The notes beneath the pieces are model-generated. The model saw only the letters and a program-made list of their open reading frames with translations, searched no databases and was not told where the DNA came from. The position numbers and the translations under genes were made by a program. Of a stretch of 64,000 bases of DNA, positions 1 to 64,000 are shown in pieces. Origin of the DNA: Thamnidium elegans (taxonomy: Eukaryota; Mucoromycota; Mucoromycetes; Mucorales; Mucoraceae); the NCBI GenBank assembly GCA_025201345.1, contig JAIXMG010000011.1, positions 62,001-126,000 of the forward strand. Direction: 5' to 3'. Positions within the stretch are counted from its first letter, which is position 1, and every line of letters begins with the position of its first letter.

Positions 1-316
1 CTTTTTTTTTTTTTTTTGACAGGGACTTGTTGCTTTTTTTTTTTCCGGAGGTACCTTGAAAGAGAAAAAGCCGTATTCAAAAACAAAACAAAAACAAAAA
101 TGTTTTTTTACATGACTCATGAATAGGATTATAATATAAAAACCATGTATCTCAGAATGAATATATAGTACCATTTATTTTAGGGTAAAAAAAAAAAAGT
201 ACTGCAAAATAGGCTGGAATTAAAAGGGAAGTTCGGAGCCTTGACAGACAAACAATACATATATAGCCAAACTTCTTGGGCTGCCCTGTTTTGAAATCTT
301 CCTTAATACATCCAAA
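1..316. other. AT-rich leader without a gene
   Basis: No coding frame is supported. The stretch holds T runs at 2-17 and 35-44 and an A-rich block at 61-100. It is probably the promoter side of the RPS25 gene that follows. No clear TATA box or ribosomal-protein promoter motif could be recognised. Confidence 0.6.
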
Positions 317-347
317 ATGGTAAAGTATACCCACACTATATGACAAT

Positions 348-384
<37 letters not shown>

Positions 385-1018
385 AGAAAAAAAAAAAAGA
401 AAAAAAAGAAAAAAAAATCAATATGTAGAGATAGATCAATATCGTTTTAAAACGATGGATGGATGAAAATGGATGGATGCATGGATTCTTTTTTTTTTTT
501 TTTTTTATTTGGGTCTAAAAAATTACATGTCAAAAAGTAAAAAAAAAAAACTAATGGTGACAATTATTATTAGGCTAAGAAAGACGTTGCTGGTAAGCCT
601 AGCTCTTCTTCCGGTGGAAAGAAGGCCAAGAAGGCAAGTTTGTTAAGCAAGCCTATTGTCGACAATAATATGCTGACATATTATATTGCAATTTTATAGA
701 AGTGGTCTGCTAAGAAGGTTAAGGATAAGTCCAACAACATCGTTATCCTCGATAAGCCCACCTACGATCGTTTGTTCAAGGAAGTCCCTACTTACAAGCT
801 TATTTCTCAATCTGTTTTGGTTGATCGTCTCAAGTTGAACGGTTCTTTAGCTCGTATTGCTATCCGTGAACTCGAAGCTCAAGGTTTGATTAAGGCTATC
901 TCTCGTCACCACGCTCAAGTTATCTATAGTAAGTTTTACTATATTTGTATGTGTAGGAAATAGAAAACTAATATTTTATTTTATAATAGCTCGCGCTACT
1001 GCTGAGGATGCTAAATAA
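317..1018 (+). CDS. RPS25: 40S ribosomal protein S25 (eS25)
   Basis: Component of the small cytosolic ribosomal subunit. Proposed exons: 317-319 (ATG only), 574-633, 700-928, 990-1018, giving 106 aa. The body [20 protein letters not shown] and the end [16 protein letters not shown] are diagnostic for eS25, after a Lys-rich tail starting [20 protein letters not shown]. Exons 2-4 are secure. Exon 1 is inferred: the only ATG directly followed by a plausible donor (GTAAAG) in the right phase is at 317, which makes a 254-nt intron carrying a long A run and a T run. Intron 2 starts with GC (GCAAGT) rather than GT, and no other donor keeps the frame. The remaining introns are ordinary. No close neighbour on the left side is visible. 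Confidence 0.9.
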
Positions 1019-1203
1019 ATTACCTATTAGAGATGTTTTTGGATCATTTTTATTTTAAAAAATAAAGAAACGTTTATGTAAATAATTAAGCAAGGGGATG
1101 AAACCATAAAATATATATCTGTGTGTGTATGTATGTATTCAGTTACAGGATTTTCCAGGGCACTTGTTTATATATGAAAAAAAAAATACATTTTTATTTA
1201 TTG

Positions 1204-3176
1204 CTATTGTGTGTCAGGCGTAGCAGGTTTTGATTTTTTTACGACATCCATTTCTTGAAGCACACGAAGCCATTCTACACCAGCTTCTTTTCGCATAGCT
1301 TCGATCTTTCTTCTAAACGCATCGGAAGATCTACGAGTAGATTCACTAGTAGATTCAATAGGCGATTCATCTTCATTTGCAGCTTTTTTACTACGTCTTG
1401 ATCGAACAGAAGCAGCTCTACGTGCCATCACTTGTTCTTGTTGAACTGCATCCTCTAACTCTGCCAATCGATGTACATATTTACCCGATTTTGTTTCTTC
1501 ATCATCCGATAAAATAGGTGCTTCATTTCTATTTTCAACTCTACCTAATCGAATAATACGTTTATTTCCTTTTGTCTTTGTCCTTGCTAATTTGGTTTTA
1601 GGGATAATAGTTGGACTTTCAGCTATAGTAGGGTCTTCTGAATGAACTGCGTTTGGCCATTTCGATGTAGGATGTACGGATTCTTCTACAATAGCAGCTG
1701 AAGGTGTATTATGATGATCTATATTAGTTTGTATACGACGTTTTTCTGTAAATGTAGGTTTTGTTCCGTCTAATTCAATATCTTGATCACTCTTTTTAAA
1801 CAAGTTAAATATCTCTACTCTATAATCAGGCTATATATATATATATATATTTGTATATATCGTTTATATATATATATATATTATTATTATTATTTTTTAG
1901 ATGCATATTATATATAAAATAAACATAATAATACCTGTATTTGTGTAAAAGGGTTACCTTCAACCCATATATCTTGTATATTTGGTAAATCAGTTAATCT
2001 ACCAATTTCAGCAGCGTCTTCAATTCGATTATCTCTTACGTCCAACCTTTCTAACGCATATAACCTATCCAAACCAGCCAACAGAGTTAATCTATTTCCT
2101 CTTAGATCTAATTCTTGTATATTTCCCAAGACAGTATTTATACCGGTAGTAAAAGAAATCATATTATGAGACAAATTTAAGCTGTACAAGTTATAAAGCG
2201 TAGCTAAAGCAGAAGGTATATCAATTAATAAATTGGAAGACAAGTTCAAGTGAGTTAAAGAGCGTAACATGTTTGTTGGTTCTGCATCCAAAGTTGTTAA
2301 ACTGTTATCAGCCAATGAAAGCATCTTTAATTGAGACCATTCGACATCGTCACCAATGACATCCAATGCATTATCAACCTGTCCATGTTTAATGACCAAA
2401 CTCACCAAAGTTCCTTTTAATTCAGACCAGTTTGATATCAAGTTTGGAGGTATATGATTTAATTCCAAAAATGCCAGGCTTTTAAATGTATGTAATGGTA
2501 ATGATATGGTAACGGGTGTTTCATATCCTTTAATTGTAGTCTTTGTAACACCATTCATGTGTAATTTGAGTGCCGATATCTTGCTGAAGTAACGGTGTAT
2601 ATAAACAATATCTTCGTGTAATGGTCTCTCTGGTTGTTTTCGATGACTGTCCTTTTGCCATAACTGCCAACCTGTCGATAAAGATAATGTTGACATGACT
2701 GAACCAACTGAAGATACAATAGAAGGTGCTTGTCCTATTGAACTGGTTGTTTCAGTTTCGACAAGACCATTCTCTGGTACAGGTAGATGAGTATTTTCTA
2801 AACCTAAATATTCAAATTGAACCAACAAAAAATAAAGGTATTGAAAGTCAAGAGTTAAACTTGAACGTAGTGGCATATAAGGTGTATTGGAAAGACAGGT
2901 GGCATTAGGTGATGTCGCAGATAATAAAGACATGTAAGGAATCTGGTACCCATATAAAGAAGTAGGTCTAGAGTCTATACTACTTTCTTTACTACTAGTT
3001 GTATTGCTAGTACGTGAAGAAGACCATAAAGAAGACACGGCTTTTAATATACCACCAGGTTCTTTTACATCTTCTTCTATAATAGTTTGAGATGAATATA
3101 AAAGTCGGTTTTGATTCGCTTCCAAGTAATGTCTTAATGTTCTAACAAATTGTTCCCCAGCAATAGGAGATACCAT
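1204..3176 (-). CDS. Leucine-rich repeat protein, STK11IP/LIP1-like
   Basis: Two exons, 1935-3176 and 1204-1830, give 622 aa. Residues about 230-414 hold consecutive leucine-rich repeats (LTHLNLSSNLL, YSLNLSHNMI, IQELDLRGNRL, LERLDVRDNRI, then DIWVEGNPF). Order and spacing resemble the N-terminal half of animal STK11IP (LIP1), which binds the LKB1 kinase and has a similar divergent first repeat (FKSLAFLELNHIPP). The N-terminal 200 residues are Ser/Thr-rich. After the intron, PDYRVEIFNLF continues the post-LRR cap, followed by a charged, low-complexity, partly helical tail. The first downstream AG at 1819-1820 would force a stop; the AG before CCTGATTAT restores the cap, so I chose 1830. Binding to an LKB1-type kinase is inference. 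It is divergent from the acyltransferase gene, with 1.3 kb between them. Confidence 0.8.
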
Positions 3177-4477
3177 CTTGGCTTTTTGTTATAAAAAAAA
3201 AAGAGAGAAGGAGAAGGAGGGAATATATAAAGTATGGAGAAAAGAAAAAATTAATACAACACCAACAAAAAAAAAAAAACTTTTTGGTGTCCTATAATAC
3301 ATCTAAACTGAACGTCCCGGAACTTGAATCAAATGTTTATTATTTATCTCTCACTCTTTCTCTGGTCTTTTCTTTCTTTACGCTAAATAAGTTTGAAGTG
3401 ACTACATCGTCATGTAATAACAAACATCTTTATCGGGGAAAAATAGTTGTTTATTTTAGAAGAAAAAAAAAGGAGGGTCCCCCATACGTAGGCTTCTTCT
3501 TTAGCTTTTAAATTAAATTATATTCTACCACATTGTTCTTTTATAACGAAAAAGAGGGGTGTATCTCATACATAAGTCATACAATTGTCAGTTGATATAT
3601 ATCGACTACCTCACTACTAACATGTGGCATCCTTCAACTCTTTTTTTTTTTTTTTTCTTAAAAATGAAAACTAAAAAAGGTAAAAAAAAAAAAGATGATG
3701 GAACTATCTTGTAATTACAGGCATGAAAGGCACCCCCACCCCTTTTTTATTTTCTTTTTTTCTTAACGCGTAATAAACTTGACATAATAACTTCCAGGTA
3801 CCGTCTGAATAACCTTGTTATAATGGCTGTTAAATATAGATGAATCAATGTATAATAAGCTCAATGATAAAAAGTAGCAGAAACTTGCAGGTTCTGTACT
3901 AGAGTAAACCAAAATAGATCATACTTGTTTTGTGATAGAGTAGATAATGATGATACAACAACAACAATAACAACAACAACAACAACAAAAAAGAAGGATA
4001 TATTCTTTTTATGTCGTAAAGAAGATTTTGTTAGCATTGCATGATCGTAATATTATATAAAGAAATGTGTATAAATATAGAGATTTATGATTAATACAAA
4101 ATAAACGGTACATAATACTTTTATGCAAAAAAAAGAAAAAAAAAGTTCGCGTTATATTTGAATTAAACTTGTTTAAGAAGAAGAAATTTGGTTAGATTGA
4201 CTGACTTTTAACAAAAACGATTTTCATACTTGAAACGTCTAGTCCTTTTTTTTTTGGGTCAAAGCACAAACACATACACATCGGTAGCCATACCGAGCTT
4301 TTCAATTGTAATAGAAAAGAAACAATAAAAACACGTGTTTTACAGTGTTAAAAAGGAGAAGGTGTGTGACCCTTCTTTTTTTTTAAGGTTAAAACTGAGT
4401 GCAAGTTATTTTATATTTTATTTTTTTTCTCCACATTTCTTTTTCCCTTTTCTATTATTATTTTTCTTTTTGTAACC
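3177..4477. other. Divergent intergenic region
   Basis: 1.3 kb between two divergent start codons. It holds homopolymer A and T runs and a CAA-type microsatellite at about 3955-3990. No open frame looks coding. It probably carries both promoters. Confidence 0.7.
4329..4340. promoter_or_regulatory. Palindromic CACGTG E-box upstream of the acyltransferase
   Basis: The 12-bp palindrome AAACACGTGTTT lies about 140 nt before the ATG at 4478. CACGTG is the classic bHLH binding core. A bHLH factor acting on this glycerolipid gene is plausible but inferred. Confidence 0.4.
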
Positions 4478-7189
4478 ATGGTTAACCAGACGCTGCTTCA
4501 GAAATGTACATATGATATAGCCTTATGGTTATTCAATTTAATGTTGGATATTTTCTTTCGAGAAGTAAGACCAAGAGGCGCTCATAGAATCCCTAAAGAA
4601 GGACCTGTTATATTTGTAGTTGCTCCGCACGCTAATCAAGTAAGAACAAATTTATAACTATTTTATTTAAACTGACGCATTTTTTATTTTAGTTTGTTGA
4701 CCCTATTGTTCTTATGAGAGAATGTGGTAGAAGAGTTTCATTTTTAATCGCAGAAAAATCTATGCATCAAAAGGGTATTGGATTCTTTGCAAAAATGATC
4801 AACGCCAGTAAGTTTTTTGTTTTTTTTAAAAAAAAAAAAAAAAATAGTTGTCATAACATATTAACCCCTTTTCTTTTTCTTTTTTTAGTTCCTGTGATTC
4901 GCCCTCAAGATTTAGCTAAACCAGGTCAAGGTCGTATTCAACTATTAAACCGAAAGACTGATCCACTTCGTATTATCGGTATTGACACACACTTTACAAC
5001 CCAACTAAAGCCACGCGATTCTATCGTTTTACCTAAAGGCTGCGGTCAGTCTGAAGTGTTTCAAGTGATTTCGGATACAGAAATTATTATCAAAAAAGAG
5101 TTTAAAGAGTTGAGAGCCTTAGAGATATTAACTTCGAGTGATGGTACTGCTTACAAGTGTATGCCTCATGTTGAACAAGACTCGGTTTATAAGTGTGTAC
5201 ATGATGAATTAAATAATGGAAGATGCATCACTATCTTTCCCGAAGGTGGTAGTCATGATAGAGCTGAAATGTTGCCATTGAAAGGTAAGTTTTTCTTTTT
5301 GAACACGTATTTTTTTAAAAAGAAAAAAAGATTTTTATTTACCCCAAAAAAAAAATAGCTGGTGTTACGTTAATGGCTTTGGGAGCAATGGCTAAATACG
5401 AAGGGTTAGATGTCAAGATTGTTCCTTGTGGTAAGATAAAACAAAGGCCAAAAAAAAAAAAAATACGGGTGTGAGAATAAACCCCAACCCCCTTTTTTTT
5501 TTTTTTTTTTAGGATTAAACTACTTTCATGCTCATCGATTTAGATCGCGTGCCGTTATTGAATTTGGTAACCCAATCACTGTATCTGCTGAATTAATTTC
5601 GAAGTTTAAAGCTGGAGGAAACGATAAGAGAGAGGCATGTTCTAGTTTACTAGATAACATTTATAATGCTTTAAAGACAGTGACAATCAATGCAGGAAGT
5701 TATGAAACTTTAATGGTAAAACTACAGAAAAAAAAAATTATAAGCTGATATAAATACAAATAACTTACTTTTTTTTTTTTTCTAGTTGATTCAAGCAGCT
5801 AGAAGACTTTATAAACCAGCACATCGAAAATTACATCTTTCTCAAGTAGTTGATTTAAACAGACGGTTTTTAATTGGATATAATCTTTTTAAAGAGGACC
5901 CTAAAGTAATCGATCTTCAACAACGCGTGATGGCATATAACCAAGTATTAAAGTACCATGGCATCAAAGATCATCAGGTCTCGAAAACAAACAATGACGG
6001 CGCTAGAATTCTATGGTTATTGATAAAGCGGATATTCGTTTTAACCATTCTGGCTCTTTGGGCTTTCCCAGGCGCTATATTAAACTTGCCTGTTGTTATT
6101 GTAGCCAAAGTCATTAGTCAAAATAAAGCCGAAGCAGCTCTTAAAAGCTCGACTGTCAAGATTGCTGGTCGTGATGTATTAGCCACTTGGAAGTTATTGG
6201 TTGGCTTGGTCTTGTTACCTACTCTGTATGCCTTCTATAGTTTGATCATGTTTGTACTTGTGTTACAGACTGACCTAGAATTTAAATGGAAAATTATTTT
6301 ACCTATTGCAACCTGGAGTTTATTACCTTTCGTTTCTTATGCAAGTTTAAGGTTTGGTGAAATCGGAAATGATATTTTCAAGTAAGGTTTAAAAAAAAAA
6401 AAATACACGCATTTTATTTACTCACTCATTTTATATTAGATCTATTCAACCTACAGTTATGGCATTATTAGACCCAAGTGGCGCAGAAACACTACGTCAA
6501 AACAGAGAAAAACTGTCAAGTGCTATTACAGAGTTGATTAATGAATATGGACCTAAAGTATTTACTGATTTCGATGGTAAACCCCCCCCCCTTTGTGAAA
6601 AAATAGAAATGATAGATTAACATTTATTTAATTAGCAAACTATATTTCCAAAACTACACAATCTCCAAACATCTATAGTCCTATTCCAAGTCGTACAACA
6701 AGTACAGGTAGTATATCTTGGACTTCAGCACCCAGTAAATTGCCTAGAATTGCAAGCGGCTTCTTCCAGCAAGTTACACGCATGGATTGGTTGGACGATA
6801 AAAATATTTTTAATTGGGGTAGAGGAGAAGATTCAGATATGGCTGATGATGTTCTCTACTTTTTGGATCGATTCTATGGTAATATTAGTGGTCGTAGCCG
6901 AAGTGGCTCCTTTAGCGAAACTGATTCAAGACCACTGAGTCGTAATAGAAGCAGAACCAATAGTTTTAGCAATGGAGAAGGGTTTAAGGTAGAAGGTATG
7001 ACAAGCTTACCTACTCCTAGTACAAACGAAGAAGAAGATAACAATAAATCTGTAACTACAAAGAGCCTTACTTCAAGGCGTATCTTTCGTATTGATGATA
7101 TAGATGAAGAAAATGATGAAGAAGAAGAGTCGAAGATGGATCATTTAGCTGTCGCAGAGGGATATGAAGAAACAAGAAAAGACATTTAA
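4478..7189 (+). CDS. GPT2: Glycerol-3-phosphate / dihydroxyacetone-phosphate acyltransferase (SCT1/GPT2 family)
   Basis: ER membrane enzyme that acylates glycerol-3-phosphate or DHAP, the first step of glycerolipid synthesis. Eight exons: 4478-4639, 4693-4807, 4889-5284, 5359-5430, 5513-5715, 5786-6381, 6440-6576, 6636-7189, giving 744 aa, close to the roughly 750 aa of the yeast enzymes. Acyltransferase block I is APHANQFVDP (near residue 51), and block III is FPEGGSHDRAE before the third intron. Hydrophobic segments near IFVLTILALWAFPGAILNLP and the WKLLVGLVLLPTLYAFYSLI stretch fit the family's C-terminal membrane helices. The tail (from about 590) is Ser/Arg- and acid-rich (SRSRSGSFSETDSRPLSR), like the phosphorylated tails of yeast Sct1/Gpt2. 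All exon phases agree. Introns contain long A and T tracts. Confidence 0.95.
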
Positions 7190-7549
7190 TTAAATAAGAG
7201 GCCCTGGCGACGGACTGTTCTTATGTATATTTATTTTACCACACATACACACACACACACCTACTTTCTATACACATATGCATTTAATTCTTTCTCAATA
7301 GTATATATATATAAATATCATGACGGATATATACATATCTTGACGTGACTTTAACTTAGAATTAATGGAAACTTACACAAGTATGTATACTATCGTAGCG
7401 CATTTGTCGGTCTTTTTATTGTATTTTTTGAGAGTGATACAAACAATGTAAATGTCGGGGGGTGCTACTTGGCCAATTGAAAATTTTGTTGTTTAAAAAA
7501 ATAAGAAAAAGAGAAAAAAAAACATAGCCTAGTATATCTCACTTATAAA
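7190..7549. other. Intergenic region
   Basis: 360 nt with a CA-dinucleotide tract at about 7243-7261 and TA-rich sequence. No gene seen. It likely holds the 3' end of the acyltransferase transcript and the NDUFAF3 promoter. Confidence 0.7.
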
Positions 7550-8236
7550 ATGTTACGTTTATTACCTAAAAGTACTATCGTTCGTTCAGTATTAAGAACT
7601 CAAACCTATCAAAGATCTTTTAGCGCAACACGTTTATTAAAAGATAAAACAAAAGAAGATGAAGCATGGGAACATGCCGAAGTCGACCGTTCAACCATTG
7701 CTAATAATGTAGTTCCTCAACCTGCTTCAGACGCCATTCCTCACAGTATGTTGGCAGCTTTCAACAATATGTTTGATCGTGGACCAAACGTTGGTATTGA
7801 AGTTATTACAAAGAATGGTTTTGTATTATCAAACCATATCAAAATCGATCAACCTTTAATATTATTGAACGGTTCACCCTTCTTATGGAATGCGCCACCA
7901 CGTTCACCAGGGTTCATACCTATGAAAGACTGGGATTTAGACGCCTTTAAAATATTTGAACTTGTTTCTCCAAAGCCTGAATTAATTATGTTTGGTACCG
8001 GTAAAGAATTTGCTCCTATTCCTGATCATATCCGTTCATTCTTTTTTAAACTTGGTATTCAAGTAGATCAAATGAATTCAGTAAGTGATAGTTTATTATA
8101 TTGTATATGCAAGAAAAAGATTAAATTAAGATAAATGTATTATTAGAAACATGCGGCAGCTACATACAATGTATTGGCTGAAGAAGGAAGAAGAGTGGCA
8201 GCAGCATTATTACCACTTGAAGAAAAAGTGCAATAG
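7550..8236 (+). CDS. NDUFAF3: Mitochondrial complex I assembly factor NDUFAF3
   Basis: Two exons, 7550-8080 and 8147-8236, give 206 aa. In animals NDUFAF3 helps assemble the Q module of NADH dehydrogenase in the mitochondrial matrix. The N-terminus (MLRLLPKSTIVRSVLRTQTY, then RSFSATRLL) is Arg/Ser-rich and lacks acid residues, a typical matrix-targeting presequence. The Mth938/DUF498-type domain covers about 85-200: GPNVGIEVITKNGFVLSNHI, then FELVSPKPELIMFGTGKEF and IRSFFFKLGIQVDQMNS. The second exon adds KHAAATYNVLAEEGRRVAAA, the conserved C-terminal helix. Its stop lies 19 nt from the stop of the convergent GTPase gene. Presence of this factor implies that the organism has a rotenone-sensitive complex I. 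Confidence 0.92.
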
Positions 8237-8255
8237 GTTTTTTTTTTTTTTTTTT

Positions 8256-9599
8256 TTAAGGACGAACAACTCTTTTCATTTGTCCATTCATCATGATACC
8301 ATTATCAGTACGACAGTTTTTTGAAATACTATATGTCTTTCTCTTTTTTAATACTGCATCCATTAAAGCTTGAATAAATCGTTGTTCATCAATTAAACGT
8401 AGATCTTGTACTAAATATTTTGAATGATTGACAGTCGATATTAATTCTCGTAAACTCCATGCGGATAATATAAACAACTTTTTGGTGCTAATCTTATTTT
8501 CTTTTAATTCTCTATATGCAGTCTTTCTAACTTCTTTTACGAACTCTCCTACTGCTTTAGCCCATGCCATATTGGAATCCATCTTTTTTTCTTGTTGAAT
8601 TCGTTCTATTTTTGAGTTCACTGACTGTTTTATAAAAAGTATTAGTTTTATGCATGTATTATATAACTAGTTTTTTTTTTCTTTGTACCTCATCACATCT
8701 TGTTCGAACAAATAGTACAGGAATGTGATGTGCTTGTGCTTTTTTAGCTATCACAAAATCGATCGTTTGTAATCTAAATACTATATCAGTAAGAAAAAAT
8801 AATAATCTCGGAATACTATAAACAGAATTTCCTAACCTATCCGCTGTAACAATAATTAAAGAATCAAAAGCGCTTAGATAATTATCTTCAAAATAACTTG
8901 ATTCACTACTGGTCATTGTTCCTGCACCAGGCATGTCCCACAAAATCATTCTTCTTAAATCGGAATGTCTATACCCACGAGGCTCCGAATACTGTCTTTT
9001 GCCTACTTCGCTAATAGCCGCTGCATATCGATCGTGATCCGGGTATCCTAAAATACCATTTACCAATGAACTCTACAGACATTTCGGTAAATATGTATAC
9101 GCTTATAAAAAATAAAAAAAAAAAAGATCTATACGTTACTTTTCCTGTACCAGCCGCTCCAACAACAGCCACATTATAAAAATTATCACAGTCTAATCCA
9201 ATCGCTCTTCTAACTAATAGTTTCGTCTCTTCGGGAACCTGTAACGATTTAGTTGGTCCTTCTGTAAATATACTTTGATAAGCTGACCAAAATGCAACAA
9301 ATGGTGATAATGGCCCTAACAGAAAAAGAAAGAGTTAGTACTTGTATATATATTTCGATCTGTATCGTGTCTTTACATCCTACAACACCAAGTAATCCAC
9401 CGATAGTACCATCAATCACTTTAACACCCGTATACTCGTTTTCGCTAAACTTGTATGCGTTTAAAATAGGAAATGCTACAATCACCATGGGAACCGTGAT
9501 GGTTGAAAGTGTTGCCCTGTTAAATCGTACAGAAAAATCACCAATATCATGTAAAATATTTGACTTGTCTCCAAATGTAATAGAAGCTGCTTGACCCAT
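8256..9599 (-). CDS. IRG-type (immunity-related GTPase-like) GTPase
   Basis: Four exons, 9377-9599, 9140-9315, 8689-9072, 8256-8624, give 383 aa with every phase consistent. The G domain has G1 GAAGTGKSSLVN (residues 127-138), G3 WDMPGAGT (178-185) and a G4-like TRCD (257-260) within LFVRTRCDEV. Vertebrate and invertebrate IRG proteins carry WDLPG(x)G and VRTKVD at the same places, so I assign it to the IRG/IIGP class rather than to Ras, septin or dynamin. Here the G4 Lys is replaced by Arg. The start MGQAAS fits the N-myristoylation pattern (Gly2, Ser6), and residues about 36-72 hold two hydrophobic stretches, so membrane attachment is likely. The C-terminal third is helical and basic. Function in a fungus is unknown; membrane remodelling or defence roles are inference. 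Confidence 0.85.
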
Positions 9600-10252
9600 A
9601 ATTAAAACTTTAAAAAAAAAAAAAAAGTGAAGGAAAAAGAAAAAAGAAAGAAAGAAAAGGGGACGCAGTTGTGTGGCTATTTAATGCTTATAAACAGGTT
9701 ACCTGTTATAGTATACATTAGGGTAAAAGAACCATCACACACGAGACTCACTTTTTTACATATGATTTCCATCATTACTTTTCCGGCCGGAGTGAAAATT
9801 TACATATGAAAACCAGATGTCTTAGCCGGTAACGTGTCTTTAATCATTTTGTGTTTGGTCATGGGGACTTAAAACACTAGCGATTAAATCTCGCACGAAA
9901 TATTACGTTTTTTTTTTTTTTTGTGATGATCTTTTTTTTTTTTTTTACAATCACCTCCTTTTTATATTATTTTTTCAAAAGTAATGATTTGTATTAAATT
10001 GCAAAAAGTAATTTATACGATGAACGGATATTTAGTTATCCTAAAAAAAAAAAAATTACAATAAAGACTGTCTTACGCTTTTTTGAAACCACTGTCTAGC
10101 GTTGAGTCTACTGTAATTATATGTATATAAAAGACATATCAAGCAAAATAGGGCAGAGTAGATATTAATAAATGAATGTTGGAAGAAGAAGGAAAAATGA
10201 TAATATGTACAAGTAAAAAAAAAAAAAAAAAAAAAGTGTGTGCTTAAGCCTA
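9600..10252. other. Intergenic region between GTPase and GID4 genes
   Basis: 653 nt. Upstream of the GTPase start there is an A-rich stretch (9611-9658). Long T runs lie at 9909-9922 and 9932-9946, and A runs at 10041-10053 and 10217-10232. No gene is supported. It should hold the GTPase promoter and the GID4 3' UTR. Confidence 0.6.
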
Positions 10253-11315
10253 TCAACGAAATTCAAAATTACTGAAAGAGCGCTCTTGAACATGTTCAAG
10301 AATTAATTGCTGGTACCTATGAAAAAAAAAAAAAAAGGTTAGAATAAGTAAAAATTACATTCTTAAATCATGACAACTTACCATTCTTGGTTGTTATGGT
10401 AAAAATAAAACCCTTTGATTTGGTTTGTAGATCTCTGATAGCAGATATAATAGAATCCTGCAAAACTTGCACCGTCAATATTACTTACACGATGGTCAGG
10501 CACCAAAAACTGCTCTTTCCATCGCATATAAATAAAATCATTTACAAGAGGATCATACGTAAAACCATCATCATTAAAATTATGAACGTATTTTTCAAAA
10601 GAGGGAAATTTTCCCTACAAAAAAAAAAAAAAGTATTAGAAAACTTAATGGCATTACCCTAACTAAGAAAGAGTACTTTACCCAGTGACAAGCATCAATA
10701 TACTGCTGTGCTTGCCATTTTCTAGTTAAAAAGGAATATTGAGGCCCAATAATTTCACCTTCAAAGAATGTCTATACAAAGAGTGTGTTTGAGTTCTTTC
10801 AAACTAAGGAAGAAGGAAAAAAAAAAAGCTAGCTTACCGTCAATTGAGGACACTCATTGGTAAGTCCTTCAATATTAAGATATCCACTAATTTTACTCTC
10901 CTTTAAGTCAACATGCTATTAAGAAGGGAGGAGCGTTAAAAATAAATAAGCAATATGTATAGAGCACCTGTTTCTTTTTTACCTTTATATCGACCAACAC
11001 ATTATATTTGCTGGTGCCACACTTTTGTACACCTTTAAAACGAGAACCATCATAAAGCGCCCCTAGACGAGAGTTTCTTAAACGTTTATCTGAGATATCT
11101 ACCCAATTATCATCTTCATTACGAGAGGCTAAAGAAGTCTTTTTTGGTTTATTTAAGTTGATTGGGGTGGGAATTTGGTTGTCTTCTTGTTTCAAAGTTT
11201 TAACATGCTTACAAGGTGTAGAACAACAGTTGTTTTTTTCTAACTCTGCTAATACATTGTCATTATTATTATTATTATTATTATCGTTTGTTGAAGTCAA
11301 TGAAAGAATAGGCAT
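10253..11315 (-). CDS. GID4: GID4/Vid24, substrate receptor of the GID (CTLH) ubiquitin ligase
   Basis: Five exons, 10983-11315, 10838-10915, 10682-10771, 10382-10614, 10253-10316, give 265 aa. GID4 reads Pro/N-terminal degrons; in yeast it directs degradation of gluconeogenic enzymes on glucose return. The beta-barrel signatures are all present: LYDGSRFKGVQKCGTSKYNV, ISGYLNIEGLTNECPQLTTF, FFEGEIIGPQYSFLTRKW, MRWKEQFLVPDH, GASFAGFYYICYQ, and the terminal YQQLILEHVQERS ending in FEFR, matching the human and yeast proteins. The N-terminal 75 residues are low complexity with an Asn run encoded by an AAT/AAC microsatellite. It lies 106 nt downstream of an F-box gene on the same strand. Shorter than yeast Vid24 (362 aa), similar to human (300 aa). 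Confidence 0.96.
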
Positions 11316-11421
11316 TTGGGTTATATATTTTGTTTACAAAAAAGAAAAAAAGAAAAAAAAAAAAAAACTGTCATTTTTGGAAAAGCCTACATACATGAAA
11401 AGAGTCATTTGTGACTTATTC

Positions 11422-12717
11422 TTAACTGATTGGCTGGTATTCAGGCACATTAATGAGCGACACTCGTTGTAATGATTCCTTGCATTTGATCTTTAATTCA
11501 TGTAATACTGACGTTGGATCACTTATTAGGATTGTATTCGGCAGATTTAAATTATTTAATTGTAAACTAGATTCGTTCTCTTCTTTTGTACCAAATTGTA
11601 AAGTGAATTCCTGCAACTGTGATCCTACATGTTGAACCAAATCATATAAATATCTTGTACTTGGCCAAGTGGAAGCATCCTCTATATCTTCATATATACT
11701 TAGTGATGTAATTTGTTTCCATAGTTTAAGAGGAATTCGACTAATTGAATTTTTACGCTGTTTTTGTTCTTCGTCATTTCTTCTTTTATTGTACTGAATA
11801 CTATCGTTCATTATCCTCGTTTGACTTTCAGGTATTGTAATTAAGGATCGATATAATACAATTCTTTTTAGCTCCTTTTGCTCTGACAACGCTTCAAATA
11901 ATTCTTTTGATGGTAGTACATGTTGAAGTACCAGTGTATCCAACTTTAAACAACCGATAAAAGATGAAAGATATTTATCCCAATTCTTTCCTGCACAACA
12001 CGGACATCTTTGTACTGGATTAAACCCCGTCAAATCCAGTCGTTTTATTTTACTATTCGACACTACTTGTTTTTCTATAGCAGACAAGCTAGATACCACA
12101 CAATTGTTATCATTGCCATGTTGTGGTAATAAACTCACAAATCCAGCATCACACGTAATCTCTAATATTTCTGTATTTGTACACAGTTTAAGCAATTGTA
12201 TCACGTCAGCCAGCGAATTCCCATGATGAACTATATACTATTTAATACACGTACTCTCCCTCTCCCTTCAACCATATTTTATTTATTTACCTTTTCTTTT
12301 TATGACCATATTATTCTTCGTTCTTTCACGGCGAATTGTATCAAATGACGCTAAATCAATTATCAGGTGACTAACTGTATGATGAAAAACAAGATTTAGA
12401 AGTCGAGATTCATCCAGTAATTTTACAAGTCTTGACCGAAACGGAAATGTTCTTTGATGACTGGCATAATTTAAAAGTGGTAACCAGGGCATCACGTTCT
12501 TTTGGCTATAATTCATAAATTCGACTGCAATTGAATACCAAGACTTGGATACCATGGAAACACTCAGTAAATCCAATTGCCAACACATACAACTGTCTTT
12601 ATTTCGCTGTTGTCCTGGCGTGTTTATCTTGCATGGACTTTTATTGTTATGGATACGCAAGTACGAAAATATTTCTCGTACAATTTCAACAGGTATTGAC
12701 GTTAATATATGAGACAT
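11422..12717 (-). CDS. F-box protein with LRR-like C-terminal region
   Basis: Two exons, 12291-12717 and 11422-12230, give 411 aa. The N-terminus ILTSIPVEIVREIFSYL followed by LLSVSMVSKSWYSIAVEFM is a clear F-box (residues about 4-70), expected to bind Skp1 in an SCF ubiquitin ligase. The rest has scattered Leu-rich strands (KRLDLTGFNP, LKLDTLVLQHVLP, LKRIVLYRSL, ITSLSIYEDI), compatible with degenerate LRRs for substrate recognition. A small Cys cluster RCPCCAGK sits near residue 213. The substrate is unknown. The gene lies 106 nt upstream of GID4, so two receptors of different E3 ligases are adjacent. The joining codon gives RKVHHGNSLADV across the intron. Confidence 0.82.
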
Positions 12718-14679
12718 TATTATTACTACAGCTGAATATATATAGACAATAGGAAAGAGAAAAAAAAAGGGAGGGGGGGAAATAAAGAGGGAAAAAAAAA
12801 AAGGGAAAAAAAAAAAGGAAAAAAAAGTTTGAATTTTATTTTAACGCCCCGTAATGTTTATTTATATGTTGTTGTAAATTAAACGATATTTACTATTATT
12901 ATTGTAGGTAGTTCGAACACATGTACAGTGGGAGTGTATCACATGATGGATGTTTTTATTTTCGGTTTTCTCGCAACTTATTTTAATCCTACAGTCATTA
13001 TAAACTTGCAGTTTTGTAATGTGGTGTCGTACAAAAAAAGGGTTTTTTTTACGGCTCAAAAAACAGTACATCCGTAACAAAGTTGTTTATACCATATATC
13101 ACGTTAAACATACTTTCCGACTGGTTAGGTCCTATCTTAACCTACTATGCGTCCTTACATTCAGTTATCAATTTTTTTACATTCGGCATTCGTTAGATAA
13201 CTGATTTTATTTCTATAAAAATATTTTACTCTGTACCCTAACCTATCATTTACATCTTTTTGTAAATGACCTCGACTTCAGTATTGAATCAAATGACCTT
13301 ATTTTTTTTTAAGTGCAACATTGAATTCTAAAACCTATATTTCACCCTTTCGTAAAATGACTGTATATGGATATATTTAAAGTATCTTTTTTATTATTTA
13401 AAACGTTCGATAAAATGAATCAAGATTTTTTTTAAAAAAAAGGTACATTTGTTTATTCTTTTAAGGCTAATAACAATAAATATTGTAAAATGGTAATACT
13501 GATTACCATTCGATCTCATGATACATATCTAGTAAAAACTGACCTCCAAGGTTGTTTCACAAGAGTATATCAATATCTGGGTCAATGCGCGGATTTAAGG
13601 AGCTCATTTACTTGCAGTCAGGCTAAAAAAATCTTGGCCAAAGGGAGAAAATAATGCATGTATTCAAGATAAAACGGTAAATATTCTTTCCGAAACCAAA
13701 CAAGTTTATAACATCTTATTTTGTCAAGGACCGGGAAATTAGGATATATAGAGATCGTTAAAAGTATTATAAAGTGTCGAGTCGATTCCATAAGCTGCTA
13801 TTATCTTATTTTTTATTTTATCTCTGGTATTGCATGCAAGCGTAAAATTATAAATAAAATACGTTTTATAGCCCCCAATAACTAAAGCTATTTATTTAGT
13901 AAACTCCATTCTAAGGAGAATCAAAAACTATATACAACTTTCACTGGTGTTGTTACGGTAGAAAATGTTAGCTTTATAAGTCGGTTTTGACCATGCAAAT
14001 GAATGCAGCTTTTTTTTTTAAAAAAAAAATAGATATTTTGCTTAAAATATATACTCACCTAATATTTATTTTAAAGAACTACATTAGCAGAAAAAAACAC
14101 AATATCTTTTGCTGTAAATTTGATAAAAAATAGACATGATATTACAGCAACGAGAAAAGAATACTTCTAATTTTTAAAATACGTCACTATTTACTACTAA
14201 TAGAATAGTAGTTGAAACATATCAATTGTAAATTACGAATTCAGGCTTCTAAATAAATTAAGACTAAAAAGTCCTTTGGGTTTACACATTAACAGTGTTT
14301 TGCTTCATACACCCAATTCACGTGTTTTTACTCGATATTTCAGATGCCGCGAAACTCAAAAAAAAAAGTACGGCATTTTAAACCTTTATAACTTTATGAA
14401 TTTTAAAGATACAAAAGAGTTTATATGAGCAAAAATAATCTACTTGATCAGGGCTATCAAATGAAATAAAAATATTATTACGTTTTCTTTTCTAAAAATT
14501 GGATAAATACAAAATGTACCAAACTTTTTCAATACCTCCAATTTAACTTCAGTATACTGAAAACGTTTAAGCCATTTCTTTGTTCGTAGCAGTTTTGTAA
14601 TGTACCATAATATAATTATTTTAAAAACATTTTGTTTCTTAAAAATATAATCTTAATCTTGATTAAAAGAATATCAAAT
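12718..14679. other. AT-rich intergenic region (left part of a 3.4-kb desert)
   Basis: About 2 kb without a supported gene. It begins with purine-rich low complexity (12750-12830). Short open frames around 12862-13204 overlap on both strands and have no protein-like composition. Confidence 0.6.
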
Positions 14680-14752
14680 AGCACCATGGCGCAGCAGGAA
14701 GCGCGCAGGGCTCATAACCCTGAGGTCGTCTGATCGAAACGGACTGGTGCTA
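14680..14752 (+). tRNA. tRNA-iMet: Initiator tRNA-Met (CAT)
   Basis: 73 nt fold into a complete cloverleaf: acceptor AGCACCA with TGGTGCT, D stem GCGC with GCGC, anticodon stem CAGGG with CCCTG around loop CTCATAA (anticodon CAT), T stem GTCTG with CGGAC. Initiator marks are the A1-T72 pair, three consecutive G-C pairs in the anticodon stem, and ATCG instead of TTCG in the T loop. A73 is the discriminator. No intron. T runs just downstream at about 14755-14760 can serve as the Pol III terminator. It is isolated in gene-poor DNA. Confidence 0.96.
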
Positions 14753-16089
14753 ATATTTTTTGATTTTTTTCGTTTGATTTAAGCTATACGCACTTCAGAC
14801 GCTGACACTTTTTTTAATAAGTTGATTCTATTCTATTCTGCTTTTTTTTTTCTTCAAATTCTAAGCGATTACGTAGTGTTACAAATGGAGTGGTAGCTAT
14901 TTGTAATATAGATAGAAAGTGAGGTACAAAATAAAAGATGTTATTTTATACGTTCAGTTATATGAAATTGAGCACAGGTTTATAGCTGTCCAACTAAAAG
15001 AATGTATTATATAGAAGATATAATACTTCAAAAAAAAAAAAGTTTACAGAGAATTATATTATAAAAAGAATATAATTCATAAGGTAAAAGTAAGATGGGA
15101 TTTATTTAATAAGTAAAAACTGGGTGTAGTATTTATAGCTATTCAAAGATATCAGTCAGGACATCCTTTGAATCTTGTATAATATCTAAAATATCAGGAA
15201 TAACTTTGCTCCTTTTGATTCTAAATAATATGTAATGGATAAAGTTCTAAACTAATTTGTTGTTTTTGTTATAGTTAATTAATATAATAGAATAAATTGA
15301 TTTTTTACGAACAAAAAGAACTAAACGTCATTATAGATGTAAATAAAGAGATGGGGTAACATATCTGATATTAAATGAAAGATAATAGGAAGATGGGAAA
15401 ATAATAAGTTAAGTGTGTAGAAAGTGTAACAGAAATAAAAAGTAAACTAATAATCCAAAATAATAATGGAGAAAAAAATAATAGTAATTGATCTAAAAGT
15501 AAAATAAAAGAGACTATACTTGTTCAGAAAAAAATGTAAAATAGGGCTTTAAATCAATACGATATTCTTCGATTCGTAACAATACTCTAGCTTCAATATA
15601 AACATATCCATTCGATATCATTAATACGCAAACAGTATTTACTCTTCGACGAAAGAAGTAAACGTGTATTAGATAAATAAAAGTACAACTACAATAATTT
15701 ATCACGTAAAAGATTTACTTTGATCTAAGTTATATGCTTTTGTTATAAACCTGAAACTGATATATATTTTCTAAAACTTGTGATAAGTTAAATTTTTCTT
15801 TTACTGCAGCATTTTTTTAAAATATAAAGTAGAAAATAAACTAATCCAAAGGATAAGTAACTGTAGCTTAGAAATATAAGGTAAAAATAAAATTATACAA
15901 TAATTATCTTCGTAGATATCCGTGATAAAAGTGCAGCAGTTATGCTACGAGTTTGATAAAAGAAAAAATCTTAATAAGTACTATTGTTCCAGTTAACTAG
16001 TAAATTAAACTTGAAAAAAAGGCAATAAGGTCCAAATGAATTCGAGCGCAAAAATACAAGTTTATTTACAGTTTTTTTATTTTTATTAT
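14753..16089. other. AT-rich intergenic region (right part of the desert)
   Basis: No secure gene. On the minus strand, 15139-15225 reads FRIKRSKVIPDILDII and on to LTDIFE before a stop, and 15514-15705 holds a 63-codon frame. Both have protein-like composition, so a decayed or divergent small gene may be present. The 290 nt between them are stop-rich and cannot be joined with confidence. Confidence 0.4.
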
Positions 16090-18697
16090 TCAAGTATCTT
16101 TATGTGAAGAACTTTTAAAGTTAGCTTTTAAAAGCTTCATAAACTCTTTTCCCTCGGTAAGAATATCTACATAGGGGCTTTCAACAGGTACCCATTCAAC
16201 AGTCCAAGCTTCGCCTTCTTTAAAATTGATAATTTCATCCCAATCATCAAATAAAGGTGTATTATCTAACGGAATATTTCGACCGTTTTTAGTAGTGATC
16301 TTGGTCACTCGTCTTGTTTGATAAGACGCTACAATATGAATACGTTCTGCCAACATTTTTCCTGTGTCTGTTGGATGAATACGAATCCAAACGCGTTGCT
16401 CTGGGTTGACACTTGCCACTGTAATATGTCGGTCTTCTTCTTGCGTTGCTATAAAATAAAAATAATTAGAATAGGCTCTTTTTTTTTTCTTTTCTATTAT
16501 AATTACTTACTTGATTCTGGCAATTTAGGTAATGATTTTCCCTGAGAGGTATTACTTTCTTCATAGTATCCATAATCAGAAACAGGCACAGCTATAAGAA
16601 GAAAAAAAAAGTTAGATATTTTTTCTATTTTTCAGAAAAAAAGTTACTTGCCTCGTTGAATTTTATTGTAAGGGTTACTTGCAGACATCTGGGGAGGAGC
16701 ACCAGCTCTCAAAATATTTGTTGGATATACAGTATTATTACCATCTTCTTCTACAATAGCATTATTAAAGAAGGCAGGTGGCTGCTGATACACGGAACCA
16801 GGTGTACTTTCTGCAGTAAAAGCAGGTCTTGCCTGTTGAATAGGTGTTTGAAACCTAGAAAATACCGGTTCAATTTCCTCGCTTTCTTTTTCCTCATAAG
16901 TGCGAACCCCATCTTGTTGTTCAGTTTCTTCACTTTCTTTTTCTTCATAAGTCCGAACCCCACCAATTGTATCCTTTTGGTTTTCATCATCAACCGTATC
17001 TGATGTCTTGTCCTCTACTGCAATCTTGGTTGATAATTGACGACTCAACACAGTAGGATCTAAAATTTGAATAGCGGGTTCTGTTGGCTTTGATGCTTTC
17101 ACAGCAAAACTATCTGCAAAAGGGTCAGATTCTAACTCTAACGAATCTTCTTCTTGGCGACGATCGTAAATCATATCTGAATAATCGTATTCAGATTCGT
17201 CATCCGAAGATACTGCCTTGGATGGTGGAGGAGGGGTAGGCGCTCTCTTTGTTACAGGTATCATGTCATCCCATTCATCTTCCTCCTCTTCCTCCTCCTC
17301 TCCTTCTTCATCAGGTTTAAGTGTAAGTACAGAATTTGAGAATATTGGTTTTGAGGCTTGCTTTTTAAAGTAAGGATTCGTAGCTTGCGTATTCAATGGT
17401 GTTGAGCTTGTTTGGTTGTTCAATGGTACCGTAGTAGGAACTAAAGGTGCAGAATGATGTTGCATTGTTTGCGGTGGTACAGAGGAATGCTGAGCAGGAG
17501 GTGAATTGAGGTAGCTTTTAGGTTTTACAGGTGCTGGTGTATTATTGTAGCTCTGCTGAGTAGTATAAGCTGGTGGGGTATTGTAGTTTTGTTGAGTAGG
17601 TGGAGTATGACTGTAGCTCGGTTGAGCCGGTGGAGTATTGTTATAATTCTGTTGAGCAGGTGGAGTGCTATTGTTATAGCTTTGTTGCACAGGCGGTGTA
17701 CTACCATTATGATTTTGTTGTACTGGAGGTATGTAAGGGGCCATATCATTGGCACCTAACGGCAATGAGATGGGAGTAGAATTTTGACGTTGATAGTTTG
17801 GATATGAAGTATTATTATTTGCAGTATAAGCAGGAACAATGGGTATGTTTGGCGTAGAAGCTCTTGGTTGCAATTGTAATAAGATAGGATCACTGTAAGA
17901 GGTGGGTGTTGTGGTAGAATGATGATACGAACTAACCGGTGTATAGCTGGAAGATACAGTGTCAATAGGTTCTGGCATCGCCATGTGAGTAGGAGCTGAT
18001 GTTGTGGGACGCATGGCTGGTGTAGCATCTGAAGTTGTATTTTGTGGTTGTACAATTGGTTTAGCAGAAGCAAGAGCCGGCGTCTTTTGATAAAAGACAG
18101 AATTGGGCGCTGGTGTTGGTGAAGTAAGCGAAAACTGAAGTTCTGGTTTATATGTCTGTGAAGATAGATATGATTTGACAGGCTTTTGTGCTAAGAATGA
18201 TGGTGCAGGAGACATATTTTGTTGTCTCGGTGGTAAATTTGGTTGTGATGAAGATAAACCGTAAAGAGGTTTTGGTAATAGTGAAGAAAACGATTGTGAA
18301 GTAGGTACAGAACTAGTAGAGGTATTAGATACTAAAGAAACTGAAGAGAGAAGTGAGTTACATAATAAAAATAAAAAAAAAAACTCAACGTACCTGAAGA
18401 ATTATAAGCTCTCGGTTTTGTCGGTAAAGGAGGAGGCGAAGAAGAGGAAGTACGGTTTGGAGTAGCAGGTATATTTGTTACTTCAGTTACAGTTGTTGTC
18501 ACAGTATTTGTCGAAGAACTAGTCGTAGTAGGTTCATCTTGCAATTGTGCCTGTAACTCTTTTGCTATTGCTTCGTCATTAAGTTCTTGTTCTCTTCTTC
18601 GTTTTACTTCTTTTTCCCATTCCAAGTCGGCTTGTTCTTGAAGCTTTTTTACAAGCTTCATAGACTTTTGTTCTTTTCTAGAATCGAATAAACCCAT
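16090..18697 (-). CDS. Proline-rich adaptor-like protein of unknown function
   Basis: Four exons, 18394-18697, 16652-18340, 16511-16591, 16090-16448, give 810 aa. The N-terminus is a charged helix (KKLQEQADLEWEKEVKRRRE) followed by DEAIAKELQAQLQDE, which resembles a ubiquitin-interacting motif. Residues about 80-420 are Pro/Ser/Thr/Gln-rich, with repeats of the QQ-YN-TPPA type and PPLPTKP, a likely SH3 ligand. An acidic stretch (GEEEEEEEDEW) follows, then a 12-residue motif GVRTYEEKESEE occurring twice in tandem. The last 110 residues form the only globular-looking part (VWIRIHPTDTGKMLAERIHI, then WDEIINFKEGEAWTVEW), perhaps ubiquitin-like; this is inference. Intron 2 (16592-16651) begins with GCAAGT, because the GT two bases further forces a stop. 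I do not recognise the family. Confidence 0.85.
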
Positions 18698-19064
18698 AAT
18701 AAAAAAAAAATAAGGGAAAGAAGGGGAAAAAAAAAAAGCTGAGTAACTTATTAAAAAAACGAGAAGTTATCGGCGATCGAATTATTGTCATACACCTGCA
18801 AAAAAAAAAAAAAGGATTCACAAGATCTTGGCAGCAATATGAACTAGCAGTTTCTTGGAAGAATCTATTTTAAACAAAAGTTTAGTTCGATAATTAGAAT
18901 CAAGTGTCTTGGCAGCTAAAAATCCATACATTTTTACTATCGTAAGGGTTTTGGCACAGAAAGAATCATGCTGTTTGTAAGATGCACAAGCCACAATGTA
19001 AAATAAAGCGCGTGTAACTTTTTTTTTATTTTATTCTTTTTTTTTTTTCATTTTTGTTTTAACA
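18698..19064. other. Divergent promoter region
   Basis: 367 nt between the start codons of the proline-rich protein and CENP-H. A and T runs flank a more mixed core. No regulatory motif stands out. Confidence 0.6.
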
Positions 19065-19872
19065 ATGAGTATTTTAACGAATAAAGAAAAGGAAATACTT
19101 GCAGGCCACAGAGAAATATTATGGTTAAAAAGACAAATAGAACAGTTAGAAAGGGAAGACGTGTTTGTAGAACCTGAAATACCAGAAGAAACAGACCCGG
19201 ACAACATAAAGAATGGTGTTAAAATGTACCGTAGTCATATTAACAGTATGCGAACTCAACTTGATTTAGCAACTTTACGAAATAAAAATAAAGAAGAGAT
19301 TGCCAAAGCTATTGACGAACATTATTTTGCAACAAAGAGTTTGTACTCAGAACCTAGTGACCATTCAGATAACCGAATTAAAAATGTGACGACAAGCAAT
19401 ATAAACCAAAGAGATGAGTTGGTTAGCCGGTTTATGGAAGTGTTTAAACAGTTGAATGAAAACGAGTTGGAATTAACTAATTTACAACAAGAAACTATCA
19501 AAAGACATTTGGAGAATCGAGAAATATCGAGGAGAACGTTTCTGTTACAAGAAGAAATTAACAGTATTCCTGTAACTGACCGTACAAGAGAGTTGCATGA
19601 ATTGTAAGTTTACTTTTTTTTTTAAAAAAAAAAAAAGATTTTGTAAATAATAATTACTGATACACACACACACATACACAAAAAGGGTAAAAGAACAAAA
19701 GAACTATATTGCAACAATTAGAGGAGTACTCTCAGTAAGGAAAAACATATATGTATATAGATGGTAAAAATTAAATGTATATTATTAGGGTTTAATACTG
19801 GAAAGTGGAATTGATTGGGCAGTTGATAAGAAATTATTGGCTACAATGCTGCGTTTAGGAGAAGATTTTTAA
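19065..19872 (+). CDS. CENPH: Kinetochore protein CENP-H (Fta3/Mcm16 type)
   Basis: Three exons, 19065-19603, 19686-19734, 19789-19872, give 223 aa, mostly coiled coil. CENP-H is part of the inner-kinetochore CCAN that links CENP-A chromatin to microtubule-binding complexes. The C-terminus GLILESGIDWAVDKKLLATM aligns in register with the human CENP-H end (LILGSKVNWAEDPALKEIVL), and MRTQLDLATLRNKNKEEIAK matches the central helix. The assignment rests on these two blocks, since coiled coils alone are uninformative. A 49-nt middle exon encodes VKEQKNYIATIRGVLS, also alignable. The gene converges on the SEC2-like gene, with 31 nt between stop codons, and diverges from the proline-rich gene. Confidence 0.8.
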
Positions 19873-19903
19873 AAAAAGCAAAATCCCCTTGTTTTAATTT
19901 ATT

Positions 19904-21153
19904 TTATTTTATGCTTGATAATTCTAATGTCCATGTTGTATTTATTGGTGAAGGAGATAATTGTTGTTCAGGAGTATTTGGGCCAGTGGAATCTAAAAGT
20001 GATATATCATCTTGTTGGTTATTATTTGGTTCTGTTGCTTTACCGATTTGATGAGGATCTAGGCCTAGATCATTCAATACTACTGGTAGTGCACCCATAC
20101 TAAAATATACTATTAGCCTTATACATACAAATATATTGTATTTTCTTACCGAGAATAAAACATTTGTAATCGAAGTCTAATATTTTCCGCATATAAATCT
20201 TGTACAGTTCTATCTGCGTATAATCCCAATTGGATGTTTCTTATAAATACAAAAAATTCACATACTGCAACTAGTCTGTCTCTGCAAAATTGGTCTATCG
20301 GTAACCAATTTTCATTTTCGTCCAGTTTAAACCGATAATTTAATGGTGTCGATTGACTTAAATTTCCACATGCCGAGCATGAATTTAATAGTACATTAGC
20401 CGAAGAAAATCTTTCCCATAATGGTTTTTGTATTTGTTGTATTTGTTGTTGCTGGTTACCATGGTTATTAATTTCTATAAAACAAGCTTGCCTAGATAAA
20501 TAACCAATCATTTTTTTTATTGATAATTTAGACTGTAAACCAAATCTTAGACACGGCTCAATATCTTCAGTTAAACAATGCTTCATAAAATTAGTTTGAT
20601 TTAACTTTTTTAATGATTGCAAGTTCTTTGAAGCCAAAATATATTCACGAAAGGAATCTAATTGTATCTCATCAATTGAATCACATACAGGTAATGTACT
20701 TGTGATATTATCATGTTGTATACCATGTAATTCTTCTAAATCCATCTGAGCGCGGGTATTATGAGAAGTATTTATGATTCGGCTCTTTACTAGTTGTTGT
20801 TGTTCGGCATCATCTCTTGTTAATCTAAGCCTCAATTCATGTAATTGTTCTCTTTCTGCCAAGAGTTGTTCATGAGTTTGCGCCAATTCGTTTTCTACTT
20901 GCCAGCGGGCTCTCTTTTCAATTGATACCATAGCATTGGCTTCTTCAAATAAGTTTCGGCTAAAGTCTTCTAATTCATGCTCAACCAGGTCTTTTTCATG
21001 TTGAATGTTACCAACTCGTTCTATTTCCGCTACATATTTTTGATTTAATGTTTGCAGGTCAAGTTCTAGTCTTTGTAATTGATGATCTTTTGTTTGTAAT
21101 TCTTGTCGTAACAAAAGAATAGTCTCATCTGAATGACAATAATGACAACTCAT
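19904..21153 (-). CDS. SEC2: Sec2/Rabin8-type guanine nucleotide exchange factor for Rab GTPases
   Basis: Two exons, 20150-21153 and 19904-20099, give 399 aa. The first 140 residues are a long coiled coil with the Sec2 signature DFSRNLFEEANAMVSIEKRA, the segment that contacts the Rab (Sec4/Rab8) switch regions. Sec2 activates Sec4 on secretory vesicles during polarised exocytosis, and hyphal growth depends on this route in other fungi. The second half holds a Cys pair (LNSCSACGN) and helices near FCRDRLVAVCEFFVFIRNIQ, as in Rabin8/GRAB homologues. An extra CHYC sits at the N-terminus. The end is Ser/Pro/Gln-rich. The protein is shorter than yeast Sec2 (759 aa) and close to animal Rabin8 in length. 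Divergent from ataxin-10, with 197 nt between starts. Confidence 0.87.
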
Positions 21154-21286
21154 AGTAAGAAAAAAAAAGTGATAAAGTAAAAGAGAGAAGAAAGAGTAAA
21201 AATATTAAAGTGTATTATATATGTAATTAAATTTTGAAGAAAGGAGCAACTAAAATGACGTCCGAATTAAAAAACCGATAAGAAAC

Positions 21287-21320
<34 letters not shown>

Positions 21321-21350
21321 CGTTCTCTTTTTAACTTTTTTTTTGACATA

Positions 21351-23327
21351 ATGACGAATAATATTATTGACCACCTACTTAGTTATAAGAATGGTCAACA
21401 AACTTCTACGCAACTAGAAAAAGAGCTGGAAGAGTCGATTAAAACAACTCTTTCTAATCACCAATACAGGTAAAAGAAAAAACACCAAAAACAATAATAA
21501 TATTGTTCTGACACTAGTAACTAGAACCGAACTCGGTGCAAACCCTAATTATTGGCGATATTCAAATGCTGCCATGGAGGTTTTATTAAAAGATAGCAGC
21601 GAGCCTTGTTTAATCAACTTGATCAAACTTACAAGAAACGTAGTTGCAGGAGAATTACATAATCAAAACTTGGCCATGTAAGCTTTTTTTATTATTTTAA
21701 ACTATAACAAAAAACTCAATTCATTTTCTGAAGTCAGTATGGCGCGTTATATAAAATCGAAGATTTATTATCATCAAAAATGTCTAGTGAAAGTAAGTAA
21801 ATATCACGTCCCTTTTTTTTTTTACAAGTTCTTACATAAACGATAATAGGTGATAATAGTATGATTCTTCAAGTTGGTACACAAGCTATTTGTAATATCA
21901 TTACAAATAACCAAATTGCAATTGATTTTATTTGGAAAATATGGATGTCTAATCAACAAAGAGGATATATCTGGAGTCTTATTTTATCTAAAAGTAATGA
22001 AGGTTTAATTATGAGCGCATTGGTGTTAATTATCAACTGTATCCGAGACAATAAGATTAGGTGGTAAGGAGAGAAAAAAAAAGAAGGTTATCTGTTGTTT
22101 ATTTATACATGCATATATGATTAGTGATTTACTAGTAACAAGTAAGATCGGTAAAGATATCTTGGCCGCCATCTTAGGAGACATTGAAAGATTACATGGT
22201 AACGAAGAATCCAAAAACTTTGAATTAGGGTAATGTCTTGTATACATTCTTTTTTAAAGTGACAAGTATATTTATTATTATTGTTATTAGATACACCATT
22301 TTTAGTGAGCTAATCTCATTTGGACATTTCAAGCAATTATATACGCAAATTGATGATTACAGGTAAAACTACACGTTAACCCCCCAAAAAAAAAATAATA
22401 CTAAAATACCTTATTTATATAGTGATAAAATATTAATCAGTGATCATCAAACTATCCTGCTTAAATTTTTGGACTCCAAGGTTCATGCATCTAAAGCAAC
22501 ATTTCCACACTTTATTAGACGCGAAGAACTTTTATTTCTTGTGGAACAGTTCGAAATTGTAGCTAAAGATACTATCACGATTATATTATCTATTAAACAA
22601 TCCACCACTGATTTACAAGCTGAAAAAGTAACCAATACATATACTGCTATTATCCTGTTACTTCAAATGTTGAATGAATTGTTTGTATTGGATGAAGATC
22701 ATCAACATGGTATTAAACAAATGCTTGTACAAGTAGATGCATTATCTTTAGTTTCGGGTAAGCGTACTACAACACTAACACTTGAAAAAAAAAATATTAT
22801 ACTCAAATGTGTTTTATATATACAGATATATTAGGAAATCTTGAGTCAATTAAATTGCCTCCAGTACAAGTAGAAAATCCTCTTGCAGGATTTAATTTCT
22901 TAAAGAGAGAATGTGTGCGGTTAATGGGTACTTTGTGTTATAAAGATAGAGCTATGCAAGATAAGGTAATAAGCTTAAATTGTGTATCTAACTGAAATTC
23001 TCTAACAAGAGGAAAAAAAAAAATAGATCCGAGAAATAGGTGCAATTCCTGTAATTTTGTGTCAATTCAAGATTGATGATTCAAATCCATGTAAGAAAAT
23101 ATATATAGATATAACAAGCATAAAAATAATTAATTTTCGGTCTTTTAGATCTTCGTGAATACGCTACGTTAACTCTTCGTAACGTAATGGAAAATAATTT
23201 AGAAAACCAGAAATTAATTGAAGAGTTACAACCAGAAGAAATTGTCCAAACAAAAGAATTGGACGAAATGGGTATAACACCTGAATTAACAGAAGACGGT
23301 AAAGTTCGTATTAAAAGAAATCAGTAA
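21351..23327 (+). CDS. ATXN10: Ataxin-10 homologue
   Basis: Ten exons, 21351-21469, 21525-21677, 21734-21792, 21850-22063, 22125-22229, 22291-22362, 22423-22757, 22826-22965, 23027-23090, 23149-23327, give 479 aa, all in phase. The protein is an ARM-like alpha-solenoid. The conserved C-terminal ataxin-10 domain is obvious: NFLKRECVRLMGTLCYKDRA, MQDKIREIGAIPVILCQFKI, DDSNPYLREYATLTLRNVME. The yeast homologue is CTR86; the animal protein is linked to cytokinesis and neuron survival, and the fungal role is poorly defined. For exon 3 the AG at 21732-21733 is chosen, since the next one shifts frame away from the sensible IQYGALYKIEDLLSSK. Introns are 50-80 nt and phase-2 dominated. Confidence 0.93.
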
Positions 23328-24861
23328 ATAATTCTCGTAAAAGTATGGGCTTATTTGAGTCTGTGTTCCTCCTACAAATAAAGTTCAGTTGATGAGCCTT
23401 TTGTTCTAGTACATATGATGAAAAGGGTTTTGAAGTGCATTTTTTTACGTAACTTTTTTTTTATCTGATTTTCCATGACTACGACAAATATAGACTTTTT
23501 GAGTTCAAAAAACTTGCACATTTTATTACTATTTTAGGAAGCATTGGAAGTGTGCATGGTAACGAAAAAAAGACGTCCAAGAATTTATTTTAGAAGTGGG
23601 GTTACGCTCTCTTTTTTTCACACACTTGTAAAAAAAAAAAAAAAAAAAGTGTTACACGCTCTTTTTAGAGCCGACAAACTTTTTCTAGCAGTTTAACATT
23701 TGAAAGCATATTAAAGATTACAGATAAAAAGAAAAAACAAATAAACAAAGAGAAAAATGGGGGGAGAGAAGATAATATTATCTTTTTTTATAATAGTAGT
23801 AATTGAATCATGCATCATCAGATAATTCCATTAAATATACTGGGTAAAAAAGAATTCATGCGTACAAAAGATATTGTTCCCAGAATTCATAGGACACGAG
23901 GGAGAGATGTATATTTTCTGGTAGAACTATATCAAGTTACGGCTAACGAAACTATATGTGCGTGTGTATATAGGCTTGTCAATAAATAAAAACATGTATG
24001 CAATTTCAAAAAAAAAAAAATGTCAAAATTAAACTATACTTAAAATGAAATAAAATTAAATAATAGTAGTCATCAAAAAGAGTACTTCGTTGGGGTAAAA
24101 AAAAAGGTTTTTGTTAATGATCACAGGTAACATATAAGAATCACTTGAAAGTCTCATACCCAACATCTACTTTTCTTTTTTAGCAGGTACCTTGAATCAA
24201 TTAAGTTACCCTTTCATATATAAAAATACTAACAAGTGAATGAGGAACAATGTAAAAAAAAAAAAGAAAAAAAAAGACACTTTTTAGAGACAACAAAAAC
24301 TTTAATTAAACTCGACAACAAAACGAGTAAATATTTATGGATAAAAAAGTAACATTACATGTTTGTAACTAATGCAGAATTCTATTAAATCTGTGTGAGT
24401 GTGTGTGTCAGTTCAAAATTAATATTTCAGTGTAAGGAGAAAGGAATATATCATGAGATTATTATTCTTGGATCTTTGAGAATATGCAACCTAGACTTTT
24501 TTCTTTTTGTTGTAACGTGATAAAAAAAAGAGTTAACATAACAGCTTTTAATAGCAGTAGTAAATCATACTTTTAAGCAAACTATATAGTTCAGTACCTA
24601 TTTTTTTCTAATGCAAGTATAGTCGAGTCTGCATTAAAAAACTCTAAAAAAAGTTACTGCTGTAAAAACATAATGGGGTTCCCTAAAACCCTTTCCACTC
24701 CCCCCGAAGCTCCCCCCCCCCAAAAAAAAAAAAAAAAAAAAAAAAATGAATAGTCACTTTTATTTATTTATTTTTTTCCCCTACAAAAAAAAATTACAAA
24801 ACCATCTCTCTTTTTTTCCCTTTTTTCTTTACAAAAAAACCATTTTTTTATATTTTTTATA
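23328..24861. other. Intergenic region
   Basis: 1.5 kb of AT-rich DNA with A runs (23630-23648, 24007-24020, 24721-24746), a C run (24713-24720) and T-rich blocks before the acyl-CoA synthetase ATG. No coding frame is supported. The last 150 nt are pyrimidine-rich, common before highly expressed fungal starts. Confidence 0.6.
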
Positions 24862-27354
24862 ATGCCTCCTGCCTTTCAACCTCCCTATGCCGTACCAGTT
24901 CCTGGTGCTGTTCAAGTAGACGGTGAAACTTTACCTCATCGTCACTTTAAATTCGCTGATAAGTTAATTGATCATCCTGAGAATATCTTAACTCTTTGGG
25001 ATATGTACCTTCATGGTAACAAATTAGGTGGTGGTAAGTGTGACAAAAAAAAAATACTCTTTTTTAAAAAAAGAAAATTTAAATGTAACCCATTTACTTA
25101 GATAAACCATTCATGGGAACACGTCGTATGGAAAATGGTGTTGCCAAAGAGTATGTTTGGCAATCTCATCCTCAAGTTCGCAAGCGTATCGAGAATTTTG
25201 GTAAAGGTTTAATCGAGCTCGGTTTAAAACGTCAACAAGCTCTCGGTATTTATGCTGTGAATAAACCTGAATGGGTGAGTTTAATTTTTTTTTTTTTTTT
25301 TTTTGATGTGTATATTCTTACTGATCCCCTTTTTTTTCTTTGTAAAAGACAATGACCGAAGTTGCTTGTTACAGACAAGCATTTATGATCGTTGCGCTTT
25401 ATGATACTCTCGGTGCCGAAGCTATGGAATACATTGTTAACCAAGTTGATATGGAGGTTATTGTTTTGAGCGCCGATAAGCTTGATAATATCACCAAGCT
25501 TAAAGCCCAGCTTCCTTCTATCAAGACAATTATTGTTATGGAAGATACTATTAATCCTGCTAGTAAGGAGGCCGCCGAGGCTGTTGATTTTAAGGTTCTT
25601 ACCTTCCGTGAGGTAGAAGCTATTGGTGCTCCTATTACTGAAGAAACTGAAGTTTCCAAACCAGATGATATTGCAACCATTTGTTATACCAGGTATTTTT
25701 TTTTAGAAAAAGGGGAATTTTTTATTTATTTTGTGTGTACTAACCTTAAATTATATTATATATAGTGGTACCACAGGTGTACCCAAGGGTGTAGTTTTGA
25801 CTCAATCCAGTAGTGTTGCAGCCATTTCTGCTATTGCCGCTGTCGGTGATAAGGGTACCTTTGCCTTGATCTCTCATAACGATACCTATATCTCATACCT
25901 TCCTCTTGCTCACGTATTCGAACGTGCTGCTCAAGGTATTCATTTGTATAAGGGCGCCGCTATTGGTTATTATCAAGTAAAGTATACATTATATTATTTC
26001 TCTTTTTTTTTTTTTTTACTAAACAAAAACAACTTTAGGGTGATACTCTCAAGTTATTGGATGATATTGCTGAATTAAAACCTACTGTCTTTTGTTCCGT
26101 TCCTAGACTTTTCAACCGTATTTACGACAAAGTTTTATCTGGTGTTAAAGCAAAGGGTGGTGTCTCAGCCATGCTTTTCAATAATGCTTTTGCTGCCAAG
26201 AAGAAGCAACTTGAAAAGTCCGTAAACCACTGGCTTTGGGATCGCGTTGTATTTTCTGGTGTAAGTATAAATTAGGAAATAAATATTGGAGGAGGCAGTG
26301 CGTGTTAAAAAAAAAAAAAAAAAAACTAATTTTGTTGTAATTGTAGATCCGACAAAAGTTAGGTGGTCGTATTCGTTTTATTCTTAGTGGTTCAGCTCCT
26401 GTCTCACCAGATGTAATGGATTTTATGCGTATTTGTTTTTCTGCAAAGGTTTACGAAGGTTATGGTCAAACTGAAAATTACTGTGGTGGTTGTTTGGTAA
26501 GTAATAATAACAATAGGAGAGACGAATGAAACTAAGGAGAATATCAAAAAAAAAAGGGTTCTAATTCAAACATTATTTATAGACTATCACGGATGACAAT
26601 ACCTCTGGTGTTGTTGGTGTACCCTTCCCTTGTTCAGAAATCAAGTTGGTAGATGTACCTGAAATGGAATATCACGCTACAGATAAACCTTATTCTCGTG
26701 GTGAAATTTGTGTTCGTGGTCATTCTACTATGCGTGAATACTACAAGTCACCTGAAAAGACTGCCGAAACTATCGATTCCGATGGTTGGTTGCATACTGG
26801 TGATATCGGTATGTTTGATTCTGCAAACCGTGTTGTCATTATTGATCGTTTGAAGAACATTTTCAAGTTGTCTCAGGTAAATTTATATAATAATAGGAGC
26901 TCAATTTGAACAGTATGAACTTACCAACGAGGGATTTTTTTTTTTTGTATAGGGTGAATACATTGCACCTGAAAAGATTGAGGGTGTTTATCAAAAGCAT
27001 GAATTAGTTGCTCAAGCATATGTTTATGGTGATTCTATGCAAGCATCTTTAGTTGGTATTTTGGTACCTGATAAGGATGCACTCAAAAAAGCCTACCCTA
27101 ATGTCGAAAACTCTTATGAGTCTGACGAAGTCAAGAAGGATTTATTAAAGATTTTGAACGCACATGGTAAACAAAGTGATCTCAAGGGTTTCGAACAAAT
27201 CCGTGCTATTCATTTAGATTCTACAGAGTTCTCTGTTGAGAACGATCTTTTAACACCAACCTTCAAATTGAAGCGTGAAACCGCAAAGAAGACTTATCAA
27301 TCTCAAATTGATGCCATGTATGCCACTTTATCCAACGGCAGAGCTTTTAACTAA
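24862..27354 (+). CDS. FAA1: Long-chain fatty acid-CoA ligase (ACSL/FAA type)
   Basis: Activates long-chain fatty acids to acyl-CoA via an acyl-AMP intermediate, feeding lipid synthesis and beta-oxidation. Eight exons: 24862-25033, 25102-25274, 25349-25692, 25766-25976, 26039-26260, 26347-26496, 26583-26876, 26953-27354, giving 655 aa. AMP-binding motifs are complete: YTSGTTGVPKGVVL (the first Ser codon spans an intron), YLPLAHVFER, EGYGQTEN, DGWLHTGDIG and DRLKNIFKLSQGEYIAPEKI with the catalytic Lys region. No signal peptide is seen, and the C-terminus GRAFN is not a peroxisomal SKL signal. Codon usage is C-ending more often than in neighbours (GTC, ATC, CTC), suggesting high expression. With the GPAT gene it covers the first two steps towards phosphatidate, though 20 kb apart. 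Confidence 0.96.
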
Positions 27355-29075
27355 TTATATCATTATACACAATTTTTTTTTAATAATAACCATCTACTAT
27401 TACTTTTACAAAAAAAAAGAAAAAAAAAGAAAAAGAAAAAATAACCCTTCTTCCCTCACTCGCAACATGTGTGTTCATACCAGATTAGTAATAAAAAATC
27501 ACTTTTTATGTTACAAAATAGTTTAAGATCTCGGTTTTCTTACTGCGTTTTTATAAATCAGATTCTTACTGATAATCTGGGTTTGCACAAAAAATACGCT
27601 TATTCTATACGAATCTTCAGTTGATCATCATTTATTTAATACAAATACGTTTTCTATCTTAGTTATTTAAGGTGCATGTATTATCTTTCTATTACGTTTG
27701 GTTAACATTTTGCTGTTACTACTACTGTTGTTGATACAATAAGTACTGCTATTTTATATAAGACTATTACTGTTGTTTTAGGATATATCAATATTAGTTG
27801 CTAAAAAGCTTATAACAGTTGCTAAGAAAAAAAAAACGGCTGAAATAAAGAGGCTAATTTAATCATGACAAAAAAAAAAGGGGGGGGGGGTTGTGCAGGG
27901 ACTAACTTAATACATGTAGCAGTCTGATTGTCTTTGAAAAAGCTTTGACGATTTAAGGCTAAACAAAATATAACATTTTTTGTATCATGTATCACTAAAA
28001 TCATGGTTGTACATTATTATTCTCGTGCACTGACCAGCTCACTTCCAACACCTTATATATATCCCTTTTCAGATATACTAAGTAGCCGGGTAACTTTTTT
28101 TCTTTGACGGGTTCAATTAATGTACCCCAAAGCTAATAGTATAAATTTTTAAGGAGTGCTACCAAAAAAAAAAAGCTTTTTTTCATATGAATCGTTATGA
28201 ATGTAGTTGCTATATACAAACTGTAACATGTATTACCCCCCTTCCTCCTCCTTCTAATAATTGTTTCCTTCACAGTTGGAAGATAAATATATTTAGTAGG
28301 AATATACTGTATATTTTTTTAATGTAATGCACTTTATATAAAGTGTATTTAAAAGCTGTAATTTTATTTGTCTATAAGGAAAACGTGGATATTATAGATG
28401 CAAGTGTCGAAATAGATTTTATGCATACGTTTAAATGCTAGTTAAGCCCACTTTAAAATCACAGCTAATACTCCCCGACTAATGACCTTTTTCTTTCTTT
28501 CCCTTACACCCTATATTGTATTTATAGAGCAAATAAGAGAGGTTCTTATCTATACTCATAGGACTAGAATTTTGACCCAAGTTCCAATATTGTGCTATTT
28601 ACAAATTATAGAGAAATTTGACAAAAATTTTTGTATGCGATACCCCCTCTTTTTTTTTATATTATGTTCCATATTTACGTAATAATATATATAGCCTCCA
28701 GTAGCTACTTTACATGATAGCTGTCATATTACATACCCCAAAAAGCAAAGTAGCTACACTATTTGACACTGCTATCACCACTATAGTAGCGACTCTACTC
28801 TAAGTCAAACATACTCATAAAAATAAAAAAAAGTGGCATTGATAAAACATCAGACGGTTTATGAAAGTACGCGTTTAAATTCGTCTCTCTCTCCCATATA
28901 TGAGCTTGCTCTTTGTAAAGATATACGAGGATTATTGATCTACACACGTTCTATTTTTACACACTTAGAAAAAAGTGCGATCCTTGCACGAAACAAGTCG
29001 GAACAACATACACTATTCTCAGAAATTATTTGCGTAGAAATAAATAAAAAAAAATTACGCTGAAAAAGCTTATTT
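27355..29075. other. AT-rich intergenic region
   Basis: 1.7 kb without a supported gene. It includes a G run after an A run (27870-27890), an 11-bp inverted repeat at 28701-28711 and 28747-28757, and a 76-codon frame at 28833-29063 that I could not assign. Confidence 0.55.
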
Positions 29076-29330
29076 TTATACGGGATTACGATCTAAAAAG
29101 TCTTGGAACTTTGCTACTGAATATCTACTAAAACCTTCTAGATCACTATAAAGAATTTGGTTGCAGGTATCTCTAATTCTTGCAGTCAATGTTTCCTCAT
29201 CAAGAAGCTGTACTCTTTACAGTTTGCTTTTTGCAAACAGACCAGAATTGCTCGATAGGTTGAGTTCTGGCGAGTAAAGGGGGGCGGGGACAGGGGATAT
29301 ACACATCCATAATCTTGTTTCTCACGTACC
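29076..29330 (-). pseudogene. Decayed DDE transposase fragment (Tc1/mariner-like)
   Basis: Read on the minus strand, the segment gives LYSPELN, then in another frame PIEQFWSVCK, then back to LLDEETLTARIRDTCNQI and DLEGFSRYSVAKFQDFLDRN before a stop at 29076-29078. The PxYSPELNPIEQFW block is the hallmark around the last catalytic acid of Tc1/mariner-type transposases. At least two single-base shifts and one in-frame stop show that it is dead. Only the C-terminal third remains; the catalytic N-terminal part is absent. The sequence beyond 29340 becomes an A run. Confidence 0.8.
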
Positions 29331-29625
29331 TATACTTACAGTATTAAAAAAAAAAAAAAAACTCGTTTTTATATGTAAAGTACCCGTAGCCACTTATCGG
29401 GTGTTCCAACAAGATCATAATAACGCCATTAAGTCAAATCGTAACAATATCGAAAAATGGAGCTCAGTTATCAATTTTTTATTTTTTTTTTCCCCTCACT
29501 CGATCAATAAAGTTTTTAATATTTTTCAAATCAATTATAAGCAAAAAAAAAAAACTTGCCAATTTAAAGATTTAATTATAACAGAGAAAGCTAGCAGTAA
29601 TACATCATTATTTATTTCTATATTT

Positions 29626-31400
29626 TTAATTTGGAATTGCTTTTAGGCCTACGATGACTGCGTCTTGCGATTTTTTGCACAAATCAGAACCATCACAGGT
29701 TATTTTCTTTACTTGAGTAAGCTGATTTAAAATATCGGCACTAGTTATCATGCCAATTAGACCCGATTCCAATTCGACATCAATTGTCGTGGGATTACTA
29801 GATACAGTTTCTTCTTCCCCAACATCAAAGTCTTGCAATGGTTGATTCTGACAGATATAACAACTGGAACCAAAAATTCTTCTCATACGACATTTAAAGC
29901 TTTTTCTATGGTTTTTAAATGCTTTAGCTTCAATTAATGCTATTTCGCTCGCAGCATTATCTTGTTCTTCTTTCATCGTTTTAATATCTTTTTCGGTGTT
30001 GTAGATTACGATCACTTGCGTTTTACTACACACAAAAATGTTACTCGAATTTTTTTATATATAAAAACTAGAAAACCAACTTACTCTTTTGTTTTAAGTA
30101 ACATATCCATCAAGTCAATTACCAAATCCCTTGAAGAAGCTGTCAAAAAACTCTCTAGTTTCATTTTACCGATTGGGTCCAAAAACCCCTTTTCATCAAT
30201 TGAATTGAGAGTCTACATATAAAACATTAATTACATATTAAATTTTCGGCTTTTTACCCGGTACCTTTAAATCTAGAACGCCAAGGATTCGATAATCTTC
30301 TGGTTTAACTCCAGAGCTTGTTTCTTCGTAAACAAATATATGTGAATAGCCGTTACTCTGATGCTGCTGAACTTCTGAGACGCTCAAAGTGGCATCAGGT
30401 TTCAACATTAACATATTGCTGGCCCTAGTTGCTATTTGACCTACATACGTTTCTTGCATATCCAATACATTTTGTAAAACTGTCACTGTTTTATTGTGTA
30501 AAGTACCATCAGCAAATTTCGACCTATCGTGAAGTTGAACCAATGCTCTAAATTCTACATCCTTTATAGAATTAGCACAGAACAAAATTTTCTTTTTCTT
30601 TTTTTTTTTTTTTTTTTTTTTTTTACCTGCTACGCCATACGTGAATCCCGTATGCGTACCCAACAATAAGTCCAAGAACTTTGATATAGGCCAAGATAAA
30701 ATAAACCATAATCCGATAAGAATTCTTACTGGATAAGCAAACAAAGCACCAATAGCTAAACCGTGTTTGGAAAAGATGGCTTGAGGAATGATTTCAGAAA
30801 ACATTACAAGTAGTGCTGTAGATACAATGACGGATATAAAACCTAAAAAAAAAAAAATGAGTTACATATTTTTCTTTTTTTTTTCTCTTTTTTCTGTCGT
30901 ATACCTGTACTAAAGATACCATCAAACAAAATAGGTAAGGTTTCGTTCAATACAGTATTTGTTAATAATAAAGTGGTCAATAAAATATGACCGTTTTTAC
31001 GAATAGGGATAATTCGAGACGCATAGTATTTTTGTTGAGGTGTACCAGCAATTTCCAGAATTGCCAAGTTGGTCGTATCGAGCGACATCTAATATATGTT
31101 AAACATCGTCATTAAACATGAAGACTAAATATATATCATTTACCAATCCAAGCGTTAAACCTAATAAAGTAGAGGTAAGTAATATGTTTTTTTCTACCCT
31201 GTATTTTTTTTTTTTTTTTTACCAGCAACGATTCCGCTTAATACAACCAAGAAAAAAATAGCTACTATCTGACCCCAAAATTCACCTGATTTGGTATTAA
31301 CTTGATGATGTTCTTCGGGCTCGGCTAAAACTGATACTACAGGATAAACTAATACTAAATAAAGAGAAATAAAAACACATATAGAAGGTTTTAATGCCAT
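29626..31400 (-). CDS. MAM3: CNNM/MAM3-type membrane protein (DUF21 plus CBS pair)
   Basis: Seven exons, 31223-31400, 31144-31160, 30905-31088, 30627-30842, 30265-30554, 30085-30212, 29626-30025, give 470 aa. Family members are linked to magnesium or manganese homeostasis; yeast Mam3 is vacuolar. A signal peptide is followed by the DUF21 membrane domain: GLTLGLMSLDTTNLAILEIA, SRIIPIRKNGHILLTTLLL, NETLPILFDGIFSTGF and MFSEIIPQAIFSKHGLAIGA. The CBS pair follows: SHIFVYEETSS, YRILGVLDLK, then TQVIVIYNTEKD, GLIGMITSADILNQL. A 60-residue charged insertion with two Cys interrupts the second CBS module. Exon 2 is only 17 nt, yet it encodes the conserved GLTLGL together with its neighbours. The acceptor at 30555 is picked because it yields EFRALVQLHD. 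Confidence 0.93.
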
Positions 31401-31723
31401 TATTTAGTATATATAAAAAAAAAGAAAGCAATAAGAAGTAACTGAGAAAAAAGAAAAAGGGTTTAGAAAAGAAGTAAAAGAATGAATAAAATAAAAATCA
31501 ATGCGCTTTATATCACCAAAACTCCCTATGACACACATCAGAAACGAGGCTTTATTTTTAAGGATAATGTATATGGATATATTCAATACATTATATCAAC
31601 ATATATAAAATAAAATAATATATATATAGGTCTGTTTGTTCTCCTTTATCATTATAAGTTTATTCCGGACCGAGAAAATATTAGTAAATTAATGCAAAAA
31701 GAACCATTTATGCGATGAACCAA
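31401..31723. other. Intergenic region
   Basis: 323 nt between the tandem CNNM (start) and COG3 (stop) genes. Rich in TATATA near 31585-31628. Nothing else recognised. Confidence 0.6.
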
Positions 31724-34700
31724 TTACTGGTCTTTAAGATGAGAAATCCACACTGCAATTGATTCTGTAGACATTGGAAGTGTATCTAATTTCTCAATCC
31801 TTCCTTCCTCTTTAGACTCTATTTGAACTCTAGTTAAGAATGATTTATATTCTTGAATAATGCTTGTCTATATACACATTGTTTTGTTAGTAACTATGCT
31901 TTTTGAACGAATTATGCGTTTTATTTACCTCGATTGGCTTCATCAAAATTTGTTCCATTTTATTATCATTGATATAATCTCGTAATTTCTTGCTTACAAA
32001 CTTTATTCTTTCTTCTACTGCTTCCCTAAACTGATCAATCGCCTGCTGTACATCCCCTATATATATATTTTTTTTTACTCGTTAGAAAAGAAAACAAAGC
32101 TCTATTTCTTCTTCTTTGAAACCTACTTGAACTCAATTTTTGTATTGCTGATGAATCGTTACCCATTTTAGTTACAACTGCTGCTGGTAGGATTGCCGAT
32201 AACTATTAAAAATGCTGATTAAAAGACATACATAACCTTCATAAGTTTGAGTAATACCTTGATTAAGAAAGCCGTCAAAGGTTCTACACAGCTATTAACA
32301 CAATTATTAATAAATTCCTCGCATACTCTTTTAATCTGATAGTCTATTTCTCTTCTAGAATCTAGGCTGACTTCAACTACGCGTGGCATTCCACGCTGAG
32401 CTAATCCAATTAACGCATTTGGGTTAAACATGAGTGATTTTTGTTGTTGTAACGATGATAATGAACCTAAAATAAATATTAGTTAATTTTATATATTATA
32501 AATTAAGGGGCTTTACCTGTAACATGCGAAAAATCTAGAGTTTTACCAGCATGAACTAAATTTGCCTCAAATGGAGCAAGTTGTTCTTTTAAAACCAATA
32601 AATTTTTAATTAAAAATAATTCACCATCAAGACGAGACTGATACCATGATGTTAGTAAATCCATTTTTTTTTTTTTTCCCTCGGTTTTATAAAAAATACC
32701 TTTAACTTTGTCACAGTTTCACTTGCTTGTTGTAATGATTCGTTGCATAACGAAACTGCCTCCTGTGCTAAATCCTCAAACACACCAGTCTAGTATAATA
32801 TATTCGTCAAGTTAAAAAAAAAAAAGCAATATAAACAAAAACAAAAAAAGTACCTGTACGCATCGGTAAAGTTTAGATAGGATCCAAAGTGTCTTTTGTA
32901 ACGTAGGAAACCAGCCATAGTGATTAGATTCTATATTTGATCTAGTGGATTGGATAGAATGAGTATCAGAATCATCTTCAACGTCTAGAGTTGCCGTTGC
33001 TGTGGCATCTAACACAACTGATGATTTGGTCTTTTCTTGCCCAACTTGTTTATTAACAGTGTTTTCAAAATCTTGTGGTTTAGGTTGGTAGTTCTGGATA
33101 TCACTGTGTATAAACATTTGAGAACGAAATACTAATCGACCCTGTGCATCTTCCATCACGTTCTGTATAAGGTGACCAAACTTGACCTCGTTTTTATCTT
33201 CAACAACACCAATAGCTTTTTTAAAATAAAAAAAGGGTAAGTGATGTATATATCTTTTTATGTATGCACATAGTTATTTCTTTACCGAAATCGTTTTCAT
33301 CTTGCATTACATACATCAAAAATACGTTACATAATTCTGAAAGTGTAGTGATATCATTCTCATGAATAATACGTGGCCGAAGATAATCATACAAGTAACT
33401 CGTTAATAAATCCAAATAATTGCTGCAACAAAAAATAAGTATTTATTAAATATATATAACAATAACTTACTATAGTTCTTGCTCTCCAGATTTTTGAAAA
33501 AAGTTGTAAAACAAATTAAATTCGTCAGAGCATAAACTCATCATGTATGCACATCCATTCTTAGCCTGTAAACAGTTTAATATTAATAACAATCATCATT
33601 CATCTTATACATACTTTACAAATCCTAATAAATCCTTATCATTGGGTCCAAGTTGTTGAATTTTTTTAGATATCAAAGGACCCAGTAACTGTTGCCTCGT
33701 TTGAAAATAAACTTGCAACATATCTTGGTATAGAGACTGATATTCTTTATGTCCTTGACATCTTTTTTCGACTTGTACAGTTAACGATTTTATTGTTGAT
33801 GCGATCGTTTTAAACTTTACATAATACATGGTTATTTGCTTGCCCAAAGTTGCGTCCTTGGTATTCACTTGTTTGTATACTTCATACCCTAAACTTTTAA
33901 TTGTAGATACCACGTACATCTTGATTAATGTGATGCCTTTGGTCATACATTGTCTGAAACGCATCAAGTATAATTCAGAGTCACGATACATGTGATGATC
34001 TTGCATATACTGAATACACTCATCCAGCGTATTCAACATGGTGATAAATTCAGGATTTACACAAATATCGTCACCAGGCGAATTGAATAATTTGGCTATC
34101 GGTTCCAATCGATTAAAATAAGCCAATCGTTCCGACAACCCTTCCGCAAGACCAGTTAGACGATCTTGTTCCGTCAACAACATCTCGCAAGTTGTCTGTA
34201 TCGATCTTGTTTGCAAATCTACAAATGAATAATCGTTTTCCAGATCCTCGAATAGTTGACACGTAACTTGCAGGTCGCTTAAAAACTCATTGCACGCTTC
34301 TTGGTACTGTTGCACCATACTCAAATGGTTTCGATACACATCTTCTTGTCCTTTTTCCATTTCGCTTTCCATTAAAGAATACCAATCGAAAAACTCCTGT
34401 AACGTCTCGATCGCTTTTTTGCTGCCAATCGCATCCGCTACATTCTTTTCCGCCGCCGAATCCGCTGCCGTTGCTTCAGCTAGTAAATTTGCTGTAGATA
34501 AAGTGTGCTTTAACGTACCTAAAAGTCGAGATGAAAGTACATGAGCGTTAAGTGGACTGGAGCTTGGTAAAATATCTGGTGTTCCAGGTGATATTCCTAA
34601 CGAAGGTGAACCTAATAATTTATCTCCCAAATACTAATAATACATCAATAATATAATACAACAACAACAAAAAAAGACCCTACCCAGTTTGATGGTAAAG

Positions 34701-34812
34701 GTAATTCAGCACAGGCATCTTGCAAGTCATATACACTTTGTTTTTGTTTTTCGTTTAACTTTGTTTTTTCTTCCCATTCTTCTAGAGATATTCCTCGCGT
34801 TACTCTTGTCAT
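31724..34812 (-). CDS. COG3: Conserved oligomeric Golgi complex subunit 3 (COG3/Sec34)
   Basis: Eleven exons, 34684-34812, 33620-34633, 33471-33565, 33286-33422, 32854-33215, 32700-32789, 32517-32637, 32258-32466, 32127-32202, 31929-32056, 31724-31867, give 834 aa (human 828). COG tethers retrograde vesicles at the Golgi. The Sec34 domain carries DRLTGLAEGLSERLAYFNRL, FITMLNTLDECIQYMQDH and LYLMRFRQCMTKGITLIKMY, then AKNGCAYMMSLCSDEFNLFY and DGELFLIKNLLVLKEQLAPF, all as in COG3 of other species. The donor of exon 2 is GTAAAG at 33618-33619; the downstream GTATGT would give a stop in the next exon. A variable acidic, Ala/Thr-rich insert lies in exon 5. Divergent from a secreted-protein gene, 302 nt apart. 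Confidence 0.95.
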
Positions 34813-35038
34813 GATGCTGTTTAAGAGTAAAAAAAAAAAAGGTGTATATTTTTAGCTACTGGAAAAAAAGTACCATAAAACTTGTATTATGATTAAAGTA
34901 CCGCGTAAAATAAGGTTCTGTGCCTTTTGCTTTTCATATTAAGCGGATGCCCAAACTAATACATATTTATAGATGCTTAGTAGACAAGAACTGAACAAGA
35001 TATGTAAAATGGTAAATAGAGTCATAATTCAAATTTGT

Positions 35039-35052
35039 GTATATATATAAAG
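35039..35052 (+). promoter_or_regulatory. TATA-like element of the small secreted protein
   Basis: GTATATATATAAAG lies about 63 nt before the ATG at 35115, a good TATA box position. Suggests regulated, possibly strong transcription (inference). Confidence 0.4.
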
Positions 35053-35114
35053 AAACTAAAAAAGAAAAATCTATAATAATCATATCTCTCTCTTATTCAA
35101 AAGAAAAACAAAAA

Positions 35115-35736
35115 ATGAAGTTGATCTATGCTATTGCCGCTACCTTTGCACTTGTGAATGCAGCAACGATTGAACCCAGAGCCGAACTAGGCGAAGCCTT
35201 ACTGATGTATGGTTATAACCCTCCCCGTGTTAATCCAGACTACTGTGTTGGTTTTCGTATTGATTATCCTACTTCACCTGGTCTTGCATTTGAAAGTGGC
35301 TCTATCCAACAATTGAAATGGACTGTGGACGAAGATATTGTTCATTCGCCTAATATTATTACGCGTATTCGTATCTTGAATTCTACTCAGCATAATCAAT
35401 TTATTATTGGTGAAAATATGAGCAAGTATTTACAGATATACATATAATTACTTGCTAACAGGATTTCTTATTTTAGCATTGTATCGTGAAGCTAATACTG
35501 GTGAAGCTACCTTTCCTCTTAATGTAGAAGATGTTAGTGGATTATATCATTATCGTATCATGGTAAACTATGTTGGTACTGCCGTTCATTGTGTATATGA
35601 ATCTATCCCTTTCACCCTCATTCAAAATCCTTACAAAAAGTATTTCGCTGCTGGACCTGCTAAAGCTGTTACTTCTAGTTCATATGAGCTTTATTCTTTA
35701 GTACCTGACGATAGTTATGTTAATACCAAAGTGTAA
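35115..35736 (+). CDS. Small secreted protein, possibly Kre9/KNH-like Ig fold
   Basis: Two exons, 35115-35421 and 35477-35736, give 188 aa. The start [20 protein letters not shown] is a clear signal peptide with cleavage after NA. The mature part is beta-rich: [61 protein letters not shown]. This strand order (Gly-Ser, LKWTV, I-I-L-N-S) recalls the N-terminal Ig-like domain of fungal Kre9/KNH and Ser/Thr-rich wall proteins, but there is no Ser/Thr-rich tail and no GPI signal. Two Cys (YCVGF and HCVYE) could form a disulphide. The intron begins GCAAGT; with GT donors the frame breaks, whereas this GC donor joins [12 protein letters not shown]. Function unknown. Confidence 0.82.
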
Positions 35737-35940
35737 TAATAATAATAAAAAAAATTCGCTGTTTTTCACAAATGTGGTCATTCGTGTCACAATGTATATG
35801 ACGCATTTCTTGGCTTCTTCAAAATCTATTTTTAAAAAATGACTGTGTGTTATTCGTACAGATATATATAAAACTCCCCACCACCTGTTTTGTTGTTGTT
35901 TATTATTTTTTTCTCTCTCTCTCTTACAACATTCGAAACA

Positions 35941-37500
35941 ATGAGTTTAAAAGGTTTACACTTTTCTTATAACAAGTTTAAAACAGATGTGCAATCACAG
36001 ATTGCAAAGAATAACCCTATGCAAAAGCAAGACACTAAAAGCTTGTCCATGTGGATTTTCCAGGAACGCAGTGATCTTGCCACGATGCGTACTATGGCCT
36101 ATCAGCGTAAGGAAACCGTAAAGGCTTTAAAGGATTGGGTAAAAGAAGAAATTGAAGAAGAAAAGATTGAAAATGGACGTGATTTAGAAGACCTTGTAGG
36201 CGATAAGTTGACTAGATTACTTGATAAACAAATTGAAGTTGAACAAGAGTATGCCAGTAAGTATATTATATACGACCCCCCAAAACTAATATACTAATAC
36301 TTTTGTCCCCAGACAAGTTTCAACAGTATCGTCATGCTGTAAAATCTATTAGAGACAGAGAAGAAAAGCTGTCAGATCAAAGAGAAAAGAAGCGTTCACT
36401 TCAATCGCGTATTGCCAACTTGAACAAAACGAGCCCTAGATCACCCAAGTTGATGGAGTTTCAAAAGGAGCTGAAATCATTGGCTCATGATACACATGAA
36501 AGTGAAATGGATTTAGCCGATTTTAAAAGATTTGCACTAAAAGAAGCGTTTTATCTTCGATTCAATGCTATGAATGAATACGCTGAAAAGACTGCTTTAA
36601 TTGCTGGTTTCGGTAAATATTTGACCGATTTAATTCAAATTGAACCTACTCCTGCTACCCAACAACATCGTAGTCCTTATGATAAAGGTCCTGAAGCCGC
36701 CGTTATCTTTGCTGATGCAATGAACGCTTTAGAAAACTGGAAACCTATGGCTGAAGATGAAAGACCTACGCTTGCAAATAACACCGAATTAATTGGTAAA
36801 GGAAAAGAACCAGAAGAGAATAAACCTTCACCACCTCAACTTCCTCCTCGCAGACCCACAATGGAAGCTGAACTTGATCAACCTACTGGTTATACAGCTG
36901 ATGAAGTATCTCAAGTTACTGGTGATTTAAAGACAACAAATGAAAATGAAATTGACCTTGATAAAATTGATTTGTATGATGCTCCTCCACCTGCTTATGA
37001 TGATCCACCACCACCTATTCAACATCATTCTTCTCCTTTAAATTCTGATCAACATCTTCAAGAAAGTTATTCATTTAGTTCACCTTATCAAACAAACGCT
37101 AATTTACCTCCTGCTCCTCAACCTCAACATCAACAATATAACCATCAAGTATTTGAATCTCCTGCTCCTATGCACCAGCAAGCATATGGTTCACCTTACC
37201 CACAACATAACCATTATTTACACCAAGAAAGTACCTATTATGATCCTACCAGTATGATGTATAATACTCAAGTAAACTATCAACAGTTGTATCGTCAAGT
37301 AAGTCAACGTAGACAACCTGCTGCCTACAGACCTTATGCTGAATTTCAACAACAATTTAATAATAACAACGACGACGGAAATAATAACTTGAGACAAAAA
37401 ATAGATGCTGGTGGGTTCCGTATCCCTGCACCTGCACCAACTCATGATAGTGCTGAAGATGAAAAAGAGCAGTTAGCTCAGTATTACAAACAACAAGATG

Positions 37501-37542
<42 letters not shown>

Positions 37543-37853
37543 ATCATCAGTATAGTCAATATGATAACTCTCAGTATGATCAAGGTTATCCTCCATCACA
37601 ATATGGAGGCTCATATTATAACGGTTCTCAATACGCTGGATCTCAGTATGGTGGCTCACAATACGGTGGTCTTGCTAGCTCTCAAGAACAACAACAAACT
37701 CCCACTCAACAGAACCAACAGTTACAATCTCAAAGTTCTATCCAAAAGCCAACATTATCCCCCCAACCATCTACTATTCATCAACAACCAGAACAAGCTC
37801 CACAAGAAGTACATAAACCAAATTATGAACAAAAGATTCAAGAAGAAGAGTAG
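35941..37853 (+). CDS. PIL1: Eisosome core protein PIL1/LSP1 with long glutamine-rich tail
   Basis: Two exons, 35941-36256 and 36313-37853, give 618 aa. The first 235 residues are the PIL1 BAR domain that shapes plasma-membrane furrows: WIFQERSDLATMRTMAYQRK, NKFQQYRHAVKSIRDREEKL, SPRSPKLMEFQKELKSL, YAEKTALIAGFGKYLTDLI, AVIFADAMNALENWKPM. The yeast proteins are about 340 aa; here an extra 380-residue tail follows. It is Pro-rich (LPPRRP, PPPAYDDPPPP), then Gln/Tyr-rich with about 15 consecutive Gln encoded by a pure CAA tract (37501-37541) and repeats of the form GSQYGGSQYGG. Such a tail could phase-separate or bind SH3/WW proteins (inference). A TATATATAAAA box lies about 70 nt upstream of the ATG. 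Confidence 0.93.
37501..37541 (+). repeat. CAA microsatellite coding for polyglutamine
   Basis: Uninterrupted CAA triplets inside the PIL1 open frame, likely length-variable between strains. Confidence 0.9.
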
Positions 37854-38015
37854 TTTTTTATTTTATTTTTTAAATAATAATAATATTTTTTTTTATTTCT
37901 TTAAATATGAATGAAAAAGAGAAGCTTTTTTTGTTTTTTTTTTTAGAAAAAAAAAGTGGAAGTGAATATGTATTTACAGGAAAAAAAAAAGGGTAGAAAG
38001 GGTAGAAAGGGGAGG

Positions 38016-38125
38016 TGAAGGGGGTTGGGGGGGGGGGTATGTATGTATGTATTATATACGGTAATGAATTTTGATTTTGTGTGTGCATGTGTGTGTGTGC
38101 ATGTGTGTGTGTGTGTGTGTGTGTA
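38016..38125. repeat. G run, GTAT and TG microsatellites
   Basis: A run of G (about 38028-38037) is followed by GTAT repeats and then long TG/TGCATG dinucleotide tracts. They lie in the 3' region between convergent PIL1 and the short gene at 38138. Confidence 0.85.
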
Positions 38126-38137
38126 TGTATTTTTTTT

Positions 38138-38434
38138 TTAATGAAGATTGACTACAACATGCATCCATTCGTGATGTCTATTTGCAAAGTGTAAATTAAT
38201 CCATTTGTGTACAAAGGCCCCGTGAATTCGAACTAACAGACGTTCAGAGCACATTGGACAGGACCTATAAGAATACTTTTTATCACTAACAGAATTAGTT
38301 GAAGAAGAAGAGGAAGAAGAGGAAGCAGATGAGGATCTTCTTAAGGCAGTTGCCTTTTCTGGTGCAACAAATGTCTTTTTATTTAAAATATCAAATGAAG
38401 TTGATCTTAAGAGTGGTGAACTGATAATGGACAT
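38138..38434 (-). CDS. Short Ser-rich protein with a Cys/His cluster
   Basis: A single uninterrupted frame of 98 aa. The N-terminal half is basic with a run of Ser (ALRRSSSASSSSSSSSTNS). The C-terminal part has CPMCSERLLV followed by several His (HKWINLHFANRHHEW), compatible with one zinc-binding module. Family not recognised. Composition and the clean ATG-to-stop frame favour a real gene, but there is no independent support. It converges on PIL1. Confidence 0.55.
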   Translation of the reverse strand: MSIISSPLLRSTSFDILNKKTFVAPEKATALRRSSSASSSSSSSSTNSVSDKKYSYRSCPMCSERLLVRIHGAFVHKWINLHFANRHHEWMHVVVNLH

Positions 38435-41040
38435 GGTATAAAGATGTTGATTTAATGTTTTATGATTTTTGTTTGCATGCGTTTTTATATATGAGAATGT
38501 CTATATATTGTATTTATATATAAAGAAGAAAAAAAAAATAAAGAAGAAAAGAAAAAAAAAAAAAAGAGAAAATCATGTACCTTTTTATAATGTTTTTTTT
38601 TTGGGGGAAACACAAATAGTCATGGGAGAGTAAGGTTTCCAAAAAACTGTTATGCGCTACACACAAACACAAATATACACTAGTTTTTTTAAATCAACAA
38701 ACACAAAATATTACCTTTATATTAGTGCCATGAATACATTATATAATAAATCCCGCCAAAATTTTAATCTTGACCGTCTAGTGCATTAATCCAATTATTG
38801 ATACCAACTAGTATAGTATCCAAGATATATATATATTTATGCTATATATAAAAGAGGGAAATTGACGTAATACCAATAATCTTTTTAGTTACTAAAAAGC
38901 CATGGTAACACACTAAAGCTTGTGTGAAAAAAAAAAAAAAGGTAATCTGGTGATATTAACTTTTCTTCTTCTTTTTGGTTTTAAAAGTCATGAAATGAAC
39001 TATTGGAATGCAAAATATATATATATATATATAAAAAGAGAGGGAAAACAACTAAATAAATGCGTATGATTACACTTTAGAGTGATCGATTTCAAGAAGA
39101 AAAAAGGTACAAATACATCAAATGACTTGATTTTTACGCCTTTTTTCTTCTTTTTCAATCTCTACCATTATTTTATTTAATCCGTGTATTCTTTTTAGTT
39201 CTTATTTCGGCCCATTATTCGGCTGAATTTCCTGTCATAGTAACAATAAAAACTTATTTCTTTCTTTGTATCGCCCCTTTTTTTTATTCGCAAAAAGTAA
39301 TAATTGAACCGATGTTACTCCAAAAAAAAAAAAAAAGCGAGTAAAAATACCTTTTTTCAATCACTTTTTTTTTTTTCTTTGCTATATACTATTCTTTATC
39401 TTTTTGAAAATCTATTAAATGTACCTGTGATAAGATATACTAATGTTCCCCCCATGATATCCTATTTTCTCACCCAAGCACCGGGATGAAATTCGGGGTT
39501 ATTGCTTGTTTATTTAATTTTAAGGTAATGAGGTCTTGGAGTGTTACACATACAACCAATTTCTAAAAAAGCTGTGTACACAGAGCACTGACCTTTTATA
39601 TTACCTTCATCAGCCCCCATACTAAAAATACATAACCGGTTTCATTAGTATGGTTTACCTATATTATTACATCATATATCTTTGCAAAAAAAAAAAAAAA
39701 GGATGATCTCCCTCTTTTTTTTTTTAAAGGACTACACTATATTGGCTGAAATACATGCTTTTATCTGATTATAAATGTGTTTAGATGTATATATATGAAA
39801 TATTAATCAAGAAAAAAAAAAAAAAAAACCGGAATACAAAATATTTTATCTACTAATAAATTAATGGGCGCATCGTGATATATCGAGTATTTTTAGTTAC
39901 CCTTCATTTAAAACAATGTTTCATCAGGTTACAATATTAAACTGTTTCAGCATAAAAAATGCTGAGATATATGGAGGAATGTACTTTTCGAATACAAAAA
40001 AAAAAAAAAAAACTGATTTAATAATAACCGTATCAAAATTTTATTATTGCGATCACTGAATATGGGGTACCTTGAAAATAAAATAAAAAACGTGTACCGA
40101 TTCAAAATTTGATTTTATGCGTCGATTTAAAATGGGCGTAAAAAAAGTATAAACTAACGTTGTGCCTTACATATACTACGGCAATCTATATGTATTACCC
40201 TAAATAGTTTTATTTATAAAAGAATTAAGTTTGTAGCGAAATCAACCGCGTATTTGTATGTGTAACCTTTCTTTATTGCTGGGACTCGATGCAAGGTGCA
40301 TTAGAATATGAAAATAACAGGTATCCATGCATGTGAATTTTACTACATCTGCATTTCAATTTCCAAGGTAACCTTAAATACTACTTTTTTATATGTAGTT
40401 AAACAACTTGGAGTAATCGATAATCCTCCAATGAAATACGCGCCTCGATCCAGTACCTTTTGTTAGTGTATTTTCCAAAGCTCATATTCGTTTTTTAAGA
40501 GTATTCTAACACTGATCATTTCAACGTTCCACGACAAAAAAAAAAAAAAAAAGTGACGTACTATACGCAGCCTTCGTAATTCTAGCTATAGCAACCACTT
40601 TGCCAATCGGTTCAGTCTAGCTTTTACGTACTAGTATTAGGTGGTCTTATCCTAAGTACATGTTGGCTTGTTAAACATCCTGATGTGTGTTAGAGAAAGG
40701 GCATTCTGGATAGATCAGTGCTTGGTTCATCCTGGTGAATAAATTAAATGGAGAAGTGACCAGCTGATTATTTTTGTTGACCAGTTTATTTTCAAACCTG
40801 CAAGTGAATGGTTTGATGTTTTTTTTTTGGAATTTTTTTCATCTTTAGTAAAAGGAATGATATGCAATAGTTTTCTCTTCTGAGTAATCTTATATTGTAA
40901 TTAATAAAATCTAAAAAAAAAAATCATATAAAGCTCGTAGTTTTCTGTTTATCTTTCTTCTCATAATTTGTCTTATTTTATTTTATAGATAGTATGTTAT
41001 TTTATTTTTTGATATAAATTTTATTTTATAACCGCCAATA
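38435..41040. other. Gene-poor AT-rich region
   Basis: 2.6 kb with many A runs (38927-38940, 39686-39701, 39812-39827, 39998-40012, 40536-40552) and TA repeats (39018-39033). No supported gene. Scattered short protein-like frames, for example minus strand 40690-40812, are too brief to call. Confidence 0.5.
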
Positions 41041-42015
41041 TCACAACAATATCAACTCATTCAGCATGATTTGTAGCTCCAGGTTGATTTTCAGTGTCAT
41101 CAGAGTCTGGAGTATATTCTCTTTTGTCCCATTGGAAGATGTCCAACTATTATTATCAGTTATTGAAAACCTCTTTTTGCTGTCAGCAACAAAGTAATTA
41201 TAATATGATTGGAATTTAGGGTGTCGCTCTAAGATGTCGAAGCTTTCTTGACTATCCGCATCTTCACCTTGACTATCATACACTTCTTCATCTTGAATTG
41301 ACCCTTCTTGCTTTTCATGACTATCTTGAGCTGGTTCGTCTTGCTCTCCATGCTCTTCTTGGACTTTTTGCTTCCCTTTTCCTTCTGATTTCCTTTGTTC
41401 TTTATCAGTGTATTTCTCTCTTTGACTAGAATGGCTAGACTTGCCTTCATTTTCAACTCTTCTTTTTAAACTCTATTGTCGTCAGTTAGTGAAAAAAAAA
41501 AAATAGAAAAAAAAAGCGCCAATCATACCATTCTTTCTTCAGCTTCCTCTTCTAATAATTGGGCTTACTCTAGCGTCAATACTACCATTGTTGATCTTGA
41601 CTGTTTATAACTTCAATTTTCTTTTATTTCTTTTTATCTTCTTTGTCAACGCGTTGCAACGATATATATTCTTCAACCTATTCTTTATCTGTTCATTTTG
41701 ATAGAGTATTTTGAGAGCTAAACACTATTTCTGTAATAGACCATCTTGGTCTTTATATGTATTTCGTCGATCGGCAAGTCTATCCAGACTATCTAGTAGA
41801 ATCTTGATAAAATCATCTGCAGATTCAATCCAGTCATCGCCAGTTTCTTTAAAGCACGATTCGATTACTTTCTTGCCGTTGCCCCAATGTTTGGTTACAT
41901 CAATCAAAAGCCCCTCTTTTATGTTGTATTTCTTCCGCTTTTCATCCGACAACACTAGGCTCCTCTTTAACTTATTTAATATAGGGGGGGGGGGGTTTGG
42001 AATACTTGTGGTCAT
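41041..42015 (-). pseudogene. Decayed gene of unknown family
   Basis: The 5' part (41725-42015) is a 96-codon frame, MTTSIPNPPPPILNKLKRSL through KHWGNGKKVIESCFKETGDD, that ends in a TAG and continues in frame (ALKILYQNEQIKNRLKNIYR) to another stop. The 3' part (41041-41472) is a 144-codon charged frame, KSSHSSQREKYTDKEQRKS through FDILERHPKFQSYYNYF, preceded by a normal AG acceptor and, 57 nt upstream, by a GTATGA donor after LLEEEAEERM. The parts look like exons of one gene that has lost continuity by stops. I do not recognise the protein. The putative start is 32 nt from an inverted-repeat element at 42047. Confidence 0.5.
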
Positions 42016-42837
42016 TTTAAAAGAAATAAAAAAGGAAGGTTGATTCTTGGTACACCACCAGTGCCAATTTAGGGAAATTCCTAGTACTCCACCATATCAC
42101 AGGGAAACTCTTTTTGAAATATTTGGACATTTGATTATATAAAAGATACTTGCTTGTATATGAATTCATTGTTAAAAAAAAGGAAAGGGAAAAAAAGGAC
42201 GGAGTAAATAGATGATTTTAATGATAAAAAGCGGTTTATTTAACTAGATAAAACGGGAGGTTTATTCAACCATGATAAAAAGGGTTTACTTAATCATCGT
42301 GATATTTATATTGCAATTTCCTTTCTCACGATATTAAAAAAAGTTGTTTTTACATGTAAAGTACCTGTTATTGTTGGAAGTGCACCAAAAACTTACATCA
42401 TAAATTGGCACTGGTGGTGTAAATGGTGGTGTACCAAAAGAAACAATATACTCTTTATTGTGAAAGGTTGAGATGATCGGTGTTAAAATACTATTTTGAC
42501 ATTATGACGAACACTTGTTCACTGTGACATTAATTGAACAATATATGAATAATACTTAGTTAGCCGAAATACTATATATATCTCTAATAATTTCGATTTG
42601 ATAAGAACAAGTTTATTGTAATATTTATTTTCTATAGCTGAAGTGACCATGAACATTCTAACCTTGGCAAATGCATATACACTTTTTCTGGAAAAAGTGT
42701 GTTACCTGAAAAAATTAGAGTTTCATAATCTGAGGTGTACATATAACAACTTATAAAAATTTATAAACATGAAAAAAAAAAAAGCTAGTTTTTTTTATTT
42801 TATTTACAATATGGTACAAAAATATATATTGCGTTTA
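42016..42837. other. Repeat-bearing intergenic region
   Basis: Contains the inverted-repeat element at 42047-42437 (listed separately). The remaining 400 nt are AT-rich and show no gene. Confidence 0.6.
42047..42437. mobile_element. 391-bp element with terminal inverted repeats (MITE-like)
   Basis: The left end 42047-42071 starts TTGGTACACCACCA. The right end 42424-42437 reads TGGTGGTGTACCAA, its exact complement. A second, inner copy at 42401-42420 pairs over 20 of 20 bases with 42052-42071. The interior has no coding capacity and includes a sequence also found at 29365. No clear target-site duplication is visible. The size and terminal repeats suggest a non-autonomous DNA transposon. Confidence 0.6.
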
Positions 42838-43119
42838 TTATTCCTTGTTATGGCGATTATTCTTAGCTTCTTCCTTCTTCTGGTGGGCTTCGTCCATCTT
42901 TTCAACGGTTTCCTTATCTTCTTCAGCTAATTCTTGATCAATACGCTCACCTCTAGATGGCTTGGATGCTTCATGTCCAAAGTTCTTTCTATTATGCTCT
43001 TCCAAGTCCTTGTAATTATCAAACATCTTGTTGTGGCCTTCATTAGAGTTTTCGTATGGACGACCTGCACCTAAAGCGGCTTCGGCATGAGAAATTTCAG
43101 AGGGACCTTTGTGAGACAT
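42838..43119 (-). CDS. Small hydrophilic protein (hydrophilin/LEA-like)
   Basis: A single-exon frame of 93 aa with almost no hydrophobic residues: MSHKGPSEISHAEAALGAGR, then EEHNRKNFGHEASKPSRGER and a Lys/Glu/Asn-rich end. High Gly/Glu/Lys/Asn/His and lack of Cys and Trp are typical of stress hydrophilins or LEA-like proteins in fungal spores. Codons are C-ending more often than average here (TTC, GTC, AAC), hinting at strong expression. A TATATAAAG sequence (minus strand, 43180-43188) lies about 60 nt upstream of the start. Assignment to a named family is not possible. Confidence 0.72.
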   Translation of the reverse strand: MSHKGPSEISHAEAALGAGRPYENSNEGHNKMFDNYKDLEEHNRKNFGHEASKPSRGERIDQELAEEDKETVEKMDEAHQKKEEAKNNRHNKE

Positions 43120-43179
43120 TATATATTTTTTTTATTAGTGATGTTAATATCGAAAAAAAAAAATATAAAAAATATCATG

Positions 43180-43188
43180 CTTTATATA
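43180..43188 (-). promoter_or_regulatory. TATA box of the hydrophilic protein gene
   Basis: TATATAAAG on the minus strand, about 60 nt before the ATG at 43119. Confidence 0.4.
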
Positions 43189-43300
43189 CATATGCTAAAA
43201 AAAAAAATTCCTTTAGCCTTTGACAAGGGACTTTTATTTTTTATAGATCAGCTAAAAAATTTATGTCATTGAGGTATCATAATAACGCAATATTTTTTTT

Positions 43301-43844
43301 TTATATACACCGAAATTGACTAAATAAACATTCTTGGTACATACTAGTCTTAGCTCCTACTAGATCCTCTTTAACAGACTCTGGAGGGTTTAATCCAAGA
43401 TTGTTAGCTCGTTCTAAATATGTTTGTTAGTCCCGTTTTTTTTTATTATAGTTTAAGACATTTGTAAAAAATACCCCAGCGGTCAATTCTTTTTATGCCG
43501 ACACATGGCCCATACTTGTAATTTAAATCAAAGGATCTGAGCATTCTGTCTGTTTCATTCCGCAAACGCTCCCGGTGAACTAAATTAACATGTTAGAAGC
43601 GAAAAAAAGAACAATAATTACAGTACGTACTTTCTAGTTCTTCTGTCTTTACATCTATATACGCGTTCAATTATAAATGGTAATATTTTTTATATAAATA
43701 TGCATACATACTTTGTACTTCCTGCTCGTTATTACCGCCAATTTTTAAGATGCATTCATTCTCAACAGACTTGCTTTTAAACCCCTGTTTTTTATGACGA
43801 CGAGACTTTGGAATAGTTAATTTCGTTTGATTCTTTGGTGTCAT
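43301..43844 (-). CDS. POLD4: DNA polymerase delta small subunit 4 (POLD4/Cdm1)
   Basis: Four exons, 43712-43844, 43631-43654 (24 nt), 43475-43579, 43301-43413, give 124 aa. The subunit stabilises the replicative polymerase delta and is absent from budding yeast. The core RSFDLNYKYGPCVGIKRIDR, then WERANNLGLNPPESVKEDL matches human POLD4 (FDLAWQYGPCTGITRLQRW and GLEPPPEV). The N-terminus is basic (IPKSRRHKKQGFKSKS), as in Cdm1, where it contacts PCNA or the catalytic core. None of the four exons alone is long enough to stand out, so this gene is easily missed. All phases fit. Confidence 0.9.
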
Positions 43845-44869
43845 TTTTGATAGTTTTTTTTTTTTGTGTGTGTAAAGAGAAAGAAAAGGATCTGTATTTG
43901 TTTCACATTTTTTATTTTTTTTTATATCTTGATAAAACTGTTAGAATATCTTCAATTGGCTCGATATATTAGGCATCACTATAATGAAGATAGTTCCAAT
44001 CTTGGAAAGTGCTGGGAAAGTTTTTAAATAAAACAAATGCAATTGTATTAGACTGTGTCAATTTATTTTGAATCTAGTTCAGTATATCTTTTTCTACATA
44101 TTATATTGTTAAACTAGTAGCATTAACTCTTAGATAGCATCCCTTTATTTCATTTTTACAAGCCAAGTGCTATAAAAAAAAGAATTTTACAAGTGGCACT
44201 GCCTTTCAAATCGCTAATTGAACATTTTTACGTGAAATGGGCCTCCGAAGGCTTTACCAGGAATTATTTTTAAATGTACCGCCAACACTTTATCATAGTA
44301 ATGGTTCCGCTACTGGAACCTGCCTTACTTATTATTGCATCACGTACAGTTCGGAACGACCCATATATGTAAGCTTTCGATATATGAAGATAAATTAGTT
44401 ATTTACTATATTCTCCTAAATACCTGTTATCATCGACGTATCAAAATATACAACACGTAAAAAAAAAAAAAAAAAAAAGCCTAAAATTATGTCTTAGATG
44501 AATTAATTTACAATTCTGTTTTCATATCTTGTCATGCTGACATGCAAGAATCTCTTCTACTATAGTAACATTTAGTTCTAATCACATAATAGAATAAAAA
44601 AAAAACTTAGACAATTTATTCTTTTTGAGATACATCGAATGTCACGTTTAAGATGGTAATGAGAATAACAGTTATTGTAGATCAAACATTAATACGTGAT
44701 TATAAATATTTGCCTTACTAAATTGAGCAAATCCCCCTTTTAAAATTCAGGAGGCATCAGTTACATCACCAGACTTTAGTATCAACAAAATAATCGAAAA
44801 AAGTGACATTAAAGCTTATCTTTATTCAAGTAAAAGTATAAATATTTTTTTTTTCGTTGTTGGCGTCTA
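43845..44869. other. Intergenic region
   Basis: 1 kb of AT-rich DNA. Plus-strand 44190-44372 reads QVALPFKSLIEHFYVKWASE and onwards with one in-frame stop, perhaps a gene relic, but it cannot be assigned. An A run lies at 44460-44477. Nothing else recognised. Confidence 0.5.
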
Positions 44870-47125
44870 TTAATTTCCAAAACCGTAAAAGTTGTATTCA
44901 GCCCATTTCACAGGTGTTTCCAAAAGCTTTTTATCAACCGGGATTGCATACTTTTCAAAATCGTGGCCGAGGGGAGCATGTCCAACAGCCTGATTTGGTT
45001 CTGGAACCAATTTAAGCAATGCATGGTATTCCTTGGGTAAAATAAATTGGCCGTCTTCATTGGACTTATCCTCTCTCTTGTCAAGCGTGCTAAGAATATA
45101 CTGCTCCGTAGAAAAAGGTTGTTGGGGAGTGTGCGTGACATTTGCAAGAAAGTGTTGTCCAATCACAGGCGCTTCATTGGCGACTTGGTAGAAACCAAGA
45201 CATTCCTCAAACTGGACCTTTCGGAACTGTGTATAATGAACATCGTATTTCTTGTGCAAAGCATCCTTCAAGGTCTTTACATGTTTATCATCAGGATGAA
45301 GAATTCTCCAAGGATCTCGACAAGTTTCAGCGCGACAAGATTTAAGGACCACCAGAAGAGCATCCAATCGATTTACCAATTGATTGGCGGCACCCGTATA
45401 CAAGTTTTCCATGGCATAAGGGTCATTCTTGAGATCATAAAATTCGTGTTCTCCCGTACACCAAACACTATACATGTCTATATTCCCTAATTAGTATCTA
45501 TCCTGATAAGTGTAACATGTGTAGCTTACAGTTATAATCTTGAGAAATTACACGAAGCGTCTTGTAAGTGTTGGGCCCTATAACATTAGCATTAGCATAG
45601 TTTTCGGCTAACAGCTGTAACCCCCAAAATTCAACAGAGAAACTTTCTTTAGAGACAGGTTTACGGTGTTTCTGAAGAGTTTTGGTTAAAGGAATGACAC
45701 CACCATCTACCCACGAAGGAACATGTTCATCACCACCAGCCAACGCTACAAAAGTGGGCGCCAAATCATGATGAGCACTAACAACTTGACTTGTTTTACC
45801 TTTACTAATGCCAGGGCCTCGTACAAGTAAAGGAACACTAAACACAAAAACAATTAGTAAAAAAAAGAAAAAAAAAAAGCCTCGGAATAAAGGACAGCTA
45901 TGGCGCAATATCTACTTACTTTATATCTTCTTCCAGATTAGTACATTTACCCGGGAAGGCTCTATGTTGACCAAGATGATAACCGTTATCAGCGCTATAA
46001 AATACAAACGTATTATCTAGCTCGCCCGATTTTTCAAGCTCTTCAAAGATAGTACCGACAATTTCATCAACAGATTGTAAAGCTCGAAGACGGTTTCGGT
46101 AGCTTTCATCAAACTCTTCAACCATGGTCGCGTTTAGTTTTTCAAGCGCTTTCCAGTAAGATGCTGTCTTGACCTGTTGGTCTGGGTTAAAATGTGGAGT
46201 GCGAGGAACTATAGATATTGTAGATAAGTATCTGCTCCAATCTTTTTTTATTTATTTACTTTACTCTTTACGTCCTTGAAAAGACCAGCGTGACGAGCTG
46301 CCGGTATAGGATCGCTAGTCTTCATAGCACCATCTTTACCAATTTCAAATTGTCCATGAGGAGCCATAGGAGAAACTACAGGACAAAAGTTAGTGGGAGG
46401 GGGGAGTTTAGAAGAATTACTTTTTACATACCCCATAAAAAGAACGGATCTTCTTGAGCCTGAACTCTCTTCAATGCGGCACGAGTTTTGGCGTGAATAA
46501 CATCTGTTTGATATGCATCTTTATAATAAACAGGAGGTTCACCATTAACAGAGAATACAGCAGAATTATAGATATAAGTGTAAGGATCAACCAACTGTTC
46601 TTGGTAGTTAAAACCTCTAGGCGTAGGGTTGTTGTAATTGTTAACAGAGTATTGGTTCATCAGTTTACCAATATAGTTGGTATTATAGCCTGATTTCTGT
46701 AACCAGACTGGTAAATAGTCTTCGCCTAATTTTAAGGTATTGAAGCGTTCATAACCTCCATACGGAGGGGATACATCTGTAATACTAATTATATATAAGA
46801 ATATTTTTTTTTTTTTTAAAAAGAAAGAAAAGGAAATGTAACAAATTACTTACTTTGTATTGTGAGAATACTGACCTCGTAAAAGACTAACCCGACTAGG
46901 ACAGCAGACTGCGATGGTAGCATAGTGGTTTTCGTAAACAGTACCTTCATTCACCAGATACTTTTGAACGTTGGGCATATACTGTAACGAGTCCATTTTA
47001 TGGTCTTGATCATCCGTAAAGATAAAAACAATATTGGGTTTCTTGACTTCTGGGTTCTTTTTAGCAGTAACTGTGGTTAATGTCATTAAGGCAACAGTGC
47101 CTAGCAACAGAGCAGAATATTTCAT
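44870..47125 (-). CDS. Secreted arylsulfatase
   Basis: Six exons, 46854-47125, 46432-46784, 46265-46375, 45920-46208, 45530-45837, 44870-45486, give 649 aa. Hydrolyses sulfate esters; the secreted form suggests sulfur scavenging. Signal peptide MKYSALLLGTVALMTLTTVT ending at Ala21. The sulfatase site CCPSRVSLLRG gives Cys74 as the residue converted to formylglycine (C-x-P-S-R). Metal ligands appear in FIFTDDQDHKM (Asp38-Asp39) and FYSADNGYHLGQH. Other family blocks are GYNTNYIGKLMNQY, SPMAPHGQFE, VPLLVRGPGI and EHEFYDLKNDPYAMENL. Fungal arylsulfatases are usually repressed by sulfate; no promoter element was identified here. Confidence 0.95.
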
Positions 47126-47680
47126 ATTAAAATTAAGGGGAAAAAATATATAAAGAACAGATTTTTTTTTACTCGAAACGTGATTCTAAAGTGGTTTTTA
47201 TAATGATTTTCAGTCTGCATTGCGTCTTATTACAAGGTATATTTGAAATGATGATATCTCGTTGGTTTTTTTGTATGATTATTGTGACACTTGAAATATA
47301 TATATTTTAATCGACATGACGGGATCAATTATATTTATTTCGAATATCGAATAAAGTATTACGCCATTTTTATACAACTTTTCAGTATCTTATCGGGTTG
47401 TATAACCATACATATCAAGATCTCAGGTACCAATTATATTTAATAAACGAAATACAAAAAGCTTTATATACATATATATAAAATGTCTAAAAAAAAAAAA
47501 AAGACTTTATTGTTATTGATTATAATGAAGAGATTTCAACTGTAAAAAAAAAAAAGAAATAATAGTTTTTTTTTATAAAAAACTAAATCTAAAAAGTAAT
47601 ATGTACAATGTATGCATAAAAAAACTTGCAGAACTAGGGTTTAATATCGCATTTTTTTAACAAGTGTTTATATATACTTT
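47126..47680. other. Intergenic region
   Basis: 555 nt upstream of the arylsulfatase start and downstream of uS12m. A and T runs, no gene. A TATATAAAG-like sequence (minus) lies about 20 nt before the arylsulfatase ATG. Confidence 0.6.
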
Positions 47681-48281
47681 TTAGTTCTTGGTAGGCTTTT
47701 TGGCTATAAAACAGAAATGAATTAGCATTAAATATAAACTAATTTTTTTTTACTCAAAACTTACTTCCGTATTTTGATCTACTAGTAGTTCTAGTAGCAA
47801 CACCTTGAAGATCTAAGGCACCACGAACAAGATGATAACGTACACCAGGAAGATCAGGAACACGACCACCACGAACCAAAACAACTGAATGCTCTTGTAA
47901 GTTATGACCTTCACCAGGAATATAAGCAGAAACGACTCTACCGTTTGTCAACTTAACTCTAGCAACCTTTCTGACAGCTGAGTTAGGCTTCTTGGGCTTG
48001 GTTGTATATACTTTGTTGCAAACACCCTTACGTTGATAACATCCTTCAAGAGCAGGTGATTTACTCATTTTGGTCTTTGACTTACGACACTTCTTGATCA
48101 CTTGATTTAACGTGGCCATGCCTGCCTTTTGTTGTTGGAAAACTGAATTCATTGGCTTCAATTGGCTGAGAATGCGGCTTTGTTGTGTAGGTTGTGTCAT
48201 GAAAGTACGTGTGCTTAAGAAACCATTGGTACCAGTTACTGGCTTCCAGGCTGTCTTTAATAAAGATCGGAAAGCTTGCAT
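47681..48281 (-). CDS. MRPS12: Mitochondrial ribosomal protein uS12m
   Basis: Two exons, 47765-48281 and 47681-47703, give 179 aa. Nuclear gene for the decoding-centre protein of the mitochondrial small subunit. Residues 1-55 are a basic presequence with two MT-like starts, and mature uS12 follows: [80 protein letters not shown]. The universally conserved KPNSA and PGEGHN loops are intact. The 23-nt last exon supplies the C-terminus; reading through the donor would end at KYGSKF, whereas splicing gives KYGTKKPTKN, the normal uS12 tail. Confidence 0.95.
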
Positions 48282-48480
48282 CGTCTCTAAATATTCAATG
48301 AAGAAGAAGAAAAAAAAGAAAAATTTATTTGCGGAGGGGGGGGCTAGTGTTATTTTTTTTTAAAAAAAAATAGTGGTGAATAAGAATTAAACCTCAGCAT
48401 GTCCTGATATACACTTTTCTAGCTGCCAAAAACTGATTTAATTAAGTCTGATAAGTATGAAAGTTGCTGATGTATATGAT
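48282..48480. other. Intergenic region before a gene relic
   Basis: A-, G- and T-run-rich segment upstream of uS12m, with nothing coding. The relic at 48487-48859 follows. Confidence 0.5.
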
Positions 48481-48486
48481 ACTTGA

Positions 48487-48859
48487 TGTGTTAGAGAGCT
48501 ACAGCTTCGTGTTATCAATCAAGTGATGAGAGCCTATTTTCATAATAGAATAGTCCAGGTTCTAACGAAAGGAAAAAGCAGAATTTCGTTACATCAATTG
48601 TAACGAACATTGAGAATACGTGGGTCGATAACAAGATATTCTTGTAGCTTCTGTAGGTCACGAAAAATAGATATAATCAAGAAAATAGAGCCATAAATCC
48701 CATTTGCCAGGATTGATCGCTCTAGACATATATCCCAACTTTCGTTTATTTGCATTAATTCCTTCAGAGACCACCCGAAGAAATTGCTTATTTAGTCTAG
48801 TTTTGATAAACAATGTGTTTAACGCACGGTTTGACGATAATGTAGTTGAAACTATGTGA
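48487..48859 (+). pseudogene. Decayed fragment of a large unknown protein
   Basis: Two overlapping protein-like frames. Frame one, 48487-48696, reads CVRELQLRVINQVMRAYFHN, RIVQVLTKGKSRISLHQL, a stop, then RTLRIRGSITRYSCSFCRSR. Frame two, 48689-48859, reads LPGLIALDIYPNFRLFALIP, SETTRRNCLFSLVLINNVFN. Regular amphipathic composition and the PNFRLFA motif, seen in large AAA proteins such as midasin, suggest a broken gene, with a stop and a frameshift. No start, no promoter and no other parts are visible. The family assignment is only a guess. Confidence 0.4.
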
Positions 48860-48963
48860 TATTATTCCTAAACTTGCGCGGCAAACTACTGAGGAATAAT
48901 ACCAGCAATACGTCTACCCAAATAATCTTTTTTTAGACTTTTTAAGACTGAGAAACCTTTTTG

Positions 48964-49096
48964 ATTGGCTACTTTCCTTTTCCGCTGTGAAAATTGTCGT
49001 CAGCACTAAGGACGAATACATATAAAAAAAAAACTTTTTTGTAATTGGCTCCCTTTTTTCTTTTTTCAATACTTTTTTATATAAAGTTCTTATTGG
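48964..49096 (-). promoter_or_regulatory. Three CCAAT boxes upstream of HAP2/NF-YA
   Basis: ATTGG (CCAAT on the minus strand) occurs at 48964-48968, 49044-49048 and 49092-49096, within 140 nt of the ATG at 49104. CCAAT is the site of the complex that contains the product of this very gene. Confidence 0.45.
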
Positions 49097-49103
49097 TTCA
49101 ATC

Positions 49104-49748
49104 ATGACAGATACCACACAACATATCTTGAATACAAATGATCAATATGCTAGTAATAATACCCCAACTCCTCAAGATTCACCCCAACAACATAGAGTTC
49201 AATATCCTTATCCCATGGTTAGTTTTTGTATATAAAATAAAATAAAATAAAAATTACTCATATAAATAAAAAAAAACAGTCTACTTCTCCGCAAACAACA
49301 GTAGTTTATAATAAACCAGCAGAACAACCAGAGCAACCAGAAGAACCACTTTATGTAAATGCTAAACAATATCATCGAATTCTTAAACGTAGAGCTGCAA
49401 GAGCAAGACTTGAAGAATTAAATCGTGTAGCAAAAGCAAGAAAACCCTACCTTCATGAAAGTCGTCATAAACATGCCATGCGTCGTCCACGAGGACCAGG
49501 TGGTAGATTTCTAAGTAAGTCCTTTTTTTTTTCTTCATATGATATTTGGTCTATGTACTCACTATAATACATCTAAAAAAAAAATAGCTGCTGCAGAAGT
49601 GGCTGAACTTGAAAAGGCCGGTAAATTACAAGAATCAAAACAACAAGAAAAAGATACAACAGTAGTAATAAATCATCAACTAAAGAATTGGTCACCAATG
49701 CAATCATTTAATCATTATAATCATCAAGAACAACCTCAACAACATTAG
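49104..49748 (+). CDS. HAP2: CCAAT-binding factor subunit HAP2 / NF-YA
   Basis: Three exons, 49104-49217, 49280-49514, 49588-49748, give 169 aa. Sequence-specific subunit of the heterotrimeric CCAAT factor (with HAP3 and HAP5), a nuclear regulator of respiration and metabolism. The conserved core is complete: A1 helix [20 protein letters not shown] binds the HAP3/HAP5 dimer, and the A2 segment [20 protein letters not shown] with GGRF contacts the CCAAT minor groove. The rest is Gln/Pro-rich and short compared with yeast Hap2 (265 aa). First donor is GTTAGT. The stop lies 13 nt from the stop of the convergent PPIL2 gene. Three CCAAT boxes precede the start, so autoregulation is possible. Confidence 0.96.
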
Positions 49749-49761
49749 ATTTATTTTATTA

Positions 49762-51605
49762 TTAAAAGTTGTCAAAATTACCATAAGACATTGTCTTTTT
49801 CTCTTGTGATAATATCTTTTGTTTCTTTTGTGATACTCCAATTTCTTCTTCATAAGCAACATCCTTTTTTTCTTCTGGCTTTCTTTTACCAGTTTCATTC
49901 ATATATTTACCAACTTGCACATCTTCTTTTTTACTTACATTAGGTCCAAACCAACCCATTCTATCTTGCTTTTCTCTCTTCAATCTAGCTTCTTCATCTT
50001 CTGCATCCGCATTAGCTTCATGAGCAAGTTTCTTTTGTAATCGAGTTTGATACTCCTCAAACGGATCCACAAATACTTGAATTTGTTTAATACGAATATC
50101 CCTTTCTGGTTTATCCTTTTTATCCACCGGAATTGCTTCTAATTTCTTTAATACGTCCATACCACCTACTACTTTACCAAACACAGTATGTTGACCATCC
50201 AATTGAGGAGCTGGTGCATATGTAATAAAGCTAAAAAAAATTTTTATCAAGATTGTTATATCATTTGTCATCTACTAAATATATATAGATATTTATACTT
50301 ACAATTGTGAATTATTGGTATCTTTACCTTTGTTGGCCATACTAAGTATACCACGCGCATTATGTTGTAAAGTAGTTTTAATTTCATCAGGAAAATCATG
50401 TTTCCAAATAGACTCTCCTCCTTTACCAGTACCTGTAGGATCACCACCTTGAATCTATATATATATATGTATATAAAGTATGTCAGCTAAATTATATAAT
50501 AGTAAAAAAAAATAAAAAAATGTCATACCATAAATTTACGGATGTTTCTATGGAAAAGTACATTATTGTAATATCCAGTCTTTGCAAGTTGAACAAAATT
50601 GTGACATGTACGTGGTACCTAGAACATCACAGTTGTTAATTACCCGTTTCACTAATTTTTTATTTTTTTATTTTTTTTATATGTGTATACCTTGTCACTG
50701 AATAATTCTACATTAATATTACCATAATTTGTCATGATACGAGCATATGATTTCGTCTTTATACGCTTATACATAAAATCGTCTTCATCAATTAAAGCTC
50801 TAGTACTAGCAGAATAAGGGTTTAAAGCAGTAGATGTAAATGATTCTGCAGCTGCACCTGTTGTATAATGTGCAGCATTATAAGGTAAATTTGCCTTCTT
50901 TTGGTGAAATGTCGTAGGCACCTTTTCCTTGACCTCTTCCACTTCTAAATTCTTTTTTGCTAATTCGTCAAACACTTTTTTAGTATTTCCCATACCAGCT
51001 ACATTAATGTTATTTGTTGGCTTTCTCTTTTCTAATTCCTCTGCAACATTGACTACTTTTTTATTGGTCTTGACGTAGTCAAACTTTGACATGTCGCGTT
51101 TCTCTAGATTATGAGGATCTTGAATCATGATGATATCCTTTCTTGTGAACGGCTCATCTGTAATTAAATCTCGCATATGTTTGGCCTTGATATTCAACTT
51201 TTCGATAGTTTCAAAAGCAAATACATTGCCTGTCGTCTTGATGGCTGCAATAGCTGTATGATCTGAAAATACTTTGAACGTCACCGGGCAGTAGAACTCG
51301 TCCTTTTCGTTTTTGCTGAAATGTAACTTTATCAAGTCCTTTGTTTGAAGTTTTTCTCCCGTAACAGGATTCGTACCGTATTTCTTAATGTAAGGGATAA
51401 TGTAGACTAGATCAAAGATAATGCCGTCAGGTGTACAGACTGGATGTTCAAACGGTTGAAGAGATAATGAACAACAATAGAAGGGTAATCTTTTAAAACC
51501 AGATGTTTTACGTTGACCGGTGATACCAGCTGAAGCTGAATGTTGACCTACTTCTCCACTCCATTCTGAATGAGTAATATATAATTTATCTGTCCATTTA
51601 CCCAT
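49762..51605 (-). CDS. PPIL2: U-box cyclophilin PPIL2 (Cyp60)
   Basis: Four exons, 50691-51605, 50529-50618, 50303-50454, 49762-50230, give 541 aa (human 520). Nuclear, spliceosome-associated protein with a ubiquitin-ligase U-box and a peptidyl-prolyl isomerase domain. The U-box covers about 38-115: [50 protein letters not shown]. The cyclophilin domain starts near 290: [80 protein letters not shown] and the QFFIT block contain the catalytic Arg and Phe. The C-terminus is Lys/Glu-rich with a likely nuclear signal. In fungi PPIL2 homologues such as S. pombe cyp8 occur, while budding yeast lacks one. Introns are phase 0, 0 and 2. Confidence 0.95.
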
Positions 51606-51980
51606 TTTTATATATGCTACAAAAAAGAAAAGGAAAAAAAAAAGTGTTTTTTTTGTTTTTGATTTTTAAACCCTATTAATTTGTTTTTAAATTCAGCGAA
51701 AAAAAAGGAAAATGCACAAGTCTATGACGACAAAATAACAATCAAACACATATATACGTGGCAAAAATATATATCCATATCCATATAAAAAAGGGAGGAA
51801 ACAGAGTGTAACAAGACATTAAAAGTTGTATGCGCAGCATAAAGTGAGTTTGCCATTTAAAGACTTTTTATCGTGACGGCCTGTTTAATGCCTTTTAAAA
51901 AAAAAATGCCTAAATTTCATTCCGCATCCTCCCCTTTTTTTTCTCTCTCTTTCTTTTTCTTTTTTTTTTATATATATATA
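51606..51980. other. Divergent promoter region
   Basis: 375 nt between PPIL2 and the DDHD lipase starts. TATA-rich (51750-51790 and 51970-51980), A and T runs. No further motif recognised. Confidence 0.6.
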
Positions 51981-54900
51981 ATGTTAGAACCAGATTCACT
52001 TTCAAGAGGTCATGTTACGCCCAGACGTAACCCTCGTCCACTCGGCTTAATGCCTGATCTTGACGTACCACCTTTAATACCTCGATGGTAAATATATATT
52101 AAAAAACCTCCTCTTATAAAAGAAAACCCTCTTTGACTTTTTTTTTTTTTTTTATTTGCTTAGGTTTCATGCTATTGACAATCCAGTACTCGATCCCATC
52201 TCAATAAGACGAGCTAAGAGTTCAACTACTTTAAATAAAAACTTATCACCTAAAAGTCCTTCTACACCCAAACCAAAACTTTCTTCTAAATGGGTACCGT
52301 TTTCTCAGCGTGATTCTGCTGCACTTGAAAAAGCATACCAAGTAAAGTATTTAGGGAGGGGGTTTTGCTGACAAAAATGCTAATTTATATATTAGAACCA
52401 TGATGTACGAGCTAAAGTACCTGTCAACGAAGATCATTTATTTCAAGTGGATATTACCCAACGAACGATTAGTCCAGTGTACTGGGAAGGACCTAGTTAT
52501 GAAGTACGTAGAGCTACTTGGTTTATGCAAGCGGATGGGTGGGTACCTTGTGAAGAGAATATTGCAGAACAAATTGAGCTCGGTTATTAGTAAGTTTTTT
52601 TTTGGGCGATTTTTTTTTTTTTTTTTTTTTTCGTTATTAAATTAGTACATGTATAAATAGTAAACACAAGCCTTATGCTACAACTACTACCACTGCAAGT
52701 AATTTAGAAGAAGAAATACCTGCCATTCCAAAATATTCTTCTTCGCCTACAACTGAAAGTACAATGGAAGAAAAGAAATTGGAATTAACTTTGTCGGTGG
52801 ATAAACAATGGAATTTATTAGGTCCTTATTTAGGTCAGTATATTGTTTATACTGGTGAAAGTAGTGCTTGGTTATTATCGTAAGTATTTAAGAGAGAGAG
52901 AGAGAGAGTGTGTGTGTGTATGATTGCTGACGCTATTTATAGAAATAGCACAAGTAGCAAGTTTGCCAAGAGTATCATTACTCGCTTAACGAACAAGCAA
53001 AATTTGGGTGGAACAAGGCTGGTGCGTGGATATCCGGAGGTGGAAGAATTAACAAAAAAATCAAAGGTTGCACCAAAAAAGGCGCCAGTTGAAGATGTTG
53101 ATGGTTCCACCAGTTCATCTTCTTCTTCATCTGACGAAGAAACCATTTTAAAAGAAGAAGAAAAACAACAATTAGAAACAAACGAAATTGAGGATTACGA
53201 TAATGAAAATAGTGAAGAAGAAGTTCGAAAGATTGATCACCTTATGTTTGTTATTCACGGGTAAAATATTAAAAATATATTAAATCTTTTGGTATGTGCT
53301 AAAAAAAAAAATATCGCTCATGTAGTGTCGGTCAAAAAATGTCCGAGAAAACCGGTCAAACATTTGTACACGGTAAAGAAAAAAAAAAAAAGAGCAAGTA
53401 AAATTTGACACGTATTAATTTTTACTTGTAGATGTCAATATGATGAGAAAAACTTTAAAGTTGGCTTACCCAGCTGCCATTTCTACTTCAACCAATACAA
53501 TGAAGCCAAATGGTATTCAAGTATTACCAATCATGTGGCGACAAGATATAAAATTTGGTATGGCTGCTGATGATGAAGAAGGAATTGAGGCAGATCTAGG
53601 TACAGTGGGGGTAGAAGATGGCTGCCCTACACTAGATGAATTAACTTTAGACGGTGTACCCAATATAAGAACTGTTGTTTCCGATGTTTTAATGGATAGT
53701 GAGTGTGTAACATGAATTATCTTTTATATATATATAATTTGATTACCTAATGTTTTTTTTTTGCCTAGTTCCGTTATATATGACTCCACGATATCGTGAA
53801 TTAATGACTCAAATCATTGCAAAAGAAATCAATAGAGTATATCGCCTGTTTGGCAGTAAAAATCCCGAATTTTTAGAAAAGGGAAAAGTATCCATCTTTG
53901 GCCATTCATTAGGAGTAAGTTTTTAATAGCATTTTTATATCCATCGAATCATAAAATAAGCTAATACACGTATAGTCATTATTAGCTTTTGATATGTTAA
54001 CTTTACAACCTATTACAACTCCTTCACCGCAACCACCACCACCATCTGATGATCATCCTATACCCGATAATAGAAAGCTTCCACCTCTTTTATTTCCAGT
54101 TCAAAACTTTTTTGCTGCTGGGTCTCCATTAGGTGTTATTTTACTTTTAAGAGGCTTTAAAATCGCGTCGCGTAAATCGCTTGGACAAGCATCAGTTAAA
54201 TCCGCTTTATCTGACGTCAAATCACCCTCTCCTTCTTCCATTAATTTCTGTTATCCTGCTGTAGAAAACCTGTACAATATATTTCATAAAGTAAGCTCTT
54301 ATCAATCCATCTCAAATTTTATACTAACCCCCTAAAAAAAAGTCCGATCCAGTTGCTTATAGACTAGAACCACTGATTGCTCGTCATTATACCGCCAAAC
54401 TAAAACCAGAGCCTATTCCATATATGAAGGGAGGCTTAAAAGGAGTCATCGATGCCAGTTTTAATGTCGGCTCTGGTATTGCCAATCGAGCAGGTGCCAT
54501 GTACGAATCTTTCAAGATCGGATTGACCACCAATTTATTTATGCGAGGATTAGGTTTATCTCGGCAACAAATCTATCAAGATACGCATCCAATTGGCGAA
54601 GAAGAATCCAATGAGGAAAGAAGAAAGAGAGAAGAGGAAGAGATCGATTCGACTTTGGCTGCAATGGATGATACGAATAGGTTTACTCGTATGAGGTCTA
54701 ACAGTGATCCTGCCCGTGCGTTCTCGTCCGATTTCAGGTACAAGAATAATATGCCGTCAAGTATTAAAGGAAAATCTGCAACAAGAAAGTCACCGCCGGT
54801 TCCGTTACCTACTTCAAATACTACACCGTATTCACAAGGTGCCCAGAAACTTAAAATGTTGAATGTGACAGGGAGAGTTGATTATTGTATACAGGAAGGG

Positions 54901-55067
54901 TTATTAGAAAACCCTTACTTAAGTGCGTTTAGCGCTCACATGCAATACTGGCAGGTAATTTTTTTTTTATTTTTTTTTGTAATCATGCTGTAACTCACAC
55001 CCTCAAATTTTTATACTAGGATCTTGATGTCGCTGCCTTCTTAATTAAACAAATTTACCGAGATTAA
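51981..55067 (+). CDS. DDHD-domain phospholipase (PA-preferring phospholipase A1 family)
   Basis: Eleven exons, 51981-52087, 52164-52341, 52396-52589, 52661-52879, 52943-53260, 53326-53372, 53432-53698, 53769-53914, 53976-54290, 54343-54954, 55020-55067, give 816 aa. The family hydrolyses phosphatidic acid and related lipids at Golgi, ER or mitochondria. N-terminal signature RATWFMQADGWVPCEENIAE (WWE-like region of DDHD1). The lipase box GHSLG has its Ser at about residue 490. The DDHD domain follows: FFAAGSPLGVILLLRG, YNIFHKSDPVAYRLEPLIAR, then RVDYCIQEGLLENPYLSAFS and HMQYWQDLDVAAFLIKQIYR at the very end. A low-complexity Ser/acidic insert sits around residue 260-300 and an Arg/Glu-rich one within the DDHD domain. 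Exon 4 uses the AG at 52659-52660, because the one before gives a stop. Confidence 0.94.
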
Positions 55068-55241
55068 AAAAAAAAAAAAAAAAAACGATACACCTGGTAG
55101 TATATAATTCTACTTTCCTTTTTTTGTAAATAAAATAAAAAACAACAATATATTTATCAGGGAGAATATTGATGAAAACTCTTATTTAATCTTTCAGATA
55201 CTTTTTCTTTTTTCTTTTTAACCCACTTTTTAATAAATATA

Positions 55242-56049
55242 ATGGCTATACCAAACTCTAATAAACTAAGTAGCAATTATATTATAAACCAATCATTTGC
55301 CGAGAGCTTCAACATCCACAAATGTCTCTGTGACATGTATGCAAGCGAACTTAGCGACATGGTGAAAGTAATTGATGCTTATCTCAAGAGACATGAAGGT
55401 GAATCAGACGCTGATAAAGCTCATCGTATTATAGTCAAATCGTTTAGTGTATTATCAAAGAACTCTCAATACCAAGCGTTAGCGGAATATGCTGCAAGTT
55501 TAACGTCATATTATCATGAAGATAAGGTCCGTTTTATTGAACTGTATCAGCAACGGCTCCAGAGGCCTTCTCGCCCAAGACCCCTAAGGGTCGTGAGACG
55601 TCTCTCTAGACTAAAGAGACCAAGAACTGCAAGTGAGTCTAGCTCTACCAGCCTGTCAAGTATAGCTATTCGTGAAGCGACTGAACAAGGAAATGATTTG
55701 GATTTAGCATTTGTAAAAGAAGTCATTAAAACAACAGGCAAAGATCTTCTTACCGCATGGGAAGGAGAAAAAAGAATTACACTGACAGATTATAAACTAA
55801 TGAGGTAATTCTAATACGTCAATATATTATGATTCTAGTATGAATTTTTTTTTTTTTTTTTTTTTTTTGTAGTACTGGACTCTCATCTGTTGTTGATTTT
55901 GTTGATAATAACGAAGACTCGCAAAGACAAGTATTTGAAGATAGTCGTTGGAAATATTTATCAAAATTAGTACAGGAGTTTCATAAATCAGAACAGTATC
56001 ATTTACCAAAGTTCTTGAAAGATACGTGGAAGCTAGTATCCGTGGTAAG

Positions 56050-56085
<36 letters not shown>

Positions 56086-57430
56086 CAAATAAACTAAATA
56101 CTGCTGTAGTTTTGCGAAAGAACTGGAAGTACAAAAAAAGCGCAAGAGTACCTTAAAGAAATTATTAATCCTAAAACAAGTATCAACAAGAAACCAGAAA
56201 CATTGAAGATTATATCTATTTTTTTGTTTGTGTAAGTTTAGCTTATTTATTACTATTTGATTAATAACTTGTTATACATAGCTTGGAAATCTTTGAGGAC
56301 TGCAAATGGTTATTTGACCCTGACAGAAATAAATCCGGAAACGATTTTTTCTCTATCTTGTGGGGTCCCATAATTCGTAAAATGTTGTCGATACATAACA
56401 ATATAATGGACCTTAAATAGTATGTACTTCTTTTTTATATAAAATATATATATATATATATATATATACCCGTTATTTACAGATTAATTATACAGTGAAG
56501 AAACCATTGATCCGCATATTCAGTTCATGCAAAACATGCAAGTCCAAGATGCAGAGAATATGAATAACACGGCGATAAATTTGAAGTTCGTATTGAACTT
56601 TGATAGTAAAGAGCATTGTGTTGGGCTTATGCAAGTACTTGATTCGACATTAGCCAAAACTGATCTTCAAATAGCGGGAGGTCTTCTTCTTTTAAAGTTA
56701 AAGGACTCACTCGATGCAGCCTTAATCAACTCAAAAGATCTATCTGAATCAAGATCTTCGCAAGGAACGTGTATACAAGTTGCAGGTGATAAATATATAC
56801 CTCCAAATCTTGGATCGTTTATATTGATTTATTACTATCATATAGGCTTAGTAGGTCATGTATTTTCAGTTAAATTGCATCAACCAAAAGTATATGTCGC
56901 TTTACAGAATTCCGCAATTAACATGCCTTCGAGTTTCGTGTGTTTTTCTTCATTTTCAGAAATGTTCGAAAGTTTAATGACATCTATTGTAAGTTTTTTT
57001 TTTTACTTTTTTTCTAAAAAAAAATAAGTAGTTTTACCTTGATTAACGGTACCTATTTTTTTTTAAAAAAAAGATCAAAATGGAAAATCTTGCAAGCATT
57101 ATTATTAAAAACCATTCTATTTCTCAAAACAGAGGCTTGTTTAACAGCATGCTCAACCGTACAGATGCAGAAACCCCACCTATTAATTTAGGTAGTTATT
57201 TGGCTCCTACTTGGAACCCGTTTCAGGAAACAGATATTACCGAAACAGAAGCTTCCTCTGAATTACCTAGTGGCGATGACTCCGTGCTTCAAACGTTTGA
57301 AGTAGGTCGTGAATATGATAAGCACCTCGTCGATCAATACGGATGGGTAAAATTGAGAAACCGAAAGTTTTATAATGTTGAAACAAATGTTATTCAAAAC
57401 GTACATCCTTTTTCTCGAACCATTGTTTAA
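55242..57430 (+). CDS. Protein of unknown function, 614 aa
   Basis: Six exons, 55242-55804, 55873-56044, 56110-56231, 56282-56419, 56496-56988, 57074-57430, all in phase. No family recognised. Helical N-terminal half (HKCLCDMYASELSDMVKVID, AHRIIVKSFSVLSKNSQYQA), a basic Pro/Arg stretch (RPSRPRPLRVVRRLSRLKRP) that could be a nuclear signal, then a compact region with KKPETLKIISIFLFVLEIFE and DSKEHCVGLMQVLDSTLAKT. A likely structured block GTCIQVAGDKYIPPNLGSFI, LIYYYHIGLVGHVFSVKLHQ, PKVYVALQNSAINMPSSFVC precedes an acidic C-terminus. No signal peptide; the YYYHIGLVGH segment is too short and polar for a membrane helix. It lies 174 nt after the DDHD lipase stop, same strand. Exon 5 starts after the second AG (56494-56495), since the first yields a stop. 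Confidence 0.8.
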
Positions 57431-58241
57431 ATAAAAATGAATGTTTCTATGAATTTTACATGTAAATTTTTTCTTTAAAAAGTAAAACAACCATTCAAGA
57501 TGTACAAAGTAGACACAGATCAATAATCTATATCCGCTCGTAATTCCGATGTTGCACTGATCCAGTAAATCGAATTGATAGAAAAAAAAGGGAGGCGTGG
57601 CTCAATTTGTATATTTTTTTTTCGCAAGAAAACTTAGTTATATCGATTTTTTTTTAAACTTATCACCCTTACCTAGCACAGTATACACATATGGAGTGAG
57701 TAACTCGAGTTTATTAAACGACAATTGGTACAAATCGACATTTGTCCTACTTTTAGAAAAGTTTATTTTTGCGCAACCAAGTTTAAACTTTTGCCGTGTC
57801 ACATTATGATAATTTGGATTATTTTAACAATACAATATATTCAAAAGTCCAATTAAAGATAAAATATGTTAAGTAATTAAAAAATAGCGTTTTATTAAAC
57901 AGTAAGTCTGTGTAAGGCAAGACCAACTTTTGTATTCTTTGTGGTTCTTTTTTTTTCTTTTTCCTATATCATTGTTTATAGATTTACCTAAAAAAAAAAA
58001 GCAAAAACTGTTTGAAATAAGTGAAATTACTAGTTTTCTAGAGTTATGGTTTTAATATACGTATAAAAAACGAACAACTACAAAAACTCAGAAATTGTGG
58101 TGTGCTACACAATCACAAGTGCCTGTATGACATTGGGTTTGAAAGAGATGATAAGCTTCCACAAATGTTTAAGAAATATTTTTTTTTTCTTTATTTAGAG
58201 TACATACATTCTTTCCTTTTCTCATATCGAATTGTGTTATA
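57431..58241. other. Intergenic region
   Basis: 811 nt. T and A runs, no supported gene. Likely promoter of the channel gene; no TATA element stands out close to the ATG. Confidence 0.55.
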
Positions 58242-61200
58242 ATGAGCTTTCGTACATGTCCTGAAATAGAATTAGATATGTCAGCGTCACAAACCGGCAA
58301 AACTCTAGCCGATGAAAATGCAAGTGATCTTATCGACAGCCATAATATTAAAGGTGAAGACGTTATACTACTAGACATATCCATAAATAAAGAATGGATG
58401 GCTTACGTTACAATCAAACATGAAGATATTGATGGTACTTCGAATCTGGAAAATAACGAGGTACATCGTACGTATTTAACCAGGCGCCGGTTTACAGCCG
58501 TTAATGCAGAGAACAGTGAAGACAGAATTACGCTAAAAGAAAATAAACAAAAATACATTACCAACGACGAATATTTTAGAATCGATATCACAAATACTAT
58601 AAAAAGTACCAACCGCAACCACAGCAAATTTTTGTCTATTTCTCGAGATGGAAAGTACATTGCGTTATCTTTTTATTCGGAAACTTCACGTTTCAGTTAC
58701 TACGAGAAAGGTCGAAAATACAATAAATGTTTTATTTTTGAAGCTGGTATTGGTAGAATTGACCTGAAGTCTTCACTGAATTTCAACGGGCGTGCTATTT
58801 TCTTGAATAGTGAAGAAGTTTCCTTGATATATGCCGACGCGTATACTTTTAGGTATGGTAATTTATCTGACATTTCTTCTGATAGGACAGTGTTTGATTT
58901 GAGTATCCTCGGTCCAGGATCTTTCAATGAGTCACCTGTATTTGATGAATTATATATTCGAAACTCTGCATGGCTTGATTTTTCGGAGGAAAATAACGAT
59001 ATGAAAAAAGCTGTAACGTTTACTAGAAATGTTCGTCATGATATTATAACTACGCCTTACCTGGATGTCACTCGTGCTTGGTCACTTACTGAAAACGGTG
59101 TACGCTTAACTTCAATTTGGATCCCAGGATTACATATTATGGCGTTTTCGAAAGATTATAAATTTACTGCTGCTTATGTCGAAGGTGCTCGATCGATACA
59201 TATTTACAATGTCAAAAGTAGTTTATTAGCCTATCAATTAAAATCACAAGAAAGTGGCCTTGTTGATAATTTTGAAGTTTCTCATATTCGATTTTGCTAC
59301 AGCGGTAGATATGTGGCTATGTCTGGGTGGGAAGGTAACGAAGTAGTTTTTGAAATATGGCATCTCGAATCAGAAAGGTCTATATATAAAATAAGCCGAA
59401 ACGTAGGTGAAAGAGCTGCTAATTTTGACGCTACATCGAAACAACTAAAGGTATTTGAGCCTTTTGTCACAAAAGTATACAATCGTAACAGCGAAAAATG
59501 TTTGGTGGGATTCTACATGTCCAACAACAGCAACCATCTTAAAACCAATTTTCTAGAATTAAAAATGGATTCTGTCTGTGAACCCATCAGTATAATAAGG
59601 GAGGATTCCAACGGCCCTTGTTATATGTTTGACAACACTGCATGGGATACCTCACTGAGCAGCGAATTAGTCAAACGCAAATATATTAATATTGGAGAAG
59701 AAAAACTTTTAGTCCGTTTTGATGAGTATACAGTTCAACTTTGGAAAATAGAATCTGACTATACCGCTGGGCAGCTGATAGGTGATGGGGATGAACTTCT
59801 TTATATAAGAGCTTACAAAGGACCATATTATGGACGCGATTATTCTTTCAGGGATACTTGGAAAATTTGTAATTATAACAGTATAAAATTTATTGGAGGT
59901 AATGCTTCAGGCAGGATTTTGGTTAATATAATGAAAGCTTTAAATGAGGACGGTTCCCCAAACTATAATTTCAAAGATTACCACACGGAAGAAATATTTT
60001 TACCATTATGTGGAGTCGGTAACCAAGAAAAATTTGATGGACACAAATTGGAAAGCGCTTGTCAGGCTTTACATTTCCTTCGCGAAATATACGGTTTCAA
60101 TTCTGTTACAGAAGCCTGTTATAAGGTTTGAGAAAAACATATATTTATCCATACGCCTAAATTAATTTTGTTTTAGGACGATTTAAACAAGCTACGCAGC
60201 AAAACCGAGGAGCTAGTTAAATCAAGTGTAGAAAGTATTGATTCTACGTCTAGTTACTTCTCAAATATCACCGGAAGTCGAGAATATATTATTAAATTAA
60301 TCATAGCTAAAAATATTTCGATTGCTATTTTTAGTCACCACAGGCCTTTATCTGAATTAAAGGAAAAATATACTGACGAATATCTTCAAGAGGATATATT
60401 GGATTGGTGTAATCATAATAAAATCTTCCAATGGTCTCAGTCACTTTTGAAAAAGGCAATCAACGTTAAAGCATTATTTCACCTAGATAATACAACGTAT
60501 GATGCTACCACGATAGATAATATCCCAGATGATGTAAACAAAGAAGTTATGATATCGTATCGGAGCTCATCAAAAAAAAAAAAAAACTATTCAAAAAAGG
60601 ATAGTACTAGAACTATAGCCACGAATGAAAATGTTTTAACTGTGCTAATTGAAAAAGCAAGTAACGACCTATTCAATTTACTTTTTAATCGCATTTTGTT
60701 AGATTCTAAAGAATTAGGTCCAGGCTGCCTCTTGTCATTAATGGATGCTTTGGTGTTTCTTCAAGAAGGAAACTCTGGTAAGCAAAATAAAATCGAAAAT
60801 TTATGTCACATGTAATAACCTCGTGGTACCTAGACCTTTTATTGTCAAGCAGTAAAAAATTATCACTCTTAGATTTTGGACCTCAGCAATTGGGTCTGTC
60901 AGTTCGAGAATTTTACAATTATTTCAAATCTTGTTCAGTTAGTCAAAAAGACGTTTTCGGTGATATAAATATGAGTCCGTACTCCATACCCGAAGAGCTT
61001 AAGAAGGTCACTAATTTTGAATGGAAAAAAATAAATCGCAAGAGAGATAAATTTTATTCAGCAGGTGGTTCATTTTTTCGTACTATAAAGCTTCTTATAA
61101 AGCTTTATAAATTGAAATATCTTATCAATGTTTCGACAATGGAGTCAAAAGCAGGTTTACGGATCAACGTTGTCCCTCTCCCGCTTTTTTGCTCGTATAA

Positions 61201-62685
61201 TAACTTTGTCGAAGGTTTATCCGAAAGCGCGTTTACTCGAATTGCATCAAACCAACGCACTAACAATATTTTTCGACAAGGCGGTACTTTTGAAGCTTTA
61301 TTAAATTACAAATGGAAAACATTCGCTAAAAGAAAATTTGCTATGATCTGTTTTATACATGCCTTATACTACGTTAGTTATTGTACTGGTGTTTTGTTTT
61401 CTCGAGTATTGTATGTTAAAGGACCAGAAAATGAACTAGATATGAAACATCCAGGTCATCTCGCTTCTTTGGCTATAATGGGACTTTCTCTCTCCATACT
61501 TATTATACAGGAATTTCGTCAATTTCTTAATACTATGAACAAAATGAGCTACCTTGCATCAGGTTACAATTGGGTGGATATAGCTGCATTTGGCTTTCCG
61601 ATATTTACTGTTTTTCAGTCTTTGCTAGAATGGGATCACTTTGTAGGTCACTATAAAATTGATGATTCAACAGTAACTAATAATGTATTATATTTATAAA
61701 TAGGCCGAGGTCTGTAGTATTACTACTTTAATTTTATGGTCCCATAGTATATTGAGACTTCGGGCGATCCCTTCTTTTGTAAGTGTAGTTATATTTGAAA
61801 ATAAATTTTATGCAACATTAAGCGGTCTAATAGAATTTCAAACTTAGGGTGTTACGCTGGATATCATAATTCAATTGTTTAGAAATGTTTTTGCTACAAT
61901 TTTTATTATGTTTCTTGTTATTATAGCGTTTACTATGTCATTTGTTGTGCTATTGCTCTCCAAAGAAAACGAATATTTTCAAGACAATTTCGAGGGAAGT
62001 TTTACTAGTGGCACTATTACAGCCCATGGGCTTATAAATACTGCTAATGTAAGTACGGATAATGGCTTTCGGAACTGGTTCAAAGCGTTTTCAAAGGCGT
62101 GGCTATTTATTTACGGAGTATGGGACCCGGTAACTGAAGGAGATGTCGGTGACAATATGATGGTTATGGCACTATGTATTTTATTTTCATTCGTTACGAT
62201 GTTTATTTTCTCCAATATGATTGTGTAAGTTACATATACTCTACAATAAGTAAAAATTAGCTTCTCACTTATATTTTTTTTTATATGAAGCGCACTTATG
62301 TCAAACCCAATTGAAGAAGTACGAAGAAACGGAAAGAAGGCTTGGTAAGTCAATGTAGCTATATATTTTTTAGTTATTGGGAATTACTGACGCTTGCATA
62401 TTTTTAATTTTCTCTTTAGGATTAGCCATTTTGCGGGTAAATATATCTATGCCTTTATCTCTATTGAAATACTTATTATTTTTTAATTAATTAGCTGTCA
62501 TATCAGAGATAGAGATTTTGTGGTGTTCCGATGCTGAAAAACGTAGCAGAATAAATAATCCTGTGTATATTTATTATAAATCAGAGCAAGAAACTAACAT
62601 TGCTCATAGAAAAAATCTTTTAAAAGAAACAGAAGATCTTAATGAAAAACTGGGTATCACTAATGAAAAAAATATGGACGTTTAG
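58242..62685 (+). CDS. TRP-like cation channel with WD40-like N-terminal half
   Basis: Eight exons, 58242-60125, 60177-60777, 60834-61642, 61704-61778, 61848-62224, 62291-62344, 62420-62436 (17 nt), 62495-62685, give 1335 aa with all phases consistent. Residues 1-630 contain WD40-like blades: FLSISRDGKYIALSF, LHIMAFSKDYKFTAAYV, SIHIYNVKSSLLAY, IRFCYSGRYVAMSGWE. A helical linker follows. From about 995 there are six membrane segments: FAMICFIHALYYVSYCTGVL, LASLAIMGLSLSILIIQEF, VDIAAFGFPIFTVFQSL, a TRP-type S4 (ILWSHSILRLRAIPSFG), S5 (VFATIFIMFLVIIAFTMSFV), a pore loop (FKAFSKAWLFIYGVWDP) and S6 (MALCILFSFVTMFIFSNMIV followed by ALMSN). S6 NMIVALM matches TRP NLLIALM. The apparent stops at 60813, 61697 and 61845 all fall in introns. 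Ligand and ion are unknown. Confidence 0.85.
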
Positions 62686-64000
62686 TTGTATCTTTTCGGG
62701 ATAATTCTATACCAAGTAATAAAAAAAAAGTGATAGGTAAAATTTGTTTGATGATACACATTTTCTTCTTTTGGAATTATTCCATGCGGCAATGTAATAT
62801 GATTTTCTACTGTATAGCAGATATAATATTTAATAGTATATCACATTGTTTATACGGTAGGTTGTTGTATATATGTAATAATGAGCAGCCGTTGACATTT
62901 TATACTCGTAAAACATCCGTCTCTTTACTTTTAGTATCTGTCAAAAACTAATTGTAATATATAAGCGCCTTTTAAAGTATGCACACGTATTATACTTCCA
63001 GATAGTGTAACTAAACCCTTTAAAACAAAAACATGTCTGCCTACAAGGCTACAGAAAAGAGAAAACATTCGGTTCATGCTCCTTGCCTTCCACTTCCCCG
63101 GTCACACAACATTACAACATTAATTTTCTATTCTAGGCTATACAAGTCTATAAAATAAATCGTGATTGACCGCAGTAATAATAAGGTTTAAGTATAGAAC
63201 AAGAGACGCTCCCAAATTTAATCAATAAATAAAACTTGGTTAACCGCCCGCTATGTGAAAGATTAATGTTAAATAAATATCTTTTTAAATGTTCTGGATC
63301 TTTTTTAAAGCGTTCTTGATTGTTAAAGACAGTATATGGCATAACAATTGGTCTTTATATCATTACTGTTGCTTATCGTTAATACAGTAGCGGCTCTATT
63401 TAAGGGTGGATTTCTACAGGACACCTTCTTCCGTCCCCGGCTTTAACACTACTGTTATCGTTAATAATCGATTTAAGGGAGAATTTCGGCTATCCTTAAA
63501 TAAAGCCGCTAACGTAGTTACGCTTATTATGCTTAGAGCAGGTGATTATTATACATAGACTATATATTTATCATTGATATTTAGCAAAAAAAAAAAAAAA
63601 AAAAAAAAAAAGGTATTATTAAAATAAATAAATAAAAGGAGTGTTGTATTTTATATACTATTATTTAGATACAATAACATTGTAACTAGATAATAACATT
63701 GTCATTTTGTCATCGTCATTAAAGCTGTAAGCAAAGGTCATTATACCGACCTATTTCTTAAACTATACCTGATTTTTTGTTGCTCGGTATCAAAGTATAC
63801 TACGGATGCCCGTATAATTTAATAAACTGCTTGTATTTAGTATGAAACTAATAAGCATTTTTTGGCTGAGACTAAAAAATAATTTTATTGTTATATTTGT
63901 ACTGTTTTTATCTTTATTCGAAAATGTGTTTGATATATATGGTAAGGAAGAAAAAAAATAAAGAAACTCAATAATACGTATAGACTTAGTTGTAATAATA
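62686..64000. other. Gene-poor right end of the window
   Basis: 1.3 kb of AT-rich DNA with no supported gene. Contains an imperfect inverted repeat at 63388-63511 and an A run at 63585-63611. Confidence 0.55.
63388..63511. repeat. Imperfect inverted repeat, 124 bp
   Basis: TAGCGGCTCTATTTAAGG (63388-63405) pairs with 63494-63511 over 17 of 18 bases. A 12-bp unit TTATCGTTAATA is also repeated directly at 63373-63384 and 63455-63466. It resembles a degraded small transposable element. Confidence 0.5.

Follow-up and report, generated by a model that had tools for sequence, protein, structure and literature searches.

A predicted β-propeller joined to a TRPV-like channel in the mould Thamnidium elegans

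Gene structure and reading frame

The DNA analysed here, referred to as the window, is a stretch of 64,000 nucleotides from Thamnidium elegans (C3:62001-126000 of a genome, G000, of 34.1 Mb in 64 contigs). On its forward strand, at 58242..62685, lies a gene which in the preferred model has 8 exons, separated by 7 introns of 51-75 bases, and encodes a protein of 1335 amino acids, the length given in the initial annotation. The exons are at 58242-60125, 60177-60777, 60834-61642, 61704-61778, 61848-62224, 62291-62344, 62420-62436 and 62495-62685. All features of the gene described below are on the forward strand.

Several other open frames in the window carry recognisable domains. On the reverse strand there is a leucine-rich repeat frame (1908-3188, Pfam LRR_4), a frame with Sec2p and Rabin8-like C-terminal domains, typed as a Rab exchange factor (20146-21204), a piece of the Golgi complex subunit COG3 (33605-34633), and a U-box frame with weaker matches to Rtf2 and a NOSIP-type zinc finger (50652-51665). 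A Pil1 eisosome piece is on the forward strand (36261-37853).

Combinations of GT..AG sites, listed only within hand-chosen donor and acceptor ranges around the seven suspected introns, gave 24 in-frame gene models of 1318-1338 amino acids, all with the ATG at 58242 and the stop at 62683-62685. The acceptor at 60833 was preferred to that at 60872 because it retains a DLLLSSSKK-like segment, which is found in most of the homologues that cover this region. In another strain of T. elegans the same protein is annotated as a single gene (P0001, INT48_007256), with 1204 of 1211 aligned residues identical to the window protein. The fusion of a propeller half and a channel half in one uninterrupted spliced frame, as first proposed, is supported. 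The annotated model of P0001 skips the DLLLSSSKK-like segment, and it also omits a lysine stretch of exon 2 that contains a run of 15 A (60572-60586). Since that stretch is omitted, a homopolymer error or alternative splicing is possible there. Three BDF21DRAFT proteins of T. elegans (P0002, P0014 and P0009) appeared in a search yielding 20 homologues, and none of the rows was the window protein as annotated in that strain; this annotation may lack the window gene or split it.

Propeller, linker and channel

The N-terminal half is predicted to be a seven-bladed β-propeller of WD40 type, presumably cytosolic, at residues 38-449 (58353..59588). Structure prediction for exon 1 (628 residues) gave a propeller with moderate confidence (pLDDT 72), with the predicted four-stranded blades arranged in a ring. 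A fold of 7 to 8 blades had been anticipated. The prediction provides seven matched blades and extra β strands at residues 450-599 (59589..60038), which are seen in the predicted secondary structure and whose arrangement is not settled by the model. The folds closest to it are those of PROPPINs, THO and further propellers of scaffold type. The Pfam scan found no match to curated propeller models in the window protein; in 8 of 20 homologues such models (THOC3) did match, all far under the cut-off, and for P0008 the precomputed Pfam column holds both Ion_trans and propeller models. PROPPINs carry the phosphoinositide motif L/F-RRG. The pattern [LF]RRG is absent from the window protein and from residues 1-700 of 34 homologues, two of which (P0010 and P0017) have RRG with neither L nor F before it. 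Membership of the PROPPIN family was therefore rejected, the fold matching and the motif being missing.

The propeller is followed by a linker at residues 600-960 (60039..61228), split by introns, which is helical where modelled and lies where TRPV channels have their ankyrin domain. Its conserved start is already encoded within exon 1, where the model has a helix at residues 600-621. The full-length structural model is that of a homologue and not of the window protein; in the model of homologue P0027, residues 537-821 are mostly helices. At 60279..60284 a linker segment that begins with TLAMLA in most relatives is missing from the window gene and from P0001. All 31 other homologues compared (P0002-P0032) have a segment at this place, variable in a few. 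A pattern search for it matched 8 of the 9 paralogues in the same genome, L014 being the exception; the LAMLSS form, which occurs in P0007, would escape this pattern. The window copy may be functionally altered.

It had been suggested that the propeller stands in place of the ankyrin repeats of animal TRPs. As stated, this is not supported: although the sequence tests gave no ankyrin signal, the P0027 model has a helical domain at the TRPV ankyrin position. Pfam scans of the window protein and the homologues reported no ankyrin families, and an ankyrin profile test against a typed consensus ankyrin protein gave no match (a weak test, with a one-column alignment). TRPV6 (5wo6) aligns with the P0027 model over 532-1140, with 440 residues at 8.6 Å. 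Given this structural overlap with the helical region, the linker may yet be ankyrin-like.

The channel half agrees with the membrane segments, pore loop and TRP-like S6 originally described. The pre-S1 tryptophan W989, S1 and S2 are at 61313..61525, assigned by hydropathy scan and alignment. S3, S4 and the S4-S5 linker with G1124 follow at 61565..61886, split by two introns and placed by alignment and the Ion_trans match, and S5 is at 61887..61964, from the hydropathy scan and coordinates. The pore helix and a candidate filter, GVWD, which aligns with the TRPV filter GMGD, are at 62073..62129. S6 (62154..62300, split by an intron) was placed by alignment and ends in NMIVALM, residues 1246-1252; the TRP helix with W1267 occupies 62301..62523, split by two introns. 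The C-terminal part (62557..62682) consists of NPVYIYYK and a predicted coil, for which the homologue model has a strand at 1135-1141 and a helix at 1142-1183. Pfam Ion_trans matches the window protein with 27.7 bits (cut-off 25). A simple hydropathy scan found S1, S2, S3, S5 and S6 and did not find S4, which is assigned because of the Ion_trans match and the homologue model. The G and D of the filter are conserved in all 32 homologues with residues there, the TRP-helix tryptophan in all 27 that have a residue at that position, and from the S6 asparagine to this tryptophan the alignment with 7lqy is gapless. Together, the Ion_trans match, the TRPV match and the homologue model describe a six-segment cation channel domain with a TRP helix, as in group I TRP channels.

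Searches against the PDB sharpen the original assignment as a TRP-type channel, in that TRPV chains are the best matches. For the window part the best was 7lqy (Osm-9-like TRP channel 1; E 7.5e-5), running from pre-S1 to past the TRP helix; 51 of the 54 matches were TRPV-named or 7lqy, and the rest were Inactive, Yvc1 (E 0.022) and a phage-type tail protein. All 29 matches of P0012 were TRPV-named or 7lqy (TRPV1 at 7e-6), as were the best 60 of 62 for P0018 (TRPV1 at 1.9e-8). For a Glomeromycotina protein TRPV1 was best at 0.03, which is not significant.

PMC9242649 gives a 12-residue TRP fingerprint (W F F/Y G F/Y F/Y F/Y N L I A W), of which 95% of TRPs have at least 9, with a score of 8 for both TRPY and the non-TRP domain I of TPC1. 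The window protein scores 8, below 9 and equal to TPC1 domain I, with misses at H441, W638, I678 and V679 (rat TRPV1 numbering); the family majority scores 9 of 12. A score of 8 is within the range of divergent TRPs and is not decisive, since the TPC domain also has 8. In the same numbering the paper's TRPY consensus has N434 and Y697. The homologues have F434 (31/31) and W697 (27/27) where the residue is present, corresponding to F997 and W1267 of the window protein, and these are not the TRPY residues. The Pfam family YVC1_C (PF23317) is precomputed for several homologues, for example P0018. It was not reported in the window protein, but the same scan also missed P0018; a search of the T. 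elegans genome with YVC1_C gave no match, but neither did the control genomes. Yvc1 was rejected as the closest relative on the order of the PDB matches and on residues 434 and 697. By sequence comparison, the channel is closest to TRPV and not to Yvc1.

Homologues and copies in the genome

Two homologue searches yielded 20 and 32 proteins, 34 in all. They come from seven Mucorales genera (Thamnidium, Mucor, Helicostylum, Parasitella, Backusella, Rhizopus and Pilobolus), with P0024 and two Glomeromycotina proteins in addition. Both halves were counted as covered where each of four 100-residue propeller blocks had at least 50 aligned residues and both channel blocks had at least 40. This was so for 29 of the 32 non-Glomeromycotina homologues (P0014, P0016 and P0028 fell short). 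The two Glomeromycotina proteins also pass, yet at 9-36% identity per block, which is too weak to rely on. With a Funneliformis protein as query, 138 proteins from several species and strains were retrieved, and we take the named rows among the 120 matches listed to be of Glomeromycotina genera (Rhizophagus, Funneliformis and others). A whole-set profile comparison between Mucorales and Glomeromycotina aligned the channel part alone. Compared by thirds, the channel aligned at P 1.1e-36. A section of the N-terminal region (146 columns) and the beginning of the linker (47 columns) each aligned at P 1.9e-4 with an hhalign probability of 47%; reversed, shuffled or mismatched controls gave P 0.13-0.65 (six N-terminal) and 0.35-0.88 (two linker). 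It is likely that there is a modest co-linearity outside the channel. The suggestion that the architecture is typical of Mucoromycota can be upheld as far as many Mucorales and a co-linear but distant Glomeromycotina family.

Within the same genome, 49 matches fell into 15 groups, of which 10 are loci with both halves. Five of these are on C3, four of them forming an array (G000:C3:160413-182422) some 36 kb downstream from the gene described here. Three more make up a second cluster (G000:C23:383373-402268), and C11 and C56 have one each. The other five groups comprise three channel fragments and two sets of pieces on C23, lying between the loci of the cluster, which look like one broken copy. 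Elsewhere in the genome, Ion_trans matches in series give two further loci the look of multi-domain cation channel genes (G000:C4:740720-744980, reverse strand, and C9:187067-191505, forward strand), which we take to be of the Cch1 type.

Over exon 1 the window gene is 54% identical to its nearest paralogue (C23:383373), with dN/dS 0.30 at a dS of 1.2, which is near saturation. Nine pairs of paralogues, which share genes and are not independent, were compared in the propeller exon and in exon 3, which consists of the variable end of the linker and S1-S3. The propeller exon has the greater dN/dS in all nine, and among the three most alike array copies its value is 0.71-0.89 against 0.36-0.63 in exon 3. 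However, the exons hardly differ in amino-acid identity; the propeller exon has the larger dN in 7/9 pairs, usually by a small margin, and the smaller dS in 8/9, so that faster change of the propeller is not supported. In the three alike copies N changes are in excess in two windows, residues 310-349 with 25 N against 1 S and residues 550-589 with 35 N against 3 S, and in deficit at 510-549 (4 N, 10 S). These changes are few and are totals of three pairs that are not independent; the windows of N excess may reflect gene conversion or relaxed constraint.

Interpretation and comparison with known systems

On the basis of these observations we lean, with some reserve, towards the view that the gene encodes a subunit of a TRPV-like cation channel, with a cytosolic WD40-type propeller ahead of a helical linker, and that the genome has about ten genes of this kind. 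The propeller-TRP architecture itself is very probably correct, and the TRPV-like pore can be assigned with good confidence. By analogy with TRP biology, four subunits would form the pore and the N-terminus would be cytosolic. A protein or small ligand might then bind the propeller, and its signal might reach the S6 gate by way of the linker and the TRP helix; opening of the gate would let in Ca2+ or other cations. Regulation of the pore through binding at the cytosolic propeller, as either sensing or scaffolding, seems by this analogy most likely. The narrower proposal that the propeller is a ligand-binding regulator is put forward tentatively, at rather less than even confidence, in part because faster propeller change was not upheld; dN is about the same in the propeller and channel exons and gives no sign of ligand binding. 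More speculatively, these proteins could be intracellular recognition channels, in which the propeller reads molecules inside the cell (for example partner, self or intruder proteins) and directly opens a TRPV-type Ca2+ pore. We consider this very unlikely, and the more so as the propeller does not clearly outpace the channel exon in protein change.

The most serious competitor is that the propeller is a platform for assembly, trafficking or membrane targeting, and that stretch, lipids or Ca2+ gate the channel. Many WD40 propellers act in this way, the nearest folds are of scaffold type, and IFT-A subunits rank first in Foldseek for the full-length homologue model. Little speaks against it: the higher dN/dS of the propeller arises mainly from the lower dS, and the local N excess in two stretches of the propeller exon rests on few changes. 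It is a real possibility, if a doubtful one. The missing linker segment could also mean that the family is real and the window copy is a decaying paralogue that has lost its function. This is rather unlikely given a frame that is open across seven introns, the same form in two strains, and the dN/dS of exon 1 relative to the nearest paralogue, near saturation as that comparison is.

The remaining alternatives concern the identity of the gene itself. If the protein were a usual Yvc1/TRPY vacuolar channel of fungi whose N-terminus had gone unrecognised, this would account for YVC1_C in several homologues and for the presence of Yvc1 in the PDB search, but TRPV chains are the best matches of the window part, P0012, P0018 and the Glomeromycotina protein, and residues 434 and 697 are unlike the TRPY consensus. 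The lack of a YVC1_C report in the window protein says little, as the scan missed P0018 too. We regard this explanation as improbable. The exon-intron model was read from DNA and homologues alone, and two adjacent genes might have been joined by wrong splicing. This is hardly credible, since the same order of halves recurs in 29/32 non-Glomeromycotina homologues and at ten loci of the same genome, and exon 1 itself carries the conserved start of the linker.

If the favoured reading of a propeller-headed, TRPV-like family in many copies is true, it would alter the view of Ca2+ entry and sensing in moulds. For TRP biophysics it would be a natural head-swap, with a related pore behind another cytosolic domain. 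Should the Glomeromycotina relatives share the propeller head, it would be relevant to mycorrhizal symbiosis, and were the recognition reading true, the expansion of the family in Mucoromycota would be a repertoire of Ca2+-signalling receptors.

Databases already name members of the family 'ion transport domain-containing'. Pkd2-like proteins are further fungal TRP channels. The text of a fungal TRP survey, which sorts these channels into TrpY1-like, Trp2 and Trp3, contains neither the word propeller nor WD40 (PMC3410928), in keeping with the original statement that classical fungal TRPs lack a propeller. PMC8778642 reports that the TRP-CC class has expanded in Neocallimastigomycota and Glomeromycotina, and WD40 and propeller were not found in its main text. 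In PMC5068960, on Chlamydomonas, the WD40 protein is FAP16, and the TRP channel is a separate protein. A propeller-TRP fusion was not announced in the titles and beginnings of abstracts searched, a scope that leaves out most subscription journals. As far as searched, the combination is implicit in annotation and not described in the literature.

Among known systems, the PROPPINs (Atg18, Hsv2, WIPI) differ from the T. elegans propeller in that the latter is fused to a channel and lacks [LF]RRG. The Glomeromycotina 'ion transport domain-containing' family aligns in the channel and weakly in part of the N-terminal region and the linker start, and is distant in sequence. The fungal Yvc1/TRPY, Trp2 and Trp3 groups are likewise fungal cation channels of six or more segments, and YVC1_C is found in some homologues; the sequence match to Yvc1/TRPY is weaker than that to TRPV, and the family departs from TRPY at two fingerprint residues. 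Animal TRPV channels (TRPV1-6, Nanchung/Inactive), known for sensing heat and irritants, share S1-S6, the pre-S1 tryptophan, the TRP helix with its tryptophan, the S6 end N..(I/V)ALM and the C-terminal strand, and TRPV6 superimposes on the homologue model with 300 residues at 3.5 Å. Unlike them, the T. elegans channel belongs to a fungus, has the filter GVWD and no ankyrin repeats by sequence, and carries a predicted β-propeller at its N-terminus.
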